A stretch of DNA of 64,000 bases from Trichobilharzia szidati (taxonomy: Eukaryota > Platyhelminthes > Trematoda > Strigeidida > Schistosomatidae): NCBI GenBank assembly GCA_944472155.2, contig OX235271.1, forward strand, positions 120,099,329 through 120,163,328, given 5' to 3'. Of this stretch, positions 1-64,000 are shown piece by piece. The first letter of the stretch is position 1. Each line of letters begins with the position of its first letter. The translations under genes and the position numbers were made by a program. Below the pieces are notes generated by a model. That model was given only the letters and a program-made list of their open reading frames with translations. It did not search any database and was not told the DNA's origin.

Positions 1-3000
1 GTTTTAAGAGTACTCGTTTTCTTCCATTATCACAGACTTTACTCAGGTCACTCTGCGACATGCAATAAATAGGATTAGGAATAAAAGTTTGCTGCTGTTT
101 AGCGTCACCATATTTTGTCGGAGATTATGTTACTGATGAGTCCTACTGAGCTTAAAACACTGAAATCTTGTTACCATTTGTAAAAGCCAAGTACATATGT
201 TACACAGCACTGTGTTTTATTTTGCTCATATGGCATTGTCTGGTACCTTATAGCTGATTCTTATGACTCACAATACCAACTACTATAATGTAACTCAGTC
301 CACATGACATCAATTCGTCAACGAAACTATAATTAGCCTGATATTTGCAAAAATATCAGTCACATGTTTGTGTGCAAGGGGTGTATATTATCACTTCAAA
401 TTTATGTTGCAGTTAATTGAGGTATTTTCCCCATTCCTGTGCACCTTCTCATCTCTTTATGTGTATGTGTATGTGCGTATGTGTGTTTGATTGTTAACTT
501 CACCTGAAAAAACACGGTTTTTGGACACATCGTTTAAAAACACCAAACACATTCCTTTCAAAAAAAACTAAAATATTTCCTCAAAAAATAAAGTAAATAA
601 TCAATTGAGTGTAATGAATAGGTAGAAGATTGTTCTCTGTAACTCTCTTGTCTTACACCCCCTTGCCGTCATCGTCTACTTGACCTGAATTGTTATCTTA
701 ATCTAAAGATCATTCAGTGTGATGTCAAAGAATAACTAACTTCAACTGACTTTCAATCGTTTATCTTCCTTTTCTCTAAACTGTTATTTTAATGCGTAAA
801 ACTGAATGAGGTAGCAAATGTTTGGGTATACTTTTGACTGCATTTTCAAAGGAGAAGCAGATTATTCCTCACACGAATTAATAGATTATATAAGGTGGGA
901 GCTGGATGGGAAGAAAGTTAAAATAGACACGAAGAGGGAAGACGAATAGGGATCATGAAAATGGATCATAAAGAGGTCATAGGGTAACACAAACACATAA
1001 GTATGCACACGAACAACCTGATGGGGGCAAAATATGTTTTTTTTCCGTTGTCATAAAACTTACACGAGGTCTCATGTCACATTTTAAAAATATTTACTTT
1101 ACGAAAACATGATGTATCAGAAATTAAGTGTCATTTAAAATTAATGATGGATACTCATTTACCAAAGATTTTAAATAACAAAAGCATAAGAATGAATGGA
1201 TTTGAAACTTTTTGATAGATTTGAAAGCAGATCACATCAATATTGAATGCAGATCAGTCACCTTTGACTATTATTGGAATGGTTCACCATTATGCAGCCG
1301 TAAGGGAATTCACTATTACGAGATGAACCCCAGATGTTCATTTTTAATTGGAGGAAGATAACTATTTTGGTCATTTGTAGGAAGATTCATGAAGAAATGA
1401 GTAGCTTTTATCATGAAGTGACATTAATTTTCAATTGTTGTTTGAATGATACCAAAATGCCATAGAAAGAGCAACATGATGATCAAAATATAATGTGTGC
1501 AACCCTTACTCGTTAGTTTCTACTTTGAGGACAGTAATGATAACAATACTTTTTAGGCGATTATCGTGTAAAATTTACTCAGACTTTTCAGCATAATATT
1601 ATGACAACATAACCAGTGGATAAGTATTGGTACAATAAGTCAAGTAGATACGAGTGGAAGTGAAGTAATTAACAGTTATACTTGAATACTAATTCCCAAA
1701 ATGCATTATACTTTTGGGCTGTTATAAGGATAAAAGTGAAACTGTTTTCTACAGCCACTGTTTGCATGTTCACGATTTGAATATGTAGATGTATGCGAAA
1801 CTAATATGTGGATAAAAATATCTAAGTGTAGTCTTATGCACTAACATAACATATTATTAGTGTAAAGTAATTGAGATACACATCTTCTTCTTGTAAATAG
1901 TCTTTTGTAAAGAGTAGACGTCGACTAGTCCTGAGTTTTGGGGAAATGTTCACCTCAACTTTATGTAATTCAACAACAATTTTGTTCCTAGATGCAAAAA
2001 GGGTGTTTTGTTGACTGTTTTCCTTTTACACACTTAAAGTGTACCAATTAGCAGATGTCGTACTCATACTACTAAATAGTATATTTCAAATAATCGTTGA
2101 AATTCCTAGATTTACACCATGATGTTTACAGTCTATGACTGGATTACGTCTTTAAAATATTCCTAATGGTGTACTGAACAAATAAAAAACTAACTTGGCT
2201 AACACAGCTTTCAGTCGTATTACGAGTGAGTTTTATTTCTCAGGTCATCAATTATCACCGGTAAAAAGTCCGAATGTGGAAGCTAAACCCTTTCTTACTT
2301 AAGAGGTGGGGGCTTAAAGTGTGCACTAGTGCGCAACTGGAAATTAAGGAGTATCAGTTACCTGAATTTCACCTAGTCTACAAGAATACTTATTCCTAAA
2401 TTTATATAGTTTGAAACGACGTGCTTCATAGGAGAGGGATTTATCCATTGCTAACTTACGTAAAATAAACTGTCTATTGGAAATTATTCAGTAAACTATT
2501 GAAAATTCAGCTTATTTTTACTGCAAAATAATGTTTTATTCAGTATTTATAGATATTACTTAACTGGCTGTATCTGTCATTTAGTCCTCTAAAATTATTT
2601 AGCAAATCAAATTGCCATCCGATGAAAGTGTCTTCATTTAGGGCAATTATATGGTATATTCCTTTTTTGAAGTGGCACCAACTGCTGTATCTGGTGGGTA
2701 TCGTCCAGTTTCAATAAATAGACCAAATACGCTAGAATGATTTCATGAACATTTAAAAGCATCCACTCAACTTTTGAACTTACTGCCTCCTTAAACCCAT
2801 TAGAGAGTGCAGAAATCAGTATTAAACGACATTTTCGGATACAGATGCAGCAAAGGTAACCCAATTCAAGTACATTATGCCGCCGATATTATGTACATCA
2901 GGAAAAATTTTTAATGGAAAATTCTGTTTAAAAAGCATATTAAAAAAAAGAAATAATTTGTCATTAAGCCACCATAGCAACGGACTACGGTGCTAAAATT

Positions 3001-3681
3001 AGCGAAGATATGCAATGAAACTACCCCTTCATTTACTCAAGTATGCTGAGTTACGCACAGATGTTTGAATTAACCGGTAAGTAAGTCATATGACTTAGTC
3101 AGTTTTCAAATATTGAAAGTTTTTCTGTGTTTATCTTTAAAGCGTGTTCATTTATAGATTGTGGATATGAATATATTTAACAGTTTGGATTGAATCACTA
3201 TGGAAAAATAGAAGGAATCTATATGTTAACTATTAATTTTCAGTAAAGTATATTTAAAAGCTCAAAGAAGTGTGGACTTTGTCACACTTTTGAAATGACA
3301 CTATTTGTTGCATCCACAGGAGGAACTGACACTATAAAATGACAATCTCAACTGAATGAACTTTAGAGGTTGGTGAGTCGACCATAATGAATTCGATATA
3401 ATAACTATCTAGAAATAAGTATTTCTTGGATATTTTCAAGATTTCGCTAATTAAAAAGATTGTTAGTCACTTCTGTGATAATTTAAAAGCCTTATGGAAG
3501 TGTGTAAAAATACTTGACTAGTCCTAAATATGGTTATTACATAAGTGGAAATTTGTTTCAAACTGTAGTGAAGCAAATGTTATGTGTTCAGTTATGTTCA
3601 GTATGTTGTTTCACAGGCTGGTGTGATTTTTTTAGCTATTCATGAATAAACCCCATGCATATATTAATGGAAAATAAAACA
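1..3681. other. AT-rich DNA without recognised gene
   Basis: I see no convincing coding exon, RNA gene or mobile element here. There is a short GT-rich tract near 460-490. A 76-codon minus-strand reading frame at 2634-2864 has protein-like composition but no recognisable domain, so it is not called. A CTGATGAG octamer near 133 is not followed by a paired stem and GAAA, so it is not a hammerhead. Confidence 0.5.
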
Positions 3682-3760
3682 TGTAGTTCAGCGAAGAGTC
3701 TGTTTTCGGCGAATTCTTTCACTTAGCTGTATAATCGCAACTACATACAATTATTTTTGT
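3682..3760 (-). repeat. Penelope-like element 3' end, inverted fragment
   Basis: Read on the minus strand, this holds the terminal box shared by the PLE 3' ends in this window: a GCGATT-TACAGCT block, then GAATTCGCCGAAAA, then CTCTTCGCTGAAC. The same box ends the PLE copies near 24,040, 39,940 and 53,900. The next ~140 bp on the plus strand (3780-3900) loosely resemble PLE 3' UTR in the opposite orientation (pyrimidine-rich, AACTCATCACC and ACTACCCTC blocks). The remnant therefore also looks like two PLE tails in inverted arrangement. Confidence 0.6.
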
Positions 3761-3899
3761 TTGTGTTCATGTTGTTACGCAATTACAATACACTCATTCA
3801 ACTTCTTTTATGCAATGACTAACATTGACAACTATTTTTTAACAACTCATCACCACTACCCTCATACTAATCTTCACCCCCACCCTAGTAACAATTTGA

Positions 3900-6800
3900 T
3901 TAGTCATCACATGTTTTGTAGTCTTTTGATGACATAAACAACAACCCTAACTAATTTTTTAGCTAACGGTCTAGTTAATTTGAAAAAGCAGTGCCATTAG
4001 TCCATAACCAGGATACCTTACGCAATTTGTTTCATGCGTTTTAGGCAGACATTTCATATTAGATTGATTATCTGTTATGTAGCATACTTTACATATGAAA
4101 GCCGATTTTGTTACTGAATCATCCAGATTTTAGCACTTCAGTTCACAACCATAAATTCGAGTGTCTGTACCACTCAATCAGGTTCACGGATCAGATAATT
4201 TTCATAAATTAATTTTTGTAAAAACGATAAAAGTCCTTTCAGGGTGAACGACTGTCACTGATTTCACCTATAAAGCACTAATGGATATTCAAGCGTGAAG
4301 CACTTATAACACTTGAGTGAAATGTTCTTCTACTTTTTATTTCACTTACATTAGACTGTTTCTTTAATGATCCCTAGTTCCTCGCAAAAATATTTGCCTA
4401 AGGGGAAGTTACATTACTTTATTTATTCTTTATATTAGCCTAATTAAGCTATTAAATATCAAGAAAAATATTTACACAGGTTAGAATGGTGAATTTACAC
4501 TAAGTGGATATTCAGTAGTCGCGCAGTAAATAAAGTTTAGGAATATGCACATTTAGATATCTGACTTATATTATAACTTATATCTGACTTATAACATGGG
4601 TCCTAAACAAAAGAAATACATAAGGACTGTGACAGAACACTGTAGTCTCTTGACCGAGAAATTCTCGTTTTTTTTGTATTTTTGCTAAAATCATTTCCTA
4701 AGACGTACAGAAAACAATCTGTGGGATTTGTGACTAGTTGTGACTTGGGGGGTTTAAACATTCTGATTATTCTCCTGTTTATTACGAGATCACTGGAATA
4801 CGTATTTACTTAGTGCAGATTAGTTGTGGTTTTCTATTTTGTTATTTGCCGATGTGCTCTAGAATTTCAGTCATTCAACGAGATGAAGACTATAGCCGTT
4901 GGTGTTAAATAAATTGTACATGAATAAGAATACAAACAGAAGTCTATGGATAACAGAAATTAACGTGTAAACAAAACAGTGGTTTAGTCAACCACAACCA
5001 TCGGCTTTTTACTTAATCTTGTCTAAAAGAGAGAATGGTGTCAACTGTTTTACCTGTCACGAGCCTCATTTTTTAATGAAAAGTTCATATTTAGTTGCAT
5101 GAATAAATCTTTTCTTCATTATGCCGACTAAATTTTATTCTACATCTGGATATCAGTTACTCAATCATACATGAAAAATAAAGCAAACATATGTTTCATC
5201 TTCTTCTGTTTGAAAGTGTTTAAATTATAAAGTTGGTTAACAGTTTTTGCATAATTATACTATTTTAATTGTTTCATTATTTTTATTTCTTTAAAACATA
5301 TTTTCACTAGTGCATAGTGTATTCATTGAATAAAGGAAGAGAATACAAAAAGTGTCATGCGGTGAAGTGATCACACAATAAAAACGATTAAGCATTATAG
5401 GAAAAAGAGAAGAAGATAATGAGTAAACTTAAAGAAAAGTGAGTCAAACAGAAGTGAAACGAAGAAGGAGAACAAGACAGCTTTATTCACGTACATCAAA
5501 ATTCTGTCAATCCTACTCAATCTCAGATATCAATAATTGCTTTGAACATATGGTGCGTTTATCGTTTAACCTTGAAATACACCTAACTCTATATATTTCT
5601 ATCTTGCTGTCACAAGTCAACTGTGTTAAATACTATTGAAGCTTTCTATTGAATGAGCAGATGTGCGGAACAAGTCAGCTCAGTAAATTGCTTTTACTAT
5701 TAATATTATTATTGTTATTATTAGAACTTTCAATAATTATGTTAATACTACTTTCCACAATGTTAATCCGTTAAAGATTAAAGAATCAGTAAAAGGGTAT
5801 GTGCATATTATTTAGACCGAGACATTATAATGCACACGACCTGTGGTGTATTAACCTTAATGAAATAAATTCTAAAAAATGACGCAGTAAAAGGATTTCA
5901 CCAACTGTCTCCTTCAAAAACAATACAAATAAATGAAAAGAAAGTGTATTTAATCTTTTATTTTCCCTGTCTAAACATGTTCCTGTTTTTTATCACAATT
6001 TTTGGTGACATTCTCTTTTAGAGGATGATCCCTCACTGTAAGTGAAGTTATAACAAGGATTATGGAACCTTCAATAACTGATGAAATCTGTTTCGAAAAT
6101 GGAATTCATAACTGACATGTTTTATAGCGAAGAATTAAGCCCCATATTCTGCCGTTCTGATTCCGCTGAATGGCGTTTTCGAAGTGATTAAGCTAATAAC
6201 CTGACGGTTTCAAACAACCAGTCACCACACTGAGAAGTACCAGACTAACTTCAGTATTCGTAGAAAACTTTTATCTAGGCAAGTAATAAATTCAAAACCA
6301 CTGGTTCACACAGGAGATGACTTTTGGTTGTTTCCTTTTTGTACAGTTGTAAAAGTGAAAAGTTCTAAAATTTTTATCACCTTCAAAAGAAACAGTTTCC
6401 CATGCCAGTCAATTATAAAAGTCTAGAAGTAACTGGAATTTAGTTGACCAACAGCTTGCACCCCGTTCCGTTCCATCTAAATACTTAAAATCGATCAGTT
6501 ATTTCATCTCAAAGTCAAAAATCTTAAAAGTTGAGTTTTACTGTTAGTTATTATTTGAAAGAAGTGACTTTTCTGTTCATCTGAATATAAATTAATTCAT
6601 TAGGAATTTACAACACTCATGAAAGCTAGTTTAGTCAGTAGTATGTGAATAATTTAATTTCTTTCCAAGTTATTTTAAAACTAAACATATTTTGTGATGA
6701 TTGTACTGATAGGCGTTTTGTAGCTACGGAGGTTGGAATAGCTGTTGAAAACCACAGATTACTGATTTACTATTTTATTTTATACTGTAGAATTCACTAT

Positions 6801-7902
6801 TCAAAATATGTAGTTCAGGAAGTTACAGTACAAGCTATGGGATTTCAAAACCAGTGGAATAAGCCTTAATTAGGGAAAATAAAAGTTAGTATGACTTTTG
6901 GGATCTGAACAGTAAATGATCACTACTCCTTCTTTGTTGCTGAACTTTGGATGACCTGAAATATGAATTGACTTTTCTCGTTTTCTTTTTCCTCTTATTA
7001 TTCTGATTGAATCGTCAGTAATGAAGAAAAGTAAACCAGAAACAGTAAATACACTATTGACATGTAAATTTACTTGTCATAAACGTTATATTTTATAAGC
7101 CTACGCTACTGTCATAAATTCAGGTCATTTAATCAACACGTTATTCAGTTAGGAATATTTTTATGTTTTTTTTTGTTCACTCCACTGGTTTATCTATTAT
7201 TCCATTTTACCGAATGACAACGTAATCGTTGATGTACGGAAGAAATGGATTTCGTGTAGTCAGGTCAAAGTTGTCAAAGCACTGACAAAGAACACACTCG
7301 TCATCATCTATGATAGCAACAAATAATCTGTCATTCTACTGTTTGTACAATTATCCCATGAAGCAACTTCAGTTGTTTTATGATGGATGAGTCACCAGGT
7401 TACGGTACCCGAATGAGTTAGTTTACAAAGGAAATAAATCAGTTATCAACAATGAATAACAAATGTTTCTTGATATATTAAGTAGCACTGAATTGTATGA
7501 CTCTAAATACCTGTGATTTTACTGCAGATAAAAAGAGAATTAGTTCTATAGAGCGAAAGAAATAATGAGCGACCTCATGAAGATCAACCGCTCATTTTGA
7601 GTTTCATATGGACTATATGAGGTGGCAACTGTCTAAAATAATATTTATCCTCCTTCATACAATGATTTCAGTCAATTTAAGAAAACTGACTGGTGAAGTG
7701 AGCCTCGTCTGTTATCAGTCAGTCAACAGAGTTCAATCTTATTCGTTTAAATGGCGTCAAAAGCAGTCAAGAGTAGTTATATAAAGAACGACGGAACAGA
7801 ACATGATATCGTTATTATTTTGGACTGCTGTTATATGAGTATGTTTTAATCAGAAGTCACTGTCAAAGTTCTAAACTATTAAAGCATTACATTTGCAGTT
7901 AA
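3900..7902. other. AT-rich DNA without recognised gene
   Basis: No recognisable gene or element. A short TTA/ATT microsatellite lies near 5700-5722. Open frames of 66-74 codons occur at 5439-5639 and 6645-6869, but they have no domain, no splice context and no similarity that I recognise. Confidence 0.5.
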
Positions 7903-8471
7903 TTGTGTTCTCTGAGCTGGTTGGTTGAATCGCGGAGCTTTCGTCGTCCTTCTGGACAACATCTTCAGCACAACTTTTAGCATAAAGTAAACTGATTTAA
8001 ATTCTCCATGAATCATAGAATTGCGTCTCCTGGTGACCATCTTCGTGACTGGCAGTCGATTTACATCTGTACTGATCATTTTTTATAGACTTGGATTTTG
8101 AACTTTCTAGTCACATGGTTTACTTTTTATTATTTGGTATATTTGGTCTATATTAACATATTTGTTAATCGCATATTCGCCTGAGTACCAGGCTTCTAGG
8201 AATTCTCCGGCACTTGATGTTTCCTCTGTTTAAAATTTCGACATTATCCCAATCATGTGACGAGAAAGTTCAAAATCCAAGTCTATAAAAAATGATCAGT
8301 ACAGATGTAAATCGACTACCAGTCACGAAGATGGTCACCAGGAGACGCAGTTCTATGATTCATGGAGAATTTAAATCAGTTCACTTTATGCTAAAACTTG
8401 CGCTGAAGATGTTGCTTAGAAGTGGGACGACGTGAGCTTCGCAATTCAACCAACTAGCTCAAAGAACACAA
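7903..8471. repeat. Inverted repeat, ~215-bp arms around a ~136-bp spacer
   Basis: The left arm (7903-8117) and right arm (8254-8471) are reverse complements with scattered mismatches and a net 3-bp length difference. Each arm, read outward from the centre, contains the same reading frame start (MISTDVNRLPVTKMVTRRR), so the two copies are head to head with their distal ends outward. The sequence (a GAAGATGTTG block, then an A/G-rich block and a CAATTCAACCAAC block) is a dispersed-repeat type rather than a host gene. I cannot name the family. Confidence 0.75.
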
Positions 8472-8474
8472 CAC

Positions 8475-11099
8475 CTGAGCTAAAAATCTCTATTATTTCA
8501 AAGCATTATATTTATATACACATCTTAGTTAGTAGTAGTATTCTTGCAGTTTATTTTTGGATACAAACTACTCACAGCAGTCAGTAATATGAATTTTTCA
8601 GTGAAAAGAGGAAATAAACGTACAGTTTAGTCTTCAGTATAAAAAGATGGCATGTATAAAAGTATGATTCAGAGCTTAACTCATTGATGCAAGCGTCACT
8701 CTGAGTTCCTTTAAACTATTTTAATGGATGAATATGCAATTATAGTTGAAAATCCTATTCGAAGACTGATATCTTTATTGACTACATATCGTGTCGCTTA
8801 CATAGGGATCATCCTGCGTCAGATGACGAATGTATTCAGAATGATCTATTTTTTTTAAAAATTCCTTCCCTTCCCTTCTGAATTTATTACCTTAAGAACA
8901 TTCCACCTACTTAGTTGTAAATTCAAGCAATATTTTCGGTAATTAGAGGTAACCATTTCAGCGGCTGACGGTCAAAGTTCAGTCATCATAAGTTTGCGGT
9001 TGATATGGATAATCCTGATTTGTGCGTGTTATAAGTTGTTGTGCAGTATACGAGTTGATGGATGAAAATGTTTCCAGTTTATAAACAGTACTAAAATGCG
9101 AGTGTATAGTCTTTAATCGATATTTACATACTGGAGTAATGACCGAGGTTTAAACAAAACCTAGTTACAACAGGACTATAGTCGAGGATTACTGATCAAA
9201 TCCTAATAGCACGTTTTTCTGTTGACAGGGGACCAAGTAAAACTGGAGCAGTTTATTTATCACCATCATCATCATCACACAAGCAACCGAGAAGTAGTAA
9301 GGAAGAGGTTGAAGGTCACTGGCTGCTGAAATAACCACCTAACGTGGTCCTTATTTTTTATAAACTGTAGCTGTAGTTATACCTATTGCACCAGCGAAAA
9401 CTCAGTAACTAGGTGATTAAGTCCTTCAAGTAAATCAAAGTCCTGTAAAAACAAGTATGTAAAAGACATGTCTAGTATATTGGTCCTGAATAGGTTGAGT
9501 TCTTATAACAACCTCAGTATATCCTTGATAAATGAATAAGTTTGACTTATAGCCTGTTACATCAATCTGTAGGTGGTCTCTAAATTTCATTCATGCCTTC
9601 ATTTAGTATCCATCGAGTAAATCCACAAGACAGATATCAAGCATGTAAAACTTTAATTTTCTTCTAGACTTGAAAATCTGCGTGAACTAAAATTACGTTA
9701 AAACTGTTTAAATATTTTTTGTTTTACTGAATAGAACTTAATCCTCTTTTGAAATCTAGCTAATAAGCTACCTGTGGTTTACCTAATGAATTCATAATTA
9801 ATACAAATGATCACAGGGTTAATTTAAATAAATTTCTTTAATCCAAACACAAAATGCTGGTTAGTTCATTCTAAAGTAAAAACATCACACGCAATCTTCA
9901 GTGGACGCGTGGTGACGCGTGTCATTATCAATAGTCTCTTGGTTACTGATGTTACAATCATAGTGTGTACAATGGCGGAGTGTGTGTGTGTGTGTCTGTG
10001 TGAGCTTAGAAATTGACTTGTGTAGTCGAATTCTTCTTAAAGAAAATGATTACAAAAGTAACAAGATGAAAAGTTAATCTAACGTCTTCAGCTAGCTAAC
10101 CAACTGACTGTAGATAAGTAATAATTAGTTTCTAGGACCCTGTATGGATAAAATCACCTGTAAAATAAATCATTGATGCTTAGTTACTTGTACACTTAAA
10201 GCAACATGTTTATTTAACATTCGCGTGCATTTTATCTGCGCCCTAAAGTTTCCATTTTTCTATTCAGTAGTAATAATAGTGATTAAAAATATCAAGGATG
10301 AAGATCAGACAGTTTTGATGATGTAGTCATTATAATGTATATGACATCTATATGTACAGATGTGGAAAATTAATATTCATAACATGATGATATCCGCACG
10401 TAAGGACTCTAATATGATCCTAATTATAACAAAAGCTTAAAACTATTCATTAGGAATAGATAAAAAAATAAGGGCAAATGGTTTATGTAAAGTAAAACAT
10501 CTGTACACATTTACTTTAGTAACAAGAAGTCAAGTAAGTAGCCTTAAAGGAATAGCGTGGCTTGATATAGAAAAAAACCTATGTGAATTTGCTGTGGCAT
10601 TTCTTACATACTGTTAGATTCATGTACACCACATTCAAGTGATCAGAGTTAAAATGAAAACTGTCTCTTAGAGTTTATATAAAATATATACTATTGGGTT
10701 TATATTGTTAACTGGTACTAAATATACTAAGCAACAGCCCTAAGATTGGAATATGACTATATCAAAGTTGGATTGGAATATCCTTCTTGTAAATAATCAG
10801 TTTGGTAATATGGTATTATAAGAATAGCTACGAAGAACAAAGGAACTGTAAAGGCATTCGGTCAACAAATAATTCTACTGCTTGGCAGCAAGATATTGGC
10901 AATTCACTTAACATTAAACCGTGATATGATCACTTATCCTTCTCATAACTATTGTAAAATTCATAGAAATGTATTGACTATGATGAGTCAGAATAAAAAA
11001 CGATTTATCTTCGACTTATTCCAAATAAAATCGAAAGGATGGAATTGTTAAATAAATATGTAGCAAATTCACTGAAGGATCTCAAATTTTAAGTTAATT
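8475..11099. other. AT-rich DNA, short simple repeats only
   Basis: No gene recognised. A short imperfect inverted repeat (about 30 bp) lies at 8946-8978 and 9313-9345. A CAT-repeat lies near 9261-9278, an 8-bp direct repeat GACGCGTG occurs at 9904-9911 and 9914-9921, and a TG microsatellite at 9980-10002. The segment ends at the ACTT target duplication of the LTR element. Confidence 0.5.
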
Positions 11100-11103
11100 A
11101 CTT

Positions 11104-11454
11104 TGTAGCGGTAAATAATTCCCCAAAATTATTAACCACAGCAATCATCACTCAACATTGGATGCTGACCATCACTGTTTAAGTCGACTTGTTTAGCTGA
11201 AGGCTTACGGTCAAGCATCCCCGCCATTTGGTGCTCCGTCGTGTCACGTGCGTGCACGATTACTAGCTAGCTAAGCATTCATTCCTACCCGCGATTTGGT
11301 CCCAAAATATATATCGTATTTGGACGACAAAATCTGGTCTTTTGCTTTACCATTTGGTACTCGAAGAACGAACACTATAGTGGTTGTTGGTATAAGATCT
11401 TGCGTTAGTATAATCCGTACAACTCGCGAACGTTCGATACCTACATCACCTAAA
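11104..11454 (+). repeat. 5' LTR
   Basis: 351 bp, starting TGTAGCGG and ending ACATCACCTAAA. It was delimited by alignment with the 3' LTR and by the ACTT duplication just outside. By eye it matches the 3' LTR with no differences. The right end lacks the usual CA dinucleotide, so the boundary is fixed by the target duplication rather than by an inverted TG/CA terminus. A reading frame of 91 codons that spans its end is incidental. Confidence 0.93.
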
Positions 11455-11455
11455 C

Positions 11456-11473
11456 TGGTGAGCCCAACCACGA
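11456..11473 (+). promoter_or_regulatory. Candidate tRNA primer-binding site
   Basis: TGGTGAGCCCAACCACGA begins one base after the 5' LTR. A PBS normally starts with TGG, complementary to the CCA end of a tRNA, directly inside the LTR. I could not assign the cognate tRNA from memory; CsRn1 is described as using tRNA-Trp, but the match beyond TGGTGA is not obvious. Confidence 0.7.
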
Positions 11474-11567
11474 ACTACATCTTCAATTCACACGCAGATA
11501 ATCCCGGTGAGTTCGTTCCTTTTTGTGTTTATTCTTGTACTATATTGTTGTCGGCACACTTTTCGTC

Positions 11568-12386
11568 ATGAGTGATCCTAGCCCCAAGGTTATTCGCATA
11601 CGATCAACCGCCAAAACAATTCAGCTAGTACCATTTTGGCCAGATAATGCTGAAACGTGGTTTCAGATTGCTGAGTCTGATTTTTGTGAACATGGCATAA
11701 CCGATCAACGTTCACAGTTCCTTGCAGTTATTCACGCCCTACCGCGGGAATTCAGCAGGTGCGTAACTCTGCAGATGTCGGTAAGTAACTCGTACGAGTT
11801 GCTAAAAGCATCCATCTTAAAGAGAAACGTTCTCACAGATCGACAACGTCTGGATGAGTTATTTCGAAACATCGAGTTAGGAGATCAGTCAGCCGTGAGC
11901 ATGCTGGCAAGAATGAAAGAGATCATTGGCCAAAGTCAGTTCGATGAAGGACTGTTTAGAGAACTATTTTTATCCAAACTGCCACAGTCAGTTCAGACTG
12001 TACTTGTGACACTTCAGGGTGTTCTCATAGATGATTTAGCTGTCTCTGCAGATAGAATTCTAGAGATAACGAAACGGCCAGTTGCCGAAGTATACTCTGT
12101 TACCGAACAGACTTCGAAGAAGGATTCTGCAATGATAGAGTTAATCAACTCCGTCCAGCAGATGCTTAGGTCAAACAAGCCTAGCGATTCCTCCTATCGT
12201 CGTTCTAAATCCCCTCAACGGCTAAACGCACGTGGACGATCTAAGTCCAACACACGTTCTCTCAAAAATCCTGACTGGTGCTGGTACCACAACACCTATG
12301 GCAAAGAAGCGAAATGTTGTCGAAAACCTTGTGATTTCGACAAAGCCTCCAAGTCTGTGGGAAACTATCCCGCCGGCACGCGTTAG
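11568..12386 (+). CDS. gag: Gag polyprotein with CHCC zinc knuckle
   Basis: Structural protein of the retrotransposon, expected to assemble cytoplasmic particles that package element RNA. I start at the second ATG of the frame (11568), giving 272 aa beginning [10 protein letters not shown]. The frame is open from an ATG at 11523, but its first 15 codons are hydrophobic and unlike gag. Visible regions are a capsid-like helical region at roughly residues 20-190 (including [18 protein letters not shown]), a basic Ser/Arg-rich stretch at about 201-230, and a zinc knuckle with C238, H241, C251 and C255. The C-x2-H-x9-C-x3-C spacing is typical of the CsRn1 clade. The last 52 nt overlap the pol frame, and a G GGA AAC heptamer lies 21 nt before the stop codon. 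No internal stops or frameshifts are seen. Confidence 0.93.
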
Positions 12387-12416
12387 CGGCAACCGTCGCC
12401 GGTGGCACTAGCCGCT
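12359..12416 (+). promoter_or_regulatory. Programmed -1 frameshift signal: G GGA AAC heptamer plus predicted pseudoknot
   Basis: The heptamer GGGAAAC (12359-12365) is in the gag reading phase as G GGA AAC, the X XXY YYZ form that permits a -1 slip. The pol frame is open from 12335 and gag ends at 12386, so the site sits inside the only possible overlap. Four bases later, stem 1 can form between 12370-12377 and 12398-12405 (8 bp, one G-U). Its loop bases 12385-12390 (AGCGGC) are the exact complement of 12411-12416 (GCCGCT), giving a 6-bp stem 2 and an H-type pseudoknot. The pairing was worked out by hand; stem 1 has only a 5-nt crossing loop, so it may be slightly shorter in reality. Confidence 0.75.
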
Positions 12417-12436
12417 TACTTTACATCTATGATGTA

Positions 12437-15400
12437 ATGAGCCAGACTAGATATCTAGTCGACACAGGCGCCGAAGTCAGCGTCCTTCCTGCTACAGCAG
12501 CAGATCGACAGAAGGATCCTAACCTCAACCTACAGGCTGCAAATGGAAAACCAATTGCAACCTATGGTCGGAAATACGTCTATCTGAACGTAGGTTTACG
12601 CAAACCTATTCGGTGGATTTTTCTGATCGCTGACGTCACAATGCCCATCATCGGCACGGACCTACTTAATCATCATGATTTGCTCGTAGACGTCCGCCGT
12701 AAACGATTAATTGACAACACTACTAGTTTGTCTATCAAAGGCATAACTTACGTAGGCCCCAGCTTGTCAATCGTTAAGATGAAAGCAATCCTCGATCCAA
12801 CTTTTCAACCGATTGTTGATAAATATCCGGAACTGAATTGCCCATCTAACGACCTCCCGTGTATAACCAGCAATGTTATGCACCACATCATAACCTCAGG
12901 ACAGCCCGTGACATCTAAAGCACGACGACTGGCCCCTGACAAACTGAGAATTGCCAGAAACGAATTCGATCATATGCTCACCCTTGGCATCATTCGGCCA
13001 TCGAATAGTCCATGGGCATCCCCGTTGCATATGGTTCCAAAAAAAGATAGTAACGATTGGCGACCCACTGGTGATTACCGGCGAGTCAACGCCAAAACAA
13101 CTCCTGATTGCTATCCATTGCCTCACATACACGACTTGACGGCAACGTTATCTGGAGCATCTATATTCTCCAAAATCGACTTGGTTAAAGCATATAACCA
13201 AATCCCGATGGCAACGGAAGATATCCCGAAAACGGCTATCATTACGCCTTTCGGACTTTTCGAATTTCTACGTATGCCATTCGGCCTCCGGAATGCGGCC
13301 CAAACATTCCAAAGCTTCATCAACGAAGTATTTCGCGGTCTCGACTTTGTATACGCATACTTAGACGACTGCCTCATTGCCAGTCCAGATAAGGAAACTC
13401 ACCTTGGACACTTGGACTTGGCATTTGAAAGGTTGCGCCAACATGGTGTTACCATCAATATACAGAAGTGTCAGATAGGCGTTGACTCACTCGATTTTCT
13501 GGGTCACACTATTGACTGCCAGGGCATACGCCCACTGGCTACCAAAGTCGAAGCAATACTGAACTTTCCGGAGCCAAAGACAGTAAAATGCCTTCGCACT
13601 TTTAACGGTTTGGTAAGTTATTACCGACGTTTTATTCCTAATTGTGCTTCGCTAATTCAGCCATTAACCGATCTCCTTCGAGGGAACAACAAGGCTATCG
13701 AACTCGACACGTCTGCTCGGCATGCTTTTACTCAGGTAAAGAAAGCTATTGCAGATGCCACCCTTCTTATGTATCAGGATCCAACGGCACCGTTGAGTAT
13801 CTCGGTTGATGCATCAGACACTGCAATCGGCGCAGTTCTGCAACAACTAGTTAACAACGAATGGCAACCACTCGCCTTTTTCTCGAGGCGCCTTCAAGTA
13901 ACTGAAACGAAGTACAGCACATTCGGGAGAGAACTTCTAGCTATGTACTGTGCTCTACGTCATTTTCGACATTCAGTTGAGGGTCGTGAATTCATCATTT
14001 TCACTGACCACAAACCTCTGACGTACTCTCTGAACTCAACTTCAGATAAGTATTCACCCAGGGAATCGCGACAACTAGATTACGTTTCACAGTTTACATC
14101 AGATATTCGCCATGTTTCCGGAGTGAACAACACTGTGGCAGATGCCTTGTCACGTATTTGTTCTTTCACCCAAATCGACGGCATAGACCTTGTAAAACTG
14201 GCTCGTCTTCAAAAAGAAGATATTGAGCTTCAGCGTGAGTTGTCGAAAACAACTCTACAACTAGCCAAGAAACCCTTAGGTATAGGAAAGGATACTATTC
14301 TGTGTGACATTTCCACTAGTACTCCTCGCCCCATCGTGCCTAAAAGTTATCGCCGTAACGTCTTCAATACGTTGCATGGCTTATCCCATCCAGGTATTCG
14401 AACTACTGTCAAACTCGTAACTAGTAGGTTTTGCTGGCCTGGTATTAACAAGGAAGTAAGGGAATGGGCACAGACGTGCTTAGCTTGCCAAAAGTGCAAG
14501 GTAATAAGACACACTAAAAGCCCCCTTGGCACTTTTCTTATCCCTGATGCCCGTTTTGAACACGTCCATGTAGATTTAGTTGGCCCCCTTCCAGAATCTC
14601 ATGGATATACCTATATGTTAACCTGCATCGATCGCTTCACACGATGGCCTGAAGCAGTACCCATCAAGGATATATCTGCTGAAACTGTCGCACGCGTCTT
14701 TGTAGAGAGATGGATCGCAAACTTTGGATGCCCATCTTCCATAACAACTGATCGTGGGCGGCAATTCGAAAGCGGTTTATTCTTCGCTTTGACTAAAATC
14801 CTTGGTTGCATGCGTTTTCGAACGACAGCCTACCATCCTCAAGCGAATGGTATGGTAGAACGTCTGCACAGACAGTTGAAAGCTGGTTTATCAGCTGCAA
14901 ATAACACTCACTGGACTGAATCCCTTCCGTTAGTTCTCCTAGGGATACGAAACGCCTTAAAAACCGATGCTGGTTGTACTACCTCTGAGCTAGTATATGG
15001 CACAACACTACGACTGCCAGGTGAGTTTGTTTCTCCCTCGAGCTTCCCACCAGTGGTAGATCACTCCTCATACGTCAGCAGGCTTACAAACGCTATGCGT
15101 TCAGTTAAACCTGCTCCCCTCCGACCACAGTCCATTGATGTTTTTGTTCACCCTTGTTTAAAAACTTCTTCACATGTATTTGTTCGTCGCGACTCGGTAC
15201 GTCGTCCTCTAGAACCCCCATATGACGGACCATATAAAGTGATTAAACGTACTGATAAATTCTTCGTTTTAGACAAAAAAGGCCGCGAAGACACCGTCAG
15301 TATCGACCGTCTCAAACCGGCTTACTTGGAAGGTAATCCTATTAGCCTGGAGCTTAACGTACCCGATAATTCACAAGTAATTGAATCTACTTCAGTCTTC

Positions 15401-15514
15401 GAAGAACTCCCTAGCACGGCGAAAGCCATTGAACCTTCGGTCGATCACTCTAAAAAAACGCGTTCTGGACGTCACGTTAGATTCCCAGAATACCTTCACA
15501 CCTATCTCACATAA
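12437..15514 (+). CDS. pol: Pol polyprotein: protease, reverse transcriptase, RNase H, integrase
   Basis: A 1025-aa uninterrupted frame counted from the first ATG. The frame is open upstream to 12335, and translation most likely enters by -1 frameshift from gag, so the ATG need not be used. Domains in order: aspartic protease (DTG at 9-11, flap/C-terminal IIGTDLL at 71-77); reverse transcriptase ([13 protein letters not shown] at about 246-258, [13 protein letters not shown] near 280, catalytic YLDD at 308-311); RNase H (D458, E499, TDHKPL at 523-528, D569 in VADALSR); integrase with an HHCC zinc domain (H647, H651, C681, C684), catalytic D713, D772 and E808 (D-x35-E spacing), and a C-terminal GPY/F-like module near 928-933. 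All catalytic residues I looked for are present, so the copy appears capable of encoding active enzymes. It would copy and integrate the element through cDNA in virus-like particles. Confidence 0.96.
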
Positions 15515-15956
15515 CTGAGTGACACATCAATTCTTTTTATGTTGCATCATTTAACACAAGTAAATGATATTTTTCCTATAACCGTACATAAAATTATATA
15601 AGATGTATATATTTTTTCCCGATATTTTGAACTTTACATTATTTTACTGTATAGTAGATGCATGTCATATTTTTTTTTGGTAAAAAAAACGCTTATTTGG
15701 TACATTTTTCTTGACAAGGTTCTCAGCATTCTTGTTTTCTTTTCCAGGTGCAACGGGCACTGGACAGGAGACAAACGAAGCACGGGATCCAACGAACAAC
15801 ACTGAGAAAGCTATGTACAGACACCCTATTAGCATAGGCAGACAGACCAGCAGGCTCTCAATCAAGCCGCTCGGAAGATTTTTTTCACCCATCAGGGAAC
15901 CATCGAGATTTTTTTACTTCCGGCTGGTCATGTCTTAGGGTCCTCACAAACCCACT
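15515..15956 (+). other. LTR element 3' untranslated region
   Basis: About 440 bp between the pol stop and the polypurine tract. No env-like frame or domain is visible. Overlapping 75-codon frames on both strands have no features. Homopolymer runs of T occur at 15670-15678 and of A at 15682-15689. Confidence 0.7.
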
Positions 15957-15970
15957 AGGGGGGGAGTGAG
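15957..15970 (+). promoter_or_regulatory. Polypurine tract
   Basis: AGGGGGGGAGTGAG lies one base upstream of the 3' LTR. This purine run is the expected primer site for plus-strand DNA synthesis and supports the 3' LTR start at 15972. Confidence 0.85.
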
Positions 15971-15971
15971 C

Positions 15972-16322
15972 TGTAGCGGTAAATAATTCCCCAAAATTAT
16001 TAACCACAGCAATCATCACTCAACATTGGATGCTGACCATCACTGTTTAAGTCGACTTGTTTAGCTGAAGGCTTACGGTCAAGCATCCCCGCCATTTGGT
16101 GCTCCGTCGTGTCACGTGCGTGCACGATTACTAGCTAGCTAAGCATTCATTCCTACCCGCGATTTGGTCCCAAAATATATATCGTATTTGGACGACAAAA
16201 TCTGGTCTTTTGCTTTACCATTTGGTACTCGAAGAACGAACACTATAGTGGTTGTTGGTATAAGATCTTGCGTTAGTATAATCCGTACAACTCGCGAACG
16301 TTCGATACCTACATCACCTAAA
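15972..16322 (+). repeat. 3' LTR
   Basis: 351 bp, matching the 5' LTR base for base as far as I can compare by eye, and followed by ACTT (16323-16326), which repeats the four bases before the 5' LTR. Confidence 0.93.
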
Positions 16323-16570
16323 ACTTATTCAGTATGAATGAATGCCTAGTAAACATTTCGAAGTTCGTAGATTTTACCATCAACTAGAATAATCACTTCT
16401 ACACTCTAAAAGATAACTCATAAAAATATGCAATTACTGATCAGGCTTTGAAACTACCTTTTTAGGTGTTTGGGGTCATGAATGAGCAATAATCTTAGAT
16501 AAATGTGTCTCTGTTTAACTATAAAAGTAGTATGTCTCTCAATAAAGGACAGAAGCATTGCAAACTGTTG

Positions 16571-16950
16571 GTATATATATACATATATATTATTGTTTTC
16601 TTTAATTCCTAGAAGAACATAGGGTTTCAGCCGTGCGTCTCCATTGCGTTCGGTACTCTGCTAGAGTCTTCACCTGGTTCCAAGTCTGCCCACACGTTTT
16701 CATCTCCTCTTCACATGACGTCCTCCAAGTCACCCTTGCACTGACGACCAACTCGCCGCTTCCCTTTCAGGTTCCACTCGAGCAATGGGTTGTCTAGTGA
16801 TGTCACTTAATGGTTTCCTCAGAGTATGGCCAATCCATCTCCATTTCTTCCTGCCTATTTTTTTGACAATCGGTTCCTGGTTGGTTCGCTCACAGAGATC
16901 CCTATTGCTGATCTTTTCTGGCCATCAGTTAGGTATATATATATATATAT
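16571..16950 (-). repeat. RTE-clade (SR2-like) non-LTR retrotransposon 3' end
   Basis: Read on the minus strand (16,930 to 16,595), broken frames give RRWRWIGHTLRKPLS-ITRQ- followed by a VEPEREA-like stretch, then a conserved 3' end GAGACGCACGGCTGAAACCC. The first motif is the C-terminal signature of RTE reverse transcriptases such as schistosome SR2 (W-IGHTLR...ITRQAL-WNPEG). The piece is bounded by AT microsatellites (16571-16590 and 16932-16956). Frameshifts and stops make it a dead 5'-truncated copy. The same 3' end recurs as a 58-bp fragment at 62,048-62,105. Confidence 0.8.
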
Positions 16951-16956
16951 ATATAT

Positions 16957-19900
16957 GTATATAATTGTTAAAATAACAGACTGTCAGGGGATACAACGAC
17001 AAATAAGAGACATGGAATTTAACTAATCGTGTAAGAGTCAGTAAACTCAAAAGTAAGCAGATATTAACATGTATGAGATTATCAAACAGAATTATACAAA
17101 AGATGACTCGAAACAAAATAAATTTAAACTTCCTGTTTATTCGGTTATGAAATTTGATACTATGAAGGATTAGGAAGCTCGATAAATGACTTGAAAAGTT
17201 AATAAAAGAAATTCGTGAAAGTGAGGCGAAATGCGATGGGAAAACAACGAATTCGGTTTTAAGGAGGGGGTTATGTAACAACAGGACTGAATATAAAAGT
17301 TTAAATTAAGTAAAGGAAATGAAGTGACAAATAATGACACCTTTTGATGAACACATCCTTCTTTTATTTGTGTATATATTAATAAAATGCATTAAATGAA
17401 AATGTGACTTGTTATTAACTTGTGACATTTGAGATTCTTGTAAAAGTAGAATAATAGGCATAAACGTGACAGTGGAAAACTGCATTAGCTAGTATTTCAA
17501 CCTATTAATACAAACCATTTAATTGCCATGATCTGAGAAGTAAATAGAAAAGAAAAAAATAAGTCGGAAATATGAAATATGATTAATTCAGTCTTTCGTA
17601 GAATGAGTTTAGTAGATTTATATACAAAGGATATACATAAAATTATTCAACCTAAAGGATAATTGGTCAAGACTATTCACGTGTCTAATTACAGGCAGTG
17701 TTAAAGACTATTTTGAACGTTTTTAGTCCTGGTTCACCTGTCTTCATTGTGAACCAATAACAACAAATGAAACGTCGAATATGAGGTGGGACTAAAAAGC
17801 TGTTGTTTCGTAGTACTTTTGAAGCCCTAGCAGAGTAAACTTATGACTCTGTGGGGATTATGGTGATGGTGGTGATTATGAGGTCAACGAGCTCATAGCC
17901 ATCGGATTTCGTAGTATACATCTTTCCCTCCATGTGGCAGGATGAAATCCAATTTTTTTAGTTTTGACCATACAAAACTTTTTAAAAAATTTTTTTCCAA
18001 TAAATTACTGTACCACTGAGTTACTTACATTAGTTTCTTAATCCTCATATTGACACAAAGCATTCTCCTTCATATTGGTACATTAAACTGATACACAATA
18101 TTCAACATAAGATAACAGTTACTAGTAATAATGTATTGCAGCCTACATAAACAAAATAAGAGTGACTGAAGAAAATGCTGTGTCTGTGAAACAAAAAAAA
18201 ACTAAAAATAGTGAAAACTGTATAAAGAAGACCAATGGACAAACAAATAGGAATAAATGCAAGGAATCTCCTAGAGTCGTGAAAAAATATGACAGCCATG
18301 CCTATAGTTTGTTGGAACTACTAGATATTTAAAATCCAGCTTTAAGACAAGTATTCACCTCAATTCAGTTCCAGTATTTCTTTTACCACGTACATCAATT
18401 CCAAGTCGGCAACGCTCTCCGAACCACGGATATGAGTGTTAGACTGAAACTACAGGCAACTGACGAATGACAATGTTTTAAATAGTAGGAGTATGAAACC
18501 ACAGGTGAACAGAGATTAATGTATCAATCTCTAATTCGGATAGGATAGAGGAGCTGCTACACTTAGTGGAAGAAACACTTCATTACACGGAATCCTGCAC
18601 ACCTTGTTTTATCTGTTGTCATTATAATTACTGTTTTTCTTAATATAAGTAAGAAAACAGGAAGATTTGACTGAATGGTTCAGCTACACAGAAATGTATC
18701 GAAACGATAATAAATCGAAAACACAGTACTTTTATTATTGGCCCGAATTTGTGTTAATTGTATAAATTTATTTTCGATCACCATTCCTAAATACATATCA
18801 CATTTTTTTCATTCCATTTGACACTAAAGACATGTTTAAACTTGTATAAAATTTCGAGTTTTGTACTCCAGTATTTCGCCACTTATTAAAATGTACCAGT
18901 GCGTTATGATTTGACGGAATTTTTGGTAAAACGAAAAGTAGACCGGCTACTCCACTGAATAACTAGTCAAATTTATGTCAGATATAAATCAAATTTACAT
19001 AGTCTAAAACACAGACATGTTCACCTGCAGAGATAATGAAAGTGGTCGACTGAAAAGTATGTCAATTTGCCTCGGTTGGATTTTATGGCCTACAGCTGGA
19101 GAGTTGTCAATTTTTACCTTGTTATCGTGTTTACCTATGCTTAATTGTGATTATTTTTAAGCTTTTTTGTTTTGTTTTAGTGTGAAGACAGTGTAACAAT
19201 TTTATGGACATAAATTAGAGACACGGAAATGTAGGAAACACGGGATCAGATAGAGGAAAACAATATTTGAACCTCCTTTCTGTAATTTTCAATCCATTTT
19301 ATATGCATTCCTACAAATGTTATGATGAGACTAGGGAGGAAATAAATTTTAAGTGTATCTTTCTGGGAAAAGTTTGTTACAAATCAGTGAGAGAAAATAA
19401 AACGGTGATCAAATGCTAAAATCCAGTAAGTATGTTGCATTTTCTTCTTTACTGCTTGAAATTAGACCGGCTAATTTAAATAACCAGGATCTAGTTTATA
19501 GGTTATTCCGAATCTGCAAATGATTGCTACATGTAAATGTTGAATGATAAGGTTTCAAGGTACGGATTCATCTTAGGCCCTTAAAATACATTCCATTTGT
19601 ATGAGGTTGGAGATACGATTATTCTAGCTAAAAATACATGAAAAAGTTTTAATTTCATAATTGTTGATACAAACCAGCAAGGCTTACATAGAAACCAGGT
19701 TCTGAGACTAGTTCTGGGACCAACGCACCAAACTTGGTTAAGTAGTCTTACAATAATCTAAAACCACTAAGCGATGAGTAGTTGACACTTATTTGAATTT
19801 CTGTGACCATATGAAACACTAACTAACCATACAGCTTTGATGAGAAGTCTATGTCTATTCAAGTTAGCGTACCACTAATTAGAAGAAGAATATAAATTAA

Positions 19901-20012
19901 AAACTATTAAAACTTTGTAACTTCTGTTTTCACTTCATATGATTGTACTTATTGCGAACAATTCAACAAAACACAACAACAAAAGTTTACTAATTTCAGA
20001 TGTTAGATTTCG
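16957..20012. other. AT-rich DNA without recognised gene
   Basis: No gene or named repeat is seen. A perfect 7-bp stem (GGTTCAC/GTGAACC) occurs near 17,731-17,755, and a GGTGATGGTGGTGATTATG simple patch near 17,860-17,880. The 118-codon minus-strand frame at 16,925-17,281 is low-complexity hydrophobic and starts in the AT microsatellite, so it is not called. Confidence 0.5.
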
Positions 20013-20195
20013 CCACGAACCATCTTCACTTAGAGAGATCACTGAAAACCAGCAGCTCTTTCGTCCTATTTTAAGACTATCCAGCGGTGTTCATCTACTC
20101 TCCCACCAATGATAGAAACTGGGACTTTCAGGTTACAAGGCGAGCTTGTCAGCCACTAGGACTGGAATTCAATGACTCGTGAATTTTAACTTTTT
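20013..20195 (-). repeat. Decayed SINE with hammerhead-like core
   Basis: On the minus strand the order is a tRNA-like head (CTTGTAACCTGAAAGTCCCAG, weak B box), then GTAGATGAACACCGCTGGAT-AGTC, then a hairpin ending AGGACGAAAGAGCTGCTGG. This matches the organisation of schistosome SINEs that carry a hammerhead (CTGATGAGTCC...GGACGAAA), but the CTGATGA box is altered to CTGGATA and the cleavage region is deleted, so it is predicted inactive. Confidence 0.6.
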
Positions 20196-22560
20196 CAATT
20201 CATCATTTAGCACCATCCTCAACAAAGTGCCTTTGGTGAGTGTACACTTAGCTTCCATACTGCTGTTTTCAATGATCTTCCTATATGATGTCAGTTAGTG
20301 ATGAATTAAATTAAATTACTGAAAATCCTCACAAATTCCTAAAAATTTACAAACAAGATGTATATTATTAGATAAATAATTAATTCATGAAGAACTGATA
20401 GCTGCAGACTCTTCGCGATGTTTTCATTGAGTTATTCTCCTTGCTGTTACAAATATGTCCTGTGTTGTATCATTTATTCTATATGTGTTGATTTCTCTTC
20501 TGTATACATCGGGTGAAATAATACGTTTGTGCAAAATACTGCACTGGTGCGCCTACCTGTATTCCTCATGGTTTGTGAAACTACTGTATGTTTAACTAGT
20601 TGATATGTTTTCGTACACCCTCAGGAAATATAGTTTGCACAAGAAAGGGAAAAGTGTTTCTTAGTCAAGTACTAAACTTCTTATTTTCCAATATTCCTTT
20701 TCTTTGTTGATACATCATGGGGATATATTTTCAAACCAATCTGTCTTACGTGATTTGAGACATCACAAGGCAACAGAGAAGAACATACACTGTCCTACTT
20801 TCAGTAGGATGCATAATCAATTAGAATACTTGCGTGTGTGACTCTTGTGTTAGTTGTCTTACTGCTACCTTTAACTTTTCAGCTTGTTTTATTTGTTGTC
20901 AACATGTGATCCTTTACCATTCCTCATAAATATATATACATATACATAAATATATATGAGGAATAATTTATTACTATAATTTAGGAAATATATCATAATT
21001 GTCAAACTACAATGTTTCCACCTGTATTTGAGTTCATTCTCTTCCCTTCATAATTTTTTATCAACTACATAAATATAAACACTAAAAAGTAAAGCAAATA
21101 CTAGCCCATAGGAAATGTGGCGTTGACATTTATAGCCATATTTTGTATATATATATATATGTAAGGACAAAAAGTAGTCAGACCTACTGAAGCTATCCAG
21201 TTGACAATAAATAAGTAAACACGACCCAGTAACAATAGAGATAAAGTATTGTTTAACTGGGAATAAACAGGCTTGTCGCTAAGCTGAAAAAGCACGTTGT
21301 GGCAACAACGAATAAACACACAACATGAAGCTATCAAACATTAATCTTCTGGGCTATATCTATCTGTAAATATGGACATTTGTAGGCATAAAATTAATTA
21401 ACTGAAATGACACGGAGTTAATTAATTTGTCGCTTGGGGAAATGTAATTTGTGATTATTATTTTCTTTTTCATGTCCATTTTTGCTGTTATTTAGCTTCT
21501 GATAATCTCTCCTCATAGTTGATAAAACTTGAACAAAGCAAGAATGGAAAATTCTAATTAGGTAGTTAAATGGAGGGTAGAATTCCGACTAATTACACTT
21601 TTGTGTGTACGTGTAATTACTCAGTTTGTGTAACAAGGGGAATTATTGATAACAATTAAGAGATAAGATTCACAGCGGATGTATTACGTGATGATACTGA
21701 TGCTGGAAACTGAAATTTCACGTATCATGTCCTGTTATTTAAGAATTGTCATAGACTAAAATCAAAGCGTCAGTTAAACAATTAAGGAAAAGAAGAAGGA
21801 AAAGTATAACAACTAAGTTGAATGTTTTCTTTCAAAATAGTTTTATTTGAAAATATCATTTTTTAAATGGGTTTTACAAATGTGTAGTTATAGCTATTTG
21901 CTAATATTAACTGCACAGTGATTACTGTTGACTGAAACTTGTTCATATTGTGAATTTCAAGTGGTGTGAAACAATGTTGGTTTATTCTGCATGTATGAAA
22001 ACTTTAAGAGTATCCTGCAACGCTATTGAACGTTTTAATGAGAACACTGACTCTTCCACACATTATTATACTATACACACAAAATGTAGAACGTTAGGAA
22101 ACTAAGTGGAATTAATATCTGACTGTAACTTCAATGATGATTCATTCTTTCTACAATGTTCTTCGAATACTGTATCAAAGAAGTACATTTTCACTAACAC
22201 TCGTCTTTCTTTGTGCTTTGTATTAGAAATAAAGCCTAGGTATTTGGCTTCCTAAAATAAATAAACTTTAATTTAAACGACCACGAAATCATAAGAAAGC
22301 AATTTATGCTTAAGTCTCATGCCTGCCTCTCTTAAATCATGATGCATAGACAGCTACACAATTTATTATCATTCAGTGCACCTTCCAATAACTTCATCTA
22401 ACTAATATCCAGTGCGATATTTGTCACACACTGTTGTAAATTTACAGAATTCTATACAAAAGTTGTTTGATTTCAGTACATCATGACTGTTTGTTTTAAT
22501 TATTTTGCCTATTTCAAATTCTTTTTTTTTAATTCATGAAAAATCAACATTCGAACATTA
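20196..22560. other. AT-rich DNA with a 46-bp hairpin and AT microsatellite
   Basis: No gene recognised. 20,919-20,964 is a hairpin with perfect 10-bp ends (ATTCCTCATA/TATGAGGAAT) around AT-rich sequence. A TA microsatellite lies at 21,145-21,161. The 78-codon minus frame at 21,101-21,337 runs through the microsatellite and is not called. Confidence 0.5.
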
Positions 22561-23084
22561 ATAGAGAGAAGATCAGTAGTTCAGCGAAGAGTCTTTTTTC
22601 GGCGAATTCATTTTCACAACTGTACAGTCGCAAATACATATGGTTATTTTGTATGTGTGTGTACATTGAATTTGTCAAACAAAAATACAATTAGTAAGTT
22701 TTTTGGTAGAGTTACGTAATATAAAAAGCTTTCAAAGGAATTGGATGTTGATATGAGAGGGTAGTAACAAAAGTGGTGAGTTATCACAAACGATTGTTAA
22801 TGAAGAGTTACGTAATAACATGAATAGTTTGATGAAAGAGTTGTGCTCAGGATGAACATGGAAACAAAATAAAATGCGGAATTACGTAAGTGTTTTAAGT
22901 ATTTAGAAAAAACAAAAAACAACCAAAAGTTAAGTCAAATCAACAGAGTTGTTACCATGATAGTAGTGGCTGAATAATTTTCTTTTTTATGCATAGTTTT
23001 GGTTCTTCTAACTAAAAGCCTTTTGCATTACGTAACTCTACCAAAAACCTTACTAATTGTATTTTCTTTTAATTGGATTTTAGA

Positions 23085-23327
23085 TTTTTCTGTCGATTGA
23101 TTGAACCGAAGTGCTCAGTCTGAGGTTGACATGTCGGCTTCTTGTGCAGATGCTTCACCGATGTTTGGGCATTTAATTAGTATTTAATTGGTGGATGGTG
23201 ACTAGGAGTGGAATCCAGGATGCGCATTTCGTCCTATTTAGGACTCGTCATATGGATGTACCTGCATTTCTCAGTGAGTGATGATCTTCCCATCGAGGCT
23301 CGAACCCAGTGCCCATAGTTTCAAACT
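23085..23327 (-). repeat. Sm-alpha-like hammerhead SINE copy, left palindrome arm and spacer
   Basis: Mirror copy of the right-arm SINE, with its ribozyme region at 23,204-23,264 on the minus strand and the same C3 loss. Unlike the right arm, it keeps part of the tRNA-like head. In the palindrome spacer the minus strand reads TTGAAACTATGGGCACTGGGTTCGAGCC, which includes a pol III B box (GGTTCGAGCC). This asymmetry shows that the left copy is the more complete one and that the right arm was copied from it. Confidence 0.75.
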
Positions 23328-23330
23328 CCA

Positions 23331-23530
23331 TCATCACTCACTGAGAAATGCAGGTACATCCATATGACGAGTCCTAAATAGGACGAAATGCGCATCCTGG
23401 ATTCCACTCCTAGTCACCATCCACCAATTAAATACTAATTAAATGCCCAAACATCGGTGAAGCATCTGCACAAGAAGCCGACATGTCAACCTCAGACTGA
23501 GCACTTCGGTTCAATCAATCGACAGAAAAA
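23331..23530 (+). repeat. Sm-alpha-like hammerhead SINE copy, right palindrome arm (mutated core)
   Basis: 23,351-23,411 reads like the known schistosome Sm-alpha hammerhead: a stem I strand CAGGTACATCCA, stem II GTCC-TAAATA-GGAC, GAAA, then CCTGGATTCCACTC as the stem I partner. The catalytic box, consensus CTGATGA, is ATGACGA here, so C3 is lost and the usual GUC cleavage triplet is ATC. I predict no self-cleavage. The tail follows with GACATGTCAACCTCAGACTG. This arm lacks the tRNA-like head. Confidence 0.8.
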
Positions 23531-24054
23531 TCTAAAATCCAATTAAAAGAAAATACAATTAGTAAGGTTTTTGGTAGAGTTACGTAATGCAAAAGGCTTT
23601 TAGTTAGAAGAACCAAAACTATGCATAAAAAAGAAAATTATTCAGCCACTACTATCATGGTAACAACTCTGTTGATTTGACTTAACTTTTGGTTGTTTTT
23701 TGTTTTTTCTAAATACTTAAAACACTTACGTAATTCCGCATTTTATTTTGTTTCCATGTTCATCCTGAGCACAACTCTTTCATCAAACTATTCATGTTAT
23801 TACGTAACTCTTCATTAACAATCGTTTGTGATAACTCACCACTTTTGTTACTACCCTCTCATATCAACATCCAATTCCTTTGAAAGCTTTTTATATTACG
23901 TAACTCTACCAAAAAACTTACTAATTGTATTTTTGTTTGACAAATTCAATGTACACACACATACAAAATAACCATATGTATTTGCGACTGTACAGTTGTG
24001 AAAATGAATTCGCCGAAAAAAGACTCTTCGCTGAACTACTAGTCTTCTCTCTAT

Positions 24055-25928
24055 CTAAAATTTACCGAAACTCCCCAATCAGCTAGTCTGTGATTTATCA
24101 AGTGTTTAGTAAATTAATAAACCAGAAGGAAAGACAATCTACCAATTTCTGTACATAGTATAAATGTGACATTTATATGATCAGAGAGCAGTAAAAAAGA
24201 AAGAAAATATGGGAAATAACAATACAGAAACACTATGTCACTAAGACACAAATGTGCAAAATTCTTCAGTATGTAGATCAGCACACACTTCTACGCACTA
24301 TCTGATTCCTTTCATGCACTAATCTCTAAAAGGAAACTGATGAAAATTATAATTTACCTTGATTTTACCATAGGAACTAAAGTTGTGTCTTAATCAGTAA
24401 GAAAGTATGCACATTCTCTCCTATCTTTCAACAGGTGATTTCATTTCACTAATTTAGCTGCAGGCCATATTACTTATTAGGCTAGCCAGAAAAATATAAG
24501 CGAACATATAAGGTTTGTTTACACTTTACAAAATTGTAGTCATACAGCTGGATGAAACATATGAGAGGAGAGCACATGGAAGTTTTGTGATTCTATTTGT
24601 TACTAGAATCTTTCTGATGCAGGTGGTGAAAGTTGACGATATTTCGATTATTATGATGATTTATCGTACTGCACGAGTTCATGACATAAATAGGAGAAAT
24701 AAGAATACCTTTTATTTTGTTAATGACATAATCAACACTTGGAAATGTAAATTCGGTAGATTTTATTAAGGTAATACTGTAGCGTGTGCTACGGAGAAAG
24801 CAAATGACAGTGTTGCGGAGAAACATGGGAGACGTGAAAGAAACACAAAGAGACACAGTATGAAGGGACGGCAGAAGTAGCACAACACCGAAGACCTGTG
24901 CAAATGGTGATTTGAAGGTGTACTTAGTTTCGCTATATAGAGATACGTAATTGCCAAGTCTCTCGTCTTCGACCTTTACAATACGATGCTCTGCTTCCTA
25001 TTAGTATTTACACCATATTCGTACTAATTTCTTTCATGCAACCGGTTCCCTTTATTAGTTTGAAGAGAGAAAGAACGAACATGTTTGCAGGATAATACGA
25101 GCTCGTTTTATTTCGTGGATTCTCATCAACTGCATACATCCTAAACAAAATTTCTTTCAGTCACATTCTGAATCGATTAAATTCGTGATCGAAAAAGTTT
25201 GTGTCATCAATGCAAATCGAATTACCACCACAACTGACTGGTAATAACATGGAAAACAACTAATGCGAACTAATGAAAGATAACTGCACTTTTTCGTTTT
25301 TCGGCATTTATTGCACGAAGTTCGAAAATGGTGATGTTTGTCTACGTCTCCAGTAATAAATCGTGTGTAAAATTTAAAGATTCATATTTTGGCTCTTTAA
25401 CAGACCTAGAATTTTGATAATCATAATTGTGGTAGTTTGAAATGACTCTGCTGTATTACCTGAACCGCTCCGTATACACCCCGAACGAGTAAAACAGCCG
25501 GGCAGTGTTTAGATTACCCTGATGTCACTGGCGAATACTAATGACGTAACTGGATCCCGACCGCACATATCAGTCAAAAGCATATATCGTATTTCATTCC
25601 GAACAACTTCATGATTAAAAAATCATCTAACTTAGAGAATATTAAATATAGTTCGGATCAGTTTGAAATATTCCTAGTGCTGCTGAATGTTTCACTACAG
25701 TATGTTAGACTTTTATGTTTACTTATTTTCGGCGAATCAGGATCTCTGAGATTATTTAAATACCAGCAGTAATGAATTCTTTAGATTTTCTTTCATCACT
25801 TAGAAACCATGAAGTTATCAAGACCCAAGAGAAATATATTTTGAGCCAGTTAACGTATCTGAATATTGTTAGACTGAAAGTTAAAAATCAGAAGAGGAAT
25901 GGTCAAAGTTTTAATGCAAAATATAAAG
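24055..25928. other. AT-rich DNA without recognised gene
   Basis: No gene called. Overlapping frames of 63-96 codons on both strands at 24,515-24,957 have no domain. A purine-rich patch (24,780-24,910) loosely resembles 47,930-48,060 (both contain TGTGCAAATGG followed by GATTT), possibly a dispersed repeat. A GC-richer patch at 25,450-25,580 is unexplained. Confidence 0.45.
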
Positions 25929-26344
25929 GAATTCAGTCTGCACCGAAGATAGGACTAGACACATTACACTAGTTACTGACTAGTGTGCAATCAAAAATAT
26001 CCAATACAGTCCTACAGGAGGTCAGTCGCGAGCCTGAATAGCTCAGTGGTAACGTCTCTGACTGCAGCACTGGGTGACGCGGGTTCGAATCTCAGAAGGG
26101 ACATCAGTTCCTTCAAGGTTGCAGATACGCCTTGCTGATGAGTGCCAACTAGCACGAAACCTAGGTCCAAGGCTTCCTGCCGATTGCCTCCAACCATCTA
26201 ATACCAACAGTTCACAGTGCACCGTAATGGCGAGCCACCTAGCATGGTGGCCACATTGCAAACATGACTGATAGAATTCAGTCTGCACCGAAGATAGGAC
26301 TAGACACATTACACTAGTTACTGACTAGTGTGCAATCAAAAATA
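25929..26344 (+). repeat. Hammerhead-bearing tRNA-derived SINE in partial tandem (345-bp period)
   Basis: The 71-bp segment 25,929-25,999 (GAATTCAGTCTGCACC... to AATCAAAAATA) is repeated at 26,274-26,344, offset exactly 345 bp. Between the copies lie a leader, a tRNA-like head, a hammerhead and a tail, so the locus is 1.2 units of a 345-bp tandem repeat. Head: A box TAGCTCAGTGGTAAC (26,038-26,052) and B box GGTTCGAATC (26,090-26,099), an internal pol III promoter. I see no full tRNA cloverleaf. Related copies are at 35,398-35,695, 41,528-41,869 and 54,641-54,967. Small open frames here are fortuitous. Confidence 0.88.
26121..26180 (+). ncRNA. Type I hammerhead self-cleaving ribozyme (canonical core)
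   Basis: All conserved hammerhead parts are present in order. Stem I outer GCAG/CTGC (26,121-124/26,177-180) and inner GCCTTG/CAAGGC (26,129-134/26,168-173) with an internal loop ATAC opposite TTC. Then CTGATGA (26,135-141), stem II GTGC/GCAC with loop CAACTA, GAAA (26,156-159), stem III ACC-TA-GGT, and cleavage after GTC at 26,167. The loop 2 sequence and the UAC/UUC internal loop resemble the tertiary-contact loops of the known schistosome hammerhead (CAAAUA loop). Stem III is very short, as in Sm-alpha. On family knowledge I expect self-cleavage, possibly helped by dimeric transcripts. This is an inference from pairing, not a measured activity. Confidence 0.88.
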
Positions 26345-29184
26345 AAGGAAACACATTTCTGGTAAAGTTAGTCTGAGTGACAGATATGATTTCTATCACT
26401 CATCACCTTTTCTTTATTTATGATACGATAATATTATCGCATTAATACATTGTCACTAAAGATCATATTTCATAGTAAATAGATTTATTTTGCGTAACTT
26501 TATACATTGTTTTACATAAATAAAGGTTACATTTGATATTGATGTAGGGAGAGACAAAGGTTCCATGTAGGTATTTAAAAAGAAATGTCTGAACAACATT
26601 TTTCCTGAATGAGAAATTGGATCTAATCCATTACTGAATAATGCAAAGAAAGGTATGATATACTCATTTAAGGAAACACTGATGTCATATATATATATAT
26701 ATAAATAATATATATTATATATATATATATATATAATATATTTTAGTTAGCAACCTTGTTATTTTTGTAACGATAAGCCAGATAGTTGTAGAGAATATAG
26801 ATTATGTTTAACAGTGAGATCTCATCCTTTTCCGACGCAACACTGCATTGAAAATGAATTGCTGGTATCACAGGTGTAATATCCAAGGTTATGACACTGT
26901 TAACACGCCTTATATTAGACATATAGGGCTTAAGCGATGGTAAATCCAAACAAATTTTGCGATTGTTTTTGCACCTGCTGTCGTAATAATTTTTTGTTAT
27001 AACGGAGCTCCTACATAGCTCTCAAGATCATTTTTCATCACGGATTGATTTGAAATGCAGAACCATTATGTATCAAGAAGCACGAAGTAGTTGTTATGTT
27101 CAGGTCAATTCAGTGGTACCAGTCCGCGGTTCTATATGGCATTCCGTCAGGTACTCTGCTGACAACCGTTACGTTTCTCAGCTTGCCGTTTAAATGAAAT
27201 TCAATAAAAGTAATGATGTATGGAATAGTTTATTATTTTTCCTATTGATGTCATCATTCATATTTCACTCTGAACAGACTTAGTGTAGCACCTGTAAAGG
27301 TAGTACACATGCACACATTGAAATTTTAGGAAGAGATTGAATTTACCTACATCTAGCGACTATCAATACATTCATAGTCAAATCTGATACACTTCAACCT
27401 ACTAGTGTTTAACATGTAACATCTAGTTAATTCACGACTTGGTATGTAAAAAATTATGTTTCCATGTATGACTTGAAATACAAAACATTTTGAAGCCATA
27501 AATCTAAATTTTTATTATGATTTATTGGTTCACATGAATGGCTACCATTGAACAGACATCAAAGAATTATTCGACATTTGTTGTTAAGTTGAGCACAAGC
27601 CTTCTATTAATCCCTGTGATCGTCATCTAGTCCATTAATTATGTAATGATAGTAATATTGTCGTAGTGATCTCAACTTGAATTAAGTCCTACTGTAATTA
27701 TAATGACTAGATGTCTATTTTCGGCACGTGACATTGCAATTGTTACAAAATAGACTGAACAAATGGTTCGACGGCTATCAAAAAGAAAGTCAAACTAATT
27801 TGGCGTCAAAATTTTCAACTCAGCAACTATAACAGATGACTAGTATAACTAAAATTACTGATCTTCTTACTGTTGCAAATGCATTCATGTTTCCTTTCGT
27901 ATGGAAAGGGCGTAGAATTACATGAGAAAAGTCAAATGAGAGGATTGTTTTCAGCTTTCCACTTTACAGAGTAGCAATATATCTTATTTAATAGTGAAGG
28001 GATAATTTGTGGTTAATATTGTTAATCGAAAGTTAAAGTAGAGATCAGTGTATCTGAGCATGACAGAGTGAGAAAGAAGGAAAGAGAGGGTGAAGGGTCC
28101 ACTTTATGAAATAATAATCGCTTAGTGATATGAGACTAAACCTATCAATTTCTTTTATTACTACTAGTATAATTAAATCAGACAATGGGACATGAAGTCA
28201 ACAAAATGTTTACTTACTGTAGGTCACTAAAAAGACTTGATAACTCTAGAGTTAGTTTTTCCACCATACACTGAGACTATTTGGAAAACTACAGAAAATT
28301 CGGATTTGTTGGACATCTGCCTAGTCTAATTACACAATTAATCATGAGTGAACATTTAGGAAATTCCTAATTGTGGGGGATTTTTCAGTCGTTTTACATC
28401 AAGAAATTAGTTATGTTCTGTCATTTTTTAAGTCATACTGACCAGGTTTCATTTTGAAAGAATTCTGTCACAAGTTTATGTTTCTTCTTAATAATTTGTA
28501 TGTCTTAGGAATCAGTCAGCAGGAAGGTTTGTTTGACTTGGTTTACAAGCTAGCTGGCATTCAGTATCAAGGTGTACCTATAAGTTTGAAAAAAGTTCTT
28601 GTTTACTGGGCGATTCCAAATTGCGTGGCTCATTGCCAAAGTTAGATAATTTGTCAATAAAAATATTTCTATCACGATTAATGCTTTTTTGGATGAATGA
28701 TTACACGAATTAGCTGTCTGATGCTAACTTTTCTAAACACTTAGAACTAAACAAATACATTGATTATCACTTTCAATTTGTATATAGTTATTACCGTTCT
28801 ACCACAGTTATCCATCATTTGTTATTGTAGCTATGGATTTACTTATATCTCAACATTTGATTTTTGGAGAAAAGAGGGAGGTTTCAGCACTGAAGAGTTC
28901 AATCAATACTTGCTTGTAAAATCTTTAATCAAGCTGAAAACTAAGAATTTTCACAATCCAACACCGTATCCGGTGACTTCGAAAATTCATTCGATAATCA
29001 CCATAAAAATCTAATCAAGTAATTCCTGAAATCAGATAGGTGACTGTTGGAAAAATTCTATGTCCGTCATGTATTTGAGAAACTTATTTCACCTAAGAAT
29101 TTTACATTTCATTTAAGTGGAGCAAATATAGTGCAATATCTATGTCCCCAGATTGCTTTTTACTTTAGCGCGATTATTTTTATT

Positions 29185-29186
<2 letters not shown>
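26345..29186. other. AT-rich DNA without recognised gene; AT microsatellite
   Basis: A self-complementary AT/TAATA microsatellite occupies 26,686-26,741. Apart from short open frames at 26,743-26,949, 28,454-28,645 and 28,760-29,014, which show no domain, I see nothing interpretable. Confidence 0.5.

Positions 29187-29221
<35 letters not shown>
29187..29221. repeat. (AT)n microsatellite
   Basis: About 35 bp of uninterrupted AT dinucleotide. It forms the tail of the adjacent minus-strand repeat copy (the tail reads GTATTG then TATATA on the minus strand). Confidence 0.95.
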
Positions 29222-29225
<4 letters not shown>

Positions 29226-29480
29226 ACCTGGGCACCGCGGTAGTATGTAAATCCATTTGAATTTGTTTATTGGATATGTCACACAATGAAACATTATTTA
29301 CAAGGTGACGTGTCGTACACAATTTGTAGTTCACAATGATATCAAATGTAACTGCACAGTTTCGAAAACTGATTTGTATATCAACTATGAGATTTTGCAG
29401 TTCTCTTTCTTCTTCCCATTTGCTGCAAGGGCGGTATGATTTTCTAGATGTCGGGGATGGGTACTTAGTCATTCCTACCT
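29222..29480 (-). repeat. Unnamed retroposon tail, minus-strand copy
   Basis: On the minus strand it ends ACAAATTCAAATGG, then ACTACCGCGGTGCCCAGGTAT, then an AT tail. The stretch (ACTACAAATTGTGTACGACACGTCACC then GTGTGACATATCCAATAAAC) is the family seen at 29,800-29,905, in the palindrome at 42,140-42,351 and at 61,630-61,745. Conceptual translations of the copies also agree (VNNVSLCDISNKQIQMDL here, VNNTVSLCDISNKQTNMEL at 42.3 kb), perhaps a leftover coding 3' end. I cannot name the family. Confidence 0.65.
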
Positions 29481-29609
29481 CATATTTTCTCAGGTGATTA
29501 GGTAAATAAAGCCTTAGTTATCATTCTCTCCCTGATTACCCACCTACTTGCCGATTGCGAGAATACGTTGTTTTTCTGATAAACTACATCTTTTAATAAT
29601 GCTGCTCAT

Positions 29610-29910
29610 TTTTATCAGAGGGGTTAACTGCAGCTTTATCCTGATCAGACTGCAGTGTCCCCAGCACTACCCTCTTTCTTATCAGGTCCTGGACACCCAC
29701 CAATGCTGCCATGCTTCCAAGCTGCACATACAGCTCTGGATTTCCCTATCTTTGAAGGCCTCATGCTATGGAATCCTCATCTGATTGAAGGCAGAGACTA
29801 GGTTATGAACAATAGACTGTGTTCGAAACGTTATTCAGTAAATAACACCGTTTCACAGTGTGAAACAACCAATAAACAAGTCAGCATGGAACTAGATGTG
29901 AATCACACAC
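29610..29910 (+). repeat. Unnamed retroposon tail, plus-strand copy
   Basis: 29,810-29,905 matches the same family (GTTATGAACAATAG, GTTCGAAACGTTATTCAG, GTTTCACAGTGTGAAAC, CAATAAACAAGT). The GC-richer 200 bp upstream (29,610-29,810) has an open frame and differs strongly in composition from its surroundings, so it is probably part of the same insertion. It lies head to head with the copy at 29,222-29,480. Confidence 0.55.
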
Positions 29911-30061
29911 GAATTAAAACATTATTTCAGATATGAAACATAATCTTCTGAGGCTTAAATAATGAACCACACATTGTTTCACACTTTTTTGGCTCCATTA
30001 TTTCCCAAAATAAAATAGGTTGTATTTGGAAGTTGTGTACATAATCGAGTCTTAAAGTGAG

Positions 30062-30250
30062 ACAAATAGCTAGAATAGCTTAGCAGTATAATCTCTGAAT
30101 AAGGCAGTGAATGAGTCAGATTTAAATCTTTGTTGGTACACTGTATTCACCACTGTTACAGACACACCTCTCTGTCTATTGGCAGTAACCATGACAACTA
30201 GTATCATGGCCACTATTTATGGATTTCCAATACCTGAATGTTAAGACTAT
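30062..30250 (+). repeat. Very diverged copy of the ribozyme SINE (head only)
   Basis: AGCTAGAATAGCTTAGCAGTATAATCTCT aligns with the SINE head GCCTGAATAGCTCAGTGGTAACGTCTCT, and GATTTAAATCTTTG falls at the B-box position. A later segment (CATGACAACTAGTATCATGG) loosely matches the tail (GCGAGCCACCTAGCATGG). No hammerhead core remains. A similar weak head occurs near 37,935-37,990. Confidence 0.35.
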
Positions 30251-30574
30251 GTCACATGAGTAAGAGCTATACAAATTCTTTATAACTGATAAACTATTTC
30301 TGTTACAGTGGACACAAAACATAAGCAGGTCATCTGTAGTATCCAGTGTAGTGAGGAAATGTTCAAACAGCTTGATTCACGCGACAATCGCTTAGTCCTC
30401 TTGAAATCAAGTCTGTTTTCAGTTGGAGATGTACAACCATCCAATCACACAAATTTTAGCCCATGTTCTTGTAGGTGACATCATGACCATAGATATCCAG
30501 AGGCAAACTTAGTTTTTGCTAGTGTTTATCTACTTACATCTCATATATTAACAAATTCAGTTTAAGACTATTTG

Positions 30575-30830
30575 TGATGGAGTGGGTGAGTCGGTGGATC
30601 TCGCTAACCACTCACGTAGTCCTCAGTCAATCTCCATCCAACGCGTTCCTTGACTTCGCTTGGCGGATAAATTGACCCGGTAGAAGGGAAGGTTGGGTGT
30701 GAGGCTAGCCACTCCACCCTGTAAAAAGCAAATGACAATGCTATTAAAACTCAAAATCTGAAGCTTGACGTCCTGTTCTACTTGGAGGGCAGAGGAAGAC
30801 AGTAAATGAAGAATGTAGTGTGCGAATGGA
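30575..30830 (+). repeat. GC-rich dispersed-repeat fragment, possibly 5' part of a non-LTR element
   Basis: The composition stands out from the AT-rich surroundings (GGCGGATAAATTGACCCGG, GGTTGGGTGTGAGGCTAG). I associate this text with 5' regions of schistosome non-LTR elements, but that is recollection without a search. No intact reading frame is present. Confidence 0.35.
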
Positions 30831-33800
30831 TAGAATAATTTTATGCTTCCTAATTCATGTTTTCAAGGTATCGTCTAATAGTTGGTCAAAAGAATGTACT
30901 ATATGATTTATCCTTTCATATGCATTTACTAATTAACACCTAATAGTATTAATTTAGTGTAATAAGTAAGGCATCTGCACTACCAGCAGTTGAATGAATT
31001 TTAACAGAAACTTCTTTAAAACAGAAACCATTTAGAATATCACACTTGCCTCATAACGTGAATGCACAGATTTCCACTCCTGTGGGTTCATGGAAGAGCA
31101 CTACTGTTAAAGTCTCACACTAGGAAAACACAAATGTCTAGTGTTTTATAATTTTCTATAGCTGTCTAAGTGATATCGGTTCATGAGGGAAATTTCCTTG
31201 AAATTAAGTTCACTTCCTAAAAACCCAAAATGAGTTTCCCTCACTAACCCAATATACTGAGACGACAGTATATGATACTATAATTGGTATCAAGAAAGCA
31301 AGTAAAAACTGCAACACAGTACACATTACTGATCTGTACGACTAGTAGGAAACCACTGACATCAGCTGGCAGTAAGCGCTACCTATATCCAGCTGATTAC
31401 TTGAAGGACTAATACACAACATGAGTAGTACCCAACTACTTATATCAGTTAGTAGTACATACTTTTTCATTTATTGAATTTTAAACCCAGTGAAAATCAT
31501 CATCAAGCTTTATAGCCGACTAAGCGTATGGTACACACATTTGTCTACATATTCTCAATCATGAAGGTAGTGTACAGAATGTCATCATTACAATAATAGA
31601 TGAAAAATGACAATAACCACATTGTGAGATTAAGCAAAAATAAGGCAGTTTTATACACAGAAAATTGCTTCATTATCTACAAGATCTACTGAAAAAGAAA
31701 TTATTTTATTTACAAAAGCTTCTAATTATTTAAGAGGAGAAAACAGATAGACATAATTTATGATAATTGAATGAAAACAAATGTTTTCCTACCAGGATTT
31801 GAAAATCAACTCAATTCAGATCTAAATTTAAAACTCTCATTCCAGTTCTTACCTCTCTGGTTATTCTCTTTTTTAATAATCAAAACAACTCACAGTAATT
31901 AACCATGAATAATGAAGTGTGTAAGATGTTATTCAAATTCATGGTTTTCTGATTGTGATTTTACTTCTTTCATCTACCCTTAGAATTCATGCAATTACAA
32001 TATCTATGGACTCATTCAACTGGATAATCCTTAATTATTGCTTACAGTGTAACGTGATCGATGGATCTAGGTGTTCATTGGAGCATATTATCTAATTTTG
32101 CACGTGGTCCTCCTTTATTCTAATTCCTTTCACATTTCGGCTTTTTCATCTTCTTAATGCATTCTATATTTCTTTCCCGCCCACATCATCATTAACACGC
32201 AAATAACGCTGAACATGAAATAATAACTAAAGGAACTCATTCCTTTCATTCTCAATAATAATATTTCATTCCTTTAAACTACAGGAAAATATTTACGAAG
32301 ACAAACAACCACACACACACACACATGTACAAAAGCCTACACATGAGAACGGCAGTATTATTCTACTCCACTACTGTCTAGTCATCAGAATATTCTTCAT
32401 TTTTGTATCAGTCGGAATAACTGATCATAAAATGAGACATCTTATCATATTTAACTGCGTTAATTAGACAGTTAAAAGTGATCAGATGAAAGAGACATCT
32501 TATCAGTATAAAGTGTCAGAATGCTCAAGGTCGTCTGAATCTAAAGATCATATTTCATTTGCAGTATTTTAATATAAGCCCTTATTCACTATCATATAGT
32601 TGATATTGCTTCATCGAAAAACATGTTTATATTACCAGCATGTGTTTAAATATATGCTGCTGCTGTCATTTGCCTTCATATAACCACTATTTTAGTAGTT
32701 TAATATGCGGGACACAATTATAATACAGCATCTATCTCATTTCTGAGTTATGTCCATCTATTTCTGTATTTCTTGGTCTCATTTTGGATTGAGTTTGACT
32801 CGAGTCTGTGCATAAAATTTATAATGTATAACAGTCTAGTCTTACCAGTATAATTTATTGAATTGCCTACAGTGAGATATTTGTTTTCTAAGGGATGTCA
32901 AATTAACTGTTGACTTAATATACAGGTGTTAGCTTTTTTAGAAGAAGAAGAAGGAGAAGAAATCGGGACAAACTCCTTGGGAAATTTAAAACTTGTGAAG
33001 TTGATTCAAGTGTAGAAGTGCGTAAACTGCACATACATACATAAATAAAAAGTGACAGATGATGCTGACAAATAAGTTGTTTTCTGCAGCTCGGTATACA
33101 GCCAGTGATCTATTGTTCCGGTAAATTTGAAGCTACGTCTCTTGCTAGCAATATTAGACACTACATATCAGGCTGAATAAATAATACCTAAATAGAGGAT
33201 CCAGTGTTAGCAAGACATTACAGTAAGAACAGATTTAACAAGGCTACAGATTTTAACGTGCACGAAAATCTATATAATTTATCTGGTAACCATCTACATG
33301 TCTTACAATCTACGCTGTAAGAAGTATCTGTTATGGAAGATTAACGATGCCAACTGATGAATAGAACAAAATAAGATGGAGAGGGTTTCAAACAACAGAT
33401 GTGATGTTTGTGAGCAACTTTTAAAACAAGAATAAGTCTAGTGTTTAATATGGATATAATCATAGTTTGCATGATCAGGGGAATTAAGTCACCTCAGTTT
33501 AGAAGTAGGAAACAAATCGTTTTTGAAATCCTTTAATTTACATTTGTGCTCTAGCTCTATGTTAAATACTGTATGGATATTTAAAGCCCTGAATTTCGAC
33601 AGTCAGTCATAACAACTTTTAGCAGATTCCAATGAAATCTTTCATGCATACTTTTAAAAATATAAATACCAATCGACATATTATTTATTCAGATAAGTCA
33701 TTCTCACGGTATGCCGTCTTTCTGTTTTAGTTGATTGAATTTGAACTTCATTCTTGCATTTGGTGTATGTGGCCAATCGATTTTCCTTTTGCTACATCTG

Positions 33801-34349
33801 GTGAATACAATGAAAAACTCCCTAAAAATGCTTTCTTGTAATGCATAGGTGACACTTTCTTCATTTTTAGAGCAACAGCGATGTGCATAATTAGATAAAT
33901 TTCTTATTCTAAAAATATGAAGCCTTCAGAATATAGAAGTGGTTATTGTCCATAATACGACTTTCACTATGTGGAATACTATCAACATTTTCATGATTAA
34001 AGTCGGAATGGAATTTACGGAAAGTTGCTGTCAGTTAGAGATTTACTGACGACTCAGCAGCATTGGATAATTAATAAATTCATAATGGCCTGGTAAATTT
34101 TTTGTAAGTGCATAATCTAAATGTTTCCCTACTCTTGTTTGAAAAAAGTGGCTGGAAAATCTTATACACAGTAATGGAACTTCCAAGAGATATACTCAAA
34201 TTATCTTGTGATACGGTTGATAAGGATTTCTCGTCTTCTTCAACTCAGTCCACTTCAAGTATTATCACTTTATGTCTGAACTCCAGGGAATTTCCCCTAC
34301 TTCCTAATAAAAATGAAATATTTCATAATTCCTTAGACGATTTCACAGT
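30831..34349. other. AT-rich DNA without recognised gene
   Basis: A CA microsatellite lies at 32,311-32,326 and an AGA/AGG purine tract at 32,940-32,962. A 106-codon frame (34,108-34,428) has a Ser-rich, protein-like section before it runs into the solo LTR, but no domain or splice signals convincing enough to call an exon. Confidence 0.45.
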
Positions 34350-34693
34350 TGTAGCGGTAGCTAATTCCCCAGAATTATTAGTCACAGCATTCATCACTGA
34401 ACACTGGATGCTGACCCTCACCGTTTAGGTTGATTTGTCCAGCTGAAGGCTTACAGTCAGGCATCCACGCCATTTGGCGCGCCGTCATGTTACGTTCGTT
34501 CGTTCGTGCACGATCAATGGCTAGTTAAGCAATCATCCTCACACTCCGATTCGGTCATAATTTGGACGATCAATTATAGTGTTTTGCTTTGTCTTTGGTC
34601 TATGAAGAACGAATAATATAGAAGTTGTGGGTATTAGATTTTGCGTTGGTATACTTCTTATTATCCGTAAACGTTAACATCCTCAGCCTCTAG
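34350..34693 (+). repeat. Diverged solo LTR of the same LTR retrotransposon family
   Basis: Starts TGTAGCGGTAGCTAATTCCC and follows the 11,104 LTR along its length: a GGATGCTGACC block, an AGCTGAAGGCTTAC block, CGCCATTTGG, GTGCACGAT, then TGAAGAACGAA. It has many substitutions, an expanded CGTT tract at 34,484-34,499, and an unclear 3' end. No internal gag or pol sequence is adjacent. It is an old LTR-LTR recombination product, far older than the intact copy. Confidence 0.85.
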
Positions 34694-34699
34694 ACTGTC

Positions 34700-35397
34700 A
34701 ACAGCTGTTTTAAAAATATTTGTTTATTGCGGAAAAGACTCTCATATCCGGACAAATCGCCTGTTCCTCATTTCACTCATAAAATAACTTACTTCTATAG
34801 AATACTGACTTCATTAGATAATTACTTCCCTATAGGATAAAAACCCAAGGGCATATGTTTTCCTTTTTGTGTTTTCTATTTGAACAATAAAAACAATTTC
34901 GCTAACTGACTAATTAATTAATTAGCTTGCAACTAGAACTATTATTATTGTGTTTTTTTATGTCTCGTTTTCCCATGTGATTAAGACAACAACAATATTT
35001 TTGTTGCTAGGCCTGTGAACTGATAGACGTGTGGAGTGGAGAAGTAAATAATCAGCATATGCCTGGTAGTGTTCTATCAATGAAATGCACTAAATGTTTT
35101 ACTATTTTTTTTAATGAATAAGACAGTGTGACTTTTACTGATAGTAAAGATAATTAAAATAACAAATTAATACATCATAGTAACAGTGAGAATAAACGCC
35201 TTATTGTCAACGGATTACAATGAAAATTCATTATAAATTAATATTAAACTATGCATAGAACTGCAGGCTTGCTAAACTACACCTGGTTGATATTTGTCAT
35301 ATTCTGTCGTCATTTGAATTAACTCCTGTATACACCGTAGGATGTACACGGAGGAATCATTGTGTTCCCTTCGACTTTGACTTCATTCATCTTATGT
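34700..35397. other. AT-rich DNA without recognised gene
   Basis: Nothing recognised between the solo LTR and the SINE copy. A TTAATTAATTA run occurs near 34,912-34,922. Confidence 0.5.
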
Positions 35398-35695
35398 GGT
35401 TGGAGGCAATCGACAGGAAACCTTCCCTGACCTAGGTTTCGTTCTAGTTGGCAATCACCACTCAGCAAGGCGTATTTGTAACCTTCAAGGAACTGATGTC
35501 TTTTCTGGGATTCGAACCCGCACCACCTAGTGAGTACTGCAGTCAGAGGTGTTACCACGGCGCTATTCGGGCTGGCGATTGACCTCCTGTAGGACTGTAT
35601 TGGGTATTTTTTTGACTGGACACTAGTCAGTAACTAGTGGGATGTGTCTAGTCCTTTTTTGGTGCAGACTGAATTCTATCAGTCAGGTTTGACCA
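35398..35695 (-). repeat. Hammerhead SINE copy, minus strand, ribozyme core interrupted
   Basis: On the minus strand the order is tail (GAATTCAGTCTGCACC... AGTCAAAAAAATA), leader (CAATACAGTCCTACAGGAGG), tRNA-like head with B box GGTTCGAATCCC, then hammerhead region and GATTGCCTCCAACC. The order tail-leader-head repeats the tandem junction of the 25,929 locus. The catalytic box reads CTGA-GTGG-TGA, that is CTGATGA with four bases inserted. Stem II is also mismatched (ATTGCC...AGAACG). I predict loss of cleavage. Confidence 0.82.
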
Positions 35696-35719
35696 TATTA
35701 ACTTTATTCATTAGTTTAA

Positions 35720-36630
35720 TTCAAAGTTTGTGCCAGTAGGTGATTTTGTCTATAGAATCTTTTCCAAGCTCAAGGTAAACTATTACTAACAACTTTTAAA
35801 ATGTATGCAATTAAATAAAGCATGTTAGCCATCACTGAGTAATTCATTTTATTAGCAATAATAGTTATTCGAAAAATGAAAGAATTTTTGAGAAAATAAA
35901 TAATAATTAATAATAACAATTATGCTTGCTGCAATGTGTTATTTTTCACCAAATCCTACCACTGAGTTGTCACAATGATTTTTTTATTGTTGTTAAAATA
36001 AACGAAGTTTGAAGTAGTTGAACTACCTTTGAAATAACCAGTTTAGTTTTCATTAACTTTGTGTCGGTCTTATTAAATTAATAAAAGTAATCATTATGCG
36101 AACAAATTTCATGTGAAAGACGTTGGATAACTCAGGATATTGGATAGGCAGTTCGATTCATACAGACTTAATAGATTGTACTGTGTAGAACAACACGTTT
36201 CTCTAGTTTAGGTAACTGATATTTCTGTAAATTTATTTTGCTTTCGGTATGGATTCCTTGGATAGTTTTACTGTCAGTCGAAGTAATGAATTCAGTGCAT
36301 ATTAACGACTCATAAAACGACTCATTCGTTTTTGAATAATTTTTATCGCATATTTATGTCTTTTCGATTTCTATCAACCTTAGGTCACTTTGGTAGATTT
36401 ATTCTCTACTTAAGTTTATCCATTTGTTTACTCACTTGGTCAGTTTTTTGTTGTTTATTTTTTCAGTAACTCAATGTATGTGGTTCTGTGATAGGTGTTT
36501 CTCAGATTAGTATATCTATTTCAAGTCCTTCTTTCCTTCAGAACAATTAAGTCCACCATCATCACGTCTGATGGACATAAATTAAATTTAACAAAATGAA
36601 AATTAATTTATAATAATCTGAAAACTAGTT
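35720..36630. other. AT-rich DNA without recognised gene
   Basis: No feature recognised beyond short TAATAATTAATAATAA-type simple sequence near 35,900. Confidence 0.5.
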
Positions 36631-36634
36631 TCAA

Positions 36635-36790
36635 GAGAGTGATATTGGGTTCGAACCCCGGTGGGTGCGTACTGATGGTGATGAAGAGTCCCAAACTAGG
36701 ACGAAATAGCTGTCCAGTACTGCCTTCATGTTTTCCAATGGTTTTCTAACCGATGTCAGCTCAATCAGATCCCTACAAGCCCATACTACA
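36635..36790 (+). repeat. SINE of a second hammerhead-bearing family
   Basis: B box GGTTCGAACCCC (36,649-36,660), then GTACTGATGGTGATGA, stem II GTCC-CAAACTA-GGAC, GAAA, and GCTGTC followed by CAGTAC. CAGTAC pairs with GTACTG, so stem I, stem II and GAAA can be recognised, but extra bases lie between TGATGA and stem II and within the stem I/core junction, so the core is not canonical. The tail has AACCGATGTCAGCTCA. The same family lies on the minus strand at 58,567-58,690. Confidence 0.7.
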
Positions 36791-36799
36791 GTGACTCAT

Positions 36800-38985
36800 A
36801 ACTCACGACGAATTCTATTCCTTATAGTGTATTTACTTCCAGAAACTGATTAACAACGGGAAACTTGCGAGTTATCAAAATATTTCTGATCATCGATACT
36901 AGTTTACATGATAAGAAGTGATTTCTGAGAAAATTAAATTGACTAAAGTAAACTACTCATCTAATAAATAAGTAACATACTCATGATTAAAATTATTCGA
37001 AGAACGCTTTATGAAGATATCATTTGGTAAAAGTAATCTTAAGATAACACACTTGTCATTAATTACATTACACCATTACACCATTCACAGCCAAATAAAA
37101 ATTGTGGTACGTAGAATCTTATGCTTTGAAAAAACTCACGTCCATAACCATTTTTAGAATAAGTAGCATTATTTTTTCGCATCAACTGGGAAATAACATT
37201 TCTTCGAAAGAACTAATAATAACTACAAAAGATTATGTGGAATACAAATTGAAAGTATTCTGGATTCACTGTGAAAGAAACGAACGATTTGAAATTACCA
37301 CCCCTCAGATTTCAAAGCACGTCAGAGAAAATCTTTTTATCTAATTTCACTCTCTGTCCATTTTAATTAGATAAGTTTGTATCACGCACAATGAATGGAT
37401 AAACTGTCCCACAGATGTTTTGTTTCCATGCCTGATGACATCACACTTGGTCTAGAAGTGACTTTTTACCACTGAATCGGCGTCATCTGAAGAACAGACA
37501 TAATTACTGTAAGAACATACACTAATCTGTACTCATAACATAGAGTCCAACATTATGTCATTATGGTGAGATTGTTGAAATTTACCTGCTACCATATTTC
37601 AGAAAAAAAGGCTGAAAATCAAGCTGATATACACTGTCCACTTATGACCCAATTATAGTAACATATAAGACAGAATAGTTACTAATTCAATCAGTAAAAT
37701 AACCTAAGCAAATGGTCTTAATAAGAAGATATTGGTTCTTTTTGCTGAGAAATAAAAAGTACAAAAATAGTGGAGAGGACATGTAGCTCATGAAAAAAAT
37801 GGAATTTCTTCACTGTTTTCTGATTGTGGACATTTCGTCACCAGACTCCACAAAGAAGTTCTTCACAAACAATTCTCACTCTTATTATTTAAATAAATAA
37901 TTCAACGGTTTTTAAATTTTAAAGTCTTAGGTGACTGAAATAGCCCAATAGTATAATCATCACTCTACAAACGTTTACAGATAAAGTGATAATTTCTACA
38001 TAGGCTTACATGTTACTCGGAAATCATACTCCATATGATTACAGAATGTCTTCATATATACTGAGAAGCTGATGGTGATTGACAGGAAGCCTTGTAAACG
38101 TCTACTCTCGCACAAGTTGGTATTTTTCGGAAAAAGGAACTTCAGTCCTAGATAAAATCCATGCGTTTGCAGATATCAGGGCTTGCGACTGCCGGTACTG
38201 TAACTATTACCACCATATTAATTTCTAGAAGAAATAGTGAGGCCAAAACATAGTTCAATCAGGATTTCCCGCAAACTCTGCTGTTCTCCGTTAGGTAATA
38301 ATACAGTCAACTTGACTGACCTAACCTGGTCAAACTTTGGATAAGATGTCGTCAGTTACTCTCCATGGACCTATTATTGTGTACTCCTTTATCCGTTGTA
38401 ACTTAAAGTCTTAGCGCTGAATGTAGCTTATAGTACTAGATGAATAACCCGTAGCACTATCTCAACTTTTTCGGACCATTTCAAACGACTGATTACTAAT
38501 TCGCTTGAATTTTCAGCCTTCAGTTAACAGAACACAAAACTAACATTCTATGTCATCGCATATCACTAATTACCTGATGAATATAATTGTATGTACCAAC
38601 TAAAACCTAGTCATTTATTTCAATTCACGGAAGTAGTTCAATTAATTTCGTCTTCTAGAAATGAACTGAAATACTTCCAATGAAAAAGATAAATGATGTG
38701 GCAATATGCAGGAGGTTGAGGGGAATCTTTTAAAATGAGCTACACGGAAACATCATGAGATAAATTCTTGACTCATCACAAAAAAATTTAGCGCTAATTG
38801 TATATACGCTACAATAAATTACTGGGTACTATGAGCGCAGTGCAGGTGGGTATTTTTTAACACTTAGTGAAACTAGCTACTTATTAGTAGTAACGTCTGA
38901 AAATCAGATCATTTAGGCATGTTTTGTATTGAAATAACAATATGATGCATTTGGTCTAGTGAAACAAAATATTGGATTAAAGCTT
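36800..38985. other. AT-rich DNA without recognised gene
   Basis: No gene recognised. 37,930-38,230 contains a weak tRNA-like head (GAAATAGCCCAATAGTATAATC) and, further on, GATTGACAGGAAGCC resembling the ribozyme SINE. It may be a very old rearranged copy. The 80-codon frame at 37,102-37,344 has no recognisable domain. Confidence 0.45.
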
Positions 38986-38989
38986 TAAA

Positions 38990-39955
38990 GAAGAAGCTTT
39001 AAGAAGACCTTCTTCGCAGCTGAACTACGACTAACCTTCTCCACAAAACCTATGATTCATGTGAACGTGAAGGATAAGCTACCGCTGCTGGCCTCATCAA
39101 TGTGCATTTATCAATTCACCTGCTCGTGTGGAGCCAGGTATGTCGGCCGTACCCAGCGCTCGCTTTCCAAACGTATCACCGAGCACTTACCAGCATGGTT
39201 TTACAAAGGAGAAAATCGATGCCCCCGCAGTTCCATCTTAGAACATCTGATAGAATCCGGACACCAAGCTACACCGCAAACAAACTTCAATGTCGTCTAC
39301 AGAGTAAGAAGTGGTCTCCCTAAAGGTGTACGAATCAGACTTCTTCAAACTGCAGAAGCAATGGCGATTCACTTGCTAAGTCCTGAACTCTGCATACAGA
39401 AGAAGTTCGTTCAATCACTACACTTGCAATGGACGTAATCTATCCTATTAGCCGACGTGTAAATTCTACCTAATCTTTTCTTCTGTCTCTTCATTAGTAT
39501 TATTATTTTGTCTTCTCAATTGTAACATTTTACATTTTCAATTTTCTTGTTCTCTACCCCCACCCGATTCAATCTCTACACCCCACTACCACTGTTACTG
39601 ACTTGAACAACGCTCAGTTTCTAGTCATTCATGTTACGTCATCCAACTTATTCACTCAATTTCACTTCTACTTAATCTCTACCTGTAATTACCTCTGTTG
39701 CTATCCTGACCTAAGTTGTAACATTTTAGCCAATTATATTACGTCATCTAGTTTTTTAACTCAGTCTTACTTTAGTTGCTGTCTGATTAACTTTGTCTCT
39801 ATACTACATCATTCTTGTATTAACTAATCAATTATCTAAACTTGACAAACCTCATGTACACACACACACAAATATTTATATATAAATGCGATTGTACAGC
39901 TATGTGAATGAATTCGCCGAAAAGAGTCTCTTCGCTGAATGTCTTCTCTTTCTTA
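38990..39955 (+). mobile_element. 5'-truncated Penelope-like element (endonuclease plus 3' UTR)
   Basis: Contains the PLE GIY-YIG endonuclease frame (39,052-39,438), a pyrimidine-rich 3' UTR, a CA microsatellite near 39,858-39,870 and the terminal box (GCGATTGTACAGCT, AATTCGCCGAAAAGAGTC, TCTTCGCTGAA) ending near 39,955. The reverse transcriptase domain is missing, so the copy is truncated. The same terminal box ends the PLE fragments at 24,045 and 53,915, which ties those tails to this protein. Confidence 0.88.
39052..39438 (+). pseudogene. GIY-YIG endonuclease domain of a Penelope-like retroelement (fragment)
   Basis: 128 codons, and the frame stays open upstream past 38,998 without a start (it encodes FSTKP just before the ATG), so this is a fragment of a longer protein. 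Motifs: CIY (18-20, GIY-like), CSC (24-26), YVG (30-32, YIG-like), R37 and EH (44-45), SSILEHLIESGH (60-71), and the catalytic-type glutamate in TAEAMAI (E102). The Cys-rich insert between GIY and YIG is typical of PLE endonucleases. The domain nicks target DNA to prime reverse transcription. Without its RT partner it is not expected to function. Confidence 0.85.
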
Positions 39956-40589
39956 AAGCAATTTATCACTGCTGCCTACTGAGTTTCTTCTCCACTCAAG
40001 GTCCGTTTTAAGAACCAAATTTTCTAGTTGTTTTTTAAAGAAATTTTGATGATTATTTTCATTTGCATTAGTGCTAATGGAGGTAATTTGAACTTTGTTT
40101 AGAATCACACTAGTTGGTCAGTCTTTAGACTATTCGATTTATGTTCATTTCAAAGCTGCCCATTGAGCTGATTGGGAGCACTATTGATCTACTGTAATTA
40201 TGGTTCTGTTGGGCGTTAGATTTATGCTCAACTTATCACTAACTCGTAGAAAGCAGCTTCATATTAACATCAGGCTACTGGAAAACCAATAAAACATATC
40301 GTACAGTCCAGTATTTAAATTTCACTGTAATAATTTGCAAACATAGTACTTTGTGATTGCAGACTTCTTTTGAGGAATCCGGAATGATAATTTGTAACGG
40401 GACTTTTGATTATTTAAACCAAACGCGTAAAATCCAAAACGCAAGATTTTTTTTGAAATACACTACTTAAATTGGGAGATGTCTTAGCTGTATGCCGTCA
40501 ATGCACTTTCACTTTGAGTAGATAAGAAAAAACAGCAAAGCTGTGTCAAACGTAATTCACAGTTACAAACAAACAACTCACGAATATGC

Positions 40590-41105
40590 AGGTCAAGAAT
40601 AAAAGGATTACTCAACCACTTCTACTGTCATGGTAACAACTTTTTTTGATTTGATTTTGATGACTTAATTTTGTTTCTTTGCCTGTTCTTTAATTGCTTA
40701 TGATTCTTGTATTCATTTAGAACTCTTACGTAATTTCGTATTATCTACTTTGTTCCTATGTGCATCCTGAGTAAAACTCACTCATCAAACTATTCATATT
40801 ATTACATAACTTCTTTTAACAACTGTTTGTGACAACTCATCATCTTTGTTACTACCCTAATTTCACTAACACCTAATCTTCTTGACTGATTTTGTATTAC
40901 GTAACTCCAATAACCAATCTTCACCTATTTAGTTTAAATAACTATAACCAAATGTATTTTGTTTGATAAACTTATTGTACACATACATACAAAATAACAC
41001 ATGTATATTTGCGATTGTACAGCTAAGAAAATGAATTAGCCGAAAAGAAACTTTTCGGAGATCTACGTGTTTTGTTTTCATTAATGCCTGGACGGGGATT
41101 ATACA
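40590..41105 (+). repeat. Penelope-like 3' region, diverged, continuing past the usual terminus
   Basis: Closely parallels the right arm of the 22.5-24.0 kb palindrome: TACTGTCATGGTAACAAC, TTACGTAATT, CATCCTGAG, AACTCATCAT, ATTACGTAACTC, then GCGATTGTACAGCTAAG and GCCGAAAAG. Beyond the box it continues ACGTGTTTTGTTTTCATTAATG to GGGGATT, which recurs at 56,282-56,314. This suggests the end of one unit joined to the start of another, as in tandem PLE copies. Confidence 0.75.
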
Positions 41106-41527
41106 TGAAAGGTCAAGAATAAACAGGTTTAATCAAATAATGTTCAACAGAGAGTAGAACATTCAGAAAAATATACTCCAAGTACCATTTAACCATGGGA
41201 AAGAAATTACGTCAGACAACTAAGTGGATTAAATTCCAAAGGAAACTAATAATTATAATTACGGAGTAACGAAATGGCACACAAAATACAAACTCGTACT
41301 ACTTGCTAATAATAAGTAGTATAAGGTTAAACACTAATGAAACAGTAATAAAGAATAAATAAATAAAAAATAATTGACATTGACATTTAATCAACGTGTT
41401 CTTTTGAATATATCGTAGATTTGATCCATTCTTTGATGCACATTAAATCTTGGGTTCTGGGGTAGTTTGTAAGAATTGATAGAGGTATTTTATTTAATAG
41501 TTGCAATTTTATCTGCGTATATTCGAT

Positions 41528-41869
41528 GGCTGCAGGTAATCGGCAGGAAGTTTTGAACCTAGATTTCGTGATGGTTGGCGATCACCAGTCAGCAAGGCGT
41601 ATCTCCAACCTCGAAGGAACTCATGTCCCTTCTGAAATTCGAACCTGCGTCACCCAGTGTTCCAGTGAGAGACGTTGTCATTGAGCTATTCGGGCTCTCG
41701 ATTACCGATTGCATCCAACTATCTAATATCAACAGTTCAAAGTGCACCATGATGGTGAGACACCTAGAATACTGATCACATTGCAAACTTGACTGATAGT
41801 ATTCAGTCTGCACCAAAGAGGGGCCTAGACACATTACATTAGTTACTAACTAGTGTCCAATCAAAATTA
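41528..41869. repeat. Hammerhead SINE with inverted head, copy 1
   Basis: 41,528-41,700 is the tRNA head plus hammerhead region on the minus strand (GGTAATCGGCAGGAAG..., B box reverse complement AATTCGAACC at 41,636-41,645). 41,705-41,869 is the tail on the plus strand (AACAGTTCAAAGTGCACC, TTCAGTCTGCACC, ACTAGTGTCCAATCAAAA). The head is therefore flipped relative to the 25,929 copy. The core box reads CTGA-CTGG-TGA with a four-base insertion, and stem II is mutated, so it is predicted inactive. Confidence 0.82.
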
Positions 41870-41986
41870 TCTGTGTATTCCTGTGCAGAGTTCCATACGC
41901 AAATGAGAAGTAAATAATTATTTCTGTTTATAAGAATGTGATGCCTTCACCTACAGTTTAATCTAACTAAAAGTATGCTCCATTTC

Positions 41987-42006
41987 AGATATATATATAT
42001 ATATAT
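41987..42006. repeat. (AT)n microsatellite
   Basis: About 20 bp of AT dinucleotide repeat. Confidence 0.9.
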
Positions 42007-42139
42007 ACATTTTACGAGCATCCAAATATTATTACAAACTACAGCACAAAACCAGCAGCAGAAGACTATGCGTCAAGTAGTTGCTTTCCACAGCTAAGTA
42101 ATCGATATTTACATACACATTTTCAAACTAAGTAATATG

Positions 42140-42351
42140 ATTCCATATTAGTTTGTTTATTTGATATATCACACAGTGAAACAGTATTATTTACTGGATG
42201 ACGTTTCGAACAAAATTTATTGTTCATAATCATATCAATAATCATATCATAATTGATATGATTATGAACAATAAATTTTGTTCGAAACGTCATCCAGTAA
42301 ATAATACTGTTTCACTGTGTGATATATCAAATAAACAAACTAATATGGAAT
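42140..42351. repeat. Perfect palindrome with 100-bp arms
   Basis: Arms 42,140-42,239 and 42,252-42,351 are exact reverse complements as read by eye, with a 12-bp loop. Each arm is a copy of the unnamed retroposon tail (GAACAATAAATTTTGTTCG, AAACGTCATCCAGTAAATAA, CTGTTTCACTGTGTGATA, AATAAACAAACTAATATGG). The right copy continues to its natural tail (CCACAGTGCCCAAGTTTTAC) near 42,395; the left does not. Confidence 0.93.
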
Positions 42352-42404
42352 TACTTACTACCACAGTGCCCAAGTTTTACACATATATTAATAAGTAATA
42401 TGAT

Positions 42405-44685
42405 TGCCTGGTGGTTAACTGCAGTTTTTTTTCTGGATCATAACTAATGTAACTGTTTGATTATAACTGCTGATAGAAGGCTATCACTAATCTAAATGAG
42501 TTGGCAGAACTGTGTTTAGTTCTATTGCTAATCAGTAAAAATTTGCAACTGACTAGTATTTCTTGGAATTCATGAACAATATTCGGACTTGAATCACTAA
42601 GAATAATAATAATAATAGGTTATTCAGGTCGAGACTAATTTAGCTGTCTCGTTATATATACTTCTCATCTCCGACAATGAGCTCATGTAAAATGATTCAC
42701 CACTGAAAACAAGATTACTTAAGATACTCACTAGTCTTTAAATAACCGGAACTTGATATATGTCATAAAATGTATCTGTTTGGATTTGATAATCCGTAAA
42801 TACATCTGATAACTAATACATATGAAGCTTTCTCATTGACATGCATTCTATAGTCTTGTAGATGGCAAAAGTATCGTTCATTCATCAGTCATATAATACG
42901 TATTGAATCGGAATAAAGCACAATCTCCTTTTCAAAATGTCACAAGGAAAATACAATTCTAGTATTTTACTCAATAACTCAATACCACACTGTATTTCAA
43001 AAGTGTTAGGGGAATGATTATAAACCACATCTTAGATAAGTGAATTCTACAGTTTAACATACATAAAACTGTTTTTCAAGGTACGAATTTCCATCCCTTT
43101 CTCATTGTTTGTATAATCTGTAATAGACTGGTAACTGATTCAATCTTAGTAGCAATGCCTGGAGCTTTGTTGGCGCATAACCAATGACACAATCTTCTAC
43201 TTATTGAATTATTCATTTACTGAAAAATGATCAACTATCATTGAAACCCTGTCTTACATTTTAAAGTGAATTATTTACTGAGAGCAGACAACATGAACAT
43301 GGTAGTAAAAAGATCAATCAGAACTTCAATAAATGACTGCGATGTGGTGAAGTGAACAAACATAAAATGAAGGTGAAATTTATAATTTCGACGCAGGGTC
43401 TAGTAACAGACAAGTGTCATTTGAATAAAGAGGTTAGACGCGGTTTATGTCACCAAATACTACTTACAAGGAAATCTGATTTTAAACTGATTTCTTAAAA
43501 TTTGATATGTAACTGTAAGTATGACATCTCCAGGTTTGATGAAATAATCATAACAAACTTTATGAAGTCACAAAGTGAAAGTAATATGAAGGAGTAACCA
43601 AAAGTGTTCACAGAAACACAGAAAATCGATCGCTTAAATAATTTGAAGGAATGCTGATCCGGATTAAAATGACAACATAGTTGTTGACAGGGTTCGAACC
43701 GCCATTTTTCAGATTTACCGAAATGGAACGCTATTGCCTTAGCTGTATAGTGAACTGATGTATCCCCATAACAGTCAGAATTTTTGTAGCTTATGAGACA
43801 GAATTCTGTGCAGCTAATTCGAAGCTCGGTGGTTCAAAGCCTTCAGGTGACTTTCAGTTTTAGTTACTACAACGCTAATCTACTAAGTTAAAGATATTTG
43901 ATAACATATTCTCATCAACTGCTAAATGACTTTATAGGAGAATGAGCTGCATGTGATATTACCGCTTTCCTTGTTCCACTGGTGGAGCACGAGATCATTG
44001 GAGGGTCGTCAGTCTGAATCCTTCAGCAAACCAGATTTTTATTTCTCAACCGATTGTTACTAACTACATCAGTAACAGTCTGCCGATCCAATACTATTCC
44101 CTGTTCATCCACTTCTCAAAAGTGATTGGTTTTTTATTCTTGTTTTCATTTTCTTCCCTTGCTTCTTCATTCATATTGTTCAGTCGGGTTTTCTACTTCT
44201 TCCTAGGTGGTTTCCAAGTATGACAACGGCCGGTCACCTAACTATGTGATGCTTTTTTTACCAGTAAGTAAAAGAAGCCATCATCATCCAGCGCCAATGT
44301 GAAAAAACCCACTTTGGTGTAAGCGGAGAAGCAACTCTACCTATGAAGGTTTACATATTCATGTCACAGATTCCTTATAGAATGAACTATATGATCGCTG
44401 ATCTCCCTGATTGTGGTGGCATAACGTACAGACTCATTGGACAAGCATACAGTCGATTAACAAAAATATCCTAGGGGATTAGGATTTCGTGGATGGTTTA
44501 TGTCTAATATCATGGAAACTCGAAAATCTACAGGAGAAAAACAACAAGTTGGTAGAAGAGGAAGGAGGCGAAGACAGGATTTCAAGTGAATAAATGGAAG
44601 ACAGAAGAGGTGGAGATACCCAACAATCAACGGTAACAAACAAATTCACAATCAGTGTCAGAAATCTAAAGGAAGTTGCCCCCTT
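42405..44685. other. Mostly AT-rich DNA; tRNA-like remnant
   Basis: An AAT triplet run lies near 42,604-42,616. Minus strand 43,683-43,765 has tRNA-like A- and B-box sequence (CAGCTAAGGCAATAGCG; GGTTCGAACCC) and is probably a SINE head rather than a real tRNA, since no acceptor stem can be drawn. 44,150-44,690 is GC-richer, without an interpretable frame. Confidence 0.45.
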
Positions 44686-44689
44686 CACT

Positions 44690-45285
44690 TAAATGAACAT
44701 CCAGTGTCGGTGGAACAGACGGTGTCAAAGTCAACCAAGATCGGAAAAACAAGAGAGAGCGTGATCACTCTGAAATCAGTGTGGAACTCTACTGCACCGA
44801 CCACAAAGAACAAGATAGGCTTTTTCACCGTCAGTGTCAAGTCAGTGCTTCTACCTAGTTCAGGGAAATGGTGAGTCACGAAATGCATTTCGGACAGGTT
44901 GAAGATTCACCAACAGCTGCCTTCGATGGCTTGGTATAAAAGACCAGATAGCCGGTGAGAAAGTATAAGCAACAGCAAACTCTGACAGGCAGCGAACCAA
45001 TCAACAACCTATCACCGAACGAATATGCAGGAGGATGTGGATTGGACATACGCTCAGGAGACCATTGAGTCTTATCACTTGTCATACCCTCTAGTGAAAC
45101 CTGAATGGGAAGCGACGAGTTTAGCATAGGTCCAAGGGCAGTATAGAGCAGATAGTGCAAAGAGGAAATGAAGGCCTATTGGCAATCATCAGCCAACTAA
45201 AAACGACTGAAAATAACAGAATAAAATGGCGAAGTACTGCTGAAACCCCATGTTCGACTCGGAACCCAACGAACAAATAATAATA
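44690..45285 (+). pseudogene. RTE-clade (SR2-like) reverse transcriptase C-terminus, decayed
   Basis: Across shifted frames the plus strand gives an RT C-terminal series: VSVEQT-KSTKIGKTRES-LKSVWNS, then FFTVSVKSVLLP (compare RTE NTNVKSVLLYG), RPDSR-ESISNS, ANQSTTYHRTN, DVDWTYAQET (compare W-IGHTLR), and finally ISQLKTTENNRIKWRS (compare ELERIAQDRVRWR). Stops and frameshifts are frequent. RTE elements copy themselves by target-primed reverse transcription; this copy cannot. The ORFs on the minus strand here are shadows. Confidence 0.72.
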
Positions 45286-45289
45286 CGTC

Positions 45290-46145
45290 AAATATTCATC
45301 AGAGCCTGTTGAATTTATTTCTCTTATTTATAGTTGGAAGTGAAATCAAAAATTCACAACTATCTCTGAGGTATGCGTTTGACCTGTATTTTATACTAAT
45401 AATAGATTTAATGTAATAAACAATATATTCTTTACAGTTAAACGTAATATTACACTGCATATAAACAAATGTGACATAACATATAGTCTTTTTAACATTC
45501 AGGGTATTCAGCGGTAAAACAGTTGTAAAACAAGTCATTAGAAGGCATACATACGCATGCACACACCTAATCATCAGGTGTACATTCAATGACAGCTAAA
45601 AATTTCACTGTACAAGTTACATACATTATATAATGTAACATAGAATAAACACGAGATACACAGTTATAATGAAATGAGTAATACAAACATCTAAGTTGTC
45701 TCTTAATTTTTTACTATATTTTTAAAATGTATCAATATACCAAATGGTGTACAAATCTCACTCTATGAAAGTGATATCGATTTTATATATTTTGAATCTG
45801 AAATTTACTCTTATTATTCTTGGCCAGGAGAAATTGACACCTTTGTCATAAATAGTCGACTAATTATTACAATTCTGATACTGACTTCTGAACATTTCAG
45901 GACGAATACTATGTACAAACAAATGCTACTACTTTAAGAATTTATTCCAATTTCCTTGAAGAACAGTTTAATCTCGCACACTGTACACCTAATAAGTAAA
46001 AAAGCATTTATGCCCATACATAAAATAAGAATATATACAACTTAAAAATATATTAGCAAAACTTTCACAAACATAGTGAAAAGGATTATGATAAGTGTAT
46101 AATATAAAACCACAAGTATGTCATACAAGACAAAAGTCTACTTTG
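45290..46145. other. AT-rich DNA without recognised gene
   Basis: Nothing recognised. The 96-codon minus frame at 45,299-45,589 is AT-rich and has no domain. Confidence 0.5.
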
Positions 46146-46164
46146 GAAAATGGTACATTCTGCT

Positions 46165-46385
46165 CTGATATTGTTTTGGTAGATGGCGACTGGCAGTGGA
46201 ATCTAGGATGCCTACTTTGTTTTGTTCGGCGTTCGGCATCTGGATGGACCTGCATCCCCAGTGATGTGCTGATCAATCGAATAGCACTGTGGTTATATCC
46301 AGGCATCGTTGAAGCTTCTTCACTAGGAGGTGACATGTCAACAGAGACTAAACATTTTGATTCAGCATGATCAATCAACAGGAAG
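46165..46385. repeat. Sm-alpha-like SINE with inverted head
   Basis: 46,180-46,262 matches the Sm-alpha ribozyme region on the minus strand (GATGCAGGTCCATCCAG, ATCCTAGATTCCACTGCCAG). 46,300-46,378 matches the Sm-alpha tail on the plus strand (GACATGTCAACAGAGACTAAAC, then GATCAATCAACAG). The head is opposite to the tail. The ribozyme core is unrecognisable (GATGCCGAACGCCGAAC where CTGATGAGTCC is expected). A 91-codon frame here is fortuitous. Confidence 0.7.
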
Positions 46386-46429
46386 TAAAAATTTACTTTA
46401 AAAAAACTAACAGCTGATACTCGTTGCGA

Positions 46430-46705
46430 AAGAGGTGGCCCTCGTATTCCAGTGGACAACACTTTAACGTTTGAAATGATGGGTGCGCGTTTCGAGTCAC
46501 AGTGGGGAACACCATCACTTAGTGGGGATGCAAGTAGAACGACATGACGAAACGAGCATCCTGGATCCTACTGCTAGTCACCCTCAACCAACATAACATC
46601 ATGTTGATCTTCAGACGCCATCTAAGCGTCCGTACTGGGAGTGAACATGGCAACAGATAGAGAGCATTTCGGTCCGAAATAAGTAATCGATGGGAAATGC
46701 AAATT
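46430..46705 (+). repeat. Sm-alpha-like SINE, collinear, ribozyme core deleted
   Basis: A tRNA-like head with a B-box relic (GCGTTTCGAGTC near 46,488), then ACATGACGAAACGAGCATCCTGG, where stem II and most of CTGATGAGTCC are missing, the stem I partner CCTGGATCCTACTGC, and a tail (GAACATGGCAACAGATAGAG, CATTTCGGTC). Head and tail are in the same orientation, unlike the neighbouring copy at 46,165. The two copies are adjacent, separated by ~45 bp. Confidence 0.7.
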
Positions 46706-49700
46706 ACTTAGACAGTGCATTCCATTCTTTCTGTTGGTCTATCACCTCAAAAAATTTGAACATGAGTTTAATGCTTTGCTCTATTCTGAGTAAAATATGC
46801 ATTTAACCTTTCGGATGCTGTGGTAGTTCTGATGCATCGCAAACTTAGATGTGAAAACTGTTTGACACTCTCCAGACTTGATTGTAAGTATTTAGTTATC
46901 AGGCTTGGTGATGCCATTAGTTCTAATTTCATCAAGAAGAACACTAAAACATTTCCATTCTGATTTTTATATTATTTTTAATGACTTAGGCAACTTTTTC
47001 AGTGGAGCTTTCAATATCAGTCTAGGTGTTTTGTGAGGTGTTACTTCAAAAGGAAGAAAACTCAGCATAATATTCACAAGTAGTTATGGGTTGATTCTTC
47101 CCAGTATGAATCAGTTTTTCTTCGAATGGTTCCCTATTGGAGATTTAACTTTTTGGACCTGCTGAGATTTTGTTAGGTAAGTTGTTATCCTACGAAACTG
47201 TTTGTTGTTTCAACCTTCATCAATTTAAAATAAGCTTATATCAGATAACGAATTCGTATAGAATCAATAGTCTTCGAAATGTAGTGTATTATTTAGAATC
47301 TTATCAAGTATTGCAGTTTAATGTAATGACCTTATTTAGAAAATGACAGAAAACGTATTCACTTAGTAAGCCTATATGGTTAATAGTATATTAACAATAT
47401 AATCTGAATATCCGGCACAGTAAAACCCGAATAATGGACAAGACACAACAGTGTAATGCGTGCACATAAACATTTGCTTGAATAAGAATTGCTAATGGAA
47501 TTGAATAAGCATTATTTTCACACAGTTTTTAATTTATGTACTGACTTAATTTATTTACTTACTGTGTTCATTATTCTGTTGGTGAGAGAAACAGTGGTGT
47601 TAGAAATATTAAATTACACAATGATTTCAGCTTAAGATATGACAACAATCACATTTTAGTTCAGTAATACAAGAAGGAATAAATTTCTTCGCCAAATGCG
47701 ACTGCTGAGTTACTTGTAGTAATGAATACAATGGTGGAATTTACAATTCATTTGGTATACAGATATAAAATTAGACCAGTTTCATGGAATAAAATACGAC
47801 AATAGTAGTAGTGCTATTATTATTATTATTATTATAAATGGTGGTAGTGTGGTAGGCTCTACTGACAAGATTTTATAAGTAGTATATTGTGTGTTGCCTT
47901 CTGCAAGAATATTGAGTAGCAAAGGGACAAATTAAATGACGAAGAGGAGAAATGCAAGATATTTGTGCAACAACATAGAAAACATGAAAGAAAGATCGAA
48001 GAAGAACAGCACGGAGATGTGCAAATGGAGATTTCAGTGCCAGGTATGTGTATTTCGCCATATCTACACATTACGAAGTACTACCGTGTTCTGCTGTTAT
48101 AGTGAAGGAAGAGGAAGAAATACTAGAGAAAAAAGTTTATTTACAGAAATAAAATAGATAAAGTTTAATATAACTCTCAGACTGTAGCAGTGAAAACAGC
48201 CATGTTATGGTCTGAACGCTGGAATGCCGTCTTCGCGTTCAACCGTATAGTTAACCAAACCTTCTTGAAATTACTCAGGGTCCCAAAGTGCCTCGAAGAC
48301 AGATAAAATCTGTGGTATTATTTAACTATAATAACATATCAGAACTCAAAATTACCTCAACAATGACGTTTAACAGCTTTATAGATCCGGTAGTCCCTCG
48401 AATACAAAACAAGTACTACACAACAAAATTACTTCACCAAAATCAACTGTAAGAAGTACCTTAAAACCAAGAAGAATATTCCCAACAAGGTGGGATAAAA
48501 ACTCTGTCAGCAAGAATCATGCACTAAACACTTCCCGCACACAGTCCAAGGTCAAAATCGCCACGGTCAACCTTGACTTCATTCACAGTCGTAAAACAAC
48601 ACATGGACATCATCACACAATCTCAAAGAGAAAGACATTTAAATTAACGGTTATGCAGGAATAAAGAGAAATAATAAGGATTAAGTCAGTAGGTGATATG
48701 CTGAAGTTAGAACAATGATATGTAGCCTAGAAGAAAAGAGGGAAATAAGTTGAAATATCCAAATAAGTGTCAATACTTCTAATTAGATTGTTCAGAAGGG
48801 ATTTTTCAAACAATTGTTCAGTCACAAAGACCTCTAAAAAACTGTAGGAAGTTCTAAATATATCATCAGTCAAATACAACCACCTATACTTTTGGTGTTT
48901 TGTTAAATAAACGTCCTGAACACAATATGAGTATCACTGAATTATTTTGATTCATCACTTGTAAATTACACTGATCAGAGTGAGAATTACCCACAGAAAC
49001 CCAAAATATTTAAATGACAATATATTGTCTACTTGTTATCATAGCTGGCGGTCAAGAAAGAAAGCAACGGAACCAAATAAAACTGTGGTGAATACTCACT
49101 CGGAATTGTATAATTTTCAAATTTAGTTTGGTTCTATCTATTACCAGTACACCAAAGTAACTAGCCATAAATAATTTGGATAGTTTGAACTAATTCGACT
49201 CTCTAAGCTGAATCAGAGCGCGCCCACCACTTATGACCTCCATCCAAACTGGGCAAGACAGCCATCCAATGTTTGGATCACTTCGATATGGTAAGTAAGC
49301 AGCACTGCTTGATGTGAACAGTTTCCAGTCACAGTTATATCTTAAATCACTGAGCTGTTGGGAAGTCATAGCAATGGTGTAGTCATTTACACCAGATGAG
49401 TTTTAAATGTGATGAAGTACACGCTGGAGGTCACACTGATGGTCGGTACTCAACACGATGAAAAGGTGAACACTGGTAGTAAGAATAATATTCCTTTGTT
49501 ATAAAACATTATGGTGCTGTGATAGCCACGAATAAAAGTCGATTTACTCAAGTGACTAACTTGTACTCCTACAAATTACTTTACACGTTATCTTCTCAGC
49601 AATACTTAATGTTGGCAAAAGGATCCTTTTAAGAATTCAATCCAAAATATTGTATAACACTGGTACAGAAATTAGTGAGAAAGAACAAGTAAACACTTCT

Positions 49701-51884
49701 TAATCACGCATGGTGTAAAACGGCTTCTTAATATTCGAACTGAGAGGTCCGTATGAACTAATCACGTTGTTATGGTTAATTGTAATACTTGAAAATGAAC
49801 CATGGTTTTTATTTTAACTTTCTCTGGAAATTTCATTATAAAACTCAATGCACTAATTATCTATCCTGCATCCTAACACTAAGTAACACTAAACAAAGAA
49901 TATTAAATTAAAATGTAGTTTAATCAATGAGGGATAGTCTCCTCATACTGTTTTTGGATTATGAAAGAGTACAAGTTGACAAAGACATGCAAAACAAAGT
50001 TTAAGACTGTTGGATCTCAAGGTAAGCACGTCAATATATAGCCACTGGATTCGAATCATTAAGTCTACAGTTTTTAAAGTTTTGAAGGAAAGTTACACTC
50101 TCTGATGAGAAATAGCCTTTACGACGGACCAGAAAATTTCTATATTCATACAATCTGTGATAGGAAGTTATCCCAACAAAATGAGTTTTAAGTGGGAGTA
50201 TTTTACTATCAGTGAGTAAATCAGCTTCCGTCTTTTTTTTTAACAAAAGCTGAAACTTAGCTACATAATGTAAAATGTTTTTATAATATGACTGCAAAAA
50301 AAGATATATTCACACTAAAATGTGTTTCACTGTCCAACAGATTAAAGGAAACTGTTCAATGTGTAAATTATTAGCATCTCTGTAATGTTGCGTGAAAAAC
50401 CACATATCTTCTAGCTATAGATAATAATTCAAATAAGTCCAGGGAAACAGATACTGAGCATACCAGTCTATAAATTGTGGGTGAAGGACTGTGCTAATGA
50501 AAGACAGCAGAGTAAAGCAGAAGAAATAAAAGGACAAACAAAATTTAGGAACAAGTACTGGCAACCGACTACAAACCCTTTATTATTTTTAAAAGAATAT
50601 GAGTAAATAGAAGGATTTCTGTAATGACATATCAGCAGCGGTAACTGTATGTCCTGAACTATCAAAATTCTTAAAATATCATACTTACAATAGAAAAAGG
50701 TGTTTAGCTTAAGCTGTCTTTATCAAGGATAATCCTAAATGTGTTGCCTATATTCGAATTAGCAAATTTAATTGAAACAGCTATGAAGATACATAGAACA
50801 AGAATGATAATGCTTACTGGAAATCTTTTTGGAGATATCACAAAATTACACAAATGTGAAAGATGTAGCGTGGAATCACATATTATTAAGTATAATTTAA
50901 TAAATTTTCAATTGATGTATTGAATTAGTTTTCAAACTCAAAGATTTGAAGCAAATATATATTCAGATTTTTATTCTCAATGTTGTTTCAATTGTAATCA
51001 GTGAATTCATGATTAATTTCATCTGCGTCACTCTTGTATCATCAAGCTTACAGTGACAGAATTCGCGTCACATAAACAAAGATGTCCCATGGATCTACTT
51101 ATCATAGGTTATTACAGCAGTCTTTGATAGTGGATTCACTTTTTTTTAAAAATAAAGTGGGCAACAGAACCACCAAAAACTGAGTGGTAATTACCAGATG
51201 TTTTATCCTACTCTATAGCTTTATAGCGGTGCGCAGATATACCCAAATGTTGAATCAAGACCAAGTTCATTAGGTTTCATTTTGAAAGCCTTATCATTCA
51301 AAAATTACCTTAGGAACTAATCAGTCTCAAAGAATAACTTTTACATATTCAGAAGGAAAATCGGCGGCCGTTTAATATCCTCAGTGAGGAGTACTTTACG
51401 TCCTCAACTTGAATGATTACATCAATCCCAACTTCTCATTGGAGATTTGGAAAATTCTTTTGAGTACTAAGTTGTTATTTGATTGGGAAGCTCTAAGGAA
51501 GATAAGTGTTTGAATTTCATTTTAGACCATTGACTGAAAGATGACATGCTTATCCCTAAATCTAACGGTTCTGGATTAGAGTTCATATGTAGTTGTCGGA
51601 AAACCCTGAATACCTACCTAGAGCTCTTTGGTTAGAAATGATTATGTGGGTGGTGTTAGGCCGAAATTGAGACAAATTTCAAGTCAATAAGGTCTCACAA
51701 GTAACACCTTTGCAAAACAAATAAAAAATTCTTACTCTGATGCTTCAAAATGTTAAAAATGTGCAATTTCACACATTTTACCTCATTTCAGTCTGTTTCA
51801 TGAATAACCAGCGTAAAGCATAACTAAACACATTCAATATAATATTAATAGTAAACTAATATATAATGTGAAATGAAGCCATTT
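46706..51884. other. AT-rich DNA without recognised gene
   Basis: A TAT triplet microsatellite lies at 47,814-47,836. 47,930-48,060 is purine-rich on the plus strand and loosely resembles 24,780-24,910. 49,190-49,450 is GC-richer but unexplained. The frame at 50,741-50,923 (with CERC) reads protein-like but has no splice signals I trust. If the exon at 51,891 is real, this region would begin with its intron. Confidence 0.45.
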
Positions 51885-51890
51885 ACTTAC

Positions 51891-52294
51891 AATTCTGGTA
51901 CAGGACAAATGCTCCCATTTGTGTATCGTGATTCTTCTGAATACTCAACAGGAATTCTGGCACTTAATGCATGTCTGCGATAATCAGAAATAAATGTATG
52001 TGAATTATTAGGAGGATAGAATAAATGGAAGTGAACAGACTGATGTCTCCGAGGTGATTTTCTTACAAGTATGAGTGAACTATTTGAATCTTTCTGATTT
52101 CTAGAAGACGTCTTGACCAAATTTTGCAGAAGGGATTGCATATCATCATCAACATCAAGTTCAAAGCTATCACTATCCAGAGGAAAACTATTTGTCGAAT
52201 TTAAACTATAAAAATATTTATGACTAGGCTTCAATTTCAAAGTTTTGTTAAACATCGACTCTTGAGATTTCGGAGCCCTGGTATCAGAATTCAT
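51891..52294 (-). CDS. Candidate first coding exon of an unknown host gene
   Basis: The minus-strand frame starts ATG at 52,294 and runs 134 codons to a point where GTAAGTAAAT begins (51,890 downward), an excellent 5' splice donor; the in-frame TAA comes from the donor itself. The peptide is hydrophilic, with an acidic patch (ELDVDDDMQSLLQNL at about residues 45-59), a basic stretch (RKSPRRHQ near 78-85) and low-complexity Ser/Asn regions. There is no signal peptide or membrane segment. It is not a transposon protein that I know, and I recognise no domain. Composition and length are better than the surrounding background frames. The remaining exons are not identified, so gene identity is unknown and the exon itself is a prediction. 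Confidence 0.5.
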
Positions 52295-53260
52295 AATAAT
52301 TTAACAGATTGCGGAAAAATTAAAGTGCATTAGAGAATAGCCAATATATGTAATATTCTTTTGAACATAAACTGATTTGCACTAAATTCTATAAAACTGG
52401 AGTGGAGTAAATATATTGGTAAGCGATGTGAATAAGTCAATTCTGTAGTCAAGGTTACAGCGTGGCCTTGAGTCAACCAATGAGAACTATAAGATATATC
52501 AGTTGACGCACTAACACAATTTAACCTAAAAATTCAAAAAATATATATAGTAATAAAGCAAACTTGGAATTTTGTAGATAACTTCTGTATTTATGATTAG
52601 AAAATGTTTAGATGACGATAACAATACATATTTAACAGACCATTTGTCTAAATGAACGAAATGAAATCAATTACCATTATACTATTCACAATCAATGTCG
52701 TCTTATTATGCAAATCAGACACCAAAAACACAAAATCGCTTGTTTTGTTTTAACAAATACGGAACACAGACACTCATTATGCATTTTATTTATTCATAAG
52801 TGTTTTACTGTTTGGTATGAAAAACTGCCAATCGACACTGACTCACTTTCCAATGGTTTCTTACTGACATGAAGAGGTTTTTTCATTGTGATTTCTAAAG
52901 TATAGCACTTAAATTTTATGAAGAAAAAGGAATGTTGAGATCCACAATAATCAACTCTTCTATAACATAAATATGTTGAACAGTGTCGATTAAGTCACCG
53001 CTTATTGTTTCTTCAAAGAATTTAATGGGAAGGATACTATCCAAATATAATTGGCAGAATAAGTAGGTTTTGACAAACGACTACCTGTAAATAATTGATT
53101 GATACAGAAGATTCTCAGGTCAGTCGAATCTTTAGCTTCACTAAAATAAAATGTAATCGCATATACACTTCTACCTCATATATATTCACTTTCATTATGC
53201 TAGAGAACTGTACGTTTAAAATAAGTGAATCTTAACTGATTCATCCAAAGCCATTTACAA
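52295..53260. other. AT-rich DNA, possible upstream region of the candidate gene
   Basis: Lies 5' of the candidate exon on the minus strand. I see no clear TATA/initiator or CpG-rich promoter, and no repeat family is recognised. Confidence 0.4.
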
Positions 53261-53264
53261 AGTA

Positions 53265-53915
53265 AGCAGAAACCTGCCAATGGCAGTATGTTTCCGACTT
53301 CTTTGTACTGCAGAAGCCCTTGCAATAAGCGTCAAAAAGCCAGAGCTCTGTGTTCATAAGAAACAAGTCTAACCTTAACAATTACCATGGCCCTAGTTCG
53401 GCCATGTTCCCTTAGCCTTCGGCTTTGTTCTGTTTGCTGTGTGTGTATGTGTGTATGATTTTTCTATCTTTGTCTTCATTCAATTCATCCCATTTTTTCA
53501 ATTATAAGAAGTTACTTTAAGTTTGTTCTCACGCTCTTCCTGCTCACACTTGTGATTCGTTTAAAATGATTATTTTACAATTATATTCTAATATTGTGTA
53601 ATGTTTTGTATCTAAGCCTCTTGTAATCTATATTCAGACCTCCCAATTTCTATTTCAAGCTGGAAATCATTATTTCAGTTTGTTTCCATGATCATTTTGT
53701 TCACACCTGAAATGTGTTCTAATCCTGTTGTAATTTTAGTTTCTAAACCTCTAGTAATCCATATCACGTTGAAAATAATTGTCACATTTTATTCACCTTC
53801 GTAATTATGTGGAATAAAATAATAATTGCATCTATGTAAATTTGTACTTAAACGAGATTGTACAGCTTTTGAAAATGAAATCGCCGAAAAGGTATCTTTG
53901 CTAAACTTCATGTTC
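53265..53915 (+). mobile_element. Penelope-like element 3' fragment
   Basis: 53,265-53,390 translates as the last residues of the PLE endonuclease (NLPMAVCFRLLCTAEALA, then SVKKPELCVHKK), parallel to LPKGVRIRLLQTAEAMA and SPELCIQKK at 39.3 kb. A long pyrimidine-rich 3' UTR follows, with internal duplication (CCTCTTGTAATCTATATT near 53,620 and CCTCTAGTAATCCATAT near 53,750). The terminal box (GAGATTGTACAGCT, AAATCGCCGAAAAGG) ends near 53,915. It is truncated at the 5' end. Confidence 0.8.
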
Positions 53916-53919
53916 TTTT

Positions 53920-54635
53920 CTTTCTAATATCCTAATGAGTACTTCCCACGATCTCAAAATGAGATGTCAATCAGATCGATAAGCGAATACATACGGTATC
54001 GAAATTTTGTAGGTTAATCACTGCGAAAATTTAATTAAGAGGCAATAAAATCAGATACTGGTAACGAGGTGGGTGAAGAATATACACCCATTTGAAATGA
54101 AAATAACCTAATTCATTAACTCTGTGTAGTCGTAAAAGTAGCCAACATTGAAAACCAGTGCTATTTGCAACGGCTCGAACTGCACATTTATTGTAAGACA
54201 TTTGCAAATGCATTGTGATAATATGATGTTGCTTAGATGGAAGTTATCAAACATCTTATCTGTCACCTCATCCATAAGTTGACTGTATCAGTAAAAATCA
54301 AGTGATCAAACCATGACAATGTTGACTAGAATAACGAGCGGGTAGATTGACTGCCGTGTTAATAACAGTCGTTATCGAATCCTGTTTATGGAAAATATAT
54401 TGGGCATAACAAAGCATGGCGGAGGAAACTTCTGCCTTAAGAAATGTATAAAATAGTATATTCTTTTTTATATAATTTTTCGTGGCGCATATCGAAATAC
54501 TAAATTCCGCGTTATGTGAGCTGGATAGTTCAGTTAATAAGTTTACAATATTTTCGCAGACAAACAAAAAATACACCGGAATTCAAATTTTCTCATCTGC
54601 TTCAAAGTTTCACTCCTATTTATACATATAGGAGA
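53920..54635. other. AT-rich DNA without recognised gene
   Basis: No feature recognised between the PLE tail and the next SINE. Confidence 0.5.
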
Positions 54636-54640
54636 TGGCT

Positions 54641-54967
54641 GGAGGCAATCGGCAGGAAGCCTTGAACCGTGCTAATTGGCACTCACCAGTCAGAAAGGCG
54701 TATCTGCAACCTCGAAGGAACTCATGTCCCTTCTGAAATTCGAACCTGCATCACCCAGTGTTCCAGTGAGAGACGTTGTCACTGAGCCATTCGGGCTCTC
54801 GATTATCGATTGCCTCCAACTATCTAATATCAACAGTTCAAAGTGCACCATGATGACAAGGCACCTAGAATACTGATCACATTGCAAACTTGACTGATAG
54901 TATTCAGTCTGCCCCAAACAAAGGACTGAATGCATTACATTAGTTACTAACTAGTGTCCAATCAAAG
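54641..54967. repeat. Hammerhead SINE with inverted head, copy 2
   Basis: The architecture is the same as at 41,528: the head and ribozyme lie on the minus strand (54,641-54,805), and after the GATTGCCTCC junction (54,808-54,817) the tail lies on the plus strand to ~54,967. The junction is flanked by short inverted similarity (GGAGGCAATCGG at 54,641, CGATTGCCTCC at 54,807). The ribozyme has CTGA-CTGG-TGA and has lost GAAA and most of stem III (GCAC runs into GGTTCAAGG), so it is dead. It shares diagnostic changes with copy 1. Confidence 0.83.
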
Positions 54968-55129
54968 TATTTATATATATAGGCTAAATCAACACATTTT
55001 TCATTAATGTCCACTCCTGGGAACATAAATCTATGGCGAATGCCTTCTGCATTTAAAAACTATCTACGACAATAGGTCTTGGACAGTTCTCATGCCATGT
55101 TATTTTCCTTGCTGCAGACTATAGTTTCC

Positions 55130-55380
55130 ATTGTGTTCATGCAAACAAACTGAGGTGACCTTCAGGTGTCATCAAACGCCAAGCCACCGAAGGCAATCTG
55201 AATGGGATGCAACAGACTGAGCGTCTGAGGATGATATGGAGAAAATCAGGTGTGGAAGAAATAAAGCTTCTGGATAGTCGTGGAATCAAGCGAAAGTGAT
55301 GGGAAAGAACCGAATACAATGACGAAGTATTGATGAAGCTTTAAGTTCTAACCAGAACGCAAGGGATAATTAATTGTAAC
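55130..55380 (+). pseudogene. RTE-clade 3' fragment, heavily decayed
   Basis: The pattern of the RTE C-terminus is recognisable across frames: a GCGTCTGAGGATGATATGGAG stretch, then a CGAATACAATGACGAAGTATTGATGAAGC stretch, matching the 45.2 kb copy (AGAATAAAATGGCGAAGTACTGCTGAAACC). Multiple stops are present. The boundaries are approximate. Confidence 0.5.
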
Positions 55381-55384
55381 AGAA

Positions 55385-56200
55385 CTAAGCGGTCAGATCA
55401 GAGAAGTTATTTGTTTATGGTGGACCGATGACCTTTCATAGTTTTGCTTTATTTACAACCCAAATGGTCAAACGAAAGTTTGGTAGATAGTATTCTGCAG
55501 AGACAGACTGAATGTCTTTTCGATTTAAATAGGACTCCATTGTCCATATTTGGTTGTTATTAAGTTCCCATGTGTTTGGTTACAACAGAAAGCATTTTAA
55601 GTGACCTAATTTGTTTTCTGAACTACTCATTTACTTTATCTTATACAACATTAAAAAAACTTCACTTATTTTCAAAGACTTTTGATTTGTCATCATTTAA
55701 TTCATTACATAACTTTCACTCGATGGAAAATTCCTAGTCTCACCGCTGTCTTGGCCACAGTTATTTCCGTCCCAAAACTTAAACGTCGTTTTCGTTCGTA
55801 AGATGCCCAACAATCTAGGTGGCAAATATACTTCAGATTACACAGCACAATACTGTAAGTAGTCTACAGTGGGCTTTTACTGTCGTCATATGGGACTGAT
55901 TGAAAGGAAGTTCTGTTTAGTTTTACAGTACTTTTAAAATATTCTTTGGCTTGTCTTCACTAAACCAAGTATTACTAGAGGACGACAAAAGAAATTGCAT
56001 GTGGAAAGCTGCCCAGTTTAGGAGATTTAAGACTATAAATTCGCCAGAACGAATATTTTTTGACATACACCACACTAGAAAAGAAAACTGTATGGGCTGT
56101 TAAATTCTATGACTAGAAGATATATTGAAAGTAATGACAAACAAAAATCAGTCAAATAAAACAAAGTAAGTGAATCTTCAGTCTCTTATTCAACATTCAT
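55385..56200. other. AT-rich DNA without recognised gene
   Basis: Nothing recognised. Confidence 0.5.
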
Positions 56201-56227
56201 TTTACAATATTTGTAATTTCTATTCCA

Positions 56228-56318
56228 CCTTTACTTAACTTCGTCATATTTGCTGAAAAGAGCCTCTGGCCTGAATTACGTGTTTTGTTTTCACTAATGT
56301 CTGAATTGGGATTATTCA
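56228..56318 (+). repeat. Penelope-like terminal box with downstream extension
   Basis: TTTGCTGAAAAGAGCCTCTGG, then ACGTGTTTTGTTTTCACTAATG and GGGATT. It matches the terminus and extension at 41,040-41,105 in the same orientation, but it faces the minus-strand PLE RT fragment beside it, so the two pieces are in inverted arrangement. Confidence 0.6.
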
Positions 56319-56319
56319 T

Positions 56320-56910
56320 AATGTTCTTGAAACCTTTAAGACATGATAGGCGTCGAATGACTAATACACCTAGCCTCACAGGAACAGGTGAGCTGATGTG
56401 TGTACACAAAAGTGGTCAGATGTGATATCTTGTCTCTCAAGCTTTTGTAGACCAATGAATGACGGGAAACAATACTCTTAGCGTTACGCAAAGAATGTTC
56501 TCCAGAATTTTGAAATGCTTATCTTAAGGAAATCGCAAGTTAAGTCTCTCTTGACATCAAGTAGCAGAGTGGTAAATACGTCGGATGCGAACAGCAATTG
56601 GTTTAATTAACTTTCGTCTCGATTCAATAGGCACCCAACTATGTAAAACTGTCATTTTAGAGTCCCAGATAGATTTCTTGTGGATAGATCTTCTTAAAGT
56701 TGCATTGGGTTTTCCTGTTAGTTCAACATCCAGAAAGTGAAGTTTAGATTCATTTTTCATTTAACGACTGAAATTTAACGACGGATGGCAGTTATTCAAT
56801 CCCCGTAACAACTGACTGAGAATTGTCAGGAAATTTGCTATGAAGTTCCACTTACTGAAATGGTCTGCTTTATATAAACATACGAATATCAACGACGTAT
56901 TTGAAGCTAT
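56320..56910 (-). pseudogene. Penelope-like reverse transcriptase fragment
   Basis: The minus-strand frame at 56,760-56,557 gives NESKLHFLDVELTGK, then LRRSIHKKSIW and a PIESRRKLIKPIAVRIRRI stretch, the conserved PLE RT C-terminal block (typically N-LPFLDVL-TR...RS-YRK-TWTGQY...KR-LI--L--R-R-IC). Just upstream in another frame is LNNCHPSLKFQS (compare LN-CHPSIKFT), so a frameshift separates them, and further up is a YVVD relic where YVDD is expected. Downstream (lower coordinates, near 56,390) HQLTCSCEARC resembles the start of the GIY-YIG domain. The RT is dead. Confidence 0.78.
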
Positions 56911-56914
56911 TGTC

Positions 56915-58560
56915 ACTGATCATTTATATTCCTTTGGTCTGATTACAGGACTTCAAACAGTGCTAATTAAAATCTACTGAAGATGAAGTAATAGTATCAT
57001 TAAGAATGGTGTTGCTTGAATCTGGACTAACTAACCTGTTCTATATTGGATATTTTTAAGTGACAGTGGACTCGGTGTGAAAATTTAAAGTACCCCGCAG
57101 ATTTTTGACTGAGGAACAGAAGGCTCTCAGGTTCATGTTAATTCTTCCCTCATAGATCTGTATTCACAATTTCATATCAAGTCCATTGGTGACACCATAC
57201 ATTAATTATTCTGGTAGTCAATCTCAGTTATTTGATGAAAGAACTAGTGCTTTATAGGTTTTCTAAAGTTTGTTATCCAGTGACTCGTAAAATTTACACC
57301 AACTACGTCAAAATCATTCTCTAAAACTTAATATATAAGGATTAAACTCGAAGTAACTCTATTTTTGGTATGACAGTGAAAAGTAGTCAACTTATGATTC
57401 TAAGGATTGCGTATATGGCTGTCTCCTAAGTTATTTAACATCACCAAACATAGTATTCAGATGAAACATTCCGAACATTACTTATGCTTGTATATATCCC
57501 TTTCAATAGAGGATGTAACAGTGTTCGTATAATTTACATATTTCCTACCTGATCAGTCATAGCTTTATCTTCAAACTATACATTCAGACTTCACTGAAAA
57601 CAACACAAGATGCTTAATTCATCTTATCGTAAAACCTATTTTGCTGTAATCAGGTAGATGGTTAGATGACGAGTTAGCGATATACAAACATAATGGCAAA
57701 AAGATACTAACATGATTAAAGATTATCTAAATCTTTGTTAGTCAAATGAAACTAAAATATTTCTTCGTAATTAGTTAAACTACATTACAGCTGAAGAATT
57801 TTAAGAAAATAAATTCCTACGACATTCTGTATTCATTCATAGACCTTTTAAATACTTAACTGCTTCTAAACTAGATAAAAGTATTGTGATGCTGACTGGA
57901 ATTGAAGAAAAACCTGAGTTCAATAAGATCTGAATAGGTTAGTCTAGCGTCTAACAGGCTGATTTACTAACTAGACCTCAGTTCACTTCAACCGGCAGAA
58001 ATTTTACCAAGATAGCGTTTAAATGACTACTATGTAACTGTCTATTTATCATTATTTTAACCGCCCAGCAAGATATTCTCACTTAACAAACCAAGATTCA
58101 TTATTTTATATCTTTATTTCAATGACCTAGTTGTTGAAACAACTAATCATGTATCGATTCTAAGAGAAATTAACAATAGAGAGGTCCGTGTGTATAGTAA
58201 CAGCAAAAGCCTTATAATAAGGGTCTTCATTAGAAAAGTTATCGCCTTAAGACAATATCAGGAATGAACGGAATGTAGAGTAATAAGCTATTTTATACGT
58301 TTATCAAATCCAACAATCAACACTTGGTTTTGTTATCTTTACCAATTGGCCAACTTGACAATGTTAAAATTATCCCCTAGTGATGTACGATGATTAAGTT
58401 GTTATATAGAGGCTGAGATTTAGTAAATTCTGGTTTAGAAATACTTTGATAAAGCTGTTGGCATTAAACAGCTAAACGTCAGTAAAAACATTCATTGCGA
58501 AATACGAAATCTTTTAGAATCATGAAAATCCTGCCTAAAGTTTTTTTCAACTGTTAAAAG
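56915..58560. other. AT-rich DNA without recognised gene
   Basis: No gene or repeat recognised. More decayed PLE RT sequence could extend here on the minus strand, but I cannot support it. Confidence 0.45.
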
Positions 58561-58566
58561 TAATCG

Positions 58567-58690
58567 GTTACAGGATTTCATCATGAGCTGACATCGGTTG
58601 GAGAACCACTGGAAAACCTGGGAGTACTGGACAGCCGTTTCGTCTCAGTTTGGGACTCTTCATCAGTAACAATTTTTAGACAAAGAAATA
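58567..58690 (-). repeat. SINE fragment of the second hammerhead family, minus strand
   Basis: The minus strand reads TTACTGATGAAGAGTCCC, AAACTGAGAC, GAAACGGCTGTCCAGTACTC, then TTTTCCAGTGGTTCTCCAACC and GATGTCAGCTCATGA. It corresponds to the 36,635 copy from the hammerhead onward; the tRNA head is missing. Stem II is mismatched and extra bases follow CTGATGA, so it is predicted inactive. Confidence 0.68.
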
Positions 58691-58699
58691 ATGTTATAT

Positions 58700-59640
58700 A
58701 TCTGTGTATGAATAGAAGTATAATCGAATAAGTAACAGCTTTATAAGGTAAATAATAAGAGGCACTGGGGAACAGTTTAAGTACTTCCTTATTCAACTCC
58801 ACACCCTTATCAGATATGGTCTACTCAACCAAATATGTATAACAAAATCACCCAATGAGAAGCACGCTGTTACGTCATGAACTTATCAAAGTTAATTCAG
58901 TTGATGTATTCTTTTCGGGAGATTTAAATGGATAAACGCATTTTTACTCTAAACGGAAATAATTGCAGTCTGATCAGTGTTATAACTGAGACAAGTTGGT
59001 AAGAGTACAGAAAGTCTCTGTATGCTCCTGTTGAAATCTCTACAGTTAACATACTTAGGCGTATTAGGTGATGCAGGTAGTCAACGCGGTCAGTCACGCA
59101 GATACAAAACATTCCTGGAGCAGAAATTTACTTTTAAGATGCAAGAAAAACATCCTAAACACTTTCATTTCGCCAAATTAAATATCAGACATTGGTAATT
59201 AATGGATTACATATATTTCTCTGAACCTGTATCTGCTTCCCAAAATTAGCATGAAGAAATTTGAGTCATCAACGTCTAAAAGTAACTATTTAGTAGATAC
59301 TACAGACAATAAAAGTAGATGCTAAAAGTCTTCATACGTAGTAGAAAAAATCAAGGTTGACTGTCATTTCGCTAACACGCAAATTCGTTACAAACTTCAA
59401 ATAGCCCCATGGCTTGTCGGTCTGCTTGAATTTTGGGCTACCAAAAAACACCATTTTCCATCAACTTACATTTTGCCTTGATTCGCTCCTATATTTTTGT
59501 TTTAATCAATCACAAATATCTTCAAATCGTATTATTATAATCGTGTATTTTTAAACCTTTCCAACCTGTCAAATTGAGTCATCCTCAGAAATTGAGGAAA
59601 AATCACCACGGTGGTTGGCAGCGTGCTTTGAAACGTACAT
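58700..59640. other. AT-rich DNA, possible 5' UTR of the CR1-like element at its end
   Basis: Nothing recognised up to ~59,400. 59,400-59,640 may be the 5' untranslated part of the CR1-like element, judging only from adjacency. Confidence 0.4.
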
Positions 59641-61627
59641 AAATTAATCCTATGGCTGTCCCCGAAGTTGTTAGGACTAAATGCAGGTCCCTATTCAACA
59701 AAGTGAATTATCTCCAATTTCTAATAGCCTCGAATGTGTGTCGAAATGCTGGTGTTTTAGTTATACAAGAGATTTGGCTCCACTATAAATATGACAACAA
59801 TCTAATCTCCTTATATGGATATAAAATTTTCCGTCAGGACAGAAATAGTTCAAAGAAAAGCATGGAGGAGGGGTAGCCACTTTCAGTAATGCAAAGTGGT
59901 CTACATCTAACCATATATGCTCTAAGTTTTCCAATGACAATATAGCCTGTATCACTGTTATTTGTCGTCCAAAGCACTTAAGTAAATATTCCTATACATA
60001 TATAATAAATGTTCATATAACTCCAAACTGCATTTCCTCTTATATGTTTATATTCACAGGCGAATTTACTGAATTTGCAGCTTCTATTTTTTGAAATTCC
60101 TTGTCCATAGTCTGTGAGGACTTTAATTCTTGCAATCACAAATTTTCCATATCACTTGGTCATGAGCGCCTGGTCAAATTCAATACTCGTCTGGACAAAA
60201 CCTTAGACTTGTTTTCCTTAAACAATCGTCACATATACTTGGTGCGAAGGAGAGCTCCATTGCCGAATTCTGACCACTGAATGATTTATATTTTACCGAA
60301 AGTGTATGATAAGTTACACTGAAGGGCCTTTGTTCACCTAACAACGAAAATCCAAAAACGATCCCATTCACATGATAGTATTCAAGCACTAAGATGTATG
60401 TTGCATGATACTGACTGGGACCTATTCTTTAATGAAGTGTTAGACGTTACTATTTCTAATATCACCTTCTATCAGAAGTTCTGTTCGGACATTTGCTGTC
60501 CTACTGAAACACTGTTCACAAGATTCGATAGGATCTCTTCTCCATAACTAAAAAAGCTTAGAAGAGAAAGAGAAACAGTATAAATCACGTGCCAATGCAG
60601 GTGTTCGAACAATAAACTCACTGATAAGGTCTGAAATACAAAGACTAAATGGGATATGTAATGAAAATGTTTTATCATGTAAGGATGGTCCTAACGTCTG
60701 GAAACTTCTTAATCAACTTACCAGTAGAAAACAAATTTCAATTGATGCTTATCCTGGTGTAAATGCTCTAAATAGATCTTTTATAATACAACAAGCTAAT
60801 ATGACTGGATCTGATGTTTCTATTCACGTAAATGATCATTTTCCTAGTTTTAATGAAAAGGAAGTATTTTCATGTCTTAAATCCATCACACGGCCTAGGA
60901 CCGGACGACGTACCAAGCATTTTGCTTGAAAAGTGTGCTGACAGTTTGTGTTATCCTCTTACTCAAATCTTTAATGAATCGTTTCACAGGGATACAGTGC
61001 CTGTTGCCTGGAAGGAAATAAAGGTGGTGCCTATACCAAAGTTATGTTCTGAATCAGGTCTAAAGTTTAGGCCAGTCACCATCACGTCTCTATTTCTTAA
61101 AACTATGGAGAAACTTCTTTTGCATGTTCCTAATCCTTCTTTGAAATCATTTAACGACTCAAAGTAGTTTTCTTAAGAATGCAGTAGAAACCCATTAGAT
61201 GCCGTCTTTGTACTCCACCACAATATTGTTTCAGGTCTTGATAAAGATGCAAAGTTTGTTTGAGCCTCCTTTTTAGACTACACTACTGCTTTTAACTCTG
61301 TTCCAAGGGCACTTTTACCAAGCAAGCTGATTTCAGAAAACACTGAAACCTGGGTCACAAGGTGACTGTCTTCTTATTTTCCGAGCAGAAAACAACATAG
61401 CATTTTGAATGAAAAGCACTCCACTTCGTTGCTGATGGAAACTGATGTGCCTCAAGGCTCTGTACTCTCTCCATTCCTTTTTTTCTTTCTTCTTGCATGA
61501 CCTCCCATATTCTTCCAAAGCTAACTTCGTTAAATCTGCCGATTATCTTACCATTTCGGCTTCGTACTGTTCTTATGTGAATAAATTCTTCGATTATGGG
61601 TAAAATTTATTGTGATAAAGTCTCACA

Positions 61628-61748
61628 GTGTTATACAAGTGATATGATTATGAGAAATAAATTGTGCTCGAAACGTTTTCAGTAAATATTACTGGAATTA
61701 CACCCTATCACAATGCACAAGTTCTATTCTTATATCAATGAATTAATT
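61628..61748 (+). repeat. Unnamed retroposon tail inserted in the CR1-like element
   Basis: GTGATATGATTATGAGAAATA, TGCTCGAAACGTTTTCAGTAA and ACAATGCACAAGTTCTATTC match the tail of the family at 42,252-42,395. The CR1 reading resumes after it near 61,768 (TGGTTTCACCTAAATGGTCA). No clear target duplication was found. Confidence 0.6.
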
Positions 61749-62030
61749 CTTGTCTGAAGTTAACAAATGGTTTCACCTAAATGGTCATAAATCCATCTAA
61801 ATGTCATATTGTTGATTTTAGTTTCAGATGCAAACAAGACTTGCGTGAACTGATTTAATCTCATGATTCCTGTATTATTGACGGCACTGTAATAGGGAGT
61901 TAATCGAATATCTCTCATCTCGGTATCAGTTTTTCTTCGAATCTGTGTTGATCGTCTCACAACTTGTTGGTTTCTAAAAGGATTTTTCTTTTGACTCATT
62001 ACATAAAGAAGTTGAGACTTTCTGGCATAA

Positions 62031-62122
62031 CTCAACCTCTTCTTTTATTATTATCATTATTGTTTCCTTTAATTCCTAGAGGAACATAGGCCTTCAGCCG
62101 TGCGTCTCAACCTCTTCTTTTA
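62031..62122 (-). mobile_element. 58-bp RTE 3'-end insertion with 17-bp target duplication
   Basis: CTCAACCTCTTCTTTTA occurs at 62,031-62,047 and 62,106-62,122. Between them (62,048-62,105), read on the minus strand, lies AGACGCACGGCTGAAGGCC... AATTAAAGGAAACAATAATG-ATAATAA, the same RTE 3' end as at 16,600-16,650 with an AT-rich microsatellite-like tail. This is a severely 5'-truncated target-primed insertion into the already resident CR1-like element. Confidence 0.88.
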
Positions 62123-62765
62123 CAATTTGTTAATTCATGTATTCAACCCATTCTCCTTTATGTTCGCCATTATTCTAAACTGAACTTCTCAATAAGGACT
62201 TTGTCATATTACGTAGAACACTGAAGGTTGTTGGTAGGGTTAGTGGTGTGCCTTTGACTCTACTAACTGACATTATTGTCAATAGGAACTTCAATTCTTG
62301 CAAGCATTTGGTTAAAGTTATCTTGTCTGAAACTGAAAATCCTCTCTATTATCAACTTTTGCCTTGTATCTCTTCGGGAAAAACCAGAAGAAACTTCTTA
62401 AGAATTTACACTCGTACAGCTAAATATGAAAATTTTACCATACCATATTTGGCACTGGTTTTGTGTAAAGAGTCAGAGAGACGTCAGAAAAGAACTTATA
62501 AACTTTTTAAATCAGTAATCTGAACTACAAAGTTTAAGCAAAGATTATGATTACGTGTATTATCTATTTATCGTTCCTCATGTTTCCACCAACATTCTGT
62601 TTATAGAAGTTTCACTATGAATATTATTATTACTATTTTAGATTTTATGTATGTACATATTTATAAAAGCGGCTAAATTGTTGCAATATGTATAGAAACG
62701 CTGAAAACCCAATTCTGTATGGTTGTTATTGTTTGGAATAAAGTGATTATCAAAATAATATTGTT

Positions 62766-64000
62766 ATTAAAATAAGAATGTGATTTGGTTTAACGCGGAA
62801 AATCTCGTCCCCTATTTACAGTAATGAAAAGAAATTATCTGTAGTGAAAACTCTAAAATATAACGTGTTGCACTGACTAACACCGACTTTTGACCATCAT
62901 TCTGTGATGTTGCAACCAAAAAGATTTACAGCATCGACAAACTACTGATAAAATGGTTAGTAGTGAAATACATTTTGTCAATGTGAAAGTGAAAAAATAC
63001 AGGAAGCCTTCGAACTTGTCATGCAAGAAAACATTTTGATTATAATTGCTTGAAGTATCATATATTTTATAACAAAACCCACTAAACCACTAGAATTTGA
63101 CAAAGGATATTATCCTTCACCAAGTAAGAAGTACTGAAAAAAGTTTGTACACAAAGCCTGTTCACTTGAATGGAAAATCCTCATCTTGAATCATAAAACG
63201 ATTTAACAGAGAAGAAAAATTTTTCCTTACGGAGAATCATTTTTGAAAGCCGTACAATCGTATTTATATTCAACATAGAATACATAAAACTAATCAAATA
63301 CTGACTGTAATGTTCTAGAAAATGTTTTACGTAATGTAATGTAGGGAAGGGAATGTACCAGTGGAGACTGGAAGACAGAAGCTGGTAGTACGCAATAGGT
63401 GAAAAATGATATAATCAGTCTAAATAGACATAATGGACAAAAGATAATGAAAACACATCAAAGTGCTTAAAAGGAACTCGCATTAGAAATGTAGTGTTAT
63501 TAATACGTAATGACAATAGTAATAAACCAAACATCCAAAAATAAAATGAAACAAAACTATGGAGAGAATTTTAACGTGGTCACAGTAAGGCGATTGATTG
63601 TATATCACTTTTGAACACAGAGGTTCATTTTAAGGTAGCCAATAGCCAGTAATTCAGTTATGTATAATTGGTGTTTTCGAAACCTTCTTGTCTGACACTG
63701 GAGAATTCTGTAAACCACTGTGAAACTGTCATAAAGGGGTACCCGATGTTCAAATTTGATAAGTTGTTAGCGCATAGAACTACTGATATTCTTTTCTACT
63801 CTGACTAGCTGACTGACTGGTTTCAGAGTAAAACTTTGCACAGATATGCGGCAGTTCCAAATGGTACACTCCCTCCATGTAGCACACAAAGTAAGAGAAA
63901 AGAGAGATTCAAACAGAGATAACAAACAGAAGGGTGAGGCGAAAAGAATAGTAATGTGGAAGAACAGTTGAGTCTGATTGGACATGACAAATCACAAAGA
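62766..64000. other. AT-rich DNA without recognised gene
   Basis: No gene recognised. The 72-codon minus frame at 63,767-63,985 is low-complexity and hydrophobic, on the complement of a purine-rich stretch. Confidence 0.5.

What the first reader, a model, noticed from the sequence alone, without database searches (positions are those of the whole stretch)
26121..26180. Complete hammerhead ribozyme fold inside a SINE
Every catalytic box (CTGATGA, GAAA, GTC cleavage triplet) and all three stems can be drawn without exception, and stem I has an outer 4-bp extension with an internal UAC/UUC loop facing a six-base CAACUA loop 2, the layout that gives natural hammerheads their tertiary contact. Its stem sequences differ from the well-known Sm-alpha hammerhead also present here at 23.35 kb, so it appears to be a separate ribozyme family in the same genome. 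Cleavage is predicted between 26,167 and 26,168.
Basis: partly seen in the sequence, partly recalled or inferred. Interest (0 to 1): 0.8.

Follow-up and report, generated by a model that had tools for sequence, protein, structure and literature searches.

The report
Intact hammerhead ribozyme in fluke SINE
A short mobile element in a blood-fluke genome carries a complete RNA-cutting motif (a hammerhead ribozyme) that should cleave its own transcript; it looks like a young, intact copy of an abundant family, of a kind already known from schistosomes.

Summary
A strict descriptor finds only this site in 361 kb of this genome and nothing in 150 randomised windows. The host is Trichobilharzia-like.

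The ribozyme sits 36 nt behind a pol III B box in copy A (25,929-26,344) of an abundant dispersed family. Copies are pieces of a head-to-tail ~345-nt unit; A spans 1.2 units, hence its identical 71-nt ends. The four window copies tested have 11-16-nt target-site duplications. A is 2.8% from the leave-one-out consensus, 19 others 7.7-38%. Of 22 profile hits spanning the ribozyme only A passes the strict test.

The Sm-alpha-type hammerheads at 23.2-23.4 kb score higher but carry a C3-to-A core change. A's family is distinct from them, probably distantly related, and resembles Sm-alpha, S. mansoni W-elements and metazoan retrozymes: a new member of a known kind. Cleavage is predicted, not shown; a role in mobility is inferred.

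The parts
25929..26344 (+). Element copy A: 1.2 head-to-tail units (R-J-head-HHR-T2-TAIL-R)
   Evidence: 71-nt perfect direct repeats, spacing 345; flanking 13-nt target-site duplication with 1 mismatch, 2 of 400 random pairs as good; same unit order in other copies
25929..25999 (+). R, left copy of the 71-nt terminal repeat
   Evidence: identical to 26274-26344 (71 of 71)
26000..26025 (+). J, short linker upstream of the promoter
   Evidence: R-to-J junction present in 10 of 28 BLAST rows
26039..26049 (+). Pol III A box TAGCTCAGTGG
   Evidence: the only A/B-box pair at 30-60 nt spacing in the window under the pattern used, 0 in 60 Markov windows
26082..26092 (+). Pol III B box GGTTCGAATCT
26121..26180 (+). 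Extended type I hammerhead ribozyme with outer stem I and internal loop AUAC/UUC
26129..26173 (+). Hammerhead core matched by RF00163
   Evidence: 43.4 bits, E 8.7e-8
26165..26168 (+). GUC cleavage triplet and predicted cleavage site between 26167 and 26168
   Evidence: cleavage itself not tested
26174..26203 (+). T2: 3' end of many other copies (...GATTGCCTCCAACCATCTAATA)
   Evidence: 12 of the 20 BLAST rows that hold ribozyme sequence end here, unit 542-558
26204..26273 (+). TAIL, second part of the unit
   Evidence: T2-to-TAIL-to-R continuous in 7 of 28 rows
26274..26344 (+). R, right copy of the 71-nt terminal repeat
35397..35691 (-). Copy B: TAIL(end)-R-J-head-HHR-T2, ribozyme broken
   Evidence: 11-nt TSD, 7 of 400 random pairs as good
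41520..41869 (-). Copy C: 5'-inverted T2-TAIL-R followed by head-HHR-T2, ribozyme broken
   Evidence: 12-nt TSD, 5 of 400
54633..54966 (-). Copy D: same inverted form as C (89% identical), GAAA box deleted
   Evidence: 16-nt TSD, 0 of 400

Best explanation
Copy A is a young-looking insertion of an abundant pol III-promoter, Sm-alpha-like SINE / metazoan-retrozyme-type element in a Trichobilharzia-like blood-fluke genome, and it carries a complete type I hammerhead. SHOWN by sequence: the full fold; A and B boxes; a head-to-tail ~345-nt unit; target-site duplications on the four window copies tested, which point to target-primed reverse transcription; and A's closeness to the family consensus. 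INFERRED, strong: a transcript containing 26121-26180 self-cleaves between 26167 and 26168, leaving a 2',3'-cyclic phosphate and a 5'-OH. INFERRED, about even odds: in head-to-tail multimeric transcripts successive hammerheads cut out ~345-nt monomers that host ligase closes into circles. Reverse transcription of multimers or circles by a LINE enzyme would then explain copies that run past the unit end, as A does. A alone has one hammerhead, so its own transcript would be cut in two and could not release a unit circle.
For: Rfam 43.4 bits. Strict descriptor: 1 in 361,001 bases, 0 in 150 random windows. Across 10 of the 15 threshold-level hammerheads then in hand, from three families of this genome, 8 of 12 pairs change on both sides and 92.5% of cells stay paired; 0 of 500 shuffles reach either value. 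A/B boxes. Unit order: R-to-J in 10 and T2-TAIL-R in 7 of 28 rows; a second direct copy longer than one unit at L025:7569-7989. TSDs on the four window copies tested. A is 2.8% from the leave-one-out consensus against 7.7-38% for the 19 other rows with over 90 aligned bases, and its two 71-nt repeats are identical. Strand-specific folding of the unit.
Against: No cleavage, transcript or circular RNA was tested. 21 of 22 profile hits spanning the ribozyme fail the strict test, and the majority consensus itself reads an insertion-type, non-canonical core. C and D share a broken core and an inverted layout at two sites, so mobility does not need cis-cleavage in that lineage. 12 of 20 ribozyme-bearing rows share one 3' end (T2), which suits a linear RNA better than a randomly opened circle. 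The 60-mer does not fold unusually well (z -1.3). No tandem array with two or more intact ribozymes was seen in 361 kb.
Confidence: 0.7

Rival explanations
1. The ribozyme is chemically competent but a passenger: the element is an ordinary LINE-dependent SINE, tandem units arise at the DNA level (satellite-like arrays, as for S. mansoni W-elements), and self-cleavage is neutral or even limits mobility. (This shares all but the circle step of the best explanation, so the two confidences overlap.)
For: Broken-core copies are widespread, and the C/D form moved with a broken core. A common 3' end (T2, 12 of 20 rows) and TSDs are ordinary SINE features. W-element families with hammerheads occur as W-chromosome satellites plus autosomal copies (PMC8490949, sections 7 and 11 and passages seen).
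Against: The youngest-looking copy keeps the intact ribozyme, so a recent source element probably kept it. The stems covary across families.
Confidence: 0.4
2. The hammerhead is a chance or decayed look-alike without activity.
For: Minimal stem III; 60-mer z only -1.3; relatives broken.
Against: 0 of 150 random windows match the descriptor; Rfam E 8.7e-8; every core base present; covariation with other families.
Confidence: 0.05
3. A is a reverted copy: the family's ribozyme was dead (insertion in the core) and A lost the insertion by chance.
For: 11 of 22 spanning hits carry an insertion in or next to the core (counted by eye on the alignment), and the majority consensus shows an insertion-type core.
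Against: Insertion-free copies also occur at diverged loci (L020:9322-9396 and L006:9310-9473 keep CTGATGA; also L006:3278-3404 and L020:8987-9167). A has intact stems, GAAA and GUC as well.
Confidence: 0.06
4. The 71-nt direct repeats are LTR-like ends, i.e. A is a plant-type LTR retrozyme or a Penelope-like element.
For: Perfect terminal repeats; a GIY-YIG-type ORF elsewhere in the window.
Against: The hammerhead lies outside the repeats and is type I; there is a pol III box pair; other copies show the repeat is one segment of a head-to-tail unit.
Confidence: 0.04

Closest known systems
Sm-alpha / Sj-alpha SINE-like elements of Schistosoma (S. mansoni W36.2, 333-335 bp)
   Same: SINE-like element with a type I hammerhead, unit of similar length, very high copy number. 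PMC2770079 (passages) reports about 38,500 hammerhead candidates in S. mansoni and tRNA-Gln-like copies related to Sm-alpha.
   Different: Different element sequence and stems; an Sm-alpha-type element (label recalled) is present separately at 23.2-23.4 kb here. Published Sm-alpha sequences could not be compared directly.
S. mansoni W-element families W25.2 (415-428 bp), W26.2, W27.2
   Same: Hammerhead-bearing repeat families beside Sm-alpha, also dispersed on autosomes; 3 of 5 tested candidates (variants of W25.2 and W36.2) cleaved in vitro; direct repeats and a possible TSD noted for one W25.2 element (PMC8490949). Copy A is 416 nt long.
   Different: Their sequences are not in the text held, so orthology with the 26.1-kb family is untested.
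Metazoan non-LTR retrozymes (Cervera and de la Pena 2020)
   Same: Type I hammerhead, 150-450 bp repeat unit, GC below 50%, TSDs longer than 4 bp, strongly self-paired RNA (PMC7229834, parts 1 and 2 of 6 read).
   Different: Here pol III boxes are evident and pieces of up to 1.3 units are what was seen; GC 49.3% is above the <45% of that paper's Figure 1 legend; circular RNA is untested. 'SINE' and 'RNA polymerase III' do not occur in that paper's main text.
HH9 (RF02275), recalled as an intronic hammerhead of amniotes
   Same: Same extended layout (outer stem I, UAC internal loop, CCAA..AG loop 2); 46.2 bits.
   Different: Below HH9's gathering score of 52; here it is a fluke repeat.

Membership tests
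Type I hammerhead ribozyme (RF00163) | CUGANGA, GAAA and NUH cleavage triplet | tested here: met
Type I hammerhead ribozyme (RF00163) | Three stems with stem I open-ended, score above the gathering threshold | tested here: met
   43.4 against 34 bits
Type I hammerhead ribozyme (RF00163) | Stem I internal loop facing loop 2 (tertiary contact) | tested here: inconclusive
   Right elements present, AUAC/UUC and CAACUA, same layout as HH9; the contact itself was not modelled
Type I hammerhead ribozyme (RF00163) | Site-specific self-cleavage | not testable with these tools
   needs in vitro transcription
Hammerhead_HH9 (RF02275) | Score above the family's gathering threshold | tested here: not met
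   46.2 against 52 bits
Sm-alpha-type hammerhead SINE | Pol III A and B boxes upstream of a type I hammerhead | tested here: met
Sm-alpha-type hammerhead SINE | Sequence homology outside the ribozyme | tested here: inconclusive
   A against the 23.3-kb element without the ribozyme: score 81, 13 of 1000 shuffles as high; profile cross-hit E 2.5e-4 includes the ribozyme; published Sm-alpha not compared
Sm-alpha-type hammerhead SINE | tRNA-derived head | tested here: inconclusive
   Boxes present, but neither ARAGORN nor the Rfam tRNA model (E up to 10) reports it
Metazoan non-LTR retrozyme | Tandem unit of 150-450 bp with a type I hammerhead | tested here: inconclusive
   345-nt head-to-tail unit; two direct copies longer than one unit, A and L025:7569-7989, but no array of two or more full units seen in 361 kb
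Metazoan non-LTR retrozyme | GC content below 50%, TSDs longer than 4 bp | tested here: met
   49.3% GC (above the <45% of the paper's Figure 1); TSDs 11-16 nt on four copies
Metazoan non-LTR retrozyme | Expressed as circular RNA | not testable with these tools
   no RNA data
Plant LTR retrozyme / Penelope-like element | Ribozyme inside the terminal repeats | tested here: not met
   Hammerhead at 26129-26173, repeats at 25929-25999 and 26274-26344

The most novel reading that the evidence does not exclude
This is a retrozyme driven by an internal pol III promoter, still recently active in a Trichobilharzia-like blood fluke: intact source elements make multimeric transcripts that their hammerheads cut into ~345-nt circles, while daughter lineages with an insertion in the core lose the ribozyme and go on spreading as ordinary, often 5'-inverted, SINEs.
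Probability: 0.3. Interest if true: 0.6.

Novelty: new member of a known kind. Interest (0 to 1): 0.4.

Why it matters
Animal type I hammerheads have a proposed role in mobile-element life cycles. This family offers a natural comparison: a young-looking copy with an intact ribozyme beside many dispersed copies with a broken one, in one genome. Genome-wide counts of intact against broken copies by age would show whether the ribozyme helps, hinders or does nothing for spread. It also puts hammerhead-bearing SINE-like repeats in a Trichobilharzia-like genome; two searches of the held library gave no report on that genus (0 papers, from 2022: nothing among the 15 of 66 listed). And 20 of the 21 Rfam-threshold hits in 361 kb fail my strict descriptor, so counts by model score alone may overstate active ribozymes; failing it does not prove inactivity.

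Tried and rejected
Whole-genome counts of intact and broken cores: of 36 genome-search searches were answered 'busy' and one ran (plain DNA query, 0 candidates; the tool says common words are skipped, so no evidence of rarity). The intact-core pattern was tried 22 times, the insertion pattern once, all busy. I took position-chosen stretches instead. Viral contigs and prokaryote genome contigs were scanned for element words: 0 and 0, as expected for a fluke.

Idea not settled: that 5' ends of template pieces cluster at the cleavage site (unit position 168/169). In one search five rows start at unit 165-191 (C, D, two in L006, L018), but C and D look like one event, the profile extends one L006 piece to model position 119, and others start at about 81-139.

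Idea not settled: that broken-core copies end at T2 while intact ones run on. It held for the four window copies, but L025:7569-7989 and L020:9322-9511 run on and are broken.

Folding of the 60-mer: uninformative. Among ten control tiles (one, at 26 kb, is the element itself, z -7.0) one lies on an inverted repeat (-23.6) and another reached -3.8, so the unit's -5.7 counts mainly through the strand contrast.

Reading the 36.7- and 58.6-kb hammerheads as Penelope-type was dropped: several relatives have a tRNA-like B-box stretch just upstream (by eye). A relaxed descriptor gave two weak hits in 217 kb, judged spurious by eye. The 'extra' column printed does not measure the insertion; the count of 11 of 22 is by eye.

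Full report
WHAT IS THERE. The sequence at 26121-26180 (+) is a complete type I hammerhead: stem I GCCUUG/CAAGGC, core CUGAUGA, stem II GUGC/GCAC with loop CAACUA, GAAA, a minimal stem III, GUC, then an internal loop AUAC/UUC and an outer 4-bp helix GCAG/CUGC. Rfam Hammerhead_1 gives 43.4 bits (E 8.7e-8, gathering score 34). With permissive filters the extended motif fits Hammerhead_HH9 better (46.2 bits), but below that family's own threshold of 52.

IS IT CHANCE? A strict descriptor matches only this site on both strands of the window and nothing in 150 Markov-1 windows. Over the window plus 30 other stretches (361,001 bases) it still matches only here. I aligned 10 hammerheads of three families of this genome, 10 of the 15 threshold-level hits then in hand (left out: the mirror copy at 23213, L017:8051, L020:4076, L021:4165 and L022:3549). 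They keep 92.5% of cells paired and 8 of 12 pairs change on both sides; 0 of 500 shuffles reach either value, and sliding the partners drops pairing to 20-40%. Five of six stem I pairs change on both sides; the closing pair does not, and is unpaired in the three Sm-alpha-type rows. The set was chosen by model score, so it leans towards the structure. The isolated 60-mer does not fold better than shuffles (z -1.3).

WHOSE GENOME. The window is a 64-kb piece of contig C1 (217 Mb) of a 1.11-Gb assembly. An exon-like ORF has a single database hit, Trichobilharzia regenti, 83% identical. A GIY-YIG-type ORF, probably of a mobile element, is 81% identical to a T. regenti protein and 51-65% to the named Heterobilharzia and Schistosoma hits. 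So the host is a schistosomatid close to, but probably not, T. regenti.

THE ELEMENT. An A box (26039-26049) and B box (26082-26092) precede the ribozyme; under the pattern used this is the only such pair in the window, and 60 Markov windows have none. Neither ARAGORN nor the Rfam tRNA model sees a tRNA, so 'tRNA-derived' rests on the boxes. Copy A (25929-26344) is bounded by two identical 71-nt repeats, 345 nt apart. Three more clear copies lie in the window: B (35397-35691, -), C (41520-41869) and D (54633-54966), plus a weak profile hit at 28508-28647. A to D have target-site duplications of 13, 11, 12 and 16 nt with one mismatch each; random place pairs did as well in 2, 7, 5 and 0 of 400 trials. 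That points to target-primed reverse transcription. TSDs were not tested in the other stretches.

THE UNIT. Comparing 28 BLAST rows in the window and 30 stretches with a doubled unit shows one order: R-J-head-HHR-T2-TAIL-R. The R-to-J junction occurs in 10 rows, T2-TAIL-R in 7, and a second copy longer than one unit, 72.5% identical, lies at L025:7569-7989. The 71-nt repeats of A are therefore best read not as LTRs or a target duplication but as a sign that A was copied from a head-to-tail template. Of the 20 rows that hold ribozyme sequence, 12 end at T2 (unit 542-558), about 30-45 nt past the cleavage site.

WHY A IS SPECIAL. The family profile gives 28 hits at E below 1e-3 in 361 kb, which would scale to roughly 86,000 hits in the genome, some elements giving more than one (inference; the sample is small). 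Of 22 hits that span the ribozyme (one, L024:1913-2051, is an Sm-alpha-type element), only A passes the strict test; L020:2232-2422 keeps CTGATGA and GAAA but has a long loop 2 and a mismatch in stem III. Eleven of the 22 carry an insertion in or next to the core (by eye); an insertion after A6 gave low activity in PMC3088659 (section 8 read). A is 2.8% from the leave-one-out consensus; the 19 other rows with over 90 aligned bases are 7.7-38% away. Against this, the majority consensus has an insertion-type core; A differs from its leave-one-out consensus by 4 gap columns. With the identical 71-nt repeats, A is the youngest-looking copy, so a recent source element probably had an intact ribozyme (inference). 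Copies C and D, 89% identical and at separate sites with separate TSDs, share both an inverted layout and a broken core, so that form spread without a working ribozyme.

OTHER HAMMERHEADS. The Sm-alpha-type pair at 23213-23257 (-) and 23358-23402 (+) scores 60.2 bits, but its core reads AUGACGA and the stem I closing pair is lost. They sit in a 725-bp inverted repeat, arms 99.7% identical. A third family (36.7 and 58.6 kb) makes up 10 of the 17 sites shown. In the 297 kb outside the window Rfam reports 17 Hammerhead_1 hits (4, 7 and 6); the only one that overlaps a family-profile hit is the Sm-alpha-type L024 site. So 20 of 21 threshold hits in 361 kb fail the strict descriptor.

HOW IT PROBABLY WORKS. 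Pol III (inferred) transcribes the element; the hammerhead cuts the RNA at 26167/26168. From A itself this gives two fragments. From multimeric transcripts it would give ~345-nt monomers that host ligase could circularise, as reported for metazoan retrozymes (PMC7229834: coral circles in the parts read, other animals and tRNA ligase in its abstract). Reverse transcription of multimers or circles would explain copies that run past the unit end. The unit's + strand folds far better than shuffles (z -5.7; circular z -4.4), its reverse complement does not (z -1.1), as expected if structure matters in the RNA. Against a necessary role: the common T2 end and the spread of broken copies. I rate the ribozyme's activity as very likely, and its role in making circles at about even odds.

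WHAT IS KNOWN. [quoted passage not shown] S. mansoni has four hammerhead-bearing W-element families; 3 of 5 tested candidates, variants of W25.2 and W36.2, cleaved in vitro (PMC8490949, sections 7 and 11 and passages). W25.2 (415-428 bp) is a tempting counterpart of the 416-nt copy A, but its sequence is not in the held text. Two library searches found no report for Trichobilharzia (0 papers; nothing among the 15 of 66 listed). I therefore file it as a new member of a known kind.

Noticed in passing
22561-23285 and 23330-24054: A 725-bp inverted repeat, arms 99.7% identical, 44 nt apart, carrying the two Sm-alpha-type hammerheads, both with the same C3-to-A core change; could be a real palindrome or an assembly effect.
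   Followed up: partly
23213/23358; L020:4076/4363; L022:3191/3549; L023:6120/6553 and 7105/7264: All five pairs of Rfam-threshold hammerhead hits lying within 500 bp of each other point away from each other (- then +), and the 8 oppositely oriented composites of the 26.1-kb family have the same 5'-to-5' polarity. Twin priming fits C and D; it does not obviously explain a near-perfect 725-bp palindrome.
   Followed up: partly
36678-36720 (+) and 58624-58669 (-): A third hammerhead family, 10 of 17 sites, several copies with a tRNA-like B-box stretch just upstream; core AUGAAGA in 4 of the 10, while L020:4363 and L010:7889 keep C3 but have lost the G of GAAA (by eye).
   Followed up: partly
11104-11454 and 15972-16322: Two identical 351-bp direct repeats (100%) flanking long ORFs: probably a recently inserted LTR retrotransposon.
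   Followed up: no
7903-8120 and 8251-8471: Inverted repeat of about 220 bp, 91% identical; a weak MIR8007 hit (36 bits, threshold 195) lies on it.
   Followed up: no
38992-39435 (+): GIY-YIG-type ORF by one relative's name, probably of a Penelope-like element (recalled); no Pfam hit.
   Followed up: partly
L030:4868-10000: Part of the rRNA gene cluster (SSU pieces, 5.8S, LSU); its spacers could name the species.
   Followed up: no
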